Shown piece by piece: positions 1 to 43,160 of a stretch of 43,160 nt of DNA (position 1 is the stretch's first letter; every line of letters starts with the position of its first letter). A program made the translations under genes and the position numbers. The DNA comes from Candidatus Zixiibacteriota bacterium (GTDB lineage: Bacteria > Zixibacteria > MSB-5A5 > GN15 > FEB-12). The notes beneath the pieces are model-generated. The model worked only from the letters and a program-made list of their open reading frames with translations, was not told where the DNA came from and made no database searches. Where the stretch lies: positions 1 through 43,160 of the forward strand of contig JAWXAN010000076.1 in the NCBI GenBank assembly GCA_034439475.1. The letters are read 5' to 3'.

Positions 1-2
1 AA

Positions 3-437
3 CCTGATCTGGCGGTCGCGAATACAGGCTCCCACAATGTCTCGATCCTGAAAAACAACGGCAACGGAACCTTTGCGTCAGCGGTGAATTACGGGGTGGA
101 AGTTAATCCTTATTCAGTTACATCCGCCGACTTTGACGGGGACGGGAAGCCTGATCTGGCCGTCGCGAATTTCTCTTCCAACAGTGTCTCGATTTTGATT
201 AATAGGGCCTGCTGTGTTGGATTAACGGGCAATGTCGATTGTGATCTGGCTGACATATCGGATATATCTGACTTGACGGCATTGATTGATAATCTCTTTA
301 TATCACTGGCTCCGCTGTGCTGTTCTGCCGAGGCAAACATTGATGGCGATCTTGGCGGTGTAGTCGACATATCTGATTTGACAGCGCTCATCGATCATCT
401 CTTTATCTCGCTTGCTCCGCCGGCGGCCTGTCAGTGA
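3..437 (+). CDS. FG-GAP/VCBS repeat protein with doubled dockerin-like C-terminus (5' end outside window)
   Basis: The reading frame is open from base 3, so the gene starts upstream of the window. The visible part holds FG-GAP/VCBS-type blade repeats (DFDGDGKPDLAVANF, SVSIL, NNGNGTF), which fold as calcium-binding beta-propellers in exported proteins. A linker with paired cysteines (CC) and GNVDCD follows, then two dockerin-like helices, DISDLTALIDNLFISL and DISDLTALIDHLFISL, each introduced by an Asp-rich loop. The C-terminus ends in AACQ. It is a close paralogue of the gene at 21472-22807, with the same module order. Such proteins are normally secreted or surface-bound; the ligand is unknown. 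The family call is firm, the function is not. Confidence 0.8.
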   Translation, partial: PDLAVANTGSHNVSILKNNGNGTFASAVNYGVEVNPYSVTSADFDGDGKPDLAVANFSSNSVSILINRACCVGLTGNVDCDLADISDISDLTALIDNLFISLAPLCCSAEANIDGDLGGVVDISDLTALIDHLFISLAPPAACQ

Positions 438-1026
438 GACAGCAGGGAATGGTGTAACCGTGAGATGGGTGGTGTTGTCGGTAGGAGCCGGAATGAACAG
501 AGAACTGAGATTGCCACGCCACTCCTAATCCGCCATCGGCGGACTCGCAACGACTCATTGGAAATGTCACCCCAGCGCCTGTCCGCCGTGGCGGGAAAGC
601 AGGGGGCCATCTTTTTCTTCGCGCGGGACGTCCCTGTAGCGCGCCAAACGAAAAGAGAACCGACACGGAAGTTAAAGTTGTCAGGACCCGAAGGGTCACT
701 GACCTACGAATATCGGAGAACCCGTCACAATGTCATTCCAGTCCGCCACGGCGCGGACTGACCTACTTATGTCTGAAGTGGTGTCGGGGCGCCCTCGCCC
801 GACACGTTTGAAAGTCAGGCATCCGCCACGGCGGATTGCAATACCCTACGCGAAATGTCTGCTCTGAGTCTTGTACCACACTGCTTGCGGTGTGATCTTA
901 CAGATGCTGCAGGCCAAAGATGGCCTGCAGGAAAATCTATAGTGAAATTGCTGTGTTAATGACTTCGTGCGGTCCGCCACGGCGGACTGCCCCGCAGCGA
1001 AGAGACCTGAAATAGCGGAGTGTTCC
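438..1026. other. Gene-free stretch carrying palindromes
   Basis: No convincing gene is present; short open frames here have no recognisable protein and overlap each other on both strands. It contains five copies of a short GC-rich palindrome (listed separately), a hairpin GTGTCGGG...CCCGACAC at 781-805 and a perfect 9-bp inverted repeat at 907-930 (CTGCAGGCC / GGCCTGCAG, 6-nt loop). The last palindrome lies about 40 bases beyond the stop of the minus-strand Lon-like gene and may act as its transcript end. Confidence 0.6.
529..987. repeat. Five REP-like short palindromes (TCCGCC-N-GGCGGA)
   Basis: Copies of a 14-18 bp palindrome with arms TCCGCC and GGCGGA lie at 529-543, 581-596, 741-758 (two extra bases in the right arm), 821-836 and 972-987. 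The commonest core is TCCGCCACGGCGGA. A sixth copy is at 32499-32513, in front of tRNA-fMet. All are intergenic. They resemble REP/BIME-type elements in size, palindromic form and position, but no RAYT transposase is in the window. Confidence 0.6.
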
Positions 1027-3582
1027 CTATCCCCGCTTCTTCTGAGTTTTTTTTGCTTTCACCTTCACCCCCTTGGCGGCGGGACGTCGGACGACAGGTT
1101 CACAGTCGCCGTTTTTCGACTTTTCTGCTTTTTTCTTATCGTCAACATCGCGGCCAAAGCGGTCGGATTCAATCGCCATAGTATGCAGCTTCTCATCGAC
1201 TTTTTGAAGCACCGAACCCGGTGAGAATGTGCCGTTGGCTTCGGCCATTCCGCCTGGAATACCGGTGAGGATTCCGATCCCGTGAGATATTGTCTCGACC
1301 GGATAAATATGAAACTTTTTATTTTTTACGGCTTCGACGACATCGGGTCGGAGCAATAAATCCGCCACATTCTGATGCGGTATCATGACACCCTGCACCC
1401 CAGATAATCCGCGCGCTTTGCAGACATCGAAAAATCCTTCAATCTTTTCATTCACACCGCCGACCGGTTGAATCTCTCCGCGCTGGTTCATCGAACCAGT
1501 CACGGCTATTGATTGATTTATGGGCAGATTGGCAAGTGATGATAGAATGCAGTACATTTCAGTCGAAGAGGCCGAATCGCCATCGACGCCGCTATACGAT
1601 TGTTCAAATGAAATCGAAGCCGAAAGCACGAGAGGCTTGTTTTGGGCAAAAGTGGACCTCAGATATCCACCGAGAACAAGCACACCTTTGTTATGGATCG
1701 GCCCGGACAGATCAGACTCGCGTTCGATATTAATAATCCCGGCTTTTCCCCACGATGTGCTCACCGTAATTCTCGTGGGACGGCCAAAGGCATGATCGCC
1801 GAGGTTATAAACCGACAGCCCGTTTATCTGCCCGACAACGCTCCCTGAGCTTGAGACCATGAGCGTTTCGGAGTCAAACAATTCCTGAATTTTGTCTTCG
1901 ATGAGATTCACACGAGTGCGCATATTCTGAATCGCGGTATAGACATCGTCGCGGGTGATAATACCTGCACTTCGCTCGTTTACACATGTAAATGCGGCCT
2001 CGCGGATAATGTCAGCAACTGCGGTGAAGCGGGTGGTAAGCTTTTCCCTGTGTCCTGCCATACGACGGCCATACTCGATAACGGCCTGCATCCCCGAGAG
2101 GTCAAAAGGCGGAAGTTTTTCCTCTTCAATGACACGTTTGATATATCGGAAATAATCCTCCATGTTGTCATCGTTGAGTGGCATGACATGGTCAAACTCA
2201 GCTTTGACTTTGAAGACTTTGCGGAAATCCTCGTCCCAGTTGAGCAGCAGCCTATAAATGTAGCTCTCGCCAATAAGGACAACTTTGACATTTAGCGGAA
2301 CGGGCTCAGGCTTAATGCTGGAGCCTGCCATCATATAAAATGCATCGCCTCCGGTAATTTCCATCTCGCCGTTTCGAAGCGCGCGTTTAAGCGGAACCCA
2401 TGTTGCGGGATCGGTAAGAAGATCCAGCGCATTGATAACCAGAAAACCGCCTGAGGCTTTTAACATCGACCCTGAAAAAATACGGGTGAAATCGGTGCGC
2501 CAGTAGCCGAATCTGTCTACCACACGCTCAAGCGAGCCGAACATATTTTTATAGGATGGGAATTTCTCAATGATGATTGGGACTTCGGTAGTCTCGGAAT
2601 TGTCCAAGATCAAGTTGACTGAAAATTCCTCAAACGGCTCGCGTTTGCGATAGACCGGCGCCTCTTCGTCGCCACGACGAGGCTGGGCTTCCTTATACCT
2701 GTCGAGGTCTTCGGTCAGCGCCTGTTCGACTTCGTCAAGGTAAACGAGCGCCCTCTCATGGGGGTAACGTCGGCGGAGCAGGTTGACTTTATCGGTCACA
2801 AGCGGCGCTATCATGGAATTATTGAGCTTATCGATCGCGTCTTCGAGCTTGGCGCTCAGTTTTTTTGATTCAATTGTTGTCTGGTCAAACTCGCGTCTCA
2901 GGGAATCCCATGTTCGTCTCAGTTCATCGAGCTGTGCCGCGGCGAATTTTCCTTCTTTGGAGAGGCGCTCGAGTTTTTCCAAAGAGGCCGGCTCGTTGTC
3001 GATAAGCGGCTGTATTTCGTTGCGAGTGCCCATACCAGACTGGATTTGGACCATCACAAAGCCCCCGGCGGTGAGTTTTTCCTCGAAGGTGTTAATCAAT
3101 TTCTTCTGACGGGCTTCGTACTCGCGGACCACCCTGCTGTTGCGGTCTTTGTAGTCTTCGGAGAGAAATACTTTCGGGACAACTTTGCGAATTGAGTCGA
3201 TAAGATATCCCATATCTTTTTTGAATCGTTTTCCCTCGCCTGCTTTGAAAATGACAACCCGGGGATTATCGACGTTTTTGAAGTTATTGACATAGCAGAC
3301 ATCGTTGAGTTCGGGTTTCTTATGTTCGAGCTGTTCCAGGAGATGCTTTATTGTTGTAGAGCGGCCTGTACCGGAGAACCCGGTCACAAAGATATTATAG
3401 CCGATACTTTGAACGCTCAACCCCATCTTTATTGCTTCGATAGCTCGTCCTTGTCCGATAACATCGTACTTGGCCTCGACATCGTTGGAGGTACGGACAC
3501 GCGGGGGTTTGAAAGCAATGCGATAATTTATATCTGAAAAAGATAATTCTCTTAATTTCTTAACTTTTGGCTGTTTTGCCAC
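1027..3582 (-). CDS. Lon-family AAA+ protease (AAA_32 / LonB-like)
   Basis: 851-aa ATP-dependent serine protease of the Lon-like family that has an AAA_32-type ATPase rather than the classical LonA N-domain. Walker A is GFSGTGRS at residues 68-75; Arg replaces the usual Lys, as I recall being common in this subfamily. A long helical insertion (about residues 130-310) separates it from the rest of the ATPase. The C-terminal proteolytic domain has the Ser-Lys dyad: Ser670 in DGDSASS and Lys713 in GGVNEKIEG, 43 residues apart as in E. coli Lon (679/722). The last 40 residues are Lys/Arg-rich and low in complexity, possibly a nucleic-acid-binding tail. The start is GTG, with AGGGA-type ribosome-binding sequence just upstream. 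Probably cytoplasmic protein quality control; transcribed alone. Confidence 0.9.
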   Translation of the reverse strand: MAKQPKVKKLRELSFSDINYRIAFKPPRVRTSNDVEAKYDVIGQGRAIEAIKMGLSVQSIGYNIFVTGFSGTGRSTTIKHLLEQLEHKKPELNDVCYVNNFKNVDNPRVVIFKAGEGKRFKKDMGYLIDSIRKVVPKVFLSEDYKDRNSRVVREYEARQKKLINTFEEKLTAGGFVMVQIQSGMGTRNEIQPLIDNEPASLEKLERLSKEGKFAAAQLDELRRTWDSLRREFDQTTIESKKLSAKLEDAIDKLNNSMIAPLVTDKVNLLRRRYPHERALVYLDEVEQALTEDLDRYKEAQPRRGDEEAPVYRKREPFEEFSVNLILDNSETTEVPIIIEKFPSYKNMFGSLERVVDRFGYWRTDFTRIFSGSMLKASGGFLVINALDLLTDPATWVPLKRALRNGEMEITGGDAFYMMAGSSIKPEPVPLNVKVVLIGESYIYRLLLNWDEDFRKVFKVKAEFDHVMPLNDDNMEDYFRYIKRVIEEEKLPPFDLSGMQAVIEYGRRMAGHREKLTTRFTAVADIIREAAFTCVNERSAGIITRDDVYTAIQNMRTRVNLIEDKIQELFDSETLMVSSSGSVVGQINGLSVYNLGDHAFGRPTRITVSTSWGKAGIINIERESDLSGPIHNKGVLVLGGYLRSTFAQNKPLVLSASISFEQSYSGVDGDSASSTEMYCILSSLANLPINQSIAVTGSMNQRGEIQPVGGVNEKIEGFFDVCKARGLSGVQGVMIPHQNVADLLLRPDVVEAVKNKKFHIYPVETISHGIGILTGIPGGMAEANGTFSPGSVLQKVDEKLHTMAIESDRFGRDVDDKKKAEKSKNGDCEPVVRRPAAKGVKVKAKKTQKKRG

Positions 3583-4132
3583 TGGGTCCCTTTCCCTGAA
3601 TAATAGTTCACATGGGGAGCAAATATAGACCGACTGTATTTGTATGCAAATTTAAAACAAAGGGCTAACCACTGTGTGGTCGGGACTTTGCCATTAGTGT
3701 TTATACACACGCCAAGGCGCACACTCGTTTGGAGACTGTAATTTAGTTTCAATTGGGTTAATGGGGCGCACCGGCCTCATTTGGCCCGACCGGCTTGCGG
3801 CTGTATGTCAACTTTCTGGTTCGGCACTACCCACGAGCCGCACAGGAATTACTCAAACCTCTTGCTGCATGGCCGTTTGGGGCGGCTTTGGGATTATGAC
3901 GACATACATATGCCATAATGGCGCTCATCTGGCATATTCGTCAAATAAATATTTTTGATAAATCGTTGGAAAAACATTCAAAAAGTGACGAGGAGTAACT
4001 GCTTATTCCTCTTGGCATTAACCGAGACGGTTCTCCTACTTCGTTGCATTGCATGAACTTCGCACAGCTTGACATAATTATATAATACTCTGTATTTTCA
4101 CATGTTGCTCTTTTAGCATTACGCATTGATCG
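3583..4132. other. Intergenic region upstream of tRNA-Glu
   Basis: About 550 bases without a convincing gene. The left part must hold the promoter of the minus-strand Lon-like gene. An inverted repeat ATATGCCA / TGGCATAT lies at 3908-3915 and 3930-3937. The right end holds the tRNA promoter described separately. Confidence 0.5.
4069..4098 (+). promoter_or_regulatory. Probable promoter of tRNA-Glu
   Basis: TTGACA at 4069-4074, an 18-base spacer, then TATTTT at 4093-4098 followed by CACA. The promoter of tRNA-fMet at 32564-32592 has the same -35, the same TATTTT and the same CACA after it, which supports both calls. Confidence 0.55.
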
Positions 4133-4204
4133 GGCGGTATCGTCTAGTGGTTAGGACGGATGGTTCTCAGCCATTTAACCGGGGTTCGATCCCCCGTACC
4201 GCTA
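4133..4204 (+). tRNA. tRNA-Glu (anticodon CTC)
   Basis: The full cloverleaf can be drawn. The 7-bp acceptor is GGCGGTA / TACCGCT with a G1-U72 wobble and discriminator A. The D arm has the Glu-typical GTCTAGTGG. The anticodon stem is GATGG / CCATT with loop TTCTCAG, anticodon CTC at 4166-4168, U33 and A37 present. The T arm is CGGGG-TTCGATC-CCCCG. CCA is not encoded. It reads GAG codons. Confidence 0.93.
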
Positions 4205-4213
4205 AAGCATATT

Positions 4214-4262
4214 CTGGGTAGTTTGGATCGCTCATCCCTGTGGGTCGATTTAAACTACCCAG
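4214..4262 (+). terminator. Large hairpin after tRNA-Glu
   Basis: A perfect 11-bp inverted repeat CTGGGTAGTTT (4214-4224) / AAACTACCCAG (4252-4262) starts 10 bases beyond the tRNA. Only a weak T-rich stretch (ATGCTTTTATGC) follows, so it may be a terminator or a 3' processing structure. Confidence 0.5.
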
Positions 4263-4337
4263 ATGCTTTTATGCAATTCATTATTGTCATTGTTGCAGGT
4301 GTTATCATTAATAAATATTTGTTCGGTAAGTGATGAC

Positions 4338-4366
4338 AAAAAAACGGGCGCCATTTCTGACACCCG
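4338..4366 (-). terminator. Intrinsic terminator of the 4397-11546 operon
   Basis: Read on the minus strand, a GC-rich hairpin (CGGGTG ... CGCCCG, one mismatch, 10-nt loop) is followed at once by seven T. It lies about 30 bases beyond the stop of the PorV-like gene and closes the three-gene operon. Confidence 0.8.
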
Positions 4367-4396
4367 ATTTTATTCAATGTTATAATTAGTACAGTA

Positions 4397-5398
4397 TCAG
4401 AAGCCGACTCTCAGTGTAAAGTACTGATTGTCATCAAAGACTTCTGTTTCATTCCAGGCATACTCAAGTGAGAGTGTGGATTCTTCACCTACGGCAAAGT
4501 TCAATCCTGCGCCGAGCGAAAGCCCGTAGAGGTATTGATTGGCCGAGGAGAAGTTATAGCCGCCCCGGAGGAAATAGCGGTTGCTGAAAGAGTATTCAGC
4601 GCCACCCTGCCACAGATCTTCGGAGAAATTATTAGAGCGGAAATTCCCCGAAAGTGAAGCCGAGTTTTTTTCGCTATTGAAGAAATTATAGGCCATGCCA
4701 AGGTTCACAGAGCTTGGGAGCTCAAAGCTGGCGCTGTTACTCGCAACTGTTCTATCAACAGGCTCGCCTTGCACCCTCTGGAAGCCGGATCCGCTGAATC
4801 TCATGCTTGGACCGTAATTCTTTATCGCGATACCGAGGGTTACTCCGTTCCAATTTGGTCTATAGGTAACTCCAAAATCAAAAGCAACTCCTCGGGCGTT
4901 GACCTGGAAAATGCTCTCATTGATGAACATTGCCGTTGCGCCGAAAGCAACACTGGCAGTAAGGTTTTTGGCGTAGGTTAAGCCAATAACTGTCAGTGTT
5001 GGGGCGTAAATATTCCCTGTGCCGTCAGGTTGAAGGTCGGTCGTCTCCTCTATGTCACCCACTGAAAGAACTTTGGCAGTCACACCGACCGTTCCGAAAG
5101 ATTCGAACGTTGTCGCGACACCTCCAAAGTTCACATCCATATCGGCCAGATAGGTTTGATGGCTGAACATGGCTTCGGAGCCTTCAAGCGATGCAAGACC
5201 CGACGGGTTCCAAAAAATTGACTCGAGACCGTAGCTGTTGGCAATGACAGCCCCGCCCATGGCAGTGCCGCGCGAGCCTATAGGCAAAAGAAGCTCCTGC
5301 GCTCCTGCCGTTCCTATTTTGCGTGAGCTTCCAGCGAAGACTGAAGTACAGCCTGCGACCAGAAGCACACTCACGATTGTAATATATTTATACTTCAT
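4397..5398 (-). CDS. PorV/PorQ-family outer-membrane beta-barrel protein
   Basis: 333 aa. The N-terminal signal sequence (MKYKYITIVSVLLVAGCTSVFAG) could be cut after VFA; the LVAGC stretch also resembles a lipobox. The N-terminal part has the conserved signature GSRGTAMGGA (about residues 42-51) and IFWNPSGLA (about 61-69), typical of PorV/PorQ-like proteins related to FadL barrels. Alternating amphipathic strands run to a C-terminal Phe (FTLRVGF). PorV is the outer-membrane partner that hands cargo to the type IX secretion machinery in Bacteroidetes; whether this organism has a true T9SS is not visible. It is the last gene of an operon, 19 bases after the gene for a protein with a sorting-type tail, which fits a secretion or anchoring role. 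Ribosome-binding sequence GGAAGGA precedes the ATG. Confidence 0.82.
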   Translation of the reverse strand: MKYKYITIVSVLLVAGCTSVFAGSSRKIGTAGAQELLLPIGSRGTAMGGAVIANSYGLESIFWNPSGLASLEGSEAMFSHQTYLADMDVNFGGVATTFESFGTVGVTAKVLSVGDIEETTDLQPDGTGNIYAPTLTVIGLTYAKNLTASVAFGATAMFINESIFQVNARGVAFDFGVTYRPNWNGVTLGIAIKNYGPSMRFSGSGFQRVQGEPVDRTVASNSASFELPSSVNLGMAYNFFNSEKNSASLSGNFRSNNFSEDLWQGGAEYSFSNRYFLRGGYNFSSANQYLYGLSLGAGLNFAVGEESTLSLEYAWNETEVFDDNQYFTLRVGF

Positions 5399-5417
5399 TG
5401 GTGATATCCTTCCAGAA

Positions 5418-8400
5418 TCAATAAGTTCTCAGCTGTTCTTCTTCGGTAAAGATCGCCATCTTGCCGATCTTCTGTCCCATTCCAGGCGCCGTGACAACAT
5501 AGATGTAAATGCCTGAGGCAATAGGGATGCCATCAGCGTTCTCAATGTCCCAATCCATGAATGATTCAGGTGAGTTCTTGTCAAGTCGGCGCATGAAATC
5601 ACCAGCCAGGGTATAGATGCTGATAGAACATTCAGTGGGTAGATTCGAGAACTTGACCGCCCGCCTAAACGTACTGGCATCGTAGCTGGAGAAGAGATAG
5701 TATGGGTTGGGAACCACTTTGACATTGTTCAGGCGATCATCGCCTGTGACTAATTTTCCAGCAGTTGATGTAAAGGCAAAGACATCGTTCAGTAGAATCG
5801 GTTTTGTGGTAGAAATGCGGAAAATCGTTCCTTGCTCAGGCATATCCTGATTGAATGGCGGCATAGGTCCACCGTTCCAGTTTACAAGAACCATTCGAGC
5901 AAAAACCTCATGCTCGCGGTCTCCGACATATGTACCGGCAATAATCTCGGCTTCAGCGGCTAAATAGCCAGTTTCACCAGCTGAGCTATCGTCAGAGCGG
6001 TACCAATAGACCCAATCAGTGTAGGGATCGTTGTCCGCGCCAGACGTCGAATGCTCATATCCACCTCTACGGCTTGTGTCCGCGGCTGTACCGCTACTGC
6101 CCCAGCTTTCGAGGTTAAATGTGCTGTCGTCGAAGTTATTGAGGACGTAGGGCACCATGCGGAAGTCATCACTTGAGTCACCGGGTGTCCCACTGCCGAT
6201 GTTCCAGATTTCAAATGGTACCCAGAATCCAAAACCTCCAAAGAAATCTAATGCATATCCGCCTTCGACTCCCGGATTGTTCGGATCGCCGGTGAATCGT
6301 ATTTCATAATCATCGACGCTTATCTGTGTGAAATTTGATCCGTTTCGGGTTGTCCTATTAAAGAAGCTCGTGTAGTCTCCTCGCGTGCCACCATCGGCTG
6401 AGCCTCCATTATCTCCGGTATGGATAAGCCAATGTCCATCTCCGACTTGTTGGTTATCTCCGGGATTGTCAGCAACCGGAAAACCTTGGCTGGCAAAAGC
6501 GCCGCTTTCAGAGGGGTCCAACGGTCCGCTGGCATTGGCGACAACTTCAAAGTTTTTGAAGTCGACGGGGGCATTTATGACCTTCACCAGAATTCCATCG
6601 ACAACTTGATAATCATCGTTACCGCTATAATTTGTCTGCTTAGTCAGTAACGTATCACCTGTAGTAGAGTCAACGAGATGCCAAACCATTCCGATTGAGG
6701 TATCTATGGCGATGGTGTCGGTTATGATGAGCGAATCATAGATAGCCGTGAAAATGCTATCCATGCTGAAAGAGACTTTATACGTATGGCCAGTCAGAGC
6801 CGATGGGTCTGTAACCAAGGCGATAACCTGGCCATCGGAATTGGCGAGCGAATTGTCGTAGGCTATTGTGTCAGCGAATCCGAAACTATATTCGATGTTT
6901 GCGGGCGTTCGCTGGGGCACGACCTTGACCACCTTTTCGCTGACGAGTTCCTTAGCCCCGAACTCGGTCGTATCACCCACATGACCCGGATTATAGCTGA
7001 ATGCCTCGACCCGCAGATAATATGTCGACAGATTTCTGAGACGTCCGCCCTCAAGCATATCCTGGCGAATTGTGACAGTCCGCTTGAGCCCTTGGTTTGT
7101 CAACTGCCTTGTGACAAATGCCACAGTGTCAGCGCTGGCGCCAGTCGGCACGATCATCGTATCAATGAACCGGTTCACATTGTTGACAACGTCGAAAGTC
7201 ATTCCTGACAGCGGAGTCCAAGAATCGGATCCGTTCGGCGATTGGGAGACAGCGTATCCCTCGAATGGATAGGCTCCGGGATCGACCTCGGATGTGTCTG
7301 TCCAGCTCAGGGTAATGGTCTGATTCCCTGTTGCCACACTTACCACGGGCGTGGCAGGTGGTTTGGCGGTAACAAACCCATTAGCATACGTCTGTTGAGC
7401 GCGAACATCTATGGTCTTGAGTTGCGTTATTGAATTTAATCTGTCACCGCCGCGCGCGACGATAATGGCCGCAATGATTTCCGTGCTGTCGCCGGGACGA
7501 AATGTGAATGGGCCAGTCGAAAGCATGTACCGTCGGTCGGCCGGATTGGCATCAAGGTCTCCGGTATTGGTAACCGGGTCTCCCGATACAAAGAACTTGG
7601 TCGGATTACCGTTATATGTGTAGAGTGTGCCATCGGCATTCAAGCCTTGCATATAGTTGTAGGTCTGAGCATAATTCTGAGGATCGGTTCCATTGATATA
7701 CTTATTGAATGACGACATTGGAAGGTTTCTGAATCCTACGAGGGTATCGCCCCACATCAGAGCAGTGTCAGCCGGATTCCCCGTAGAATCGAGTGGCCCT
7801 TGAAAAAAGTCATAGCCCACAGCCGGCGGCGTTGAACCATAGGCATTGTCGTCGTCGTCCGCATTATAGCAATATCCAAGCGAAAGGAGGGTATCGCTTC
7901 CTACGAGATCATCGCTCGCGCCGCCAAGATCAGGGTCTGCCCAAAGCGAGACGTATGTGTTCAGAAGGGTTTTTGACCCCCGATTATGCACTTTGAATCG
8001 AATAAACACGATGTTGCCAAGCGAACCTTGTCGGTCAAAGGCGAAGGTCGACTGCTGAATTTCAACGCCCATCGGAGCCGTTGAACCAGCATTGTTGGTG
8101 TGAGCCGCGGGATTTGCATCATTATAGACGCACCAGAGCATCTGATCGCCTATAATTGCAGGAAGACCAAGCAAATCGACTGGCGCGCCCTGCGCAACTG
8201 GCCACTCATTGTAATCTGCATTCGGGTTTCCCGCGAGACTATCGGAGTAGATCTTATAGACCCGGTAAGCGGGATCGGACAAGCCTGAAGGATCGAATGT
8301 GGAATCAATCATTCGACCGGGAGTGTTTTCTTCAGAATATTCCGCAATAGTTATGACCGTGTCGCCGCTGGCCGAATCCAGAGCCCCCATCCAGAGTCCT

Positions 8401-8693
8401 GAGGCGTAGACCACTGTTGTTGTGTTAATATCTCCGGTAATATCCTCCACACTACTGTATGGGAAGTACAAACCGTCCGTTTTGCCCAAAGACGATCCCA
8501 AGTCGGTTCCAAAAACTCCGTCGTTGGCTACCAACATGAGGATTCGATTGGCATTGATATACGTATCTGAATCGAGAGCCGAAGCCGATTTTACCGGCTT
8601 TTTGATAAAGGGGGCTCCTGCCATAGCAGAAACCGCCATTATCGTAATGGCGCAGAGACAGACCGAGAGCGTGATATGTCTTTTATAATCCAT
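5418..8693 (-). CDS. Large secreted protein with fibronectin-like region and FlgD-type/T9SS-like sorting tail
   Basis: 1091 aa with an N-terminal signal peptide (hydrophobic ITLSVCLCAITIMAVSAMAGA). The middle is rich in Asp, Gly, Ser and Thr, as expected for an extracellular protein. A fibronectin III-like segment lies near residues 445-500 (ATPVVSVATGNQTITLSW ... YAVSQS). The last 95 residues form a FlgD-like Ig / T9SS type A-like sorting module: VKVVPNPYY, FSNLPTECSISIYTLAGDFMRRL, DWDIENADGIPIASGIYIYVV. This module is known as an outer-membrane export and attachment signal. It lies between the receptor gene (21-base gap) and the PorV-like gene (19-base gap), so the three are likely co-transcribed and co-functional. 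The substrate or role of the central part is not recognised. Confidence 0.75.
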   Translation of the reverse strand: MDYKRHITLSVCLCAITIMAVSAMAGAPFIKKPVKSASALDSDTYINANRILMLVANDGVFGTDLGSSLGKTDGLYFPYSSVEDITGDINTTTVVYASGLWMGALDSASGDTVITIAEYSEENTPGRMIDSTFDPSGLSDPAYRVYKIYSDSLAGNPNADYNEWPVAQGAPVDLLGLPAIIGDQMLWCVYNDANPAAHTNNAGSTAPMGVEIQQSTFAFDRQGSLGNIVFIRFKVHNRGSKTLLNTYVSLWADPDLGGASDDLVGSDTLLSLGYCYNADDDDNAYGSTPPAVGYDFFQGPLDSTGNPADTALMWGDTLVGFRNLPMSSFNKYINGTDPQNYAQTYNYMQGLNADGTLYTYNGNPTKFFVSGDPVTNTGDLDANPADRRYMLSTGPFTFRPGDSTEIIAAIIVARGGDRLNSITQLKTIDVRAQQTYANGFVTAKPPATPVVSVATGNQTITLSWTDTSEVDPGAYPFEGYAVSQSPNGSDSWTPLSGMTFDVVNNVNRFIDTMIVPTGASADTVAFVTRQLTNQGLKRTVTIRQDMLEGGRLRNLSTYYLRVEAFSYNPGHVGDTTEFGAKELVSEKVVKVVPQRTPANIEYSFGFADTIAYDNSLANSDGQVIALVTDPSALTGHTYKVSFSMDSIFTAIYDSLIITDTIAIDTSIGMVWHLVDSTTGDTLLTKQTNYSGNDDYQVVDGILVKVINAPVDFKNFEVVANASGPLDPSESGAFASQGFPVADNPGDNQQVGDGHWLIHTGDNGGSADGGTRGDYTSFFNRTTRNGSNFTQISVDDYEIRFTGDPNNPGVEGGYALDFFGGFGFWVPFEIWNIGSGTPGDSSDDFRMVPYVLNNFDDSTFNLESWGSSGTAADTSRRGGYEHSTSGADNDPYTDWVYWYRSDDSSAGETGYLAAEAEIIAGTYVGDREHEVFARMVLVNWNGGPMPPFNQDMPEQGTIFRISTTKPILLNDVFAFTSTAGKLVTGDDRLNNVKVVPNPYYLFSSYDASTFRRAVKFSNLPTECSISIYTLAGDFMRRLDKNSPESFMDWDIENADGIPIASGIYIYVVTAPGMGQKIGKMAIFTEEEQLRTY

Positions 8694-8714
8694 TATATAT
8701 TTCCATCCCTTCCA

Positions 8715-11546
8715 TTAGAATGAGAGCTGAAGTCCGAAAAATATCTGTCGTGGCGGACCGTAGTTAAGAGGGTTATTTTCTTTAAGATTATATTTCTGTT
8801 CACCGTTTAGTCCCGAAGCATCAGCCTCAGCAAAAGTCTCGCTGAAGGCTTCGCCCTCTTCGGTTGACAGCCAGCCGGTCGTATTCGGTCGTCCTGTCGA
8901 CTCGTACACTGCGATAACATTATCCCGATTGAGCAGATTGTTGACCTGAATGTAGGGAGCAATCGTGTAACGTCCCAAGGCAAAGCTCTTTTTGGCTTTG
9001 AAATCAATGGTTGACGTCCAGGGCATGTAGACCGAGTTCCGAACATCCGTCGGAGTGGGTGTCACGCTGGCCAAGGTAACTTCATTATAAACACCCTGCG
9101 GTGAATACGGCAATCCGCTTCCAGCGTATAGTAGTACGTTGAAACTGAAGTTTTCGAACGGATGCCCGCCCGCAAATGCAGGTCCTTCTTGCTCGCCCAT
9201 ACGCCAGTCAATATTACCGATAAGGCTATGCCGCTGGTCATATTCGAGAGAGGCCGGCTGCTTGGGAGCATTGTCGTTTGTCCAAGCCGAGTTACGAGCC
9301 GTGTTGGCGAACGAACCAGTGCCATTGGCGTACTGCAGAGTATACTTCACGCCGAAGGCTATATTGTTTTGCGCGCGTTGGGTCAAATTGAATTCAAGAC
9401 CTTTTACCGTTCCATAGTCGCTATTTTTAAAGCTGGAGTAGTTGCGCGGTGAGGCCGCCTGATTATAGACCTGTATCTGATCAAGGATGTCCTTGTAAAA
9501 GGCATTGATGTCGAGGGTCGTGTTGTCTCCAAAACTCTGTGACATTCCTATTTCATAGGCAGTGGTCCGTTCGGGACGAAGATTCGGATTTCCGATTGGG
9601 TAGTAATAGCCGCCCGAAGTGACTTTGTACTCATAGTAATCATAACCGACGTAAAGTTGAACCAGGTTTGGACGTTGGAAAAACTTTCCGAAGTTAAGAT
9701 GCAGTTGTGTGCGGTCACTTACCGGAAAGGCAATGCCAAGCCGCGGAGATAGCCGTGTAAACTTTTCGCTCTCCTCAAGGTCGCCAGCATCGAGCACCGC
9801 GGATAGTGGATCGGGCGTGTTGTCCGGATCGAAAGGACGTTCCAGATTCTTGATGCGTTTGGCTTTGTAATCAAAATAGTCGAAACGAAGCCCGGCGCTG
9901 AGTATCAATCCGCGCCACTCAAAACGGTCATGAGCGTATGCGGCCACGTTAATTGGATGCTTAGGGCCATCCAATCCAAGCTTTCCACCGCCATCGGTCT
10001 CGTTGCCGTTTACATCATAGCCGAAGCGGTCGATATCTGTAGTGTTTCGAGTTCCATCAGAATTTTCCTGCGCGGGAAAGAGATGATCGTAATAGCGTAG
10101 TGTGTGTCGCTGGAGCTCAAATCCTAAAAGTAAAGAGTGTTCTTCGTTGATATCACTTCGAATATCTCCTCGTAAGCCAACATACGCTGATTTCCGTTTG
10201 AGATAGTCATCGTACACGTGACCGTCGTCGCCCGATGTCGAAGGGTCATCACCCAGCCAGAATAGACTTGCATCTTCAAATCGTGGATTACCGCCGGGAA
10301 CAGTATAGGCGGCGAGATCTTTGCGGAGGACTCCATCGCCGCGGAATCGCTGGGTCGTACTGTACGATGCGCTGAGGTTGTAAAATGTTGTCGCGCTCAG
10401 CGTGTGGGTCACTCGGGTATTGAGGCCGAGATGACGATCATCGTAGTAGGGCATGTGCGCGGCATTAAAAAGATACGAGTGGACGTACTCACGCCACTCA
10501 TCGCGGGAGCCGGTTCCGCTGACTGCCAGTTCGAAACTTGGTGTCAGTTTATAGTTTACTTTGCCTTGAAGAGAAAATCCTTCAAGATTATTGTTTGGCA
10601 AGCGATAAGAACCGCCGGGGAGGAAATCATTGGTAATGGAAGACGGCGCGCGGTCGCCCCAATAGCGTCTCTCGCCCGAAACAAAAAAGAAAGCCTTTTC
10701 AGTACCAGGAATCGGGCCGCCGAGGTCTGCATTATACCAATTCTGGTCAAAGTTATCGCTTCCGATATTGTCTGAGAGAACTTCTAACGATCCCTTGTAG
10801 AGATCGCCTCCGGAGTTCGTTATTGTATTAACGACACCCGATGAGACGTTGCCATATTCAGGGGAGAATCCACCGGCATACACGGTAACTTCCTTTATCG
10901 CATTGTTGCTAAGCGACGCAGTATTGGTCCCTGAAAGAGGGTCCTGTGTGCTGTAACCGTCGACAAAATAAGCAACTTCAGCGGGTCGCCCGCCACGGAG
11001 CGTAATCTCAGAGCCATTCGTAGCTTCGCGGTCGCCTCGAATTACCGTTCCGCCAAAGGGACGTACTTTGACGACGCTGTTCTGGATTCCGACGATTTGG
11101 TTTACCCCGCGAACGGGCATGGCTTGTATCTGATCACGCTTGACAATGCTGATTGATGACGTTTTGTCTTTAATAATAAGCGGAGCTTCGGCTGTAACTT
11201 GGATAGTTTTGCCGATATCAGTTGCGCTTGAACTGAGAGTTCGATCCTCATAGGTCACCAAATCCGCGGAGACTGAAGTATTGTCCACTTCGACAGTACC
11301 GTATCCCACAGAGGAGATGCGCAGTTTATAAGTGCCAACAGGGACATTTGCAATCGTGTATCTGCCATTTTCATCCGTTATCCCGCCGAGGGTGGTTCCC
11401 ACGAGGGCCACACTGGCGCCGATAAGTGGTTGTTTTGTCTGGGTATCGGTAACTGTTCCGGTAATTCGACCGGTAGTCGCTGACCAAGCCGTGACCGAGG
11501 CCAGACACATCACAAATAATGTGATTGCCATTAGTTTACGTTTCAT
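8715..11546 (-). CDS. TonB-dependent receptor with CarboxypepD-regulatory N-domain
   Basis: 943 aa. A signal peptide (LMAITLFVMCLASVTAWSA) is followed by a carboxypeptidase-regulatory-like beta-sandwich (GRITGTVTDTQTKQPLIGAS ... VPVGTYKLRISSVGYG, about residues 26-105). A plug domain comes next (SISIVKRDQIQAMPVRGVNQ, then ITLRGGRPAEVAYFVDGYS, about 130-240), then a 22-strand-type barrel ending in the aromatic GLQLSF. This architecture is widespread in FCB bacteria for TonB-driven uptake of large ligands or, in some cases, export-linked functions. It is the first gene of a three-gene operon; GAGGAG precedes the ATG. A TATAAT box on the minus strand at 11603-11608 is a possible -10, but I see no good -35. 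The ligand cannot be read from sequence. Confidence 0.88.
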   Translation of the reverse strand: MKRKLMAITLFVMCLASVTAWSATTGRITGTVTDTQTKQPLIGASVALVGTTLGGITDENGRYTIANVPVGTYKLRISSVGYGTVEVDNTSVSADLVTYEDRTLSSSATDIGKTIQVTAEAPLIIKDKTSSISIVKRDQIQAMPVRGVNQIVGIQNSVVKVRPFGGTVIRGDREATNGSEITLRGGRPAEVAYFVDGYSTQDPLSGTNTASLSNNAIKEVTVYAGGFSPEYGNVSSGVVNTITNSGGDLYKGSLEVLSDNIGSDNFDQNWYNADLGGPIPGTEKAFFFVSGERRYWGDRAPSSITNDFLPGGSYRLPNNNLEGFSLQGKVNYKLTPSFELAVSGTGSRDEWREYVHSYLFNAAHMPYYDDRHLGLNTRVTHTLSATTFYNLSASYSTTQRFRGDGVLRKDLAAYTVPGGNPRFEDASLFWLGDDPSTSGDDGHVYDDYLKRKSAYVGLRGDIRSDINEEHSLLLGFELQRHTLRYYDHLFPAQENSDGTRNTTDIDRFGYDVNGNETDGGGKLGLDGPKHPINVAAYAHDRFEWRGLILSAGLRFDYFDYKAKRIKNLERPFDPDNTPDPLSAVLDAGDLEESEKFTRLSPRLGIAFPVSDRTQLHLNFGKFFQRPNLVQLYVGYDYYEYKVTSGGYYYPIGNPNLRPERTTAYEIGMSQSFGDNTTLDINAFYKDILDQIQVYNQAASPRNYSSFKNSDYGTVKGLEFNLTQRAQNNIAFGVKYTLQYANGTGSFANTARNSAWTNDNAPKQPASLEYDQRHSLIGNIDWRMGEQEGPAFAGGHPFENFSFNVLLYAGSGLPYSPQGVYNEVTLASVTPTPTDVRNSVYMPWTSTIDFKAKKSFALGRYTIAPYIQVNNLLNRDNVIAVYESTGRPNTTGWLSTEEGEAFSETFAEADASGLNGEQKYNLKENNPLNYGPPRQIFFGLQLSF

Positions 11547-12014
11547 AGTAATTCACTCCTCTATTAGAAAGCTGTTTACAAACCATGATACATGTTTATT
11601 TGATTATACGTTCAGACTTCGAAAACATGCAGGAATCCGCCTGTCATGCCTGTTTGTTTTGCGATCCTGTTTACTGTGTGGGGGGTTAATAAAATCACGA
11701 GGTGGTATGAGTCGTATCGTTTCGTTTAAACTCCTCCCGATAGGGTTGCCCATCCTAAAGAAACCAACCAGAACAGCTGTCTATCATTTGCACACTTGCC
11801 CTTTATTTATCGGTAAGACCAACGTATTTCTTTAGTTATGGCCTCTGACCGAATCGCGTATACAAAAAACAGTACCATTGCTAATTTGGTGTTAAGGGCT
11901 TTCCTTGTCAATTATAAAACTATAATGCTATTCAAAAAGAACAACTTGGAGCGAATGTTCTCAATCAAAAGTATTAATCCTTTGCCGTAAATGGTTCGCG
12001 ATGTATTTTGAATT
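11547..12014. other. Divergent intergenic region
   Basis: About 470 bases between the minus-strand receptor operon and the plus-strand phosphatidyltransferase; it must hold both promoters. Candidate -10 boxes are TATAAT on the minus strand (11603-11608) and TATAAT on the plus strand (11918-11923), neither with a clear TTGACA. No gene recognised. Confidence 0.4.
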
Positions 12015-12665
12015 ATGATCCCGAAGATTAACCATCTGAAATCACTGCCCAATCTCATCAGTCTATCGCGTGTAGGAATCGCGCCGCTGATAGGATATTT
12101 TTTGAGCAACGGCGACGGAAGAGGCACAGCAATAAGCCTCGGACTGTGTCTCCTTGCCGGATTTACAGACTGGCTCGATGGCTATCTTGCGCGGAAAACA
12201 AAACAAGTCTCAGGCCTTGGAATTGCCCTCGATCCCTTGGCCGATAAACTCTTTGCTGCGATACTTGTAGTTTGTCTGATACTGTACCGCAATTTCCCGC
12301 TCTGGCTTGCGACCGTAATCATAGCTCGCGATGTGTTGATTCTTATAGCGGCGAGTCTTCTGCTGCGCGAGAGAAAAATAGACTTGCCTTCTAATTTGAC
12401 AGGCAAATACACTTTCTTTGCGATTGTCATACTGTTAGTGAGTTACATTGTTGAATATTCTTTTGGGATAAGGCTTACAACAATTGTGACATGCCTTCTG
12501 GTCGCATTCTCGCTTATCAACTATGGAGTGATCTTTGTTGCTTTAAGGGGAAATAAAAGACCGCCGGTTTATGATGATAGCCGAGCAAAGCGAACGGTCA
12601 GAGTTACACTGACCTGTATTTTGCTTGTTATCTATGTGAGCGGATTTTTCAGAGAATATTTTTAG
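12015..12665 (+). CDS. CDP-alcohol phosphatidyltransferase (PgsA-like)
   Basis: 216-aa integral membrane enzyme of the CDP-alcohol phosphotransferase family, which moves a phosphatidyl group from CDP-diacylglycerol to an alcohol with release of CMP. The full catalytic signature is present: Asp52, Asp55-Gly56, Ala59-Arg60, Gly69, Asp73 and Asp77, in DWLDGYLARK and GIALDPLADK. The N-terminus PNLISLSRVGIAPLIG is typical of glycerol-3-phosphate-type enzymes (PgsA), so phosphatidylglycerol-phosphate synthesis is the best guess. Cardiolipin or other head-group enzymes of the family cannot be excluded. About six membrane helices are visible. It converges on the next gene with a 17-base gap. Confidence 0.85.
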   Translation: MIPKINHLKSLPNLISLSRVGIAPLIGYFLSNGDGRGTAISLGLCLLAGFTDWLDGYLARKTKQVSGLGIALDPLADKLFAAILVVCLILYRNFPLWLATVIIARDVLILIAASLLLRERKIDLPSNLTGKYTFFAIVILLVSYIVEYSFGIRLTTIVTCLLVAFSLINYGVIFVALRGNKRPPVYDDSRAKRTVRVTLTCILLVIYVSGFFREYF

Positions 12666-12682
12666 GTCAACAGGCGCGAATA

Positions 12683-15064
12683 TCAGTTTTTGGAGAGTGT
12701 CCGAGCGTATTCTTTCAAACGCTCGAGGAATTCCTGTAAAATATCGCGATTTGCCTCATACGGTGACCAGCCGACTGTGCGGGTAATGGACGAGGCTAAA
12801 TTATAGACGGAATAACGGCGCTCGATCAGATCAAATTTTGCCTCTCGTAAAGTCCTGACAGCATCAACCATATCGGCCAGACCCCGTTTGCTGGCATCGT
12901 ATTCGTCCATCGCCATTTGTATCTGCGAGGTTATAATCTCGACGGAATGGGCCGACAACGGCACTGCGCTGATTGCGGCATCCAATTGATACATGTCTCG
13001 CTGCAATTTCCCCATCAGTTCAGCGCGATAATAATCGCGCTCGTATTCGATTTGAGAATATCCATACTCAAGTTGCTGTGTCGCGCTTTTTTGTTTCCCG
13101 CCATTAAATAGCGAAAATCTCAGTTCGGCCCCAAGCGACCAGACCGGACGTTTCTCTTCAAAATTAACCCGCTCGGACAGTGAGTCGACCAAGGCGAGCG
13201 AGGCATTAAAACCTATTACCGGAAATCGTTTTGCTCTGTTTTGCAAAAGCTGAGACTTTTGACTACGAAGACGGATATTATTGGCTTGTGAGCGGGGATT
13301 ACTTTCGATTGCCGTTCTCACAAGATAGTCCTGAAGTCTCGATCTATCACTTTCTGACCCGGCAAGCGACTCCAAAGCCTGGAATGTGGTGACAAAGGCG
13401 TCTTCGGCAACAAGCGACTCATCAATTGCGAGTGTGTTGTTTCCCGGTCGGTTGAGGAGCACATTCAGCAGGACCCTCGCGCTCGATTCAGACCGTCTCG
13501 CATCTACAATCGCAGACTGCGTCCGCAATTGTTCGAGTTGCCAGCGAAGGACGTCGACCTGGGAGCCTCCGTTCATGCGAAGCCGCGCCTGGGCAGACTC
13601 AAGGGCTCTTTCTACGATTCTTCTCTGCGCTGTTTCTATCCGCACAACTTCAAGTGCCCGACTGTAATTGAAATAGGCCAGAGTAACAGCGAACTCAAGA
13701 TCAAGCGCAGCCTCCTTGAGTTTATTTTCTTCAAGCTCTTTACTTATGGCGGCCGTTTTTGACGCATTGATTTTTGACAGAGAAAAGAGAGTCTGTTCGA
13801 GAAGCAACTCAGCCCGCATTCTCTCATTGGTAAAGCGGCCGCCCGAATTATGAACGGAATTGTTGTCGATATAACCGATTGCCCCCTCGGCTGAAATCTC
13901 TGGCAGAAAATTCCCGGCTGAGGCTCTGGTGGCTTGAATTGCAGATTCCATTTTCTCCGACGCCGCCAAATATCCAGAGTTCTGGCTTAGGGCTAACCCG
14001 ACGGCATCTGGCAGTCGGAGAAGCTCATGTCCCGAAAGTGTATCTCCTATAATGTCGGCGTTGAGCCATACCGCATCCGACAGCTCTATTTTTAACTCTC
14101 GGGCTGTCGCCGCATTTACAGTCAGCCCTTTGCCCTCTTCAAAAATGGTCGGAAGAGACGATGGCATTTCTCCCTGCATTATCCGTATCGTCTTGGATAC
14201 GGCATAGATCGCGACCGCATCGATTGTTTGAGTGGCATGCGATAACAGCGCGCCTCGTTCAACCAAGAACCGTCCATCGGCAGCAAAAACTGCCACATTA
14301 TCCTTGACCGCAGCCAGGAGAAACTCGCGGATTAGTTCATTAGTAAGTCCATAGAGCGAAGTCAGATACAGCGCATCAACTTTCTTATCGAGCAGAGCGT
14401 ACGCTTTGAAAAAAGCATGCGTTCCGATATTATTGAAACCCTCTGCGGTTACTACCTCAAATCCCAGCGACTTCCCAATCTGCTTAACAGAATCAAAGAG
14501 CCCATCCTGTTCATCCCCTGATGGAAAATGTAAAAAACCGACGGTCTTGGGGTTGACGATCCCCCTCAAAACGGCGAGATCCGATTGGAGCTTGCCCGGT
14601 GTGACATGTACCGTGAGATTGGAAGCTTTTGGATTGCCCGACGCATCAAGCAGGCCTTCGGCTTTTGGGTCAAATCGGCCAAGCGCAACAATCGGTTTGG
14701 TATAACCAGCTTCGAGGAGGTCTTCTACCACCCATGGCCCAATCGCCACGACAATGTCAAATGCCCCATTATTAGTTATTCGTCTGGCAATCGCCTTAGT
14801 GCTATCCCGCTTCCAGCCGCCGGACTGATAGCTCCCGGTAGGAAATTCTACTTTATAGCCATCCGGAAGACTTGATTCGAGGTGGTTTCTGAAAGATTCA
14901 CGAATGCGAGCATGTGTTACATAGTCCCCCGGTTCCAAAAAGGCAATTCGAAAGGTGCGGCTGGACGTTTGAGAATTAATGCCAGCCGGAAGGACAACCA
15001 AGCACACGGCAATAGTGGTTAGAAATATGGCGAGATTTGGAATGCTGGTTCGTTGTTGAATCAT
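12683..15064 (-). CDS. Fusion of ABC-type substrate-binding domain and TolC-family outer membrane channel
   Basis: 793 aa from the ATG at 15064. An upstream TTG at 15085 would add seven residues, but neither start has a clear ribosome-binding site; the ATG gives a neat signal peptide (LAIFLTTIAVCLVVLPAGINS). Residues about 38-335 look like a periplasmic substrate-binding domain of the ABC_sub_bind type (FRIAFLEPGDY; AFDIVVAIGPWV-like strand; PKTVGFLHFPSG; VDALYLTSLYG; NVAVFAADGRFLVERGALLSH). From about 343 to the end the sequence is a TolC/OEP outer-membrane efflux domain: LPDAVGLALSQNSGYLAA, two long coiled-coil regions, and FSLFNGGKQKSATQQLEYGY. TolC proteins form trimeric channels for efflux pumps; a fused solute-binding module is unusual. 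It faces away from the ABC exporter operon at 15511. Confidence 0.75.
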   Translation of the reverse strand: MIQQRTSIPNLAIFLTTIAVCLVVLPAGINSQTSSRTFRIAFLEPGDYVTHARIRESFRNHLESSLPDGYKVEFPTGSYQSGGWKRDSTKAIARRITNNGAFDIVVAIGPWVVEDLLEAGYTKPIVALGRFDPKAEGLLDASGNPKASNLTVHVTPGKLQSDLAVLRGIVNPKTVGFLHFPSGDEQDGLFDSVKQIGKSLGFEVVTAEGFNNIGTHAFFKAYALLDKKVDALYLTSLYGLTNELIREFLLAAVKDNVAVFAADGRFLVERGALLSHATQTIDAVAIYAVSKTIRIMQGEMPSSLPTIFEEGKGLTVNAATARELKIELSDAVWLNADIIGDTLSGHELLRLPDAVGLALSQNSGYLAASEKMESAIQATRASAGNFLPEISAEGAIGYIDNNSVHNSGGRFTNERMRAELLLEQTLFSLSKINASKTAAISKELEENKLKEAALDLEFAVTLAYFNYSRALEVVRIETAQRRIVERALESAQARLRMNGGSQVDVLRWQLEQLRTQSAIVDARRSESSARVLLNVLLNRPGNNTLAIDESLVAEDAFVTTFQALESLAGSESDRSRLQDYLVRTAIESNPRSQANNIRLRSQKSQLLQNRAKRFPVIGFNASLALVDSLSERVNFEEKRPVWSLGAELRFSLFNGGKQKSATQQLEYGYSQIEYERDYYRAELMGKLQRDMYQLDAAISAVPLSAHSVEIITSQIQMAMDEYDASKRGLADMVDAVRTLREAKFDLIERRYSVYNLASSITRTVGWSPYEANRDILQEFLERLKEYARTLSKN

Positions 15065-15273
15065 TGCTGCATATATTGTACGCAAAAAACCATGAAAATC
15101 AAAACAGCTGGTTACTTTATATTGATTATGGCCAAGACTGGCCCGACAGGCGCTTTTTGTTTACCGGAACAATAAAATATTGCCCGAAATCAAAATTTTT
15201 AGTTGACACAGCATTAACTATTTATTTCTTTGCAATTGTCGCAGACCAAATATCGTAACTGTGGGTAAAAGAT

Positions 15274-15293
15274 TTAGATTAGATTAGATTAGA
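15274..15293 (+). repeat. Four tandem TTAGA units
   Basis: A simple 5-bp tandem repeat just upstream of the ribosome-binding site of the 26-codon leader ORF. Slippage here would change the length of the leader transcript. Confidence 0.7.
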
Positions 15294-15310
15294 TAAAGGA
15301 AACAAATAAC

Positions 15311-15391
15311 GTGATTAACAGAACTGTCAAAGTAGATACATCGCTAATGGCAAACGGCCATATCGACGGGAGAGATTTGTTGATTATGTGA
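15311..15391 (+). CDS. 26-aa leader peptide ORF
   Basis: GTG start, 26 codons, TGA stop, preceded by AAAGGA ten bases upstream. The peptide begins MINRTVKVDT and ends GRDLLIM. An in-frame ATG at 15347 could give a 14-aa version. It has no homologue I recognise. Its interest lies in its position: the antiterminator strand lies inside it and its stop codon is within a hairpin before an intrinsic terminator, directly ahead of a two-gene ABC exporter. Real translation is inferred, not shown. Confidence 0.5.
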   Translation: MINRTVKVDTSLMANGHIDGRDLLIM

Positions 15392-15414
15392 TTTTGTTCA
15401 CATAGAGATTTTCG

Positions 15415-15450
15415 ACCCGTCGGTGCATAAAACATTCGGCGGGTTTTTTT
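15415..15450 (+). terminator. Intrinsic terminator in the ABC exporter leader
   Basis: An 8-bp stem ACCCGTCG (15415-15422) / CGGCGGGT (15437-15444), with one G-U pair and a 14-nt loop, followed by a run of seven T (15444-15450). No full-length gene ends just upstream on this strand, so it terminates a short leader transcript. Confidence 0.75.
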
Positions 15451-15510
15451 GTGATTGCCGCGCCGTTGCAGATGCACGAAACTGATCAGAACTGATAAAG
15501 GCAATGAAAT

Positions 15511-17307
15511 ATGACCTCTGATTTATATGAAGATGAACCAAAGACCGAATCCCAAAGCAAGATTTCGCTCAAAGATGCATTCGGCACTATTGTACCTCTG
15601 CTCAAAGAGCACAAACGGAGATTAGGCTTCTCGCTTGTGTTGTTGACCGCAACGACTGGACTTGCTTTGGCATGGCCAATGATACTCAAAGAGGGAATCG
15701 ATGGTCCCCTGAAAACTGGTAACATTACCCTCTTAGTCCTACTCGCGCTTGCAATTCTTGTTATTCAGGCCGCTGCATTTTTAATCCAGTACCTTCAGCG
15801 GCTCTCGCTTGAACAGGTTGGCCAGGATGTGATGCTTTCGCTTAAACGACGGCTTTTTGACCACATTCTTTCGCTGGATTTCTCGTATTTCGATTCCAAT
15901 CCGGTTGGAAGAATTATGGCCCGAGTCGAGTCTGACTGCGAAGCCCTTCGGATGCTGTTCACAAATACTGTCGTCCTGCTTGTCGGCGACATGCTTCTTA
16001 TTCTTGGAATATACTCGATCATGGTCTATCAGCAGTGGCAGGTGGGTGTGATACTTTTTTTATCAGTACCGTTGCTGTGTGTGCTGATCTACTTCTTTCA
16101 CCGGTTGACAACCCATCGCTTTTTTGCGATACGCCGCAAAATGGCCGAAGTCACCGCTGTGCTCAGCGAATTCCTGCAAGGGATGTCGATTGTGCAGCTA
16201 TTCCACCGCGGGGAATATGCCCGAAAGAGAGTATACGAGACTAATGAGATAAAATTCGCCGACGATCAATTTGTCCAGATCAGCGTCTGCGTTTTCTTCA
16301 ATCTTATTCTTTTCATAGAGTATGTAAAGATCGGCTTGCTCCTGATGCTCGGCCCGAGGTTTGATTTGAGCGCGGGGCAAATTGTTCTTTTTCTCGTCCT
16401 GATAATGCGTTCCTTTGAGCCGATTTTCAGAACCTCAGAGCAATTGTCAAGCTTTCAAAAAGGAATTGCGGGGGCACGACGGATATATGAACTGCTCGCG
16501 ACTAAACCCGTGGTTCTCGATCCTGTTCGCCCTGAGCTTTGGAACAGGTTTGATGATGCAATTCGCTTCGAGGATGTCTCGTTTTCGTACACCGGTGATT
16601 CCAACTACGCCCTCAAAAACGCAACGTTTGATATTCCCAAAGGGAAGCGGGTGGCTCTTGTCGGTGTGACGGGTGGCGGCAAATCGACAGTTATCTCGTT
16701 GCTTCTTCGCTTCTATGATCCGCAGATGGGAAGGATAACAGTTGACGGAATAGATATACGAGACGTATCGAGGGCCGACCTTCGCAGAAAATTTGCCTTA
16801 GTGCTTCAAGATATTATCCTCTTTCCGGGAGACGTCAAAAACAATATTGGGCTTGGCGCCGAAGAAATTCCTCAGGAGCGGATTGCTGCCGCCGCACAAG
16901 TAGTGGATGCTGCGCTCTTTATTGATCGGTTGCCGAAAAGATATGAAACAGAAATATCGGAAAAAGGCTCGAATTTCAGCCGCGGCGAAAGACAGCTGCT
17001 GTCCTTCGCGCGTGCCCTTGCATTCGACCCGGAGATTTTGATATTGGATGAGGCCACATCCTCGGTTGATCCTGAAACCGAACGTGTGATGGCGGCATCG
17101 CTTAAAATACTTATGCACGGACGAACCTCGCTTATTATCGCCCATCGCTTGTCGACGATTCTCGATGTAGATAAGATCCTGGTTATTAAGCAGGGTGAAA
17201 TTATCGAATCCGGCACGCATACCGAACTTTTGCTACAAAATGGATACTATACAAAGCTGTTCCATTTGCAGTTCAAGTCAAAGATCGGAGAATTGACGAA
17301 TGCGTAA
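15511..17307 (+). CDS. ABC exporter half-transporter, subunit with degenerate signature motif
   Basis: 598 aa: a six-helix exporter transmembrane domain (about residues 38-305) fused to an ATPase domain. Walker A is GVTGGGKS (385-392), Q-loop Gln433, Walker B ILDE with catalytic Glu514, and switch His545. The ABC signature is FSRGE (489-493) instead of LSGGQ. It overlaps the next gene by 8 bases. The partner has a normal signature but Asp in place of the Walker B Glu. Together they give one consensus and one degenerate ATP site, the pattern of heterodimeric exporters such as BmrCD, LmrCD and TM287/288. Probably drug or lipid-like substrate export at the inner membrane. AAAGG lies just upstream of the ATG. 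Confidence 0.9.
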   Translation: MTSDLYEDEPKTESQSKISLKDAFGTIVPLLKEHKRRLGFSLVLLTATTGLALAWPMILKEGIDGPLKTGNITLLVLLALAILVIQAAAFLIQYLQRLSLEQVGQDVMLSLKRRLFDHILSLDFSYFDSNPVGRIMARVESDCEALRMLFTNTVVLLVGDMLLILGIYSIMVYQQWQVGVILFLSVPLLCVLIYFFHRLTTHRFFAIRRKMAEVTAVLSEFLQGMSIVQLFHRGEYARKRVYETNEIKFADDQFVQISVCVFFNLILFIEYVKIGLLLMLGPRFDLSAGQIVLFLVLIMRSFEPIFRTSEQLSSFQKGIAGARRIYELLATKPVVLDPVRPELWNRFDDAIRFEDVSFSYTGDSNYALKNATFDIPKGKRVALVGVTGGGKSTVISLLLRFYDPQMGRITVDGIDIRDVSRADLRRKFALVLQDIILFPGDVKNNIGLGAEEIPQERIAAAAQVVDAALFIDRLPKRYETEISEKGSNFSRGERQLLSFARALAFDPEILILDEATSSVDPETERVMAASLKILMHGRTSLIIAHRLSTILDVDKILVIKQGEIIESGTHTELLLQNGYYTKLFHLQFKSKIGELTNA

Positions 17308-19096
17308 GAAAATAAAATGGTTGTGGCAGTATTACCGGCACTATAAATATGTCCTGCTTGTACTCCTCCTCCTTACACCTGTGCAGGCGGTTTTTCAGGT
17401 GCTTCTTCCCCGCATGCTCGGTTTTGTGATTGATTTTCTGAAATCCGGAATCGTGCCAACTGAAGGAATGGCCGGAAAACTGGTTGAGACCGGGCAGTCC
17501 TATGATCTTAATCCAAGCGACACATTTGCGGTGACTTTTCTGATTGTGAGTTTCATTGCAGTCGGGCTCTATGCTTTTGTCCAATCCCACAGGGCATGGA
17601 TGAATTCGCGCTTTGAATGGCTGTTCCGCCAGCACGCCTTTAACACGATCACCATTAAGGGGCCGGACTTTTTCAATCGGTTTCGCACTGGGGATTTGCT
17701 GACCCGCCTGACCGATGATGTCGCCGACAAACTCTCGTGGTTTGCCTGTTCGGGGATATTCCGGCTGTATGAGGCGTTGGCTATCGTGTCATTCATAATT
17801 GCTATGATGATATCGATTGATCCGCTTCTGACACTCTATACAGTAGGGCCGTTGCCGCTGCTGATATTTATCTTTTTCAAAAGCGCATCCCTTTTGGATA
17901 AACGGTATGACCTACTTCAGGTGAAGATTTCAAATTTCAGCGATGTAATGGAAGCCTGCTTTTCGGGAATCCGTGTGGTCAAGGCCTATGTGCGCGAGAA
18001 GGCACAGCAAAAGAGCTTTGAGAAGGCAGCCATGGAACGCCGCGAAGCCGAGTTGTCGGCTGTCAAAATCACCGCGATTGTCGATTCGCTTTATGCCTAT
18101 GTCTGGCAGTTCGGAATTGTAATCGTACTGATTGCTGGCGGCTGGATGGTGATAAAAAGCAGTCTTAGCTTGGGGAATTTGAGCGCCTTTATTTATTACG
18201 TTGTCTGGCTCGTCTTCCCGATGTTCGATATCGGGCAGTTCCTTGTCAAATCCCGCCAGTCGGCAGTTTCGATTGATAGACTGGTGGAACTTGAAGATGT
18301 CCCGGCGATGGTGAAGGAAAGCGGAACGCTGTCGGCCAATGGATATGTGAAAGGAAATCTTTCGCTCAAAAATGTCTCGTTTGGTTTTGCGACTTCCGAA
18401 CGGAAGATTGTCCAGAATGTGTCCTTTGACATCAAGGCTGGTGAAACGGTTGCTCTAGTCGGTAAAGTCGGCTCAGGTAAGAGCTGGCTGGTGAATATGA
18501 TCCCGCGTCTGGTCGACCCAACTGGCGGAGTTATATCACTGGATGGACATGACCTGCGCGAGTATAAACTCGAGGACCTTCGCACATCAATTGGTTATGT
18601 CCCGCAGGAGCCGGTTTTGTTCAGCGACACCATTCGCAATAACATTCTCTTTGGACGCAAAGATATTTCAGACACGGTGCTTGAGTGGGCTATAGAAATA
18701 TCTCAGCTTAAAGAGGAGATCTCGCGCTTTCCCAAGGGTCTTGAAACCTCAATTGGAACCCGCGGGATGTCGATATCCGGCGGACAAAAGCAGCGTGTGG
18801 CGTTGGCACGTGCATTGGTCGGCAAGCCGAAGATATTAATATTGGATGACTGTACTTCGGCTCTTGACTCACGCACCGAATCTCTCTTGTGGGAACGATT
18901 ACATGAGGTATTGCCGGATATCACGGCGATTCTCATCACTCATCGGCCTGACACACTCGAACGGGCAGATATGATTCATGTTATGGAAGACGGTTCGATT
19001 ATAGAAAGTGGACGGCATTTTGAGTTGATGGCTCAAGAGGGACATTACGCGCGAATTTACAACCGCTATCAACTTGAGGAGCAAGTGACTAAATAG
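17300..19096 (+). CDS. ABC exporter half-transporter, subunit with degenerate Walker B
   Basis: 598 aa, transmembrane domain plus ATPase. Walker A is GKVGSGKS (388-395), Q-loop Gln436 in YVPQEPVLFSD, signature ISGGQ (492-496), and Walker B ILILDD with Asp517 where the catalytic Glu should be; switch His548 is present. Translationally coupled to the upstream half-transporter through the 8-base overlap. The defects in the two subunits fall in the same composite ATP site (this Walker B with the partner's FSRGE), which strongly supports an obligate heterodimer. The 3' end overlaps the convergent DJ-1-like gene by 8 bases. Confidence 0.9.
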   Translation: MRKKIKWLWQYYRHYKYVLLVLLLLTPVQAVFQVLLPRMLGFVIDFLKSGIVPTEGMAGKLVETGQSYDLNPSDTFAVTFLIVSFIAVGLYAFVQSHRAWMNSRFEWLFRQHAFNTITIKGPDFFNRFRTGDLLTRLTDDVADKLSWFACSGIFRLYEALAIVSFIIAMMISIDPLLTLYTVGPLPLLIFIFFKSASLLDKRYDLLQVKISNFSDVMEACFSGIRVVKAYVREKAQQKSFEKAAMERREAELSAVKITAIVDSLYAYVWQFGIVIVLIAGGWMVIKSSLSLGNLSAFIYYVVWLVFPMFDIGQFLVKSRQSAVSIDRLVELEDVPAMVKESGTLSANGYVKGNLSLKNVSFGFATSERKIVQNVSFDIKAGETVALVGKVGSGKSWLVNMIPRLVDPTGGVISLDGHDLREYKLEDLRTSIGYVPQEPVLFSDTIRNNILFGRKDISDTVLEWAIEISQLKEEISRFPKGLETSIGTRGMSISGGQKQRVALARALVGKPKILILDDCTSALDSRTESLLWERLHEVLPDITAILITHRPDTLERADMIHVMEDGSIIESGRHFELMAQEGHYARIYNRYQLEEQVTK

Positions 19097-19700
19097 AACG
19101 CTCAGGTCCCATGCGCCAGTCGTACTCCATATATGTTGCTGTCTTGCGCGCGACTTCTTCGCCGCACAGACGCGCGACAACATGGAGCGACATATCGATG
19201 CCTGCGGAAATCCCTCCGGCAGTTATGATCCGCCCGTTATCGACAAAGCGGACATTATCGCGGATTGTGACGGTCGGAGCGACGGATTTGAGCAGTTCGA
19301 AAGTCTGGTGATGAGTTGTCACAGTGAGGTTTTCGAGCAGCCCAGCTTTGCCTAAAACTATCGAACCGGTGCACACCGACAAGACAAGTTGCGCAGTCGA
19401 TGCCGTTTTCCTGACCCATTCGATAACCGGCGCGTTGACAAGCAATTTTCTTGTGCCGAATCCCCCCGGAACTACAAGGATATCTATGAGGGGGTGGTTA
19501 TCGAGCAGAAAATCGGCATTCACACTCAAACCGTTTTTTGCAATGATCGTTCTTGTGGTGGCCGAAATAGTCAAGACGCGAAAGTACTTATTCTCATTGA
19601 GTTCGGCAGTGACCGAAAAAACTTCGAACGGTCCCGCAAAGTCGAGGACTTCGACATCATCGAAAAGCAAAAGTCCAATCTGTAGCGGCGGCGTGGTCAT
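19089..19700 (-). CDS. DJ-1/PfpI-family protein (isonitrile hydratase-like)
   Basis: 203 aa, complete. Flavodoxin-like DJ-1/PfpI fold with the nucleophile elbow LVLSVCTGSIVLG (Cys110), an upstream acidic motif EVLDFAGPFEVF (Asp20) and TTHHQTFELL. The arrangement matches the isonitrile hydratase / AraC-N-terminal subgroup rather than YajL-type chaperones. The DNA-binding AraC domain is absent, so it acts as a stand-alone enzyme or sensor. The natural substrate is unknown. The next gene upstream on the same strand is the EamA transporter, 26 bases away, so the Lrp, EamA and DJ-1 genes may be one operon. Confidence 0.85.
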   Translation of the reverse strand: MTTPPLQIGLLLFDDVEVLDFAGPFEVFSVTAELNENKYFRVLTISATTRTIIAKNGLSVNADFLLDNHPLIDILVVPGGFGTRKLLVNAPVIEWVRKTASTAQLVLSVCTGSIVLGKAGLLENLTVTTHHQTFELLKSVAPTVTIRDNVRFVDNGRIITAGGISAGIDMSLHVVARLCGEEVARKTATYMEYDWRMGPERSI

Positions 19701-19726
19701 GACGTACTTTTGTGTGAAAGGCTCTG

Positions 19727-20710
19727 TTAAACTGAGGCTTGTTTAGATACAGAAATAAGTTCAGTCGTTCTCAAATCAAGAGGAACCGAATTTCGTGTTG
19801 TGCGGCTTTTTGCGCCGACAACTATGACAACTGCCGAGATAATTATGATCGAGCTTATGATTGTGCGGACTGTCACGGGTTCGTTAGCCAGGACCGAGCC
19901 GAGAAAAATTGCGATTACGGGATTGACGAATGCATAGGAGGCCGCCTTGCCGGGAGTGGTTGTGCGAAGCAGCCAGGCATAGGCCGCAAAGGCCAACGTG
20001 CCGAATGTAACCAGATAGACCATCGCCCATATAGATGGGGATGTAACGAGTTCGGGATTAAAGCGCCCGAACTCACCAGTTATGGTTGCCAGCGCTGTCA
20101 ATATAATGCCAGCCGCAAAAAGCTGCATTCCTGCTGATTGAATTTTCGAGTCCGGAGCTGGGACATTGCGCGAGAAGACCGAGCCGATGGACCAGGATAT
20201 CTCACTGCCCAATATCAACACGATTGCCCAGAAGTTGTCAAGCCGCGCAAGGCCCACAATTTTTGTTGGCGCAATCAAAAATGCCACACCGACAGCGCCG
20301 AGAAGAATACCGGAAAGAAGCAGACGCGACGGTTTTTGTCCGCCCGGGCGAAGCCAGTCGATGAGCACTACCCAAAGCGGAACTGTTCCGACAAGCAAGG
20401 CCGTCAATCCCGATGGCACAAATTGCAGCGCCCAGATGATTAGCCCCGTCCCGCCGACCATGAGGAAACTTCCGATAATCGCGGCATATTTCCACTCACG
20501 CAACGAAGGTTTTGCCGCCCCTTGGTAGTGCGCCCATATATAGAGAATGACCCCGCTAAGAATACATCTCACACCACCCATCAGAAACGGAGGGATGCTC
20601 GCAATGGCAAACTGATTGGCAAGATATGTCGATCCCCATATGATATAGACCGCGCCAAAGGCCAGAATAAGTTGGAGTCTATTTCGCTTGGCGATTTCAA
20701 TTTCAGTCAT
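19727..20710 (-). CDS. EamA/DMT-family transporter
   Basis: 327 aa from the ATG at 20710. An ATG at 20722 would add four residues, but GGAG lies 7 bases before the 20710 start, so that start is preferred. It has ten hydrophobic segments in two EamA repeats, with the typical first-helix text AVYIIWGSTYLANQFAI and second-repeat GSVFSRNV. Members of this drug/metabolite transporter family export amino acids, nucleosides or other metabolites across the inner membrane. It overlaps the end of the Lrp/AsnC gene by 8 bases, a coupling that suggests amino-acid-linked efflux under Lrp control (inference). Confidence 0.88.
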   Translation of the reverse strand: MTEIEIAKRNRLQLILAFGAVYIIWGSTYLANQFAIASIPPFLMGGVRCILSGVILYIWAHYQGAAKPSLREWKYAAIIGSFLMVGGTGLIIWALQFVPSGLTALLVGTVPLWVVLIDWLRPGGQKPSRLLLSGILLGAVGVAFLIAPTKIVGLARLDNFWAIVLILGSEISWSIGSVFSRNVPAPDSKIQSAGMQLFAAGIILTALATITGEFGRFNPELVTSPSIWAMVYLVTFGTLAFAAYAWLLRTTTPGKAASYAFVNPVIAIFLGSVLANEPVTVRTIISSIIIISAVVIVVGAKSRTTRNSVPLDLRTTELISVSKQASV

Positions 20711-21188
20711 CGCGGTCTCCATTCGTGCCGGGCATTATTTCAAGCGGCAGTTTGCTTGTCTCTTTGTAGGTTTCCATTACTATTGTTGTGCGTGTGGAAA
20801 CGACGGCGGGTATTTTCCCAATTTTGTCCCGAATGAGTTTGCCAAGCGCCGAGGTGTCGCTGGTTCGGACTTTGATGAGATAGCAGTCTTCGCCGGCTAC
20901 GTTGAAGACTTCCTGAACTTCGGGAATTTTTATCAGTTCCGGCCCGGCAGAGGCATCACCCGCCATTTCGCTTGTTTTGACGAAGACAAAAGCGACCAGA
21001 CCACAATTGAGTTTGGCGGCATCGAGGCGAATTTCGTAACCTTTGATTATTCCTTTTTTCTCCAGTTTTCTCACTCGCTCCAATGTCGCTGAGGCGGCCA
21101 TTCCGATGCGGTCTGCTATGTCACTATTGGACGTTTTGGAGTTTTCCTGAAGAATGGTAAGGATTTGGCGATCTATTTTGTCTATCAC
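20703..21188 (-). CDS. Lrp/AsnC-family transcriptional regulator
   Basis: 161 aa. N-terminal winged helix-turn-helix (MIDKIDRQILTILQENSKTSNSDIADRIGMAASATLERVRKLEKKGIIKGYE) and a C-terminal RAM/ligand-binding domain (FVFVKTSEMAG ... VQEVFNVAGEDCYLIKVRTSD). The GTG start has AAGGAG 7 bases upstream. Members bind amino acids and control transport or metabolism. It is the first gene of a probable operon with an EamA exporter, has a textbook promoter in front of it and an inverted repeat upstream of that, which may be its own operator. Confidence 0.92.
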   Translation of the reverse strand: MIDKIDRQILTILQENSKTSNSDIADRIGMAASATLERVRKLEKKGIIKGYEIRLDAAKLNCGLVAFVFVKTSEMAGDASAGPELIKIPEVQEVFNVAGEDCYLIKVRTSDTSALGKLIRDKIGKIPAVVSTRTTIVMETYKETSKLPLEIMPGTNGDRDD

Positions 21189-21210
21189 GAGACTTCTCCT
21201 TGATTTCTGT

Positions 21211-21239
21211 ATAATATGCGGTAATTATATGATTGTCAA
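21211..21239 (-). promoter_or_regulatory. Consensus promoter of the Lrp-EamA operon
   Basis: On the minus strand: TTGACA (21239-21234), a 17-base spacer, TATTAT (21216-21211), about 20 bases before the GTG start. It is the clearest promoter in the window. Confidence 0.75.
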
Positions 21240-21248
21240 GAAGAAAAG

Positions 21249-21278
21249 TTGTATTATTGTTATAATTCAGAATAATAC
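21249..21278. promoter_or_regulatory. Inverted repeat upstream of the Lrp promoter
   Basis: Perfect 9-bp arms TGTATTATT (21249-21257) and AATAATACA (21270-21278) with a 12-base centre, ending about 10 bases from the -35 box. Size and AT-richness suit an Lrp/AsnC binding site; autoregulation is common in this family. Inference only. Confidence 0.4.
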
Positions 21279-21471
21279 ACTGTTTTTTGTGCTGTTTTGA
21301 TTTGGGTCGGCAAACTTATGCTATTTAACGAAGGAACTTTTTTCAGACAAGCAGATACGCTAGCAGTGTATTCGCAAACCACATTACTTTACGCTTTGAA
21401 AAATGCCGATGGATTGTATACTTAAATACTGAAAGCTAACCACGAACGGCAGTTGGACCCGGGGAGTTTCT

Positions 21472-22209
21472 GTGAATCTAATTCGGATAATTTTGAAAAT
21501 AACACTGCTTTGTCTGCTTGCTGTCCAAACCTATGCAGTCGATCCGACATTTAATTCCAAGATTGATTACCAAGTCGGAACTGATCCGCAGTCATTGTTT
21601 GCCGCTGACCTTGATGGCGACGGCGACCAAGATCTGGCAGTTGCGAATCTTAATACGGCTAATGTCTCGGTTTTGAAAAACAACGGTAATGGCACATTCG
21701 GAGGTGCAGTCAATTACGGAACTGGAAGTTCAGCTCATTCAGTTTATGCAGCCGACTTGGACGGTGATGGCGACTTGGACTTGGCTGTGGCGAGTTTCGC
21801 AAATTTTGTCTCCGTACTCAAAAACAATGGCGATGGCACATTCGGCGTTTCGGTCAACTACCCAGCAACTGGTAGCCCGGCATCGATCTTTGCTGAAGAT
21901 TTTGATGGAGACGGTAAGCAAGACATTGTGACTGCGAATTGGTCGGGAAATAGTGTTACGGTCAGAATCAATAATGGGGACGGGACATTCCCTTTTCTTG
22001 GAATCACCCATATCATCGCTCCTACATCGGACAACGGCCCCTTCTCCGTATATGCCGCTGACCTCGATGGAGATGGCAAGCCAGACCTGGCCACAGCGAA
22101 CTATAACACGCAAACCATCTCAATCTTAACAAAACATCGGAGATGGCAATTTCATTCCAACGGGACTGTATGGAGTCGGCAATACCCCTGCATCTGTTTT
22201 TGCCACTGA
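21472..22209 (+). CDS. FG-GAP repeat protein, 5' part of a frameshifted gene
   Basis: GTG start with GGGGAG five bases upstream, a signal peptide (IILKITLLCLLAVQTYA), then repeated FG-GAP/VCBS blades (FAADLDGDGDQDLAVAN; VLKNNGNGTFG). In-frame homology stops at about 22131, where an A4 run carries one more A than the repeat pattern predicts. From there the frame runs into unrelated residues (HRRWQFHSNG...) and stops at 22209. The next frame continues the blades without a gap. If the frame is restored, one 444-aa exported protein spans 21472-22807, paralogous to the fragment at 3-437. The extra base may be a true mutation, a phase switch or a sequencing error. Confidence 0.75.
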   Translation: MNLIRIILKITLLCLLAVQTYAVDPTFNSKIDYQVGTDPQSLFAADLDGDGDQDLAVANLNTANVSVLKNNGNGTFGGAVNYGTGSSAHSVYAADLDGDGDLDLAVASFANFVSVLKNNGDGTFGVSVNYPATGSPASIFAEDFDGDGKQDIVTANWSGNSVTVRINNGDGTFPFLGITHIIAPTSDNGPFSVYAADLDGDGKPDLATANYNTQTISILTKHRRWQFHSNGTVWSRQYPCICFCH

Positions 22210-22240
22210 TTTTGATGGTGATAGCGCGATCGACCTTGCC

Positions 22241-22807
22241 GTGGCAAATGCTAATTCGAGCTCTGTGTCAATTGTGAAAAATAGCGGCGAGGGATCGTTT
22301 GTCAGCACAACTAATTACGGAGTAGGAATTGGCCCGTTGTCAGTCTGCGCCGCTGACTTTAATAATGATGGTCATCCTGACTTGTCCGCGGTAAACTACG
22401 TATCCGGTTCCGTATCCGTTTTAACGAACGAAGGGGACGGCACCTTCGCCACAGCAGTCAACTTCGAGGTAGGAGGACATCCTCGCTGTGTTGTTTCGGC
22501 AGATTTTAACGGAGACAACAAACCCGACATTGCTTCGGTGGGCTGGGACCTGGATGCTGTCTCGGTATTGTTGAATATCACGCCTTGCTGTTTCAGTACA
22601 ACAGGAAATGTGGACTGCAATGTTAATGACTTCGCAGATATCTCCGACCTGACGGCCTTAATAGATAACCTGTTTATTTCTCTTTCTCCGCTTTGTTGCG
22701 AAGAAGAAGCAAATACCGACGGCACGGGTGATGTTGATATTTCTGACTTGACCGCGCTCATCGACCATCTCTTCATATCGCTGAATCCGACGGCAATGTG
22801 TCCATGA
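22241..22807 (+). CDS. FG-GAP repeat protein, 3' part with doubled dockerin-like module
   Basis: Continuation of the gene above in the +1 frame; homology begins near 22135, ahead of the GTG at 22241. It holds further blades (CAADFNNDGHPDLSAVNYV; SADFNGDNKPDIASVGW), the cysteine linker CCFSTTGNVDC and two dockerin-like helices, DISDLTALIDNLFISL and DISDLTALIDHLFISL, ending in MCP. Module order and wording match the fragment at 3-437 closely. As drawn it lacks a signal peptide, so it would not be exported unless the frame is restored. Confidence 0.7.
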   Translation: MANANSSSVSIVKNSGEGSFVSTTNYGVGIGPLSVCAADFNNDGHPDLSAVNYVSGSVSVLTNEGDGTFATAVNFEVGGHPRCVVSADFNGDNKPDIASVGWDLDAVSVLLNITPCCFSTTGNVDCNVNDFADISDLTALIDNLFISLSPLCCEEEANTDGTGDVDISDLTALIDHLFISLNPTAMCP

Positions 22808-22813
22808 AATTTA

Positions 22814-22833
22814 CCCAATAAATCACGATTGGG
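22814..22833. terminator. Weak hairpin after the FG-GAP gene
   Basis: CCCAAT (22814-22819) / ATTGGG (22828-22833) with an 8-base loop, starting 6 bases beyond the stop. No T-run follows, so termination is doubtful. Confidence 0.3.
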
Positions 22834-22889
22834 CTTACTCATACCTCAAGGCATGAAAAGACGAGTTTTACCCTCAGCTTCTGAGACTT

Positions 22890-23963
22890 CTATTCAATCC
22901 AGTCGGCAATGAAGATATTAGTTTCGCCATGCGCCTTGCCGTCGCGATTCGAGGCAAAAACCAGTTTGGTTCCGTCATGGGAAAACATCGGAAAGCCGTC
23001 AAAGGTGGAATTAAATGTGACTTGCTCTATAGCTTTGGTGGTGACATTCACCATATACAGATCAAAGTTTCTGCCCTGTGGATCATTGACGTTTGAGGCA
23101 AAAATCACACGGTTGCCATCGGGGTGAAAGTACGGCCCGAAATTGGCGGCGTTGTTCGAGGTCAGTTGTATCGGGATTCTGTCGGCGAGCTTCATTACAT
23201 AGATCTCCAACCGTCCGGGTCGGACAAGACCTTCAGCAAGTAGCTCCTGATATTCTTTCAGGCTATCCCCGGTCGGCCTCGAAGCCCGCCAGCAGATGGA
23301 CTGGCCGTCGAGAGAGAAAAACGCGCCGCCATCGTAACCCGGTTCGTTGGTCAACTGTTCAACATCGCCTCCGTCAGGATTCATCATATATAGTTCCAGA
23401 TCGCCACTTCGAACAGAAGTGAAAAGAATTTTATTCCCCTGTGGAGAATATACGCATTCGGCATCGTAACCCTCGGTCTCGGTCAAGCGAATCAGATTCG
23501 TCCCATCTGAACTGGCTTTGAAAATATCGTATCCTTTGTGCAACGCCCATGTGTATCCTTTCGACATATCGGGTCGGGGAGGACAGGCGGTATCGGCAAG
23601 ATGAGTTGAGGCGTAAATTATTGATTGTCCGTCAGGAGAAATAAACGAGCAGGTGGTCGCTCCTTTGCCGTTTGATACCATGTGGGCATTTGCGCCATCG
23701 GAGGTCATGCGGAAAATGGCATCGCATTGGAGTGAATCACGGGTTGATTGAAATATCAATTCGCTGGCATCATATGAAAAGTAGGCCTCGGCATTCTGTC
23801 CGCCAAAAGTCAACTGGCGGATATTCGTCAGATGTTTCTCGCCGTCGAAAATGGTCGCTTTGACCACTTGAGTTCCGCTTAGCGCATTCCCTTTTTGGTC
23901 AATGCGTTCGCCGCAACCAAGAGCGGTCAGTAAAAGAAACGCCGCGCTATATCTTCCAATCAT
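22890..23963 (-). CDS. TolB-like WD40/PD40 beta-propeller lipoprotein
   Basis: 357 aa. A lipoprotein signal with lipobox TALGC (Cys17) is followed by about six PD40-type propeller blades, each with a form of SPDGQSIIYAS, SLDGQSICWRAS, HPDGNRVIFAS or SHDGTKLVFASNRDG, and the blade text ELYMMNPDGGDVEQLT. Such TolB-like propellers occur in the periplasm and bind proteins or peptidoglycan-linked partners. No TolB N-terminal domain is present, so it is not the Tol-Pal TolB itself. It stands alone, between the frameshifted FG-GAP gene and mfd. Confidence 0.82.
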   Translation of the reverse strand: MIGRYSAAFLLLTALGCGERIDQKGNALSGTQVVKATIFDGEKHLTNIRQLTFGGQNAEAYFSYDASELIFQSTRDSLQCDAIFRMTSDGANAHMVSNGKGATTCSFISPDGQSIIYASTHLADTACPPRPDMSKGYTWALHKGYDIFKASSDGTNLIRLTETEGYDAECVYSPQGNKILFTSVRSGDLELYMMNPDGGDVEQLTNEPGYDGGAFFSLDGQSICWRASRPTGDSLKEYQELLAEGLVRPGRLEIYVMKLADRIPIQLTSNNAANFGPYFHPDGNRVIFASNVNDPQGRNFDLYMVNVTTKAIEQVTFNSTFDGFPMFSHDGTKLVFASNRDGKAHGETNIFIADWIE

Positions 23964-24072
23964 CCAAAACCTCCAATTTAGAACAACAACTATACATAAT
24001 GTCCAAGAGACGATAGTAATTAAGCCGAGTAAGAAATAGTAAAAAAGTCTCGGAATTATTTGAGTCGAATCA

Positions 24073-27000
24073 TCAGCCTATTTGCGTCTTTTCCAGCAAT
24101 TGACGGAAAGCATTTAACCGGTCGGTTTCGGCAATGCCGGAGAAATCAACCATTACTGTCGGACGGGGGACGAGTGAGAACTCCATTGGGGCATCGGTCC
24201 CCTTGCGCAACGCTTCTATTTCGGCGCGGCTCAACTTCTTGTCTTCTTTGAAGAAAATATTGACCCGCCCTGAGCGCATTTTGACTTTCTCAGCTCCCAA
24301 CTGCGCCGCGACAACCTTTACTGCTGTTGCATCGAAAAGATTTATCGCCGACTGCGGCGCCCGGCCAAAACGGTCGGCAACTTCTTCGGTGATTTTGATG
24401 ACGTCATCAAGCACGGCGGCATCGGCCAAACGGCGGTATATGTCGACTTTTTGCTGACTATCGGGGATATAGTCTTCGGCAAGATATGTTTCGAGGTCAA
24501 GTTCGAATTTGGTGTCGGGGGGTTTTACAAGCTCTTCCCCCTTTAGCTTCGCGATTGTTTCCTCGAGGAGTTTGTTGTAGAGATCGAAACCGATTTCTTC
24601 GATAAAGCCGGACTGCTTAGCCCCGAGCAATGTACCGGCACCGCGAATTTCAAGGTCGCGCATGGCTAAGGCAAATCCTGATCCGAGGTCGGCATGGGCT
24701 TCAAGGGCGCGAAGGCGTTTCATTGCATCAACCTGCAGGGTCTTGATCTCAGGTGTTAGCAAATAAGCATAGGCCCGTCTCGCGCTTCTCCCGACACGAC
24801 CGCGCAATTGATACAATTGTGCGAGACCGAATTTATCGGCACGATTGATGATTATTGTATTGGCTCTGGGAATATCCAATCCGGATTCAATAATGGATGT
24901 GCAAAGCAACACCTGATAGTGTCCTGCCATAAAGGCCAGCATGATTCCCTCAAGCGAGCGTTCATGCATCTGGCCATGAGCGATTCCAATTTCCGCTTTG
25001 GGCAGGAGTTCTTTCAGATATTCGTACATGGCGTCTATAGTCTGCACTCTATTATGGACAAAGAAAACCTGTCCGCCGCGATCAATTTCGCGCAGGACAG
25101 CCATATTAATAATGGAGGCATCAAATTCCACAATTTCCGTTATGATTGGCAGTCGGTCTTTTGGAGATGTCGTAATGAGGCTCATATCCCGCACACCCGA
25201 GAGCGCCATTTGCAGAGTGCGCGGGATTGGTGTGGCGGTCATGGCAAGGGTGTCGACGGTCGAGCGCAACCTGCGCAGCGCCTCTTTGTGTTTTACGCCA
25301 AAGCGATGTTCTTCATCAATGATGAGAAGTCCTAAATCTTTGAATTCGATATCCCCCGAGAGCAAGCGGTGTGTGCCAATGACCAAATCGACTTTTCCTT
25401 CTGCAAGTTTTTGAACTGTCTCAAGCTGCTCTTTCTTGGTTCTGAATCGTGAAAGCAGATCGACCGACGCGGCAAAATCAGAGAGACGCTCAGAGAAAGT
25501 CGCGTAATGCTGTTGGGCGAGGATGGTCGTGGGAACCAGAATGGCTACCTGTTTTCCGTCATCGATTGCCTTAAATGCGGCGCGGATGGCGACCTCGGTT
25601 TTCCCATAGCCGACATCGCCGCATATAAGTCGATCCATCGCCCGTTCCATCTCCATATCCCGCTTTACATCGGCGATCGCTTTTTCTTGATCGGGCGTTT
25701 CATCGTAGGGAAACGAGGCCTCAAGTTGGCGCATAAATACGCTGTCGGGGCTGAAGGCGTATCCAAGCCGCGCTTTGCGTTCGGCATAGAGCACAATAAG
25801 ATCATCGGCCATATCAGCAATTGCTTTTTGTGTTTTCTCTTTGAGCTTGTCCCAGCCTGGTCCGCCGAGACGTGTCAGTTCGGGCGCGTTTTCACTGCCT
25901 GAATATTTTCCGACACGGTTGAATTCTTCGATGGGCACAAAAAGACGGTCAGTGCCATAGTATTGCAAAAGCAGGCAGTCGCGATTACGGTCATCGACAT
26001 GGATTGTTTCCAGCCCAAGGTAGCGGGCGATACCAAAATCGTTATGCACCACATAATCCCCGCGATTGAGATTGTGGTAATCTGATATCGCGACCCCTTC
26101 GCGGAATTTCTTTTTTCGTACGCGGCGATGATATCGATGGAATATCTCATGATCGGTAAGAATGGCAAACTTTCCGCCTGGGGAAACAAACCCGCCGCTC
26201 AAGTTTGCGGCTTCGACGACCGGCTTTGGCTCTAATGTGACTTTCTCTGCCAACAATTCCTGTAGCCGCTGAGCTTGAGCGACGTTGTCGGTGGCTATAA
26301 AGGAGGCAATGCCAAGCGTTTGATACTCACGAAGTGTGTCGGCCAAGAGGTCAAGCCTCGAGCCAAGGGCCGGATGGGGCTGGCAGTCAAAGTAAATGAG
26401 GGTTGGATCGACGCCTCGAAAAGGAAGGATTTCAATTTGGGGATGCGCACGAAAGGCATTGAGAATGTTGATCTTGTTCTGATAATACTCTTCCGGTTGC
26501 GGAAGCTTAGTGAGTTTTTCTGAAAGCCGCTCACAGAGCGATCGGGCTTCGTCAATAATTTCCTCGGCTTCTTTTTCAAGTGTCGCTGTTTGCTCCGAAA
26601 CAATTAGGCCATCAAGAGGGAAATATTCCAGAAACGAACCATGTTTCATGCCGAATAGGAGCGACAGCCATTCGAGGCCCGGCAGTTCTGGATCCCTCAG
26701 ATAGCGATTTCGAATAAAATCAGCATCGCTCTCGGGCAGGCGATCAAGGTGTGCCTCAAGGTCTTCATGGCTTATTGAAATTTCACGTTTCGGAAGGAGC
26801 CTCACATGAGTGAGTTGTCCTATCGTGCGCTGAGTCGAAACATCAAACTGCCGAATAGTGTCGACTTCGTCACCAAAGAATTCGATACGCACCGGCGCAT
26901 CGGCTCCGGGGCTAAAAAAATCGACCAAGCCGCCTCGTTTTGCGAAGTCGCCGACTTCTTCTACGAGCGGGACATTTCGAAAGCCAAGATTGACGAGACG

Positions 27001-27552
27001 CGTTATGAGGCTGTCGATTTCAATTTCCGTTCCGACTTTTAGTTCGATTCGGCTCTGTTCAAGCTCTTCGCGCGATATCGTTGGTTCGAGGATTGCGCGC
27101 ATGGGAGCGACAACGACTTTGAGCGAGCTGGATGAGAGAGCGGACAAAGTCGAGATACGGCGCCCCATGATTTCGCCAACCGGGGCTTTGAAATCATAGG
27201 GCAGAATCTGACGCGCGGGATAATGGCCGACCAGTTCCGGTCCTAAGAGAAAGAGCAGGTCATCATAAAGGTCATTGGCTGTCTCGGCCTTGGCTGTCAC
27301 AATGAGAATTGGCGATGTTCTGAGATCAGAGAGGAGGCTTATAAGAATTGACTCGGATGAACCCGAAAGTCCAGAGACTTTGATGTGGGGTTGCAAACCG
27401 CTATTCAGTGATGCAACCAGCGATTGGAAAGGAAGGCTATCCCTAAACCTATCGAGTACGATGCGCAGGCGCGGCAGCAGGCCCAGTTCTTTTGTCGGTA
27501 TGAGTGTGCTTTCGGCCAAAAATCTTTTCCTCTCAATATTTGTTTGTCGCAT
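24073..27552 (-). CDS. mfd: Transcription-repair coupling factor Mfd
   Basis: 1159 aa, the usual length. Domains in order: UvrB-like N-terminal region (about residues 30-330; YPARQILPYDF), CarD-like RNA polymerase interaction domain (about 495-560; LNRGDYVVHNDFGIARYLGL), RecG-like translocase with Walker A GDVGYGKT (645-652) and DEEH box (746-749), TATPIPRTLQMAL, the helicase C-terminal GRVGRSARRAYAYL and a C-terminal TRCF domain (TKFELDLETYLAEDYIPD). Mfd removes RNA polymerase stalled at lesions and recruits UvrA. It lies downstream of motA-motB on the same strand with a 114-base gap; a shared transcript is possible. Confidence 0.97.
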   Translation of the reverse strand: MRQTNIERKRFLAESTLIPTKELGLLPRLRIVLDRFRDSLPFQSLVASLNSGLQPHIKVSGLSGSSESILISLLSDLRTSPILIVTAKAETANDLYDDLLFLLGPELVGHYPARQILPYDFKAPVGEIMGRRISTLSALSSSSLKVVVAPMRAILEPTISREELEQSRIELKVGTEIEIDSLITRLVNLGFRNVPLVEEVGDFAKRGGLVDFFSPGADAPVRIEFFGDEVDTIRQFDVSTQRTIGQLTHVRLLPKREISISHEDLEAHLDRLPESDADFIRNRYLRDPELPGLEWLSLLFGMKHGSFLEYFPLDGLIVSEQTATLEKEAEEIIDEARSLCERLSEKLTKLPQPEEYYQNKINILNAFRAHPQIEILPFRGVDPTLIYFDCQPHPALGSRLDLLADTLREYQTLGIASFIATDNVAQAQRLQELLAEKVTLEPKPVVEAANLSGGFVSPGGKFAILTDHEIFHRYHRRVRKKKFREGVAISDYHNLNRGDYVVHNDFGIARYLGLETIHVDDRNRDCLLLQYYGTDRLFVPIEEFNRVGKYSGSENAPELTRLGGPGWDKLKEKTQKAIADMADDLIVLYAERKARLGYAFSPDSVFMRQLEASFPYDETPDQEKAIADVKRDMEMERAMDRLICGDVGYGKTEVAIRAAFKAIDDGKQVAILVPTTILAQQHYATFSERLSDFAASVDLLSRFRTKKEQLETVQKLAEGKVDLVIGTHRLLSGDIEFKDLGLLIIDEEHRFGVKHKEALRRLRSTVDTLAMTATPIPRTLQMALSGVRDMSLITTSPKDRLPIITEIVEFDASIINMAVLREIDRGGQVFFVHNRVQTIDAMYEYLKELLPKAEIGIAHGQMHERSLEGIMLAFMAGHYQVLLCTSIIESGLDIPRANTIIINRADKFGLAQLYQLRGRVGRSARRAYAYLLTPEIKTLQVDAMKRLRALEAHADLGSGFALAMRDLEIRGAGTLLGAKQSGFIEEIGFDLYNKLLEETIAKLKGEELVKPPDTKFELDLETYLAEDYIPDSQQKVDIYRRLADAAVLDDVIKITEEVADRFGRAPQSAINLFDATAVKVVAAQLGAEKVKMRSGRVNIFFKEDKKLSRAEIEALRKGTDAPMEFSLVPRPTVMVDFSGIAETDRLNAFRQLLEKTQIG

Positions 27553-27666
27553 AGCAACAACACAAAAGCCCCGGCCAAAATTGTACGGGGATACTCCATC
27601 TTCGAGATATCAATATATTGATGGAGCGGCTAAAAAGCCAGAGCGTCTTGGAGTGGAAACTATTAA

Positions 27667-28548
27667 TTACTCAAGTTGTGAAGATTCCGGCAACTCGGAA
27701 TCTGTTTGGATATCTTCGGCGGCATGGACTTGATCGTACCTTCGGGCGACAGTATCGTACAGAACGACTATTGACACCCGCCTGTTACGTGAATCCTCGG
27801 GGTTGCTTGTAATCATAGGAAATTTATCCGCAAACCCTCGCACTTCCCTGACTTGATTCGCAGTGAGACCGGAAACCTCCATCAACGCCCGCGCAGAATT
27901 GGCTCTGTCTACGGAGAGTTCCCAGTTCGTGTATTCGATTGTAGAGGCATGGGAAGCAGATGTGTGGCCTTCCATTACCAGCTTATTGGGGATTTTGCCG
28001 AGTTGGTCAGCGATTGTCACCAGGATGATCGCGCTTTGTTGAAGCAGTTTTGCCGATCCGGGTTCAAAAAAGGCCGGTGAATTTTCGGACTCGTTTAATA
28101 TGATACGGAGTCCTTCGGATGTTATCTGGATCGTCACATTCTCGCGCAGGCGTAGGAATGCTTCCTGCTTTTCCAATTCTTCAAGCATAAGCTTTGCGGT
28201 CATTTTCATCTGCTGGACTTCGTCCTTAGACGGACTGGACTTGTCTTCAGGGACAGGAGGGCGAACGATTGCCATGTCCGGCGAATCTGACTTTAGCGCG
28301 GTTTCCGAACCTTTTAGCACACCCGCGCCGCCGGGATCGGTGAATTTACCTGGGTCACGGAAGAAACCCTGAACAGCTTCTTTGACCTCAGGCTCCTGCC
28401 CGACAAGCCACAGCACGAGAAAAAAAGCCATCATGGCCGTCATAAAATCGGCGAATGCAACTTTCCATGCCCCGCCATGATGGCCTCCATGACCACCACG
28501 CCTTATTTTCTTGATGATTATCGGTCGATTCGAGTTATCGTCACTCAC
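27667..28548 (-). CDS. motB: Flagellar motor stator protein MotB
   Basis: 293 aa. N-terminal GGHGGHHGGAWKVAFADFMT leads into one membrane helix with the proton-binding Asp34 (ADFMTAMMAFFLVLWL). A plug/linker follows, then an OmpA-like peptidoglycan-binding domain (about residues 155-275; VMEGHTSASHAS, ELSVDRANSARALMEVSGL, NRRVSIVVLYD). It anchors the stator to the cell wall and couples proton flow to rotation. The gene follows motA with a 6-base gap. No other flagellar genes are in the window. Confidence 0.93.
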   Translation of the reverse strand: MSDDNSNRPIIIKKIRRGGHGGHHGGAWKVAFADFMTAMMAFFLVLWLVGQEPEVKEAVQGFFRDPGKFTDPGGAGVLKGSETALKSDSPDMAIVRPPVPEDKSSPSKDEVQQMKMTAKLMLEELEKQEAFLRLRENVTIQITSEGLRIILNESENSPAFFEPGSAKLLQQSAIILVTIADQLGKIPNKLVMEGHTSASHASTIEYTNWELSVDRANSARALMEVSGLTANQVREVRGFADKFPMITSNPEDSRNRRVSIVVLYDTVARRYDQVHAAEDIQTDSELPESSQLE

Positions 28549-28554
28549 AGATGA

Positions 28555-29412
28555 CTACTTCTTTTTGGCATCGTTGCAGGCTTTTTCAAGCTCAAGAAAT
28601 CCGGGGCGAACTTCTGCAAAGAGGGATCTCCGGGCAAATTCAACTGCGATCACTCCAGCAACCCCTTTATGAAATGAGAGCAGGGCATATTTCATGCAGC
28701 CCATGTACTGCTTGGTGTCGTGGCTTCGATGTGTCAACGATGCCGCAAGGGGTCCGACAAATCCATACGACATGAGAATACCCAAAAACGTTCCCACCAG
28801 TGCGGCGGCAACATTCTGACCGATAACTTCAGGCGGTCCGCCGATAGAACTCATCGTGATGACAATTCCAAGTACCGCCGCGACAATCCCAAGCCCCGGG
28901 AGGGCGTCGGAAACCGAACTAAGCGCTTGGGATGGTTTTAGTTCTTCCTCATGAAGAACCTCGATGTCGGCATCCATTAAGTCATCGAGATCATGCGGTT
29001 GTACTGAGCCGGAGATGATAACGCGCATTGTGTCGGTGAAGAAGGCGACAGCATGATGATTTTTGAGGAACTTGGGATATCTCTTGAATATCTCGCTTTG
29101 TTCGGGGTGCTCAATATGTGATTCGAGACCGACAAGGCCGTCGCGTCGAGCCACATTGAATATTTGGTACATCATCACAAGCAGATCCAGAAAATCCTTT
29201 TTCGTCAATCCACTACCGAGAACGGCGGTAATCTGGCTCATCATCGCTTTGATGACTGTGAGAGGAGTGGCGATGAGCATTGCGCCGAGGGCGGCGCCAC
29301 CAATGATTATGACTTCATTGGGTTGCCAAAGTGCGAGGATCTGCCCGCCATGCATGGCGAATCCGCCAAGCACAGAGCCGACCACTATTATTGCGCCGAT
29401 AAATATAAACAT
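28555..29412 (-). CDS. motA: Flagellar motor stator protein MotA
   Basis: 285 aa with four membrane helices (FIFIGAIIVVGSVLGGFAM; VIIIGGAALGAMLIATPL; ALPGLGIVAAVLGIVITM; AAALVGTFLGILMSYGFVGPLA) and the cytoplasmic loop between helices 2 and 3. This is the standard MotA/TolQ/ExbB layout of the long flagellar MotA. Forms the proton channel with MotB, encoded immediately downstream. The 170-base gap to the divergent antiporter gene must contain its promoter. Confidence 0.93.
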   Translation of the reverse strand: MFIFIGAIIVVGSVLGGFAMHGGQILALWQPNEVIIIGGAALGAMLIATPLTVIKAMMSQITAVLGSGLTKKDFLDLLVMMYQIFNVARRDGLVGLESHIEHPEQSEIFKRYPKFLKNHHAVAFFTDTMRVIISGSVQPHDLDDLMDADIEVLHEEELKPSQALSSVSDALPGLGIVAAVLGIVITMSSIGGPPEVIGQNVAAALVGTFLGILMSYGFVGPLAASLTHRSHDTKQYMGCMKYALLSFHKGVAGVIAVEFARRSLFAEVRPGFLELEKACNDAKKK

Positions 29413-29582
29413 GGACGCTCAAAATCCTTTTTTATGCGCGGTAATCCAGACCAAATCCCTTGTTCTCTCAATTTTCGTCATTTTCGGCAAAACCTTTATG
29501 AAGTTGATGTGATGAATAGGTTTTGTGGCTTTACGATTGAAAACTTGCTTGATCATTCAGAACTGCCGTTATTTGACCTAAC

Positions 29583-30917
29583 ATGTATAAAACCATTCGG
29601 ATGAATCTCCTTCCACTGAGCATAATTGCCAGCGCTATAGGCTTATTTGTGATATCAACGCCCTCAGAAGTATTTGCCGCAGCTGATGAAGATGGGGGCG
29701 TTGTGCTCGAAGTCCTCCTCGGGCTGATTGTCATCCTGATTGCCGCAAAACTCGGCGGCGATCTCTTTGAACGTTTCAAGCAGCCGGCTGTTTTAGGTGA
29801 ACTATTTTTTGGGATACTCATTGGCAATGCCTATTTATTCGGTTTCACAGGTTTTGAGGCATTTAAAACAGACCTGACGCTTGAGATTCTTGCCGAAATC
29901 GGTGTCATTATTCTGCTCTTCCAGGTCGGCCTCGAGTCAACCGTCAAAGATATGCTCAAAGTCGGCCCGACTGCATTGTTGGTGGCTGTCGTGGGCGTTG
30001 TTGCTCCATTTTTGTTGGGGCTCGGTGTAACAGAATTAATTGCGCCAAACGAATCGATCTATGTCCACATATTCGTTGCCGCGACATTGACAGCAACCTC
30101 GGTCGGAATTACAGCTCGGGTATTAAAAGATATTGGCAAGAGCCAGTCGCCCGAGGCAAAGATTATTCTCGGCGCGGCGGTCATAGATGATATTCTCGGC
30201 TTGGTCATACTTTCGACTGTGGTCGCTGTTATTGCCGCGGCAAACGGCGGGGGAGGGGTCAGTGTGGGGGCGATCTCATGGATTGTGGCCAAAGCAGGAT
30301 TGTTTATCGCCGGTGCGATAATTATTGGAAGTTTTGTCGTGCCATATTTCTTCAGGTTTGGCTTTGTTTTAAAAGGCAGAGGGGTAATGCTCTCGTTCTC
30401 GCTCCTCTTCTGCTTTGTGCTTGCCTATATCTCCGGTCTGGTTGGTCTTGCGCCGATTGTAGGCGCATTCGCAGCAGGTTTGGTTCTTGAGAAAGTTCAT
30501 TTCAGAGATTTCGTCAGTCGCGGCGAACAGGAAGTCGACCATTTGATTGAGCCGATTGCAACTTTTCTTGTGCCGATATTTTTTGTCCGAATGGGAATGC
30601 AGGTAGATTTGATGACATTTGCCAATGGCGAAGTCCTCTGGTTCGCAGCGGCCTTGACGGTGGTGGCCGTCGTTGGCAAACAAGTCTGCTCGCTCGTGAT
30701 TTTCGATAAAACAATTAACCGGCTTGCGATTGGATTAGGGATGATTCCTCGGGGCGAAGTCGGCCTGATCTTTGCTGGAATCGGCGCGCGGCTGACAATT
30801 GGAGCCGAGCCGGTTGTTTCTGCGGCGACCTATTCGGCGGTGGTGATTATGGTTATTGTGACGACTCTCGTGACTCCGCCATTGTTGAAGTGGGCTCTGA
30901 TGAGGGGGGAGAAATGA
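29583..30917 (+). CDS. CPA2-family cation:proton antiporter
   Basis: 444 aa, about 12-13 membrane helices. The N-terminal segment (LLPLSIIASAIGLFVISTPSEVFAA) resembles a signal sequence; an in-frame ATG at 29601 would give a tidier start, and neither start has a good ribosome-binding site. Family motifs include LLGLIVILIAAKLGGDLFERF, QPAVLGELFFGILIGN, AEIGVIILLFQVGLES, TATSVGITARVLKDIG, ILGAAVIDDILGLVIL (the ion-binding Asp pair in helix 5) and GMIPRGEVGLIFA. No TrkA/RCK domain is attached. Likely Na+/H+ or K+/H+ exchange at the inner membrane. Converges on the TPR gene with a 6-base gap. Confidence 0.9.
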   Translation: MYKTIRMNLLPLSIIASAIGLFVISTPSEVFAAADEDGGVVLEVLLGLIVILIAAKLGGDLFERFKQPAVLGELFFGILIGNAYLFGFTGFEAFKTDLTLEILAEIGVIILLFQVGLESTVKDMLKVGPTALLVAVVGVVAPFLLGLGVTELIAPNESIYVHIFVAATLTATSVGITARVLKDIGKSQSPEAKIILGAAVIDDILGLVILSTVVAVIAAANGGGGVSVGAISWIVAKAGLFIAGAIIIGSFVVPYFFRFGFVLKGRGVMLSFSLLFCFVLAYISGLVGLAPIVGAFAAGLVLEKVHFRDFVSRGEQEVDHLIEPIATFLVPIFFVRMGMQVDLMTFANGEVLWFAAALTVVAVVGKQVCSLVIFDKTINRLAIGLGMIPRGEVGLIFAGIGARLTIGAEPVVSAATYSAVVIMVIVTTLVTPPLLKWALMRGEK

Positions 30918-30923
30918 ACCGGA

Positions 30924-32312
30924 TCAGATGTTGCCCAATTTCTTTCTGACAATCTCAATTTCCTTTTTGACATTTTCTTGGTACAGCCAATCGGCTGGGG
31001 CAACTTCAAGACTTTTCTGAAAACTATACATTGCCTCTTGATGACGTCCCAGTTTGCTGAGCGCAACGCCGCGGTTGGCCCATGCGATGGCGTAATCCGG
31101 TCTATGGCATAGCGCGGTATCATAGCTTTTGACGGCTTCGTCATGACGTCCTAGTTCTCTGAGCGCATTGCCACGGTTGCCCCATGCTTCGGCAAAATCC
31201 CCTTTATGACGTAGTGCGGCATCATAGCTTTCAATGGCTTCTTCATGACGTCCCAGTTTACTGAGCACAATGCCGCGGTTGCACCATGCTTCGGCTAAAT
31301 CCCCTTTATGACGTAGTGCGGCATCATAGCTTTCAAAGGCTTCTTGATGACGTCCCAGTATACTGAGCACATTGCCACGGTTGCACCATGCGCCGGCGTA
31401 ATCCCCTTTATGACGTAGTGCGGTATCATAGCTTTCAATGGCTTCTTCATGACGTCCCAGTATACTGAGCACATAGCCGCGGTTGTACCATGCGCCGGCG
31501 TAATCCCCTTTATGACGTAGTGCGGTATCATAGCTTTCAATGGCTTCTTCATGACGATCCAGGTTACTGAGCACATTGCCGCGGTTGCTCCATGCTTCGG
31601 CGTAATCCCCTTTATGACGTAGTGCGGTATCATAGCTTTCAATGGCTTCTTCATGACGTCCCAGTTTACTGAGCACAATGCCGCGGTTGCTCCATGCTTC
31701 GGAGAAGTCTGATTTGTAGTTTGTTGCCTGGTTGAAGCTTTCGAGAGAATCGTTCCATTGCACAAGGTCGGCGTAGGCGTTTCCGCGCAGGAAATGACGA
31801 TACGCCATATTAATAGAGAGTTCCTTAAGCTCCCTCACAATGTGTGTTTCATCCGCAAGAGCTATGATTGCTCCTTTAGGGTCACCTTCGGCAAGCAGGT
31901 CCGAAGCGTCTTCAAGCTCTTTCTTACCCAATTCACTGATTGGTAACTCTCGGATCTCTACTTTCGTAATTTGAGTCAGGCTGGCGAACTTCTGATCGAT
32001 ATGGGCTAATATCTTTTCATTGTTCTGACCGCTCTTCGTCAGTATCTTCTTAGTGCTCCCGTCGATTTCCCCCAGCACTTCGTTGTGGCGTTCATTTAAT
32101 TTTTTGTCGAAGCGATTATCTTTCCACCAATTCAAGAATATGAAGATGCCAAATCCTATTATTAGCAAGCCGAAGAATAGACTCTGGAAATAGGCTTCCA
32201 GCAAATTGAAGTTGGCTTTCCCAATGACTATAGCAAGGAGCCCTAAGAGAACGAGCCCAATAGCTTTGCCCAGGTTAAAGTGGCAGCACAGAAAATCAAG
32301 AAGACGGATCAT
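30924..32312 (-). CDS. Membrane-anchored TPR protein with near-identical repeats
   Basis: 462 aa. Two membrane helices near the N-terminus (AIGLVLLGLLAIVIGKANF and LFFGLLIIGFGIFIFLNWW), a charged, probably helical linker (RFDKKLNERHNEVLGEI...), then about eight TPR units of 34 residues from about residue 170 to 450. The unit reads LGRHEEAIESYDTALRHKGD followed by YAEAWSNRGNVLS. Five central units are almost the same at DNA level (see the repeat entry). TPR arrays bind partner proteins; the partner is unknown. It adjoins the tRNA-fMet island but lies outside its attachment site. Confidence 0.85.
   Translation of the reverse strand: MIRLLDFLCCHFNLGKAIGLVLLGLLAIVIGKANFNLLEAYFQSLFFGLLIIGFGIFIFLNWWKDNRFDKKLNERHNEVLGEIDGSTKKILTKSGQNNEKILAHIDQKFASLTQITKVEIRELPISELGKKELEDASDLLAEGDPKGAIIALADETHIVRELKELSINMAYRHFLRGNAYADLVQWNDSLESFNQATNYKSDFSEAWSNRGIVLSKLGRHEEAIESYDTALRHKGDYAEAWSNRGNVLSNLDRHEEAIESYDTALRHKGDYAGAWYNRGYVLSILGRHEEAIESYDTALRHKGDYAGAWCNRGNVLSILGRHQEAFESYDAALRHKGDLAEAWCNRGIVLSKLGRHEEAIESYDAALRHKGDFAEAWGNRGNALRELGRHDEAVKSYDTALCHRPDYAIAWANRGVALSKLGRHQEAMYSFQKSLEVAPADWLYQENVKKEIEIVRKKLGNI
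31201..31710 (-). repeat. Five near-identical tandem 102-bp units inside the TPR gene
   Basis: The segment beginning CCTTTATGACGTAGTGCGG recurs at 31201, 31303, 31405, 31507 and 31609, exactly 102 bp apart, with only scattered substitutions. Each unit encodes one 34-residue TPR. Diverged units flank the array on both sides. Such identity points to recent expansion or gene conversion. Confidence 0.9.
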
Positions 32313-32498
32313 TTTGTGACAGAGATATTTTAGCCAAAGAATTCTATATATAACCGATCATTGCATTTATCTCTCGATTAGCAGTAAGGAGTTCGGAATG
32401 TCGTTGAAAGTCAAGCACTTTTCTGTTAGGATGAGGCAAAGTGAATATTCGGCGTTCAGGTTTCGGCAATGTGCCAAAGTCTACTTTCAGACTGATAT

Positions 32499-32513
32499 TC
32501 CGCCACGGCGGAG
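32499..32513. repeat. Sixth copy of the short GC-rich palindrome
   Basis: TTCCGCCACGGCGGAG, the same core as the copies at 529-987, lying in the 290-base gap between the TPR gene and tRNA-fMet, about 50 bases before the tRNA promoter. Apart from this and that promoter I see nothing in the gap. Confidence 0.6.
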
Positions 32514-32563
32514 TAGCTCGTTTTATTCTTCGTACTCAATGATAATCTTATTTTTTATGCCAC

Positions 32564-32592
32564 TTGACAACTTGGTAGCTTGCTCCTATTTT
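32564..32592 (+). promoter_or_regulatory. Promoter of tRNA-fMet
   Basis: TTGACA (32564-32569), a 17-base spacer, TATTTT (32587-32592) followed by CACA. The predicted start is only a few bases before the tRNA, so the 5' leader would be very short. Confidence 0.65.
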
Positions 32593-32602
32593 CACAAAAC
32601 AT

Positions 32603-32676
<74 letters not shown>

Positions 32677-32978
32677 TTAAATCAAGCTCCTGATTATCAA
32701 TCACTTGCATCGACGACCGTGGACTTGAAGAACTCTCAGATAGAGTTCTTTCTAACAGTTTGCTAACAGAATTTCCGAAAACTGTTTTATCCAGACGTTC
32801 CGCGGCCGCCAGCACCGGAGGCGATCCAGCCCCCAAACCCATTGACTTTGGCTATCGCATGACTAACATTGGAAGTGGTACAACTAACGGGGGCAGGTCA
32901 GCGGCCTTCCTTGTTCCCCTGCTAGGTTCAGTAGTCTCTGACGGACAGAGGCAGCAATATTGATCGGCTTCTTGCTGC
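32677..32978. other. Gene-free left arm of the island
   Basis: Contains the end of the attachment core and an arm-type repeat at 32748-32772, with two CTAACAG boxes 11 bp apart. Open frames across it read the tRNA sequence backwards or forwards and are not credible genes. Confidence 0.5.
32748..32772. repeat. Arm-type direct repeat, copy 1
   Basis: Two CTAACAG boxes separated by TTTG (11-bp period, one helical turn), followed by AAT. The same 25-bp block is found at 37887-37911 and, with one change, at 35883-35907. Probable integrase arm-binding sites on the left side of the island. Confidence 0.6.
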
Positions 32979-33584
32979 TCAAACTGATGCCTCCAGATAA
33001 GGCTGAATCACTCTGGCCACTCGATTAATCTTGGCGAAATGCCACAGTTCATCCACCGTCCCCTTTTTCAGTCGCAGGTAGTCCTTTAGCGCCTCCATCG
33101 CGACGTCGAGTCCGATCTTGTTTCGGAATTTGAAGCAGTCGGCTACTGTTTTGGCGGGGCAGTATATTCTTACATCAACACCCTCGATAATATGTTTCTC
33201 GATGCCTGAATTGAGACTTGGGTCGGTTAGTCGTATTATTCTCAGAGGAGGCGTGCTGAACCGCGGGGACGCTGCCCTATTTTCAATGGCAATCCAGACT
33301 TCTCTGGGGATCTGAGTGGTCATGCCGTGAAAATTCAGCGCGGATAGCAGGCAGACCGTACCATGAGGTATTCGAGCATTGGCAATGGCAAGATCGTGAT
33401 TCTCGGTGATGGCGGTTTGAGGAGTCATATAAACGCCTCTGCCAACGGAGACCAGTAGCTTCTTATCGATAAGTCGACTAATCCCTTGAGGGTGCAGTCC
33501 TCTTTTGAGTAGAGTCTTTTGCCGTTTGATTCCTCGTGGAATGTCAGCAATAGTTTTGTTTGTCATAGGCTTATTCGGCTTCAT
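32979..33584 (-). CDS. AbiEi-family antitoxin-like protein without adjacent own toxin
   Basis: 201 aa. N-terminal winged-helix region (LLKRGLHPQGISRLIDKKLLVSVGRGVYM), then the AbiEi core (LAIANARIPHGTVCLLSALNFHGMTTQIPREVWIAIENR; VRIYCPAKTVADCFKFRNKIG; ALKDYLRLKKGTVDELWHFAKI). AbiEi proteins are DNA-binding antitoxins and autorepressors of type IV toxin-antitoxin pairs. The usual partner, an AbiEii nucleotidyltransferase directly downstream, is missing here. The AbiEii gene 137 bases upstream already has its own AbiEi. It has its own promoter and inverted repeats. It could be a solitary anti-toxin, a regulator, or the remnant of a second system. Confidence 0.8.
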   Translation of the reverse strand: MKPNKPMTNKTIADIPRGIKRQKTLLKRGLHPQGISRLIDKKLLVSVGRGVYMTPQTAITENHDLAIANARIPHGTVCLLSALNFHGMTTQIPREVWIAIENRAASPRFSTPPLRIIRLTDPSLNSGIEKHIIEGVDVRIYCPAKTVADCFKFRNKIGLDVAMEALKDYLRLKKGTVDELWHFAKINRVARVIQPYLEASV

Positions 33585-33630
33585 GTGATAAAGTATCGGT
33601 ACTTATTTATATTTGTCAATAGATTATCAC
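33585..33630 (-). promoter_or_regulatory. Promoter and inverted repeats of the unpaired AbiEi-like gene
   Basis: Minus strand: TTGACA (33619-33614), a 16-base spacer, GATACT (33597-33592) just before the ATG. Two nested inverted repeats overlap it: AAGTA-TCGG-TACTT (33591-33604) and GTGATAA (33585-33591) / TTATCAC (33624-33630). AbiEi proteins repress their own promoter through inverted repeats, so these are candidate operators. Confidence 0.5.
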
Positions 33631-33721
33631 ATATATTTATGTAAAATGTTGTTTAACAATGTATTACAACAATATGAAATGGTAAGTTACAAGCCAAGTC
33701 GGGAAGCAACCTACGTAGGGT

Positions 33722-34552
33722 CTAAGTTGACAATAGCTGCTTGATCAGCGCTCGAAGTTCGCGGGTCACTACTTCAAATGTCGGAAGATCCGCAATCTGA
33801 TGTGCCAGTCCCCTTTTCCAATATCGCTCTGTTTCTACCAACTGCTCATCGATGAAGAAATCTTCAATTTGCGGTTCAAGAATCTCCTTGAAATGACATT
33901 TTGTTATGAGTAGATCTCTGGTCTTTTTCCGTTCAAAGGCACCAGTTTCATCCCTTAGCAATATCCAGACATCGTAGTAGTCCCGGCTCTTGCCCCACTG
34001 TAAAATACTACGGAGCTTTTCGGCCACAATTTCTTCGAGCGCATAGACTGGAATGTTTGCGGTAAGATCATCAGAATACTCTTTAGCGATCTCACGTTCT
34101 GGTGTTGAGAGTGATATTTCCTCATCTAATGCAATATCAACTCGAATGTTATTCTTCTGTCCACTCGACTGCCGTAGCGGTCCGTCATACGTCAGTTTCA
34201 ATTGTGCGGATACGATGTCCTCGGAGTCCTTCGGATATCGGGAAAATTCACTGACTCGAAGCGGTACGCCAAAAGTGCTGTTCACGCCTTCAACCGCCCG
34301 TTGAAAGATATTTTGAATCTGGGAAGGAACGAGTTTATCCCGGGCAGTGAAATCCAAATCCTCTGAATATCGCCAATTGGAATAATAACACTTTTTGAGA
34401 GCCGTGCCACCCTTGAAGACTAATGATTCCCGAAACTCAGGAATTCCTGCGAGTGCCATGAGCGTTTTTGACAGGACATAGTCCTTTTCTATAACACCCG
34501 GTGGAATCGACTTATTGGCGGCGATCGTGCGTATGGCGTCGGCGCTAATCAT
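33722..34552 (-). CDS. AbiEii/AbiGii-family nucleotidyltransferase toxin
   Basis: 276 aa. DNA polymerase beta-like nucleotidyltransferase toxin of a type IV toxin-antitoxin system. Motifs: FKGGTALKKCYYSNWRYSEDLDF (GGT at 48-50, catalytic Asp65 and Asp67), IRVDIALDEE, and EEIVAEKLRSILQW followed by SRDYYDVWILL (the Lys/Arg and RD..D motif III and IV pattern). All expected residues are present, so it is probably active. It follows its AbiEi gene with a 3-base gap, in the usual order. Such pairs give phage resistance by abortive infection and stabilise mobile elements, here a tRNA-fMet island. Confidence 0.9.
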   Translation of the reverse strand: MISADAIRTIAANKSIPPGVIEKDYVLSKTLMALAGIPEFRESLVFKGGTALKKCYYSNWRYSEDLDFTARDKLVPSQIQNIFQRAVEGVNSTFGVPLRVSEFSRYPKDSEDIVSAQLKLTYDGPLRQSSGQKNNIRVDIALDEEISLSTPEREIAKEYSDDLTANIPVYALEEIVAEKLRSILQWGKSRDYYDVWILLRDETGAFERKKTRDLLITKCHFKEILEPQIEDFFIDEQLVETERYWKRGLAHQIADLPTFEVVTRELRALIKQLLST

Positions 34553-34555
34553 ACA

Positions 34556-35362
34556 CTAATGCTGTATCCACTCGGTTAGATTAGATGGCTTCACGTTGAC
34601 GCGAATCCGCCAATCGGGATTCAGCGTGTGTTTCGACGGTGCTCCGTGGGTATCCAAATCGACGTAGCCGTACGTAAGACGCTTCTGCAGGTCTGACCTG
34701 ACGTACGAGTCGAGGATGCCCAAAGTGTCGAGCAAGTATCCCAATCGTTTCACAATGGCGTAATTGCCCATACGATCAATGTAATTGAGCATAAGGTCAA
34801 AATTGAATTCTGTCCTTCCGTACCACAAGCCTTTTGCTACTTCCACGATTTCACCGGCATAGCGCGGCTGATCGAGGCAATCGATGATTGTCTTCTCTTT
34901 ACTTGCGATTGCCACTTTCTGGTCGCCAAGCCACTGCTCTGTAAATCCGAAAAATTTGTCCTGGCGGAGCTTTACGAACTTGAATCCGGTTCCTTCGACT
35001 GTCACCGTCCGTTTGACCTTGGTCGTGGCAATGAAGACAGTTCGGGAAGGCTGTTCGGTCCAACCGTAGAAATTGAGCGCAGTCCAGTAGGTTACATAGT
35101 ACGGGTCTATCAATTGGGCAGCGATAATCAGGCTCTCTTCAGTGAATTTGCCGCTCTTCCAGGCAACGGGTGGAATGACGAGGTACCTACCTTTTTCGAT
35201 GCGCTGTAGTTTCTTCTTCTTTGAGAGTAGATAAATGATCTTGGAAGTGAAGCCTCTGCTGAGTGCCATGATTTCAGCTGCCTCCTCAACCGTGAATATG
35301 CGCTTGCCTCGTTCGCCTAGGGTGGCTATAAGGTATTCTTCTTTGGAGCTAATTCCAGGCAT
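34556..35362 (-). CDS. AbiEi-family antitoxin of the AbiE pair
   Basis: 268 aa. N-terminal winged helix (FTVEEAAEIMALSRGFTSKIIYLLSKKKKLQRIEKGRYLVIPP), a central AbiEi core (SLIIAAQLIDPYYVTYWTALNFYGWTEQPSRTVFIAT; VAIASKEKTIIDCLDQPRYAG) and a C-terminal helical part needed for neutralising AbiEii in known systems. It is first in the toxin operon. A promoter and a perfect inverted repeat lie immediately upstream, in line with autorepression. It is clearly different in sequence and length from the second AbiEi-like protein at 32979-33584, so the two are not a recent duplication. Confidence 0.88.
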   Translation of the reverse strand: MPGISSKEEYLIATLGERGKRIFTVEEAAEIMALSRGFTSKIIYLLSKKKKLQRIEKGRYLVIPPVAWKSGKFTEESLIIAAQLIDPYYVTYWTALNFYGWTEQPSRTVFIATTKVKRTVTVEGTGFKFVKLRQDKFFGFTEQWLGDQKVAIASKEKTIIDCLDQPRYAGEIVEVAKGLWYGRTEFNFDLMLNYIDRMGNYAIVKRLGYLLDTLGILDSYVRSDLQKRLTYGYVDLDTHGAPSKHTLNPDWRIRVNVKPSNLTEWIQH

Positions 35363-35380
35363 ATAGACTTTCGATTAACA

Positions 35381-35431
35381 ATTCTTACTTTTTACAGTAA
35401 GAATGGTATAACAAAACAATAATCTTGTCAA
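35381..35431 (-). promoter_or_regulatory. AbiE promoter and operator
   Basis: Minus strand: TTGACA (35431-35426), a 15-base spacer, TATACC (35410-35405), then a perfect 9-bp inverted repeat ATTCTTACT (35381-35389) / AGTAAGAAT (35396-35404) that begins at the -10 box and ends 18 bases before the AbiEi start. Its place over the expected transcription start fits repression by AbiEi. Confidence 0.6.
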
Positions 35432-35882
35432 GCAAAAAGCTCACGTCTCGTAATTGCAGAGCGAGAATCCCCTGCCCAATAAGGCATTATTGACTCTAAC
35501 CGTAGGTTCACCACCGATGAGAAAGACAAAAATCTGAAACTCTCTCGGTAGCCATTCGGTGATTATGGTCTTGATTTTCTATAGACCAAGTTGGTCTACT
35601 TTTGAAAGAGCCCGGCATAGGTCACGATCTCGAAGAGCTGCATCTTTTTCGATCTGCTACGGGGGATCATTACCTTCCTCAGGTTGCAGTTGAGTAGCCA
35701 AGATAGAATTTCATGCAGTCACCAGGTATGCCTAATACTGGAAATTCATGACGATTTCGTAACCAGCGCTGATAAGTGACCGAGTAACAACAAGGGTTAT
35801 CGGTTCGATTTTCCCAACTGTTTCCCGGGCGGTTGAGAATTCTCAAATTGGTGTTTAACTAGCGAAAGTTTGACACACGCCC
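35432..35882. other. Gene-free island segment
   Basis: About 450 bases with no recognisable coding sequence. A near-perfect palindrome TAGACCAA-G-TTGGTCTA lies at 35582-35598. It may be the remains of a deleted gene, possibly the lost integrase, but nothing in it can be identified. Confidence 0.4.
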
Positions 35883-35968
35883 CTTGCTAACAGTTTGCTA
35901 ACAGAATCAGCCAAAACAGGCAATAATAATGGACAACACCGGACACGTATCGCATACGTAAGTTGTTG
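35883..35968. repeat. Arm-type repeat, copy 2, joined to a truncated gene
   Basis: CTAACAG-TTTG-CTAACAG at 35887-35904, followed by about 60 bp that match copy 3 (AGCCAAAACAGG, TAATGGACAACACCGGACA, GTAAGTT.TTGT). Similarity fades where the dehydrogenase fragment begins, so the end of the repeat is the break point of that gene. Confidence 0.65.
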
Positions 35969-36409
35969 TCCTTTGTTTGTAGCACATCAAATCTTTCCTG
36001 GGTAAAAGACCTTGGAGCACACTATGTGATCGACTACACAAAAGATGATTTCACCGATAACGGCACAAAATACGATATCATTTTGGATGCTGTTGCTAAA
36101 CGGACTTTTTTCAGCTGTAGGCGTTCTATAACCGAAACTGGAATTTACATTACAGAAAATCCACTAAAACCAAAATACCAATTAGTTCAATTACTTCTTA
36201 GTCGGATAATTGGCGACAAAAGAGCAAAAGCACATCTCGCAAAACCAAACGATAAAGATCTATACTTTATACGAGAACTTATTGAGGAAGAGAAAATAAA
36301 ACCAATCATTGAAAAGTGCTATCCTTTGGATCAGATTGTAGGGGCACATCGACATGTCGAAGATGGGCATACAAAGGGTAAAGTCGTTATTGAAATCCAA
36401 AAGGGGTGA
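35963..36409 (+). pseudogene. C-terminal fragment of a zinc-type alcohol dehydrogenase/quinone reductase
   Basis: About 148 codons matching the C-terminal third of MDR-family oxidoreductases: VCSTSNLSWVKDLGAHYVIDYTKDDF (end of the NAD(P)-binding fold), YDIILDAVAKRTF, and the end PLDQIVGAHRHVEDGHTKGKVVIEI. The N-terminal catalytic domain and the first half of the Rossmann fold are gone; the homology starts right at the edge of the arm-type repeat. The codons are more AT-rich than in neighbours, suggesting an outside source. The only starts are two TTG codons in repeat-derived sequence. Its 3' end overlaps the convergent hldD by 23 bases. Almost certainly non-functional. Confidence 0.8.
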
Positions 36410-37394
36410 TTTTGCATCCATTCTCGGACTGGCTCAGATGCTCCGCCACGTACCGCCGCACCCCTTCTTCAACGGATAGAAACGGAGTGGCATACCCGGC
36501 GCGGCGAAGTTTGGTCAGGTCCGCCTGCGTGTGGTACTGGTAGTTGGCCCTGATATTTTCCGGAATGTCGACAAACTCAATTTTCGGCTCTTTTTCCAGC
36601 GCCGCGAATAGCGCTCTGGCCAGATCAAGCCAGGTACGGGTCAGGCCACTGCCACAGTTATAAAGACCCGAGATTTCGGGATGGTCGAAAAAGAAAAGCG
36701 TTTCAGCGACGGCGTCATTCACATAGACAAAATCCCTCCCCTGCTCGCCATCGCGGTAGTCCGGGTGATGTGACCTGAAGAGACTGATGACCCCTTGCGA
36801 CTTCACCTGCGCGTACGCCTTGTTGACAAGTGACCGCATCGCTTGCTTGTGATCTTCCCCCGGGCCATACACATTGAAATATTTCAGCCCCGCAATTCTA
36901 GCAATCACGCCGCTCTTGATTGCCCACATATCGAACATCTGCTTGGAGCGACCATACGCATTCAATGGATTGAAAGTTGAGGTTATGGATTCGTCATCGA
37001 CATACCCATTGGCCCCGTCGCCATACGTGGCGGCGCTGGAGGCATAGACAAACCGCGCGCTGGTTTTAAGCGACCATTCACACAGGTCGACGCTGTATTG
37101 AAAATTATTATCGGCCAGATACGACTCATTAGTCTCAAATGTCGAACTGCACGCCCCCAGATGGAAGACACAGCTAACTTTGGGTACTCGCCCGTCTCGG
37201 AGCATCGAACGGAAGGTGGTCTTGTCGTAGAATGTCTGATAGGTGAGGCGATCGAGATTCTGCTGCTTGCCGGGGTGATTCAGATGATCGACGATGCTGA
37301 TACTACTGTGGCCGCGATTATTGAGCGCCTTCACTATATTGCTTCCGATGAATCCGGCCCCGCCGGTGACGATGAATGAAGCTTGGAAACTCAC
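36387..37394 (-). CDS. hldD: ADP-L-glycero-D-manno-heptose 6-epimerase
   Basis: 335 aa, typical length. Extended SDR enzyme that converts ADP-D-glycero- to ADP-L-glycero-D-manno-heptose for the LPS inner core. NADP-binding VTGGAGFIGSNIVKAL (residues 9-24), HLGACSSTFE, ASSAATYGDG and the catalytic Tyr147-Lys151 (AYGRSK); RYFNVYGP-type motif as KYFNVYGPGEDHK, then RDFVYVNDA and TQADLTKLRRAGY, all close to E. coli HldD. The start is GTG at 37394. It sits inside the tRNA-fMet island, between two arm-type repeats, so it appears to be cargo; other heptose genes are not in the window. Confidence 0.92.
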   Translation of the reverse strand: MSFQASFIVTGGAGFIGSNIVKALNNRGHSSISIVDHLNHPGKQQNLDRLTYQTFYDKTTFRSMLRDGRVPKVSCVFHLGACSSTFETNESYLADNNFQYSVDLCEWSLKTSARFVYASSAATYGDGANGYVDDESITSTFNPLNAYGRSKQMFDMWAIKSGVIARIAGLKYFNVYGPGEDHKQAMRSLVNKAYAQVKSQGVISLFRSHHPDYRDGEQGRDFVYVNDAVAETLFFFDHPEISGLYNCGSGLTRTWLDLARALFAALEKEPKIEFVDIPENIRANYQYHTQADLTKLRRAGYATPFLSVEEGVRRYVAEHLSQSENGCKITPFGFQ

Positions 37395-37681
37395 CTGTTC
37401 AATTTCCGACAGAATACGAGCAGTGTCAATAGGGATGTTTTGAGGAAAGGTCGGTCAAATACTACCCGGATGCATGAGACCCTACCCTGCCAGTCCGATC
37501 CTTTTGAGAAACACCGGCCAGCGCGGGTCGGCGTGCAGACTTTGTACGTCGTCAGACAATTCGGATATGGTGGTACCTCACGTTAAGATGCACTTTACTA
37601 CATCGCAATCGCTTTTCGGCATTCTCTCTTTCGCTGTTCGATCGCTTAATCTTGTCTTTACAACTCTATGAGGCTAATTGG

Positions 37682-37894
37682 ATGGAAGCACTTCTTTCCC
37701 CCAACCAAATGGCTGAGAGGCTGGGTGTGAGGCTCTCGACAATCTATCAGTGGACTCATACCAGGTTCATTCCGCACATCAAATTGGGAAGGCTTGTAAG
37801 GTTTAGGGAAGGGGAGATTCTGAAATGTCTCACGAAAAAATCACTTCCGGGCAAGTCAATCTCGGTATTGAAAACGCGATACCTTTCTTTCTAA
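37682..37894 (+). CDS. Excisionase/AlpA-like helix-turn-helix protein
   Basis: 70 aa from the ATG at 37682 (MEALLSPNQM). GAGG lies about 10 bases upstream, and a longer TTG-started form adds ten unlikely residues. MerR/AlpA-type fold: LLSPNQMAERLGVRLSTIYQW helix-turn-helix, then the wing HIKLGRLVRFREGEI. Such small proteins direct integrases toward excision or activate integrase genes. Its TAA stop is the first TAA of arm-type repeat copy 3, so the gene runs straight into the attachment region as in many integrative elements. The integrase itself is missing. Confidence 0.75.
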   Translation: MEALLSPNQMAERLGVRLSTIYQWTHTRFIPHIKLGRLVRFREGEILKCLTKKSLPGKSISVLKTRYLSF

Positions 37895-38003
37895 CAGTTT
37901 GCTAACAGAATGAGCCAAAACAGGCCAAAATAATGGACAACACCGGACAACTCAGATCATGTAAGTTATTGTTCTTACAGTAGCTTAGTGTCCGTTGTTG
38001 TTT
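37887..38003. repeat. Arm-type repeat copy 3 and P'-like arm
   Basis: CTAACAG boxes at 37891 and 37902, then ACAACACCGGACA near 37937-37949, an inner GTAAG/CTTAC pair, and TGTCCGTTGTTG at 37989-38000. The last element is an inverted partner of the ACAACACCGGACA block (one mismatch). It ends 25 bp before the tRNA core at 38026; the same element TGTCCGGTGTTG stands 25 bp before the core at 39190. This repeated geometry marks it as a recombination arm. Confidence 0.65.
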
Positions 38004-38025
38004 CGTGATTGGGAATCAAAACGTT

Positions 38026-38073
38026 CTCATAACCCGAAGGTCGGAGGTTCAAATCCTCCCCCCGCCATTAAAT
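38026..38073. repeat. Attachment-site copy B (3' half of tRNA-fMet)
   Basis: 48 bp identical to 32635-32682, running from the anticodon loop (CTCATAACCC) through the tRNA 3' end and six bases beyond (TTAAAT). The tRNA 5' half is absent, so it is no tRNA gene. It is the right end of the 5.4-kb unit. Confidence 0.85.
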
Positions 38074-38138
38074 TCAAGTCATAAGTCTAGTTGAAGTATA
38101 CACGGAAGCCCGACCCTTAAGGCTATGCCTACGGCAAT

Positions 38139-39053
38139 TCATTTCTTCGTTGGTTTTGTCATAGAAAGGGTGTAGCGGACAGCAAGGGTTCCGGACACGC
38201 GCTCATTCGCATCCTGATAGCTCGCCGAAATTATTCGCTCACCGGAAATCTTGTCCAATAACGGATCCAGGTCTCCTTTGATGTAGATCATCCCAAGTGC
38301 GACCTGCTTGGGATCATCAATCTGAAAACCATTGAGAACTGTAGCAGCGCTGTTTTCGCCACTCTTGTGTGTTTCAACAGGTGCCTCGCCCTTGGTCTCG
38401 ACCAGTTCATGGGTCTCCCACTTGATCGGAGTTCCTAGATCGCTAAACCCGTGGGTGAGGAATAGGGAATACTTTTTTTCTTTCGCGTTGATCTCCAGCG
38501 TGAAGGGTGTGGAGCCGCGGGGATGGACATCGCCAGTCCGATTATTTGTTGTTCGCCTTGTTATTTTATGCAACACACCCATTTCGTCAGGGAAACTATC
38601 GAGGACTACAACACGCAAATATTCGAGCTTCGCAGGTCCGATCGGCATTTTCATCCGGGCATCGTTCGCCGCACTGATTTCATCATCGGTTGCATTATCG
38701 GCGGTCATTGCTGGGCCGGGCATCCAGTTGCCGGCATTTTCCATGTTCGCCAGGACTGCTTGCATATCAGGAGCTGCTACCGAATTGCCAGCCACCATGC
38801 TGGAATAGACACTTGGTCCATCGCTACGCATATCGAGCATCTCCTGCGAGGAAAACGACTGCGTGACTGATATCGTTACATGTTCCGGTCCGTTGATCGT
38901 TCGCGTTGTGCTGTCGTACGATGCCTTGAACGTTACATCATAGTTCAAATACCAAACCGGAGCTTTTAGAGACGTTTGCAGATCGGCGGCGATAATGGAC
39001 GGAAAGAAAAAAACCAGCATTACAATCGAAATTGTGGTATTAACACTACGCAT
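38139..39053 (-). CDS. Secreted protein of unknown function
   Basis: 304 aa with a clear signal peptide (TTISIVMLVFFFPSIIAADL). The mature part starts with a beta-rich region (APVWYLNYDVTFKASYDSTTRTINGPEHVTI). A Met/Asp/Ala-rich linker follows (residues about 85-135, with NWMPGPAMTADNATDDEI), then a second beta-rich region (HPRGSTPFTLEINAKEKKYSLFL; ERVSGTLAVRYTLSMTK). I recognise no family, no catalytic motif and no membrane anchor. It is the only gene between two attachment-site copies, so it seems to be the sole cargo of a 1.2-kb unit. Confidence 0.7.
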   Translation of the reverse strand: MRSVNTTISIVMLVFFFPSIIAADLQTSLKAPVWYLNYDVTFKASYDSTTRTINGPEHVTISVTQSFSSQEMLDMRSDGPSVYSSMVAGNSVAAPDMQAVLANMENAGNWMPGPAMTADNATDDEISAANDARMKMPIGPAKLEYLRVVVLDSFPDEMGVLHKITRRTTNNRTGDVHPRGSTPFTLEINAKEKKYSLFLTHGFSDLGTPIKWETHELVETKGEAPVETHKSGENSAATVLNGFQIDDPKQVALGMIYIKGDLDPLLDKISGERIISASYQDANERVSGTLAVRYTLSMTKPTKK

Positions 39054-39189
39054 GAATCCTCCTTACCAGGTTTGATCGATTAGAAAGATAATAGGCAAAT
39101 TGATTGAATCAGTCAATCTAAGAGTTTTCCCCCTTGCAAGACAGTCGCCTAGTGTCCGGTGTTGGCTCGTACCTTGAAATCCGAAACGG

Positions 39190-39237
39190 CTCATAACCCG
39201 AAGGTCGGAGGTTCAAATCCTCCCCCCACCATTAAAT
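39190..39237. repeat. Attachment-site copy C (3' half of tRNA-fMet)
   Basis: 48 bp that differ from the tRNA copy at one base (CCCACC for CCCGCC). Preceded at exactly 25 bp by TGTCCGGTGTTG (39153-39164), as at copy B. It is the outer right end of the island; umuC's stop codon is 6 bases further on. Confidence 0.85.
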
Positions 39238-39242
39238 AAAGT

Positions 39243-40607
39243 CTACCATGTATCGTGCTTGTGAGGAGTAGGAGCGCGTTTCACTGAGGCTGGTGCGGTA
39301 TGCGCCACAGGAAGTTCCTGCCAGCGAGTGGTGTAATTCGGCGAGCACAAGGTCGCGTGCGATTGCCAACTTCTCTTTATCCCTGCCGCCGCATATCGAA
39401 TTGTCCCGTGCCCCCAATGCGCATTGAGATGATCGATGACACCGCTCAGCTTGTGAAGACGATTATGTTCGTTATCAACAAAAATATCGGCTTGGCGGAC
39501 ATCCGCTCTTGAAAGGTCGCTGAGCGTGATTCCACCCTTATAGTAAGTCACGTCGAGCTGGTAGATTTGTTCAAGGCCGGTTAGCGCAGCGCGTATGAGA
39601 TCGCTATCGCAATCGGTCGGCAAGGGCAAATGCACCGTGATTGTACTAGACGTTTTTGAGGGTGCCGACTTCGACCGCACACCACAATATACGGTAATAC
39701 GACGCGCTAACGAGCAGTCGTGTCGTAACTCTCTTCCACCTTGCGCGGCAAATGTAGCGATAGCTTCCTTTAATTCCCCAAGGTCGGTCACCAGTTTGCC
39801 AAACGAGCGTGAGCAGGTAATTGCTTTGCGGGGTGGATCGTCCAGGTCAAGCGATATGCAGGAAACTCCTTGAAGTTCTTTCAATAACCGCAAGCCCGTC
39901 ACCCCTGCCTTCTTTCCAAACCAGTGTTGATCAATCCCTTGCAATTGGAGCGCCGTTGTGATGCCGCGATCGGTCAACCATTTACCGTATTGGCGTCCGA
40001 TACCCCAGATATCATCTACTGGGGTGCCAGCCAGCACACGGTCGCGGTCTTGCTGCGAACACGCGGACAAATCAAAGCGCCCTCCCGTTGATATTTTCTT
40101 TTTCGCATGCTCTGCGGCCAACTTGGCAAGAGTTTTGGTTTCCGCAACACCGATTGACACCGGCACACCAACCCAGCGATATACAGTTTGCCGCATGTTT
40201 CTGATCAGCCTATCGATAACGCGGCTATCCGCTTCTTTGAGTATCATGAACACTTCGTCAACTGAATATACCTCGATATCCGGGCAAAACTGCCGAAGGG
40301 AGTGAACAATGCGATGCGAGAGATCGCGGTATAACGTGAAATTGGCGGATAGCACACAAACACGATTGTTTTTAACCAGATCCCACACCTGGTAGAGTGG
40401 CATTCCTATTTTTATTCCCAATTTCTTCGCTTCGTTGGATCGCGAAATGATGCAGGCGTCGTTATTGGAAAGAACAACCACCGGTCTCCCTTCAAGCCGC
40501 GGATCGAATACGCGTTCGCATGAGACGAAAAAATTGTTGCAATCAACAAGGGCAAACAGAAGGGGACTCTGTTTCGTCGACAGTTTGTCCACCTCATCGA
40601 CCGGCAT
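39243..40607 (-). CDS. umuC: Y-family DNA polymerase V catalytic subunit UmuC
   Basis: 454 aa from the ATG at 40607, which has GAGGG four bases before it; an ATG at 40634 with GGAG nine bases upstream is the alternative and would overlap umuD. Catalytic residues: Asp22 in LVDCNNFFVSCERVF and Asp117-Glu118 in YSVDE. Also VLSNNDACIISRSNEAK, VPVSIGVAETKTLAKLAAEHAKK, the helix-hairpin-helix region (DDIWGIGRQYGKWL), the little finger, and a C-terminal DUF4113-like end (ATLCSPNYTTRWQELPVA). Error-prone lesion bypass in the SOS response. Follows umuD with a 7-base gap; its 3' end abuts the tRNA-fMet island. Confidence 0.93.
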   Translation of the reverse strand: MPVDEVDKLSTKQSPLLFALVDCNNFFVSCERVFDPRLEGRPVVVLSNNDACIISRSNEAKKLGIKIGMPLYQVWDLVKNNRVCVLSANFTLYRDLSHRIVHSLRQFCPDIEVYSVDEVFMILKEADSRVIDRLIRNMRQTVYRWVGVPVSIGVAETKTLAKLAAEHAKKKISTGGRFDLSACSQQDRDRVLAGTPVDDIWGIGRQYGKWLTDRGITTALQLQGIDQHWFGKKAGVTGLRLLKELQGVSCISLDLDDPPRKAITCSRSFGKLVTDLGELKEAIATFAAQGGRELRHDCSLARRITVYCGVRSKSAPSKTSSTITVHLPLPTDCDSDLIRAALTGLEQIYQLDVTYYKGGITLSDLSRADVRQADIFVDNEHNRLHKLSGVIDHLNAHWGHGTIRYAAAGIKRSWQSHATLCSPNYTTRWQELPVAHTAPASVKRAPTPHKHDTW

Positions 40608-40614
40608 CAATCCC

Positions 40615-41016
40615 TCAGATTTTATGAATGACATAGGTGACCACTCCCCACACTGCGGATTCCGCGTTCGCCAAAACACCGTCAAACTGCTTGCCCGACT
40701 TACCGTGTTTCTCGCCCTGGGCCAGTGACTGGTATGGGGCAATTACCAAAGCTCCGTCAATTACCGCAATAATGATACTGTCCGAATTAGGCGTAAGCGC
40801 GCGATCGACAATCAGAATATCATCATCGAGAATAGCGCCGTGATCCGGTGAGTTTCCCTTAACTCGCAGGAAAAAAGTGGCGCTCGGATGCTCGACCAAA
40901 TGGGCATTCAGGTCGAGATGCATCCGCGAACTCCAGTCCGTGCCAGCATGAAAAGCAATGACACTTGAGAGGTCGCTCTGTTTTTCCGAAGGTTGATTAG
41001 GATCCGTGTTTGTCAT
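40615..41016 (-). CDS. umuD: UmuD-like subunit lacking the catalytic lysine
   Basis: 133 aa. LexA/UmuD-type S24 peptidase fold: HPSATFFLRVKGNSPDHGAILDDDILIVDRAL aligns with E. coli HPSATYFVKASGDSM...GDLLIVDSAI, keeping the nucleophile Ser (GNS). The place of catalytic Lys97 (E. coli GEFTVKKL) reads GALVIAPY, so the lysine is replaced by Ala, and the Met after the Ser is Pro. A possible Ala-Gly cleavage site (FHAGTD) remains. Self-cleavage to UmuD' is therefore unlikely, though partner binding may persist. First gene of umuDC; GGCAGG precedes the ATG. Confidence 0.85.
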   Translation of the reverse strand: MTNTDPNQPSEKQSDLSSVIAFHAGTDWSSRMHLDLNAHLVEHPSATFFLRVKGNSPDHGAILDDDILIVDRALTPNSDSIIIAVIDGALVIAPYQSLAQGEKHGKSGKQFDGVLANAESAVWGVVTYVIHKI

Positions 41017-41039
41017 ATTCGCCTGCCGTGATATAACTA

Positions 41040-41051
41040 TACCTGTCGGTA
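41040..41051. promoter_or_regulatory. Short inverted repeat upstream of umuD
   Basis: TACC-TGTC-GGTA, about 25 bases before the umuD start. Position suits an SOS operator, but the LexA site of this lineage is unknown to me and the repeat is short. Confidence 0.3.
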
Positions 41052-41079
41052 AGGCGGGCCGCTATCACATTGACATCAC

Positions 41080-43160
<2,081 letters not shown>

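Follow-up and report, generated by a model that had tools for sequence, protein, structure and literature searches.

The closest published case to the leader described here is the bmrB attenuator of Bacillus subtilis, in which a leader ORF and alternative stem-loops precede bmrCD in the bmrBCD operon (PMC4191407). This system is induced by chloramphenicol, erythromycin, and lincomycin and requires translation of bmrB; its terminator lies within the coding region, the leader is 162 nt long, and control is tied to AbrB (PMC4191407). The ermK and mef(E)/mel(msr) attenuators consist of a short leader ORF and an intrinsic terminator, and a drug-stalled ribosome favours the antiterminator (PMC5418344, PMC4335068). 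Other drug-responsive transcription attenuators have been reviewed (PMC5418344). In Escherichia coli, the toiL uORF of topAI-yjhQ senses several classes of ribosome-targeting antibiotics (PMC12121999).

The window analysed in this study is the whole stretch of 43,160 nt at positions 1–43,160 (forward strand) of contig JAWXAN010000076.1 from a Candidatus Zixiibacteriota bacterium. A preliminary description of this DNA had taken the host for a probable member of the FCB group, to which the phylum indeed belongs. It had also proposed a heterodimeric ABC exporter preceded by a translated leader ORF and by an antiterminator and a terminator that exclude one another, and comparison with relatives has borne this arrangement out. 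The features of the locus, with the evidence for each, are as follows.

15203–15208, + strand: TTGACA, −35-like element of the putative leader promoter (motif placement in relatives)
15296–15301, + strand: Shine–Dalgarno-like AAAGGA (sequence; a similar motif precedes nearly all leader ORFs of relatives)
15311–15391, + strand: leader ORF, GTG start, 26 codons plus TGA, VINRTVKVDTSLMANGHIDGRDLLIM (sequence; strict ORF test; codon-position bias)
15364–15370, + strand: arm 1, CGACGGG, consensus GCGGCGGG, the antiterminator strand carried by the ORF (partner of arm 3; covarying)
15385–15404, + strand: hairpin B, TATGTGATTTTGTTCACATA, containing the stop codon TGA (sequence; moderate support)
15416–15422, + strand: arm 3, CCCGTCG, common to the antiterminator (with arm 1) and the terminator (with arm 4) (covariation)
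15437–15443, + strand: arm 4, CGGCGGG, 3′ arm of the intrinsic terminator (pairing in 39 relatives)
15444–15450, + strand: T tract of the intrinsic terminator (sequence; near-invariant in the alignments)
15511–17307, + strand: exporter subunit A, BmrD/YheH- and TM288-like, the regulated gene (Pfam PF00664 and PF00005; PDB relatives YheH and TM_0288)
17300–19096, + strand: exporter subunit B, BmrC/YheI-like, overlapping A by 8 nt (Pfam; relatives in the PDB are YheI and the partner chain of TM_0288)

The locus resembles bmrB in having a leader ORF and an antiterminator/terminator pair before a heterodimeric ABC exporter, whose subunits are homologous to BmrC/YheI and BmrD/YheH. Among bacterial solved structures, subunit A was closest to chain A of 6raf (a multidrug ABC exporter subunit), followed by BmrD/YheH and TM_0288, and subunit B was closest to BmrC/YheI. 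According to our reading of the sequences, subunit A has the Walker B motif LDEA and a degenerate signature, SRGER, and subunit B has LDDC and the signature ISGGQ; as read, these motifs are those of heterodimeric exporters with one degenerate site. In contrast to bmrBCD, the BmrD-like gene comes first and the BmrC-like gene second, and the terminator is located approximately 25 nt past the leader stop codon, whereas in bmrB it lies inside the ORF of a longer leader. That the gene order differs and that termination takes place outside the ORF would fit an origin independent of bmrB, although neither proves it. For bmrB, which is under AbrB-linked control, the drug response has been measured, whereas the present leader is known from sequence and modelling. 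With ermK and mef(E)/mel(msr) it shares the short leader ORF, the intrinsic terminator, and the antiterminator; the likeness is one of layout. Those attenuators control other genes and respond to macrolides. The resemblance to toiL concerns how the leader is read, as a uORF that would sense general ribosome inhibition rather than one drug; the target of toiL is the ribosome-binding site of topAI, with Rho-dependent termination, whereas an intrinsic terminator is present here.

In most of the 75 relatives a TTGACA motif (≤1 mismatch) precedes the leader start codon by about 105 ± 10 nt, so transcription should begin upstream of the leader, with the start estimated near 15236–15240. The preliminary description had named a start of exporter transcription downstream of 15450 as an observation that would count against the switch; the conserved motif points to the opposite side of the leader. 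The −10 element was weak in the window species, and a simple promoter scan of the window gave nothing useful. No structure was detected in the 5′ untranslated region upstream of the Shine–Dalgarno sequence (mean z 0.12). Positions 15271–15293 of this region contain a short ATTAG tandem repeat.

The perfect complementarity of arms 1 and 3 (7 nt), reported in the preliminary description with the right coordinates, belongs to a helix that covaries. The probability of finding CGACGGG by chance was about 0.004 in the shuffled ORF and about 0.007 in the shuffled leader. In an alignment of 21 sequences, 96.4% of the cells of the antiterminator helix were paired and five of its eight pairs showed compensatory changes; for the terminator helix the values were 91.9% and 8 of 11 pairs. 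Another 39 sequences, aligned without structure although the model that retrieved them contained the antiterminator, gave 95.2% paired cells with compensatory changes in 4/8 pairs for the antiterminator, and 98.9% with 3/7 pairs for the terminator. When the partner strand was shifted by 1–3 columns in the 39-sequence alignment, pairing fell to ≤59%. The antiterminator pair formed by columns 25 and 92 underwent five double changes and lies outside the 7-bp terminator stem, so the terminator cannot account for them. Together with the leader matches across the phylum, their position before the exporter, and the ORF counts given below, these alignments remove chance as the source of the arm complementarity.

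The terminator stands where it had been placed, within a base: 60 nt separate the T tract from the exporter ATG (15511), against the 61 bp given before. It was missed by a simple terminator scan of the window, probably because the scan allows loops of up to 8 nt and this one exceeds that size. The stop codon was likewise said to lie in a hairpin at 15385–15404. The TGA is indeed inside hairpin B; the hairpin itself is only partly conserved, with 56.5% of cells paired in 21 relatives; its mean z was −1.05. It is possibly an RNA polymerase pause hairpin.

The pattern was visible by eye upstream of 30 exporter loci, and a leader covariance model was built from 21 of them. The model matched in 65 of the 80 genomes of the order and in 82 of the 132 genomes of the phylum, where the phylum set comprises one class and the phylum-level search is thus the same as a class-level search. 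Matches occurred nearly always once per genome. All strong matches with the downstream side present lay 37–75 nt upstream of an orthologous exporter A subunit, and in relatives with a leader match the B subunit usually followed next. Close relatives of subunit A come from MAGs whose titles name Candidatus Zixiibacteriota, candidate division GN15, or Zixibacteria, and the exporter also occurs in some MAGs titled Eisenbacteria. Among genomes that carry a close exporter without a model match, most (G044, G054, and G055 among them) have a diverged version of the layout, and the same layout was found upstream of several loci beyond the range of the model (L138, L164, L173, and L176). Diverged versions include the f3 leaders described below and family f2 (L027–L030), whose exporters have two short tandem ORFs upstream, the second of which spans the arm. 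No recognisable version of the leader was found upstream of the family f17 exporters (39–43% identity). Eight loci gave no Rfam match at the gathering score, all matches of the window leader were below threshold, and our literature search found no description of such a leader element in Zixibacteria.

An ORF of 22–30 codons running through arm 1 was present in all 75 complete exporter-linked leaders under a relaxed test. Under a strict test that requires a Shine–Dalgarno sequence, 71 of the 75 passed, compared with 1.1 expected from dinucleotide shuffling. The 26-codon ORF and ribosome-binding site reported for the window have counterparts in relatives. Loss of the complementary arms or of the ORF among relatives had been put forward as evidence against the switch; both proved conserved. 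Start codons were ATG in 72 leaders and GTG in three, and TGA, TAA, and TAG were all used as stops. The stop codon starts 18 nt past arm 1 in 51/75 leaders; with this distance, a ribosome standing on the stop would reach back to arm 1 with its rear edge. In family f3 the exporter leaders have 50–69 codons and the stop still lies 14 nt past the arm. The base composition of the leader ORFs depends strongly on codon position, and GA in frame (Asp and Glu codons) accounts for 1.8% vs. 5.4% expected, about a third of what position-specific composition would give (75 leaders). This bias, together with the in-frame depletion, indicates that the leader ORF is read by ribosomes, with avoidance of acidic residues, which would perhaps cause ribosome drop-off and false switching. 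The window peptide carries a dockerin-like motif (NGHIDGRDLL), and we considered that it might be a decayed gene end; this reading was rejected because relatives keep the ORF with other peptides.

The leader has the features of a regulatory class already known, namely an ORF over the antiterminator arm, a mutually exclusive antiterminator and intrinsic terminator, and a promoter motif upstream; as an RNA element it is conserved and has no Rfam match. We consider it probable, with good confidence, that it is a ribosome-mediated transcription attenuator that senses impaired translation and switches the exporter on when a ribosome stalls before arm 1. In a healthy cell the leading ribosome would trail RNA polymerase and sit on arm 1 while arm 3 emerges. 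With arm 1 covered, arm 3 would pair with arm 4 to form the terminator and the pump would stay off. An early stall in the leader, most plausibly caused by a ribosome-targeting inhibitor, would leave arm 1 free to take arm 3 first, and RNA polymerase would continue into the exporter operon.

Folding agreed with this scheme in its main steps. In the minimum free energy fold of 15295–15510, the region singled out in the preliminary description, arm 1 is paired with arm 3, and a modelled ribosome over arm 1 shifts the fold to the terminator. Constrained folding of each of the 75 leaders with a ribosome footprint at each codon gave, for the stage at which arm 3 has emerged and arm 4 is still to be transcribed, a mean antiterminator probability of 0.91 when arm 1 was free or the ribosome was at codon 2, 0.92 when it was 14 codons before the stop, and 0.00 when it was six codons before the stop. 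Once the terminator was complete, a ribosome located 8 to 2 codons before the stop gave the terminator in 75/75 leaders. At full equilibrium with arm 1 free, the completed terminator was still favoured in most members (mean 0.67 vs. 0.25), so the switch is presumably kinetic.

The polarity is suggested by other leaders of the same phylum. Weak matches of the leader model were found upstream of trpE-trpG-trpD operons of family f2 (L078, L080, and L108; gene names read from translations). The leader peptides of L078 and L080 contain four Trp codons (WWWW), the run lying before the terminator-pairing arm. A Tyr/Phe-rich leader (L072 in G131:C8; VYYYQYFGLF) with antiterminator and terminator precedes a chorismate-mutase-like gene, as read from its translation. 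All four share with the exporter leaders the leader ORF, an arm 1 near its end that pairs with the 5′ arm of the terminator, and a terminator before the operon; they differ in having runs of Trp or Tyr/Phe codons ahead of arm 1, which the exporter leader lacks. The trpE leaders also place their stop codon at arm 1, whereas in the exporter leaders it lies about 18 nt past the arm. In trp leaders, stalling at Trp codons switches the operon on. Since the trpE leaders share the layout and carry their codon run ahead of arm 1, the analogy suggests that a stall before arm 1 turns the exporter on.

We regard as unlikely the other polarity, in which a stall near the leader end or stop codon controls the switch or read-through needs translation as reported for bmrB. 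The spacing of stop codon and arm 1 in the 51 leaders would suit it; the trpE leaders nevertheless indicate the stall before arm 1 as the ON state. A ribosome that has reached the stop codon just clears arm 1, a point for which the simple model has no account and which counts against it. Untranslated bmrB terminates more (PMC4191407), and the window leader offers a modelled parallel: without translation its start region is predicted to fold onto the stop region, arm 1 is trapped, and the terminator forms, while a ribosome at the start codon frees the arm. The window species would thus be OFF without any ribosome, which counts against the simple model; the long-range start–stop helix, however, was found in few other members only.

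The preliminary description had suggested comparing both arms and peptide in relatives. The arms covary and the ORF is kept, as shown above, whereas the peptide sequence is not conserved: within genera it drifts with pN 0.39, near pS 0.49, and ORF length ranges from 16 to 69 codons across the phylum. This bears on a drug-specific arrest peptide, with which one antibiotic class and the nascent peptide would stall the ribosome at a set codon before arm 1 and cause antitermination. In its favour, arm 1 has a constant frame in 66/75 leaders (mostly RGG, CGG, or xDG), Pro is frequent ahead of the arm (55/75), and acidic residues are avoided; yet the arm lies in another frame in the remaining 9/75. 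Because the peptide sequence is unconserved, a specific arrest peptide is not favoured, and we hold it to be quite unlikely. The peptide varies while the ORF and the RNA arms stay, so the attenuator would need a ribosome over the arm and not a specific peptide.

An amino-acid starvation attenuator of the trp/phe type would place the exporter under one aminoacyl-tRNA. The layout shared with the trpE leaders and the Tyr/Phe-rich leader speaks for it, but none of the 75 exporter leaders contains a regulatory codon run, and their commonest residues, Ile (12%) and Asn (11%), are scattered. We find this type of control highly improbable. A ligand- or protein-binding RNA switch with an incidental ORF is similarly improbable, as the conserved RNA arms and a weak propensity for a hairpin directly ahead of arm 1 (mean z −0.71) are outweighed by the strict-test excess of ORFs, the fixed stop register, the codon-position bias, and the lack of a conserved aptamer-like core in the alignments or an Rfam match.

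For the ribosome-mediated attenuator, the lack of both a codon run and a conserved peptide makes the input probably a general impairment of translation and not the lack of a single amino acid. Translation sensing by the leader is well supported by the comparative data, and what is sensed is likely to be elongation impaired in general or an early stall caused by a ribosome drug. Judging by BmrCD, an antibiotic would be the most likely inducer, and the pump may be supposed to export it. The leader would tie the exporter to disturbed translation, and the proposed switch would be a means of turning the pump on at any disturbance of protein synthesis. For an uncultured phylum that is represented here by metagenome-assembled genomes alone, it offers a testable device for response to translation stress, and the same design in its trpE leaders suggests how amino-acid and drug-sensing attenuators may interconvert. 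More tentatively, and with somewhat less than even confidence, we propose that this is a phylum-wide, peptide-independent translation-stress sensor for a multidrug exporter, with a three-arm design without regulatory codons, a stop codon one ribosome half-length from the arm, and an origin independent of the Firmicutes bmrB.

Two minor observations concern the exporter and its surroundings. In one genome (locus L090 of G050) the leader is intact and the exporter A gene is shortened to 269 aa, perhaps a broken pump. In the window, positions 12683–15085 (− strand), divergent from the exporter, encode an 800-aa protein with an unusual fusion of domains, ABC_sub_bind (PF04392) and a TolC-like outer membrane efflux domain (PF02321).
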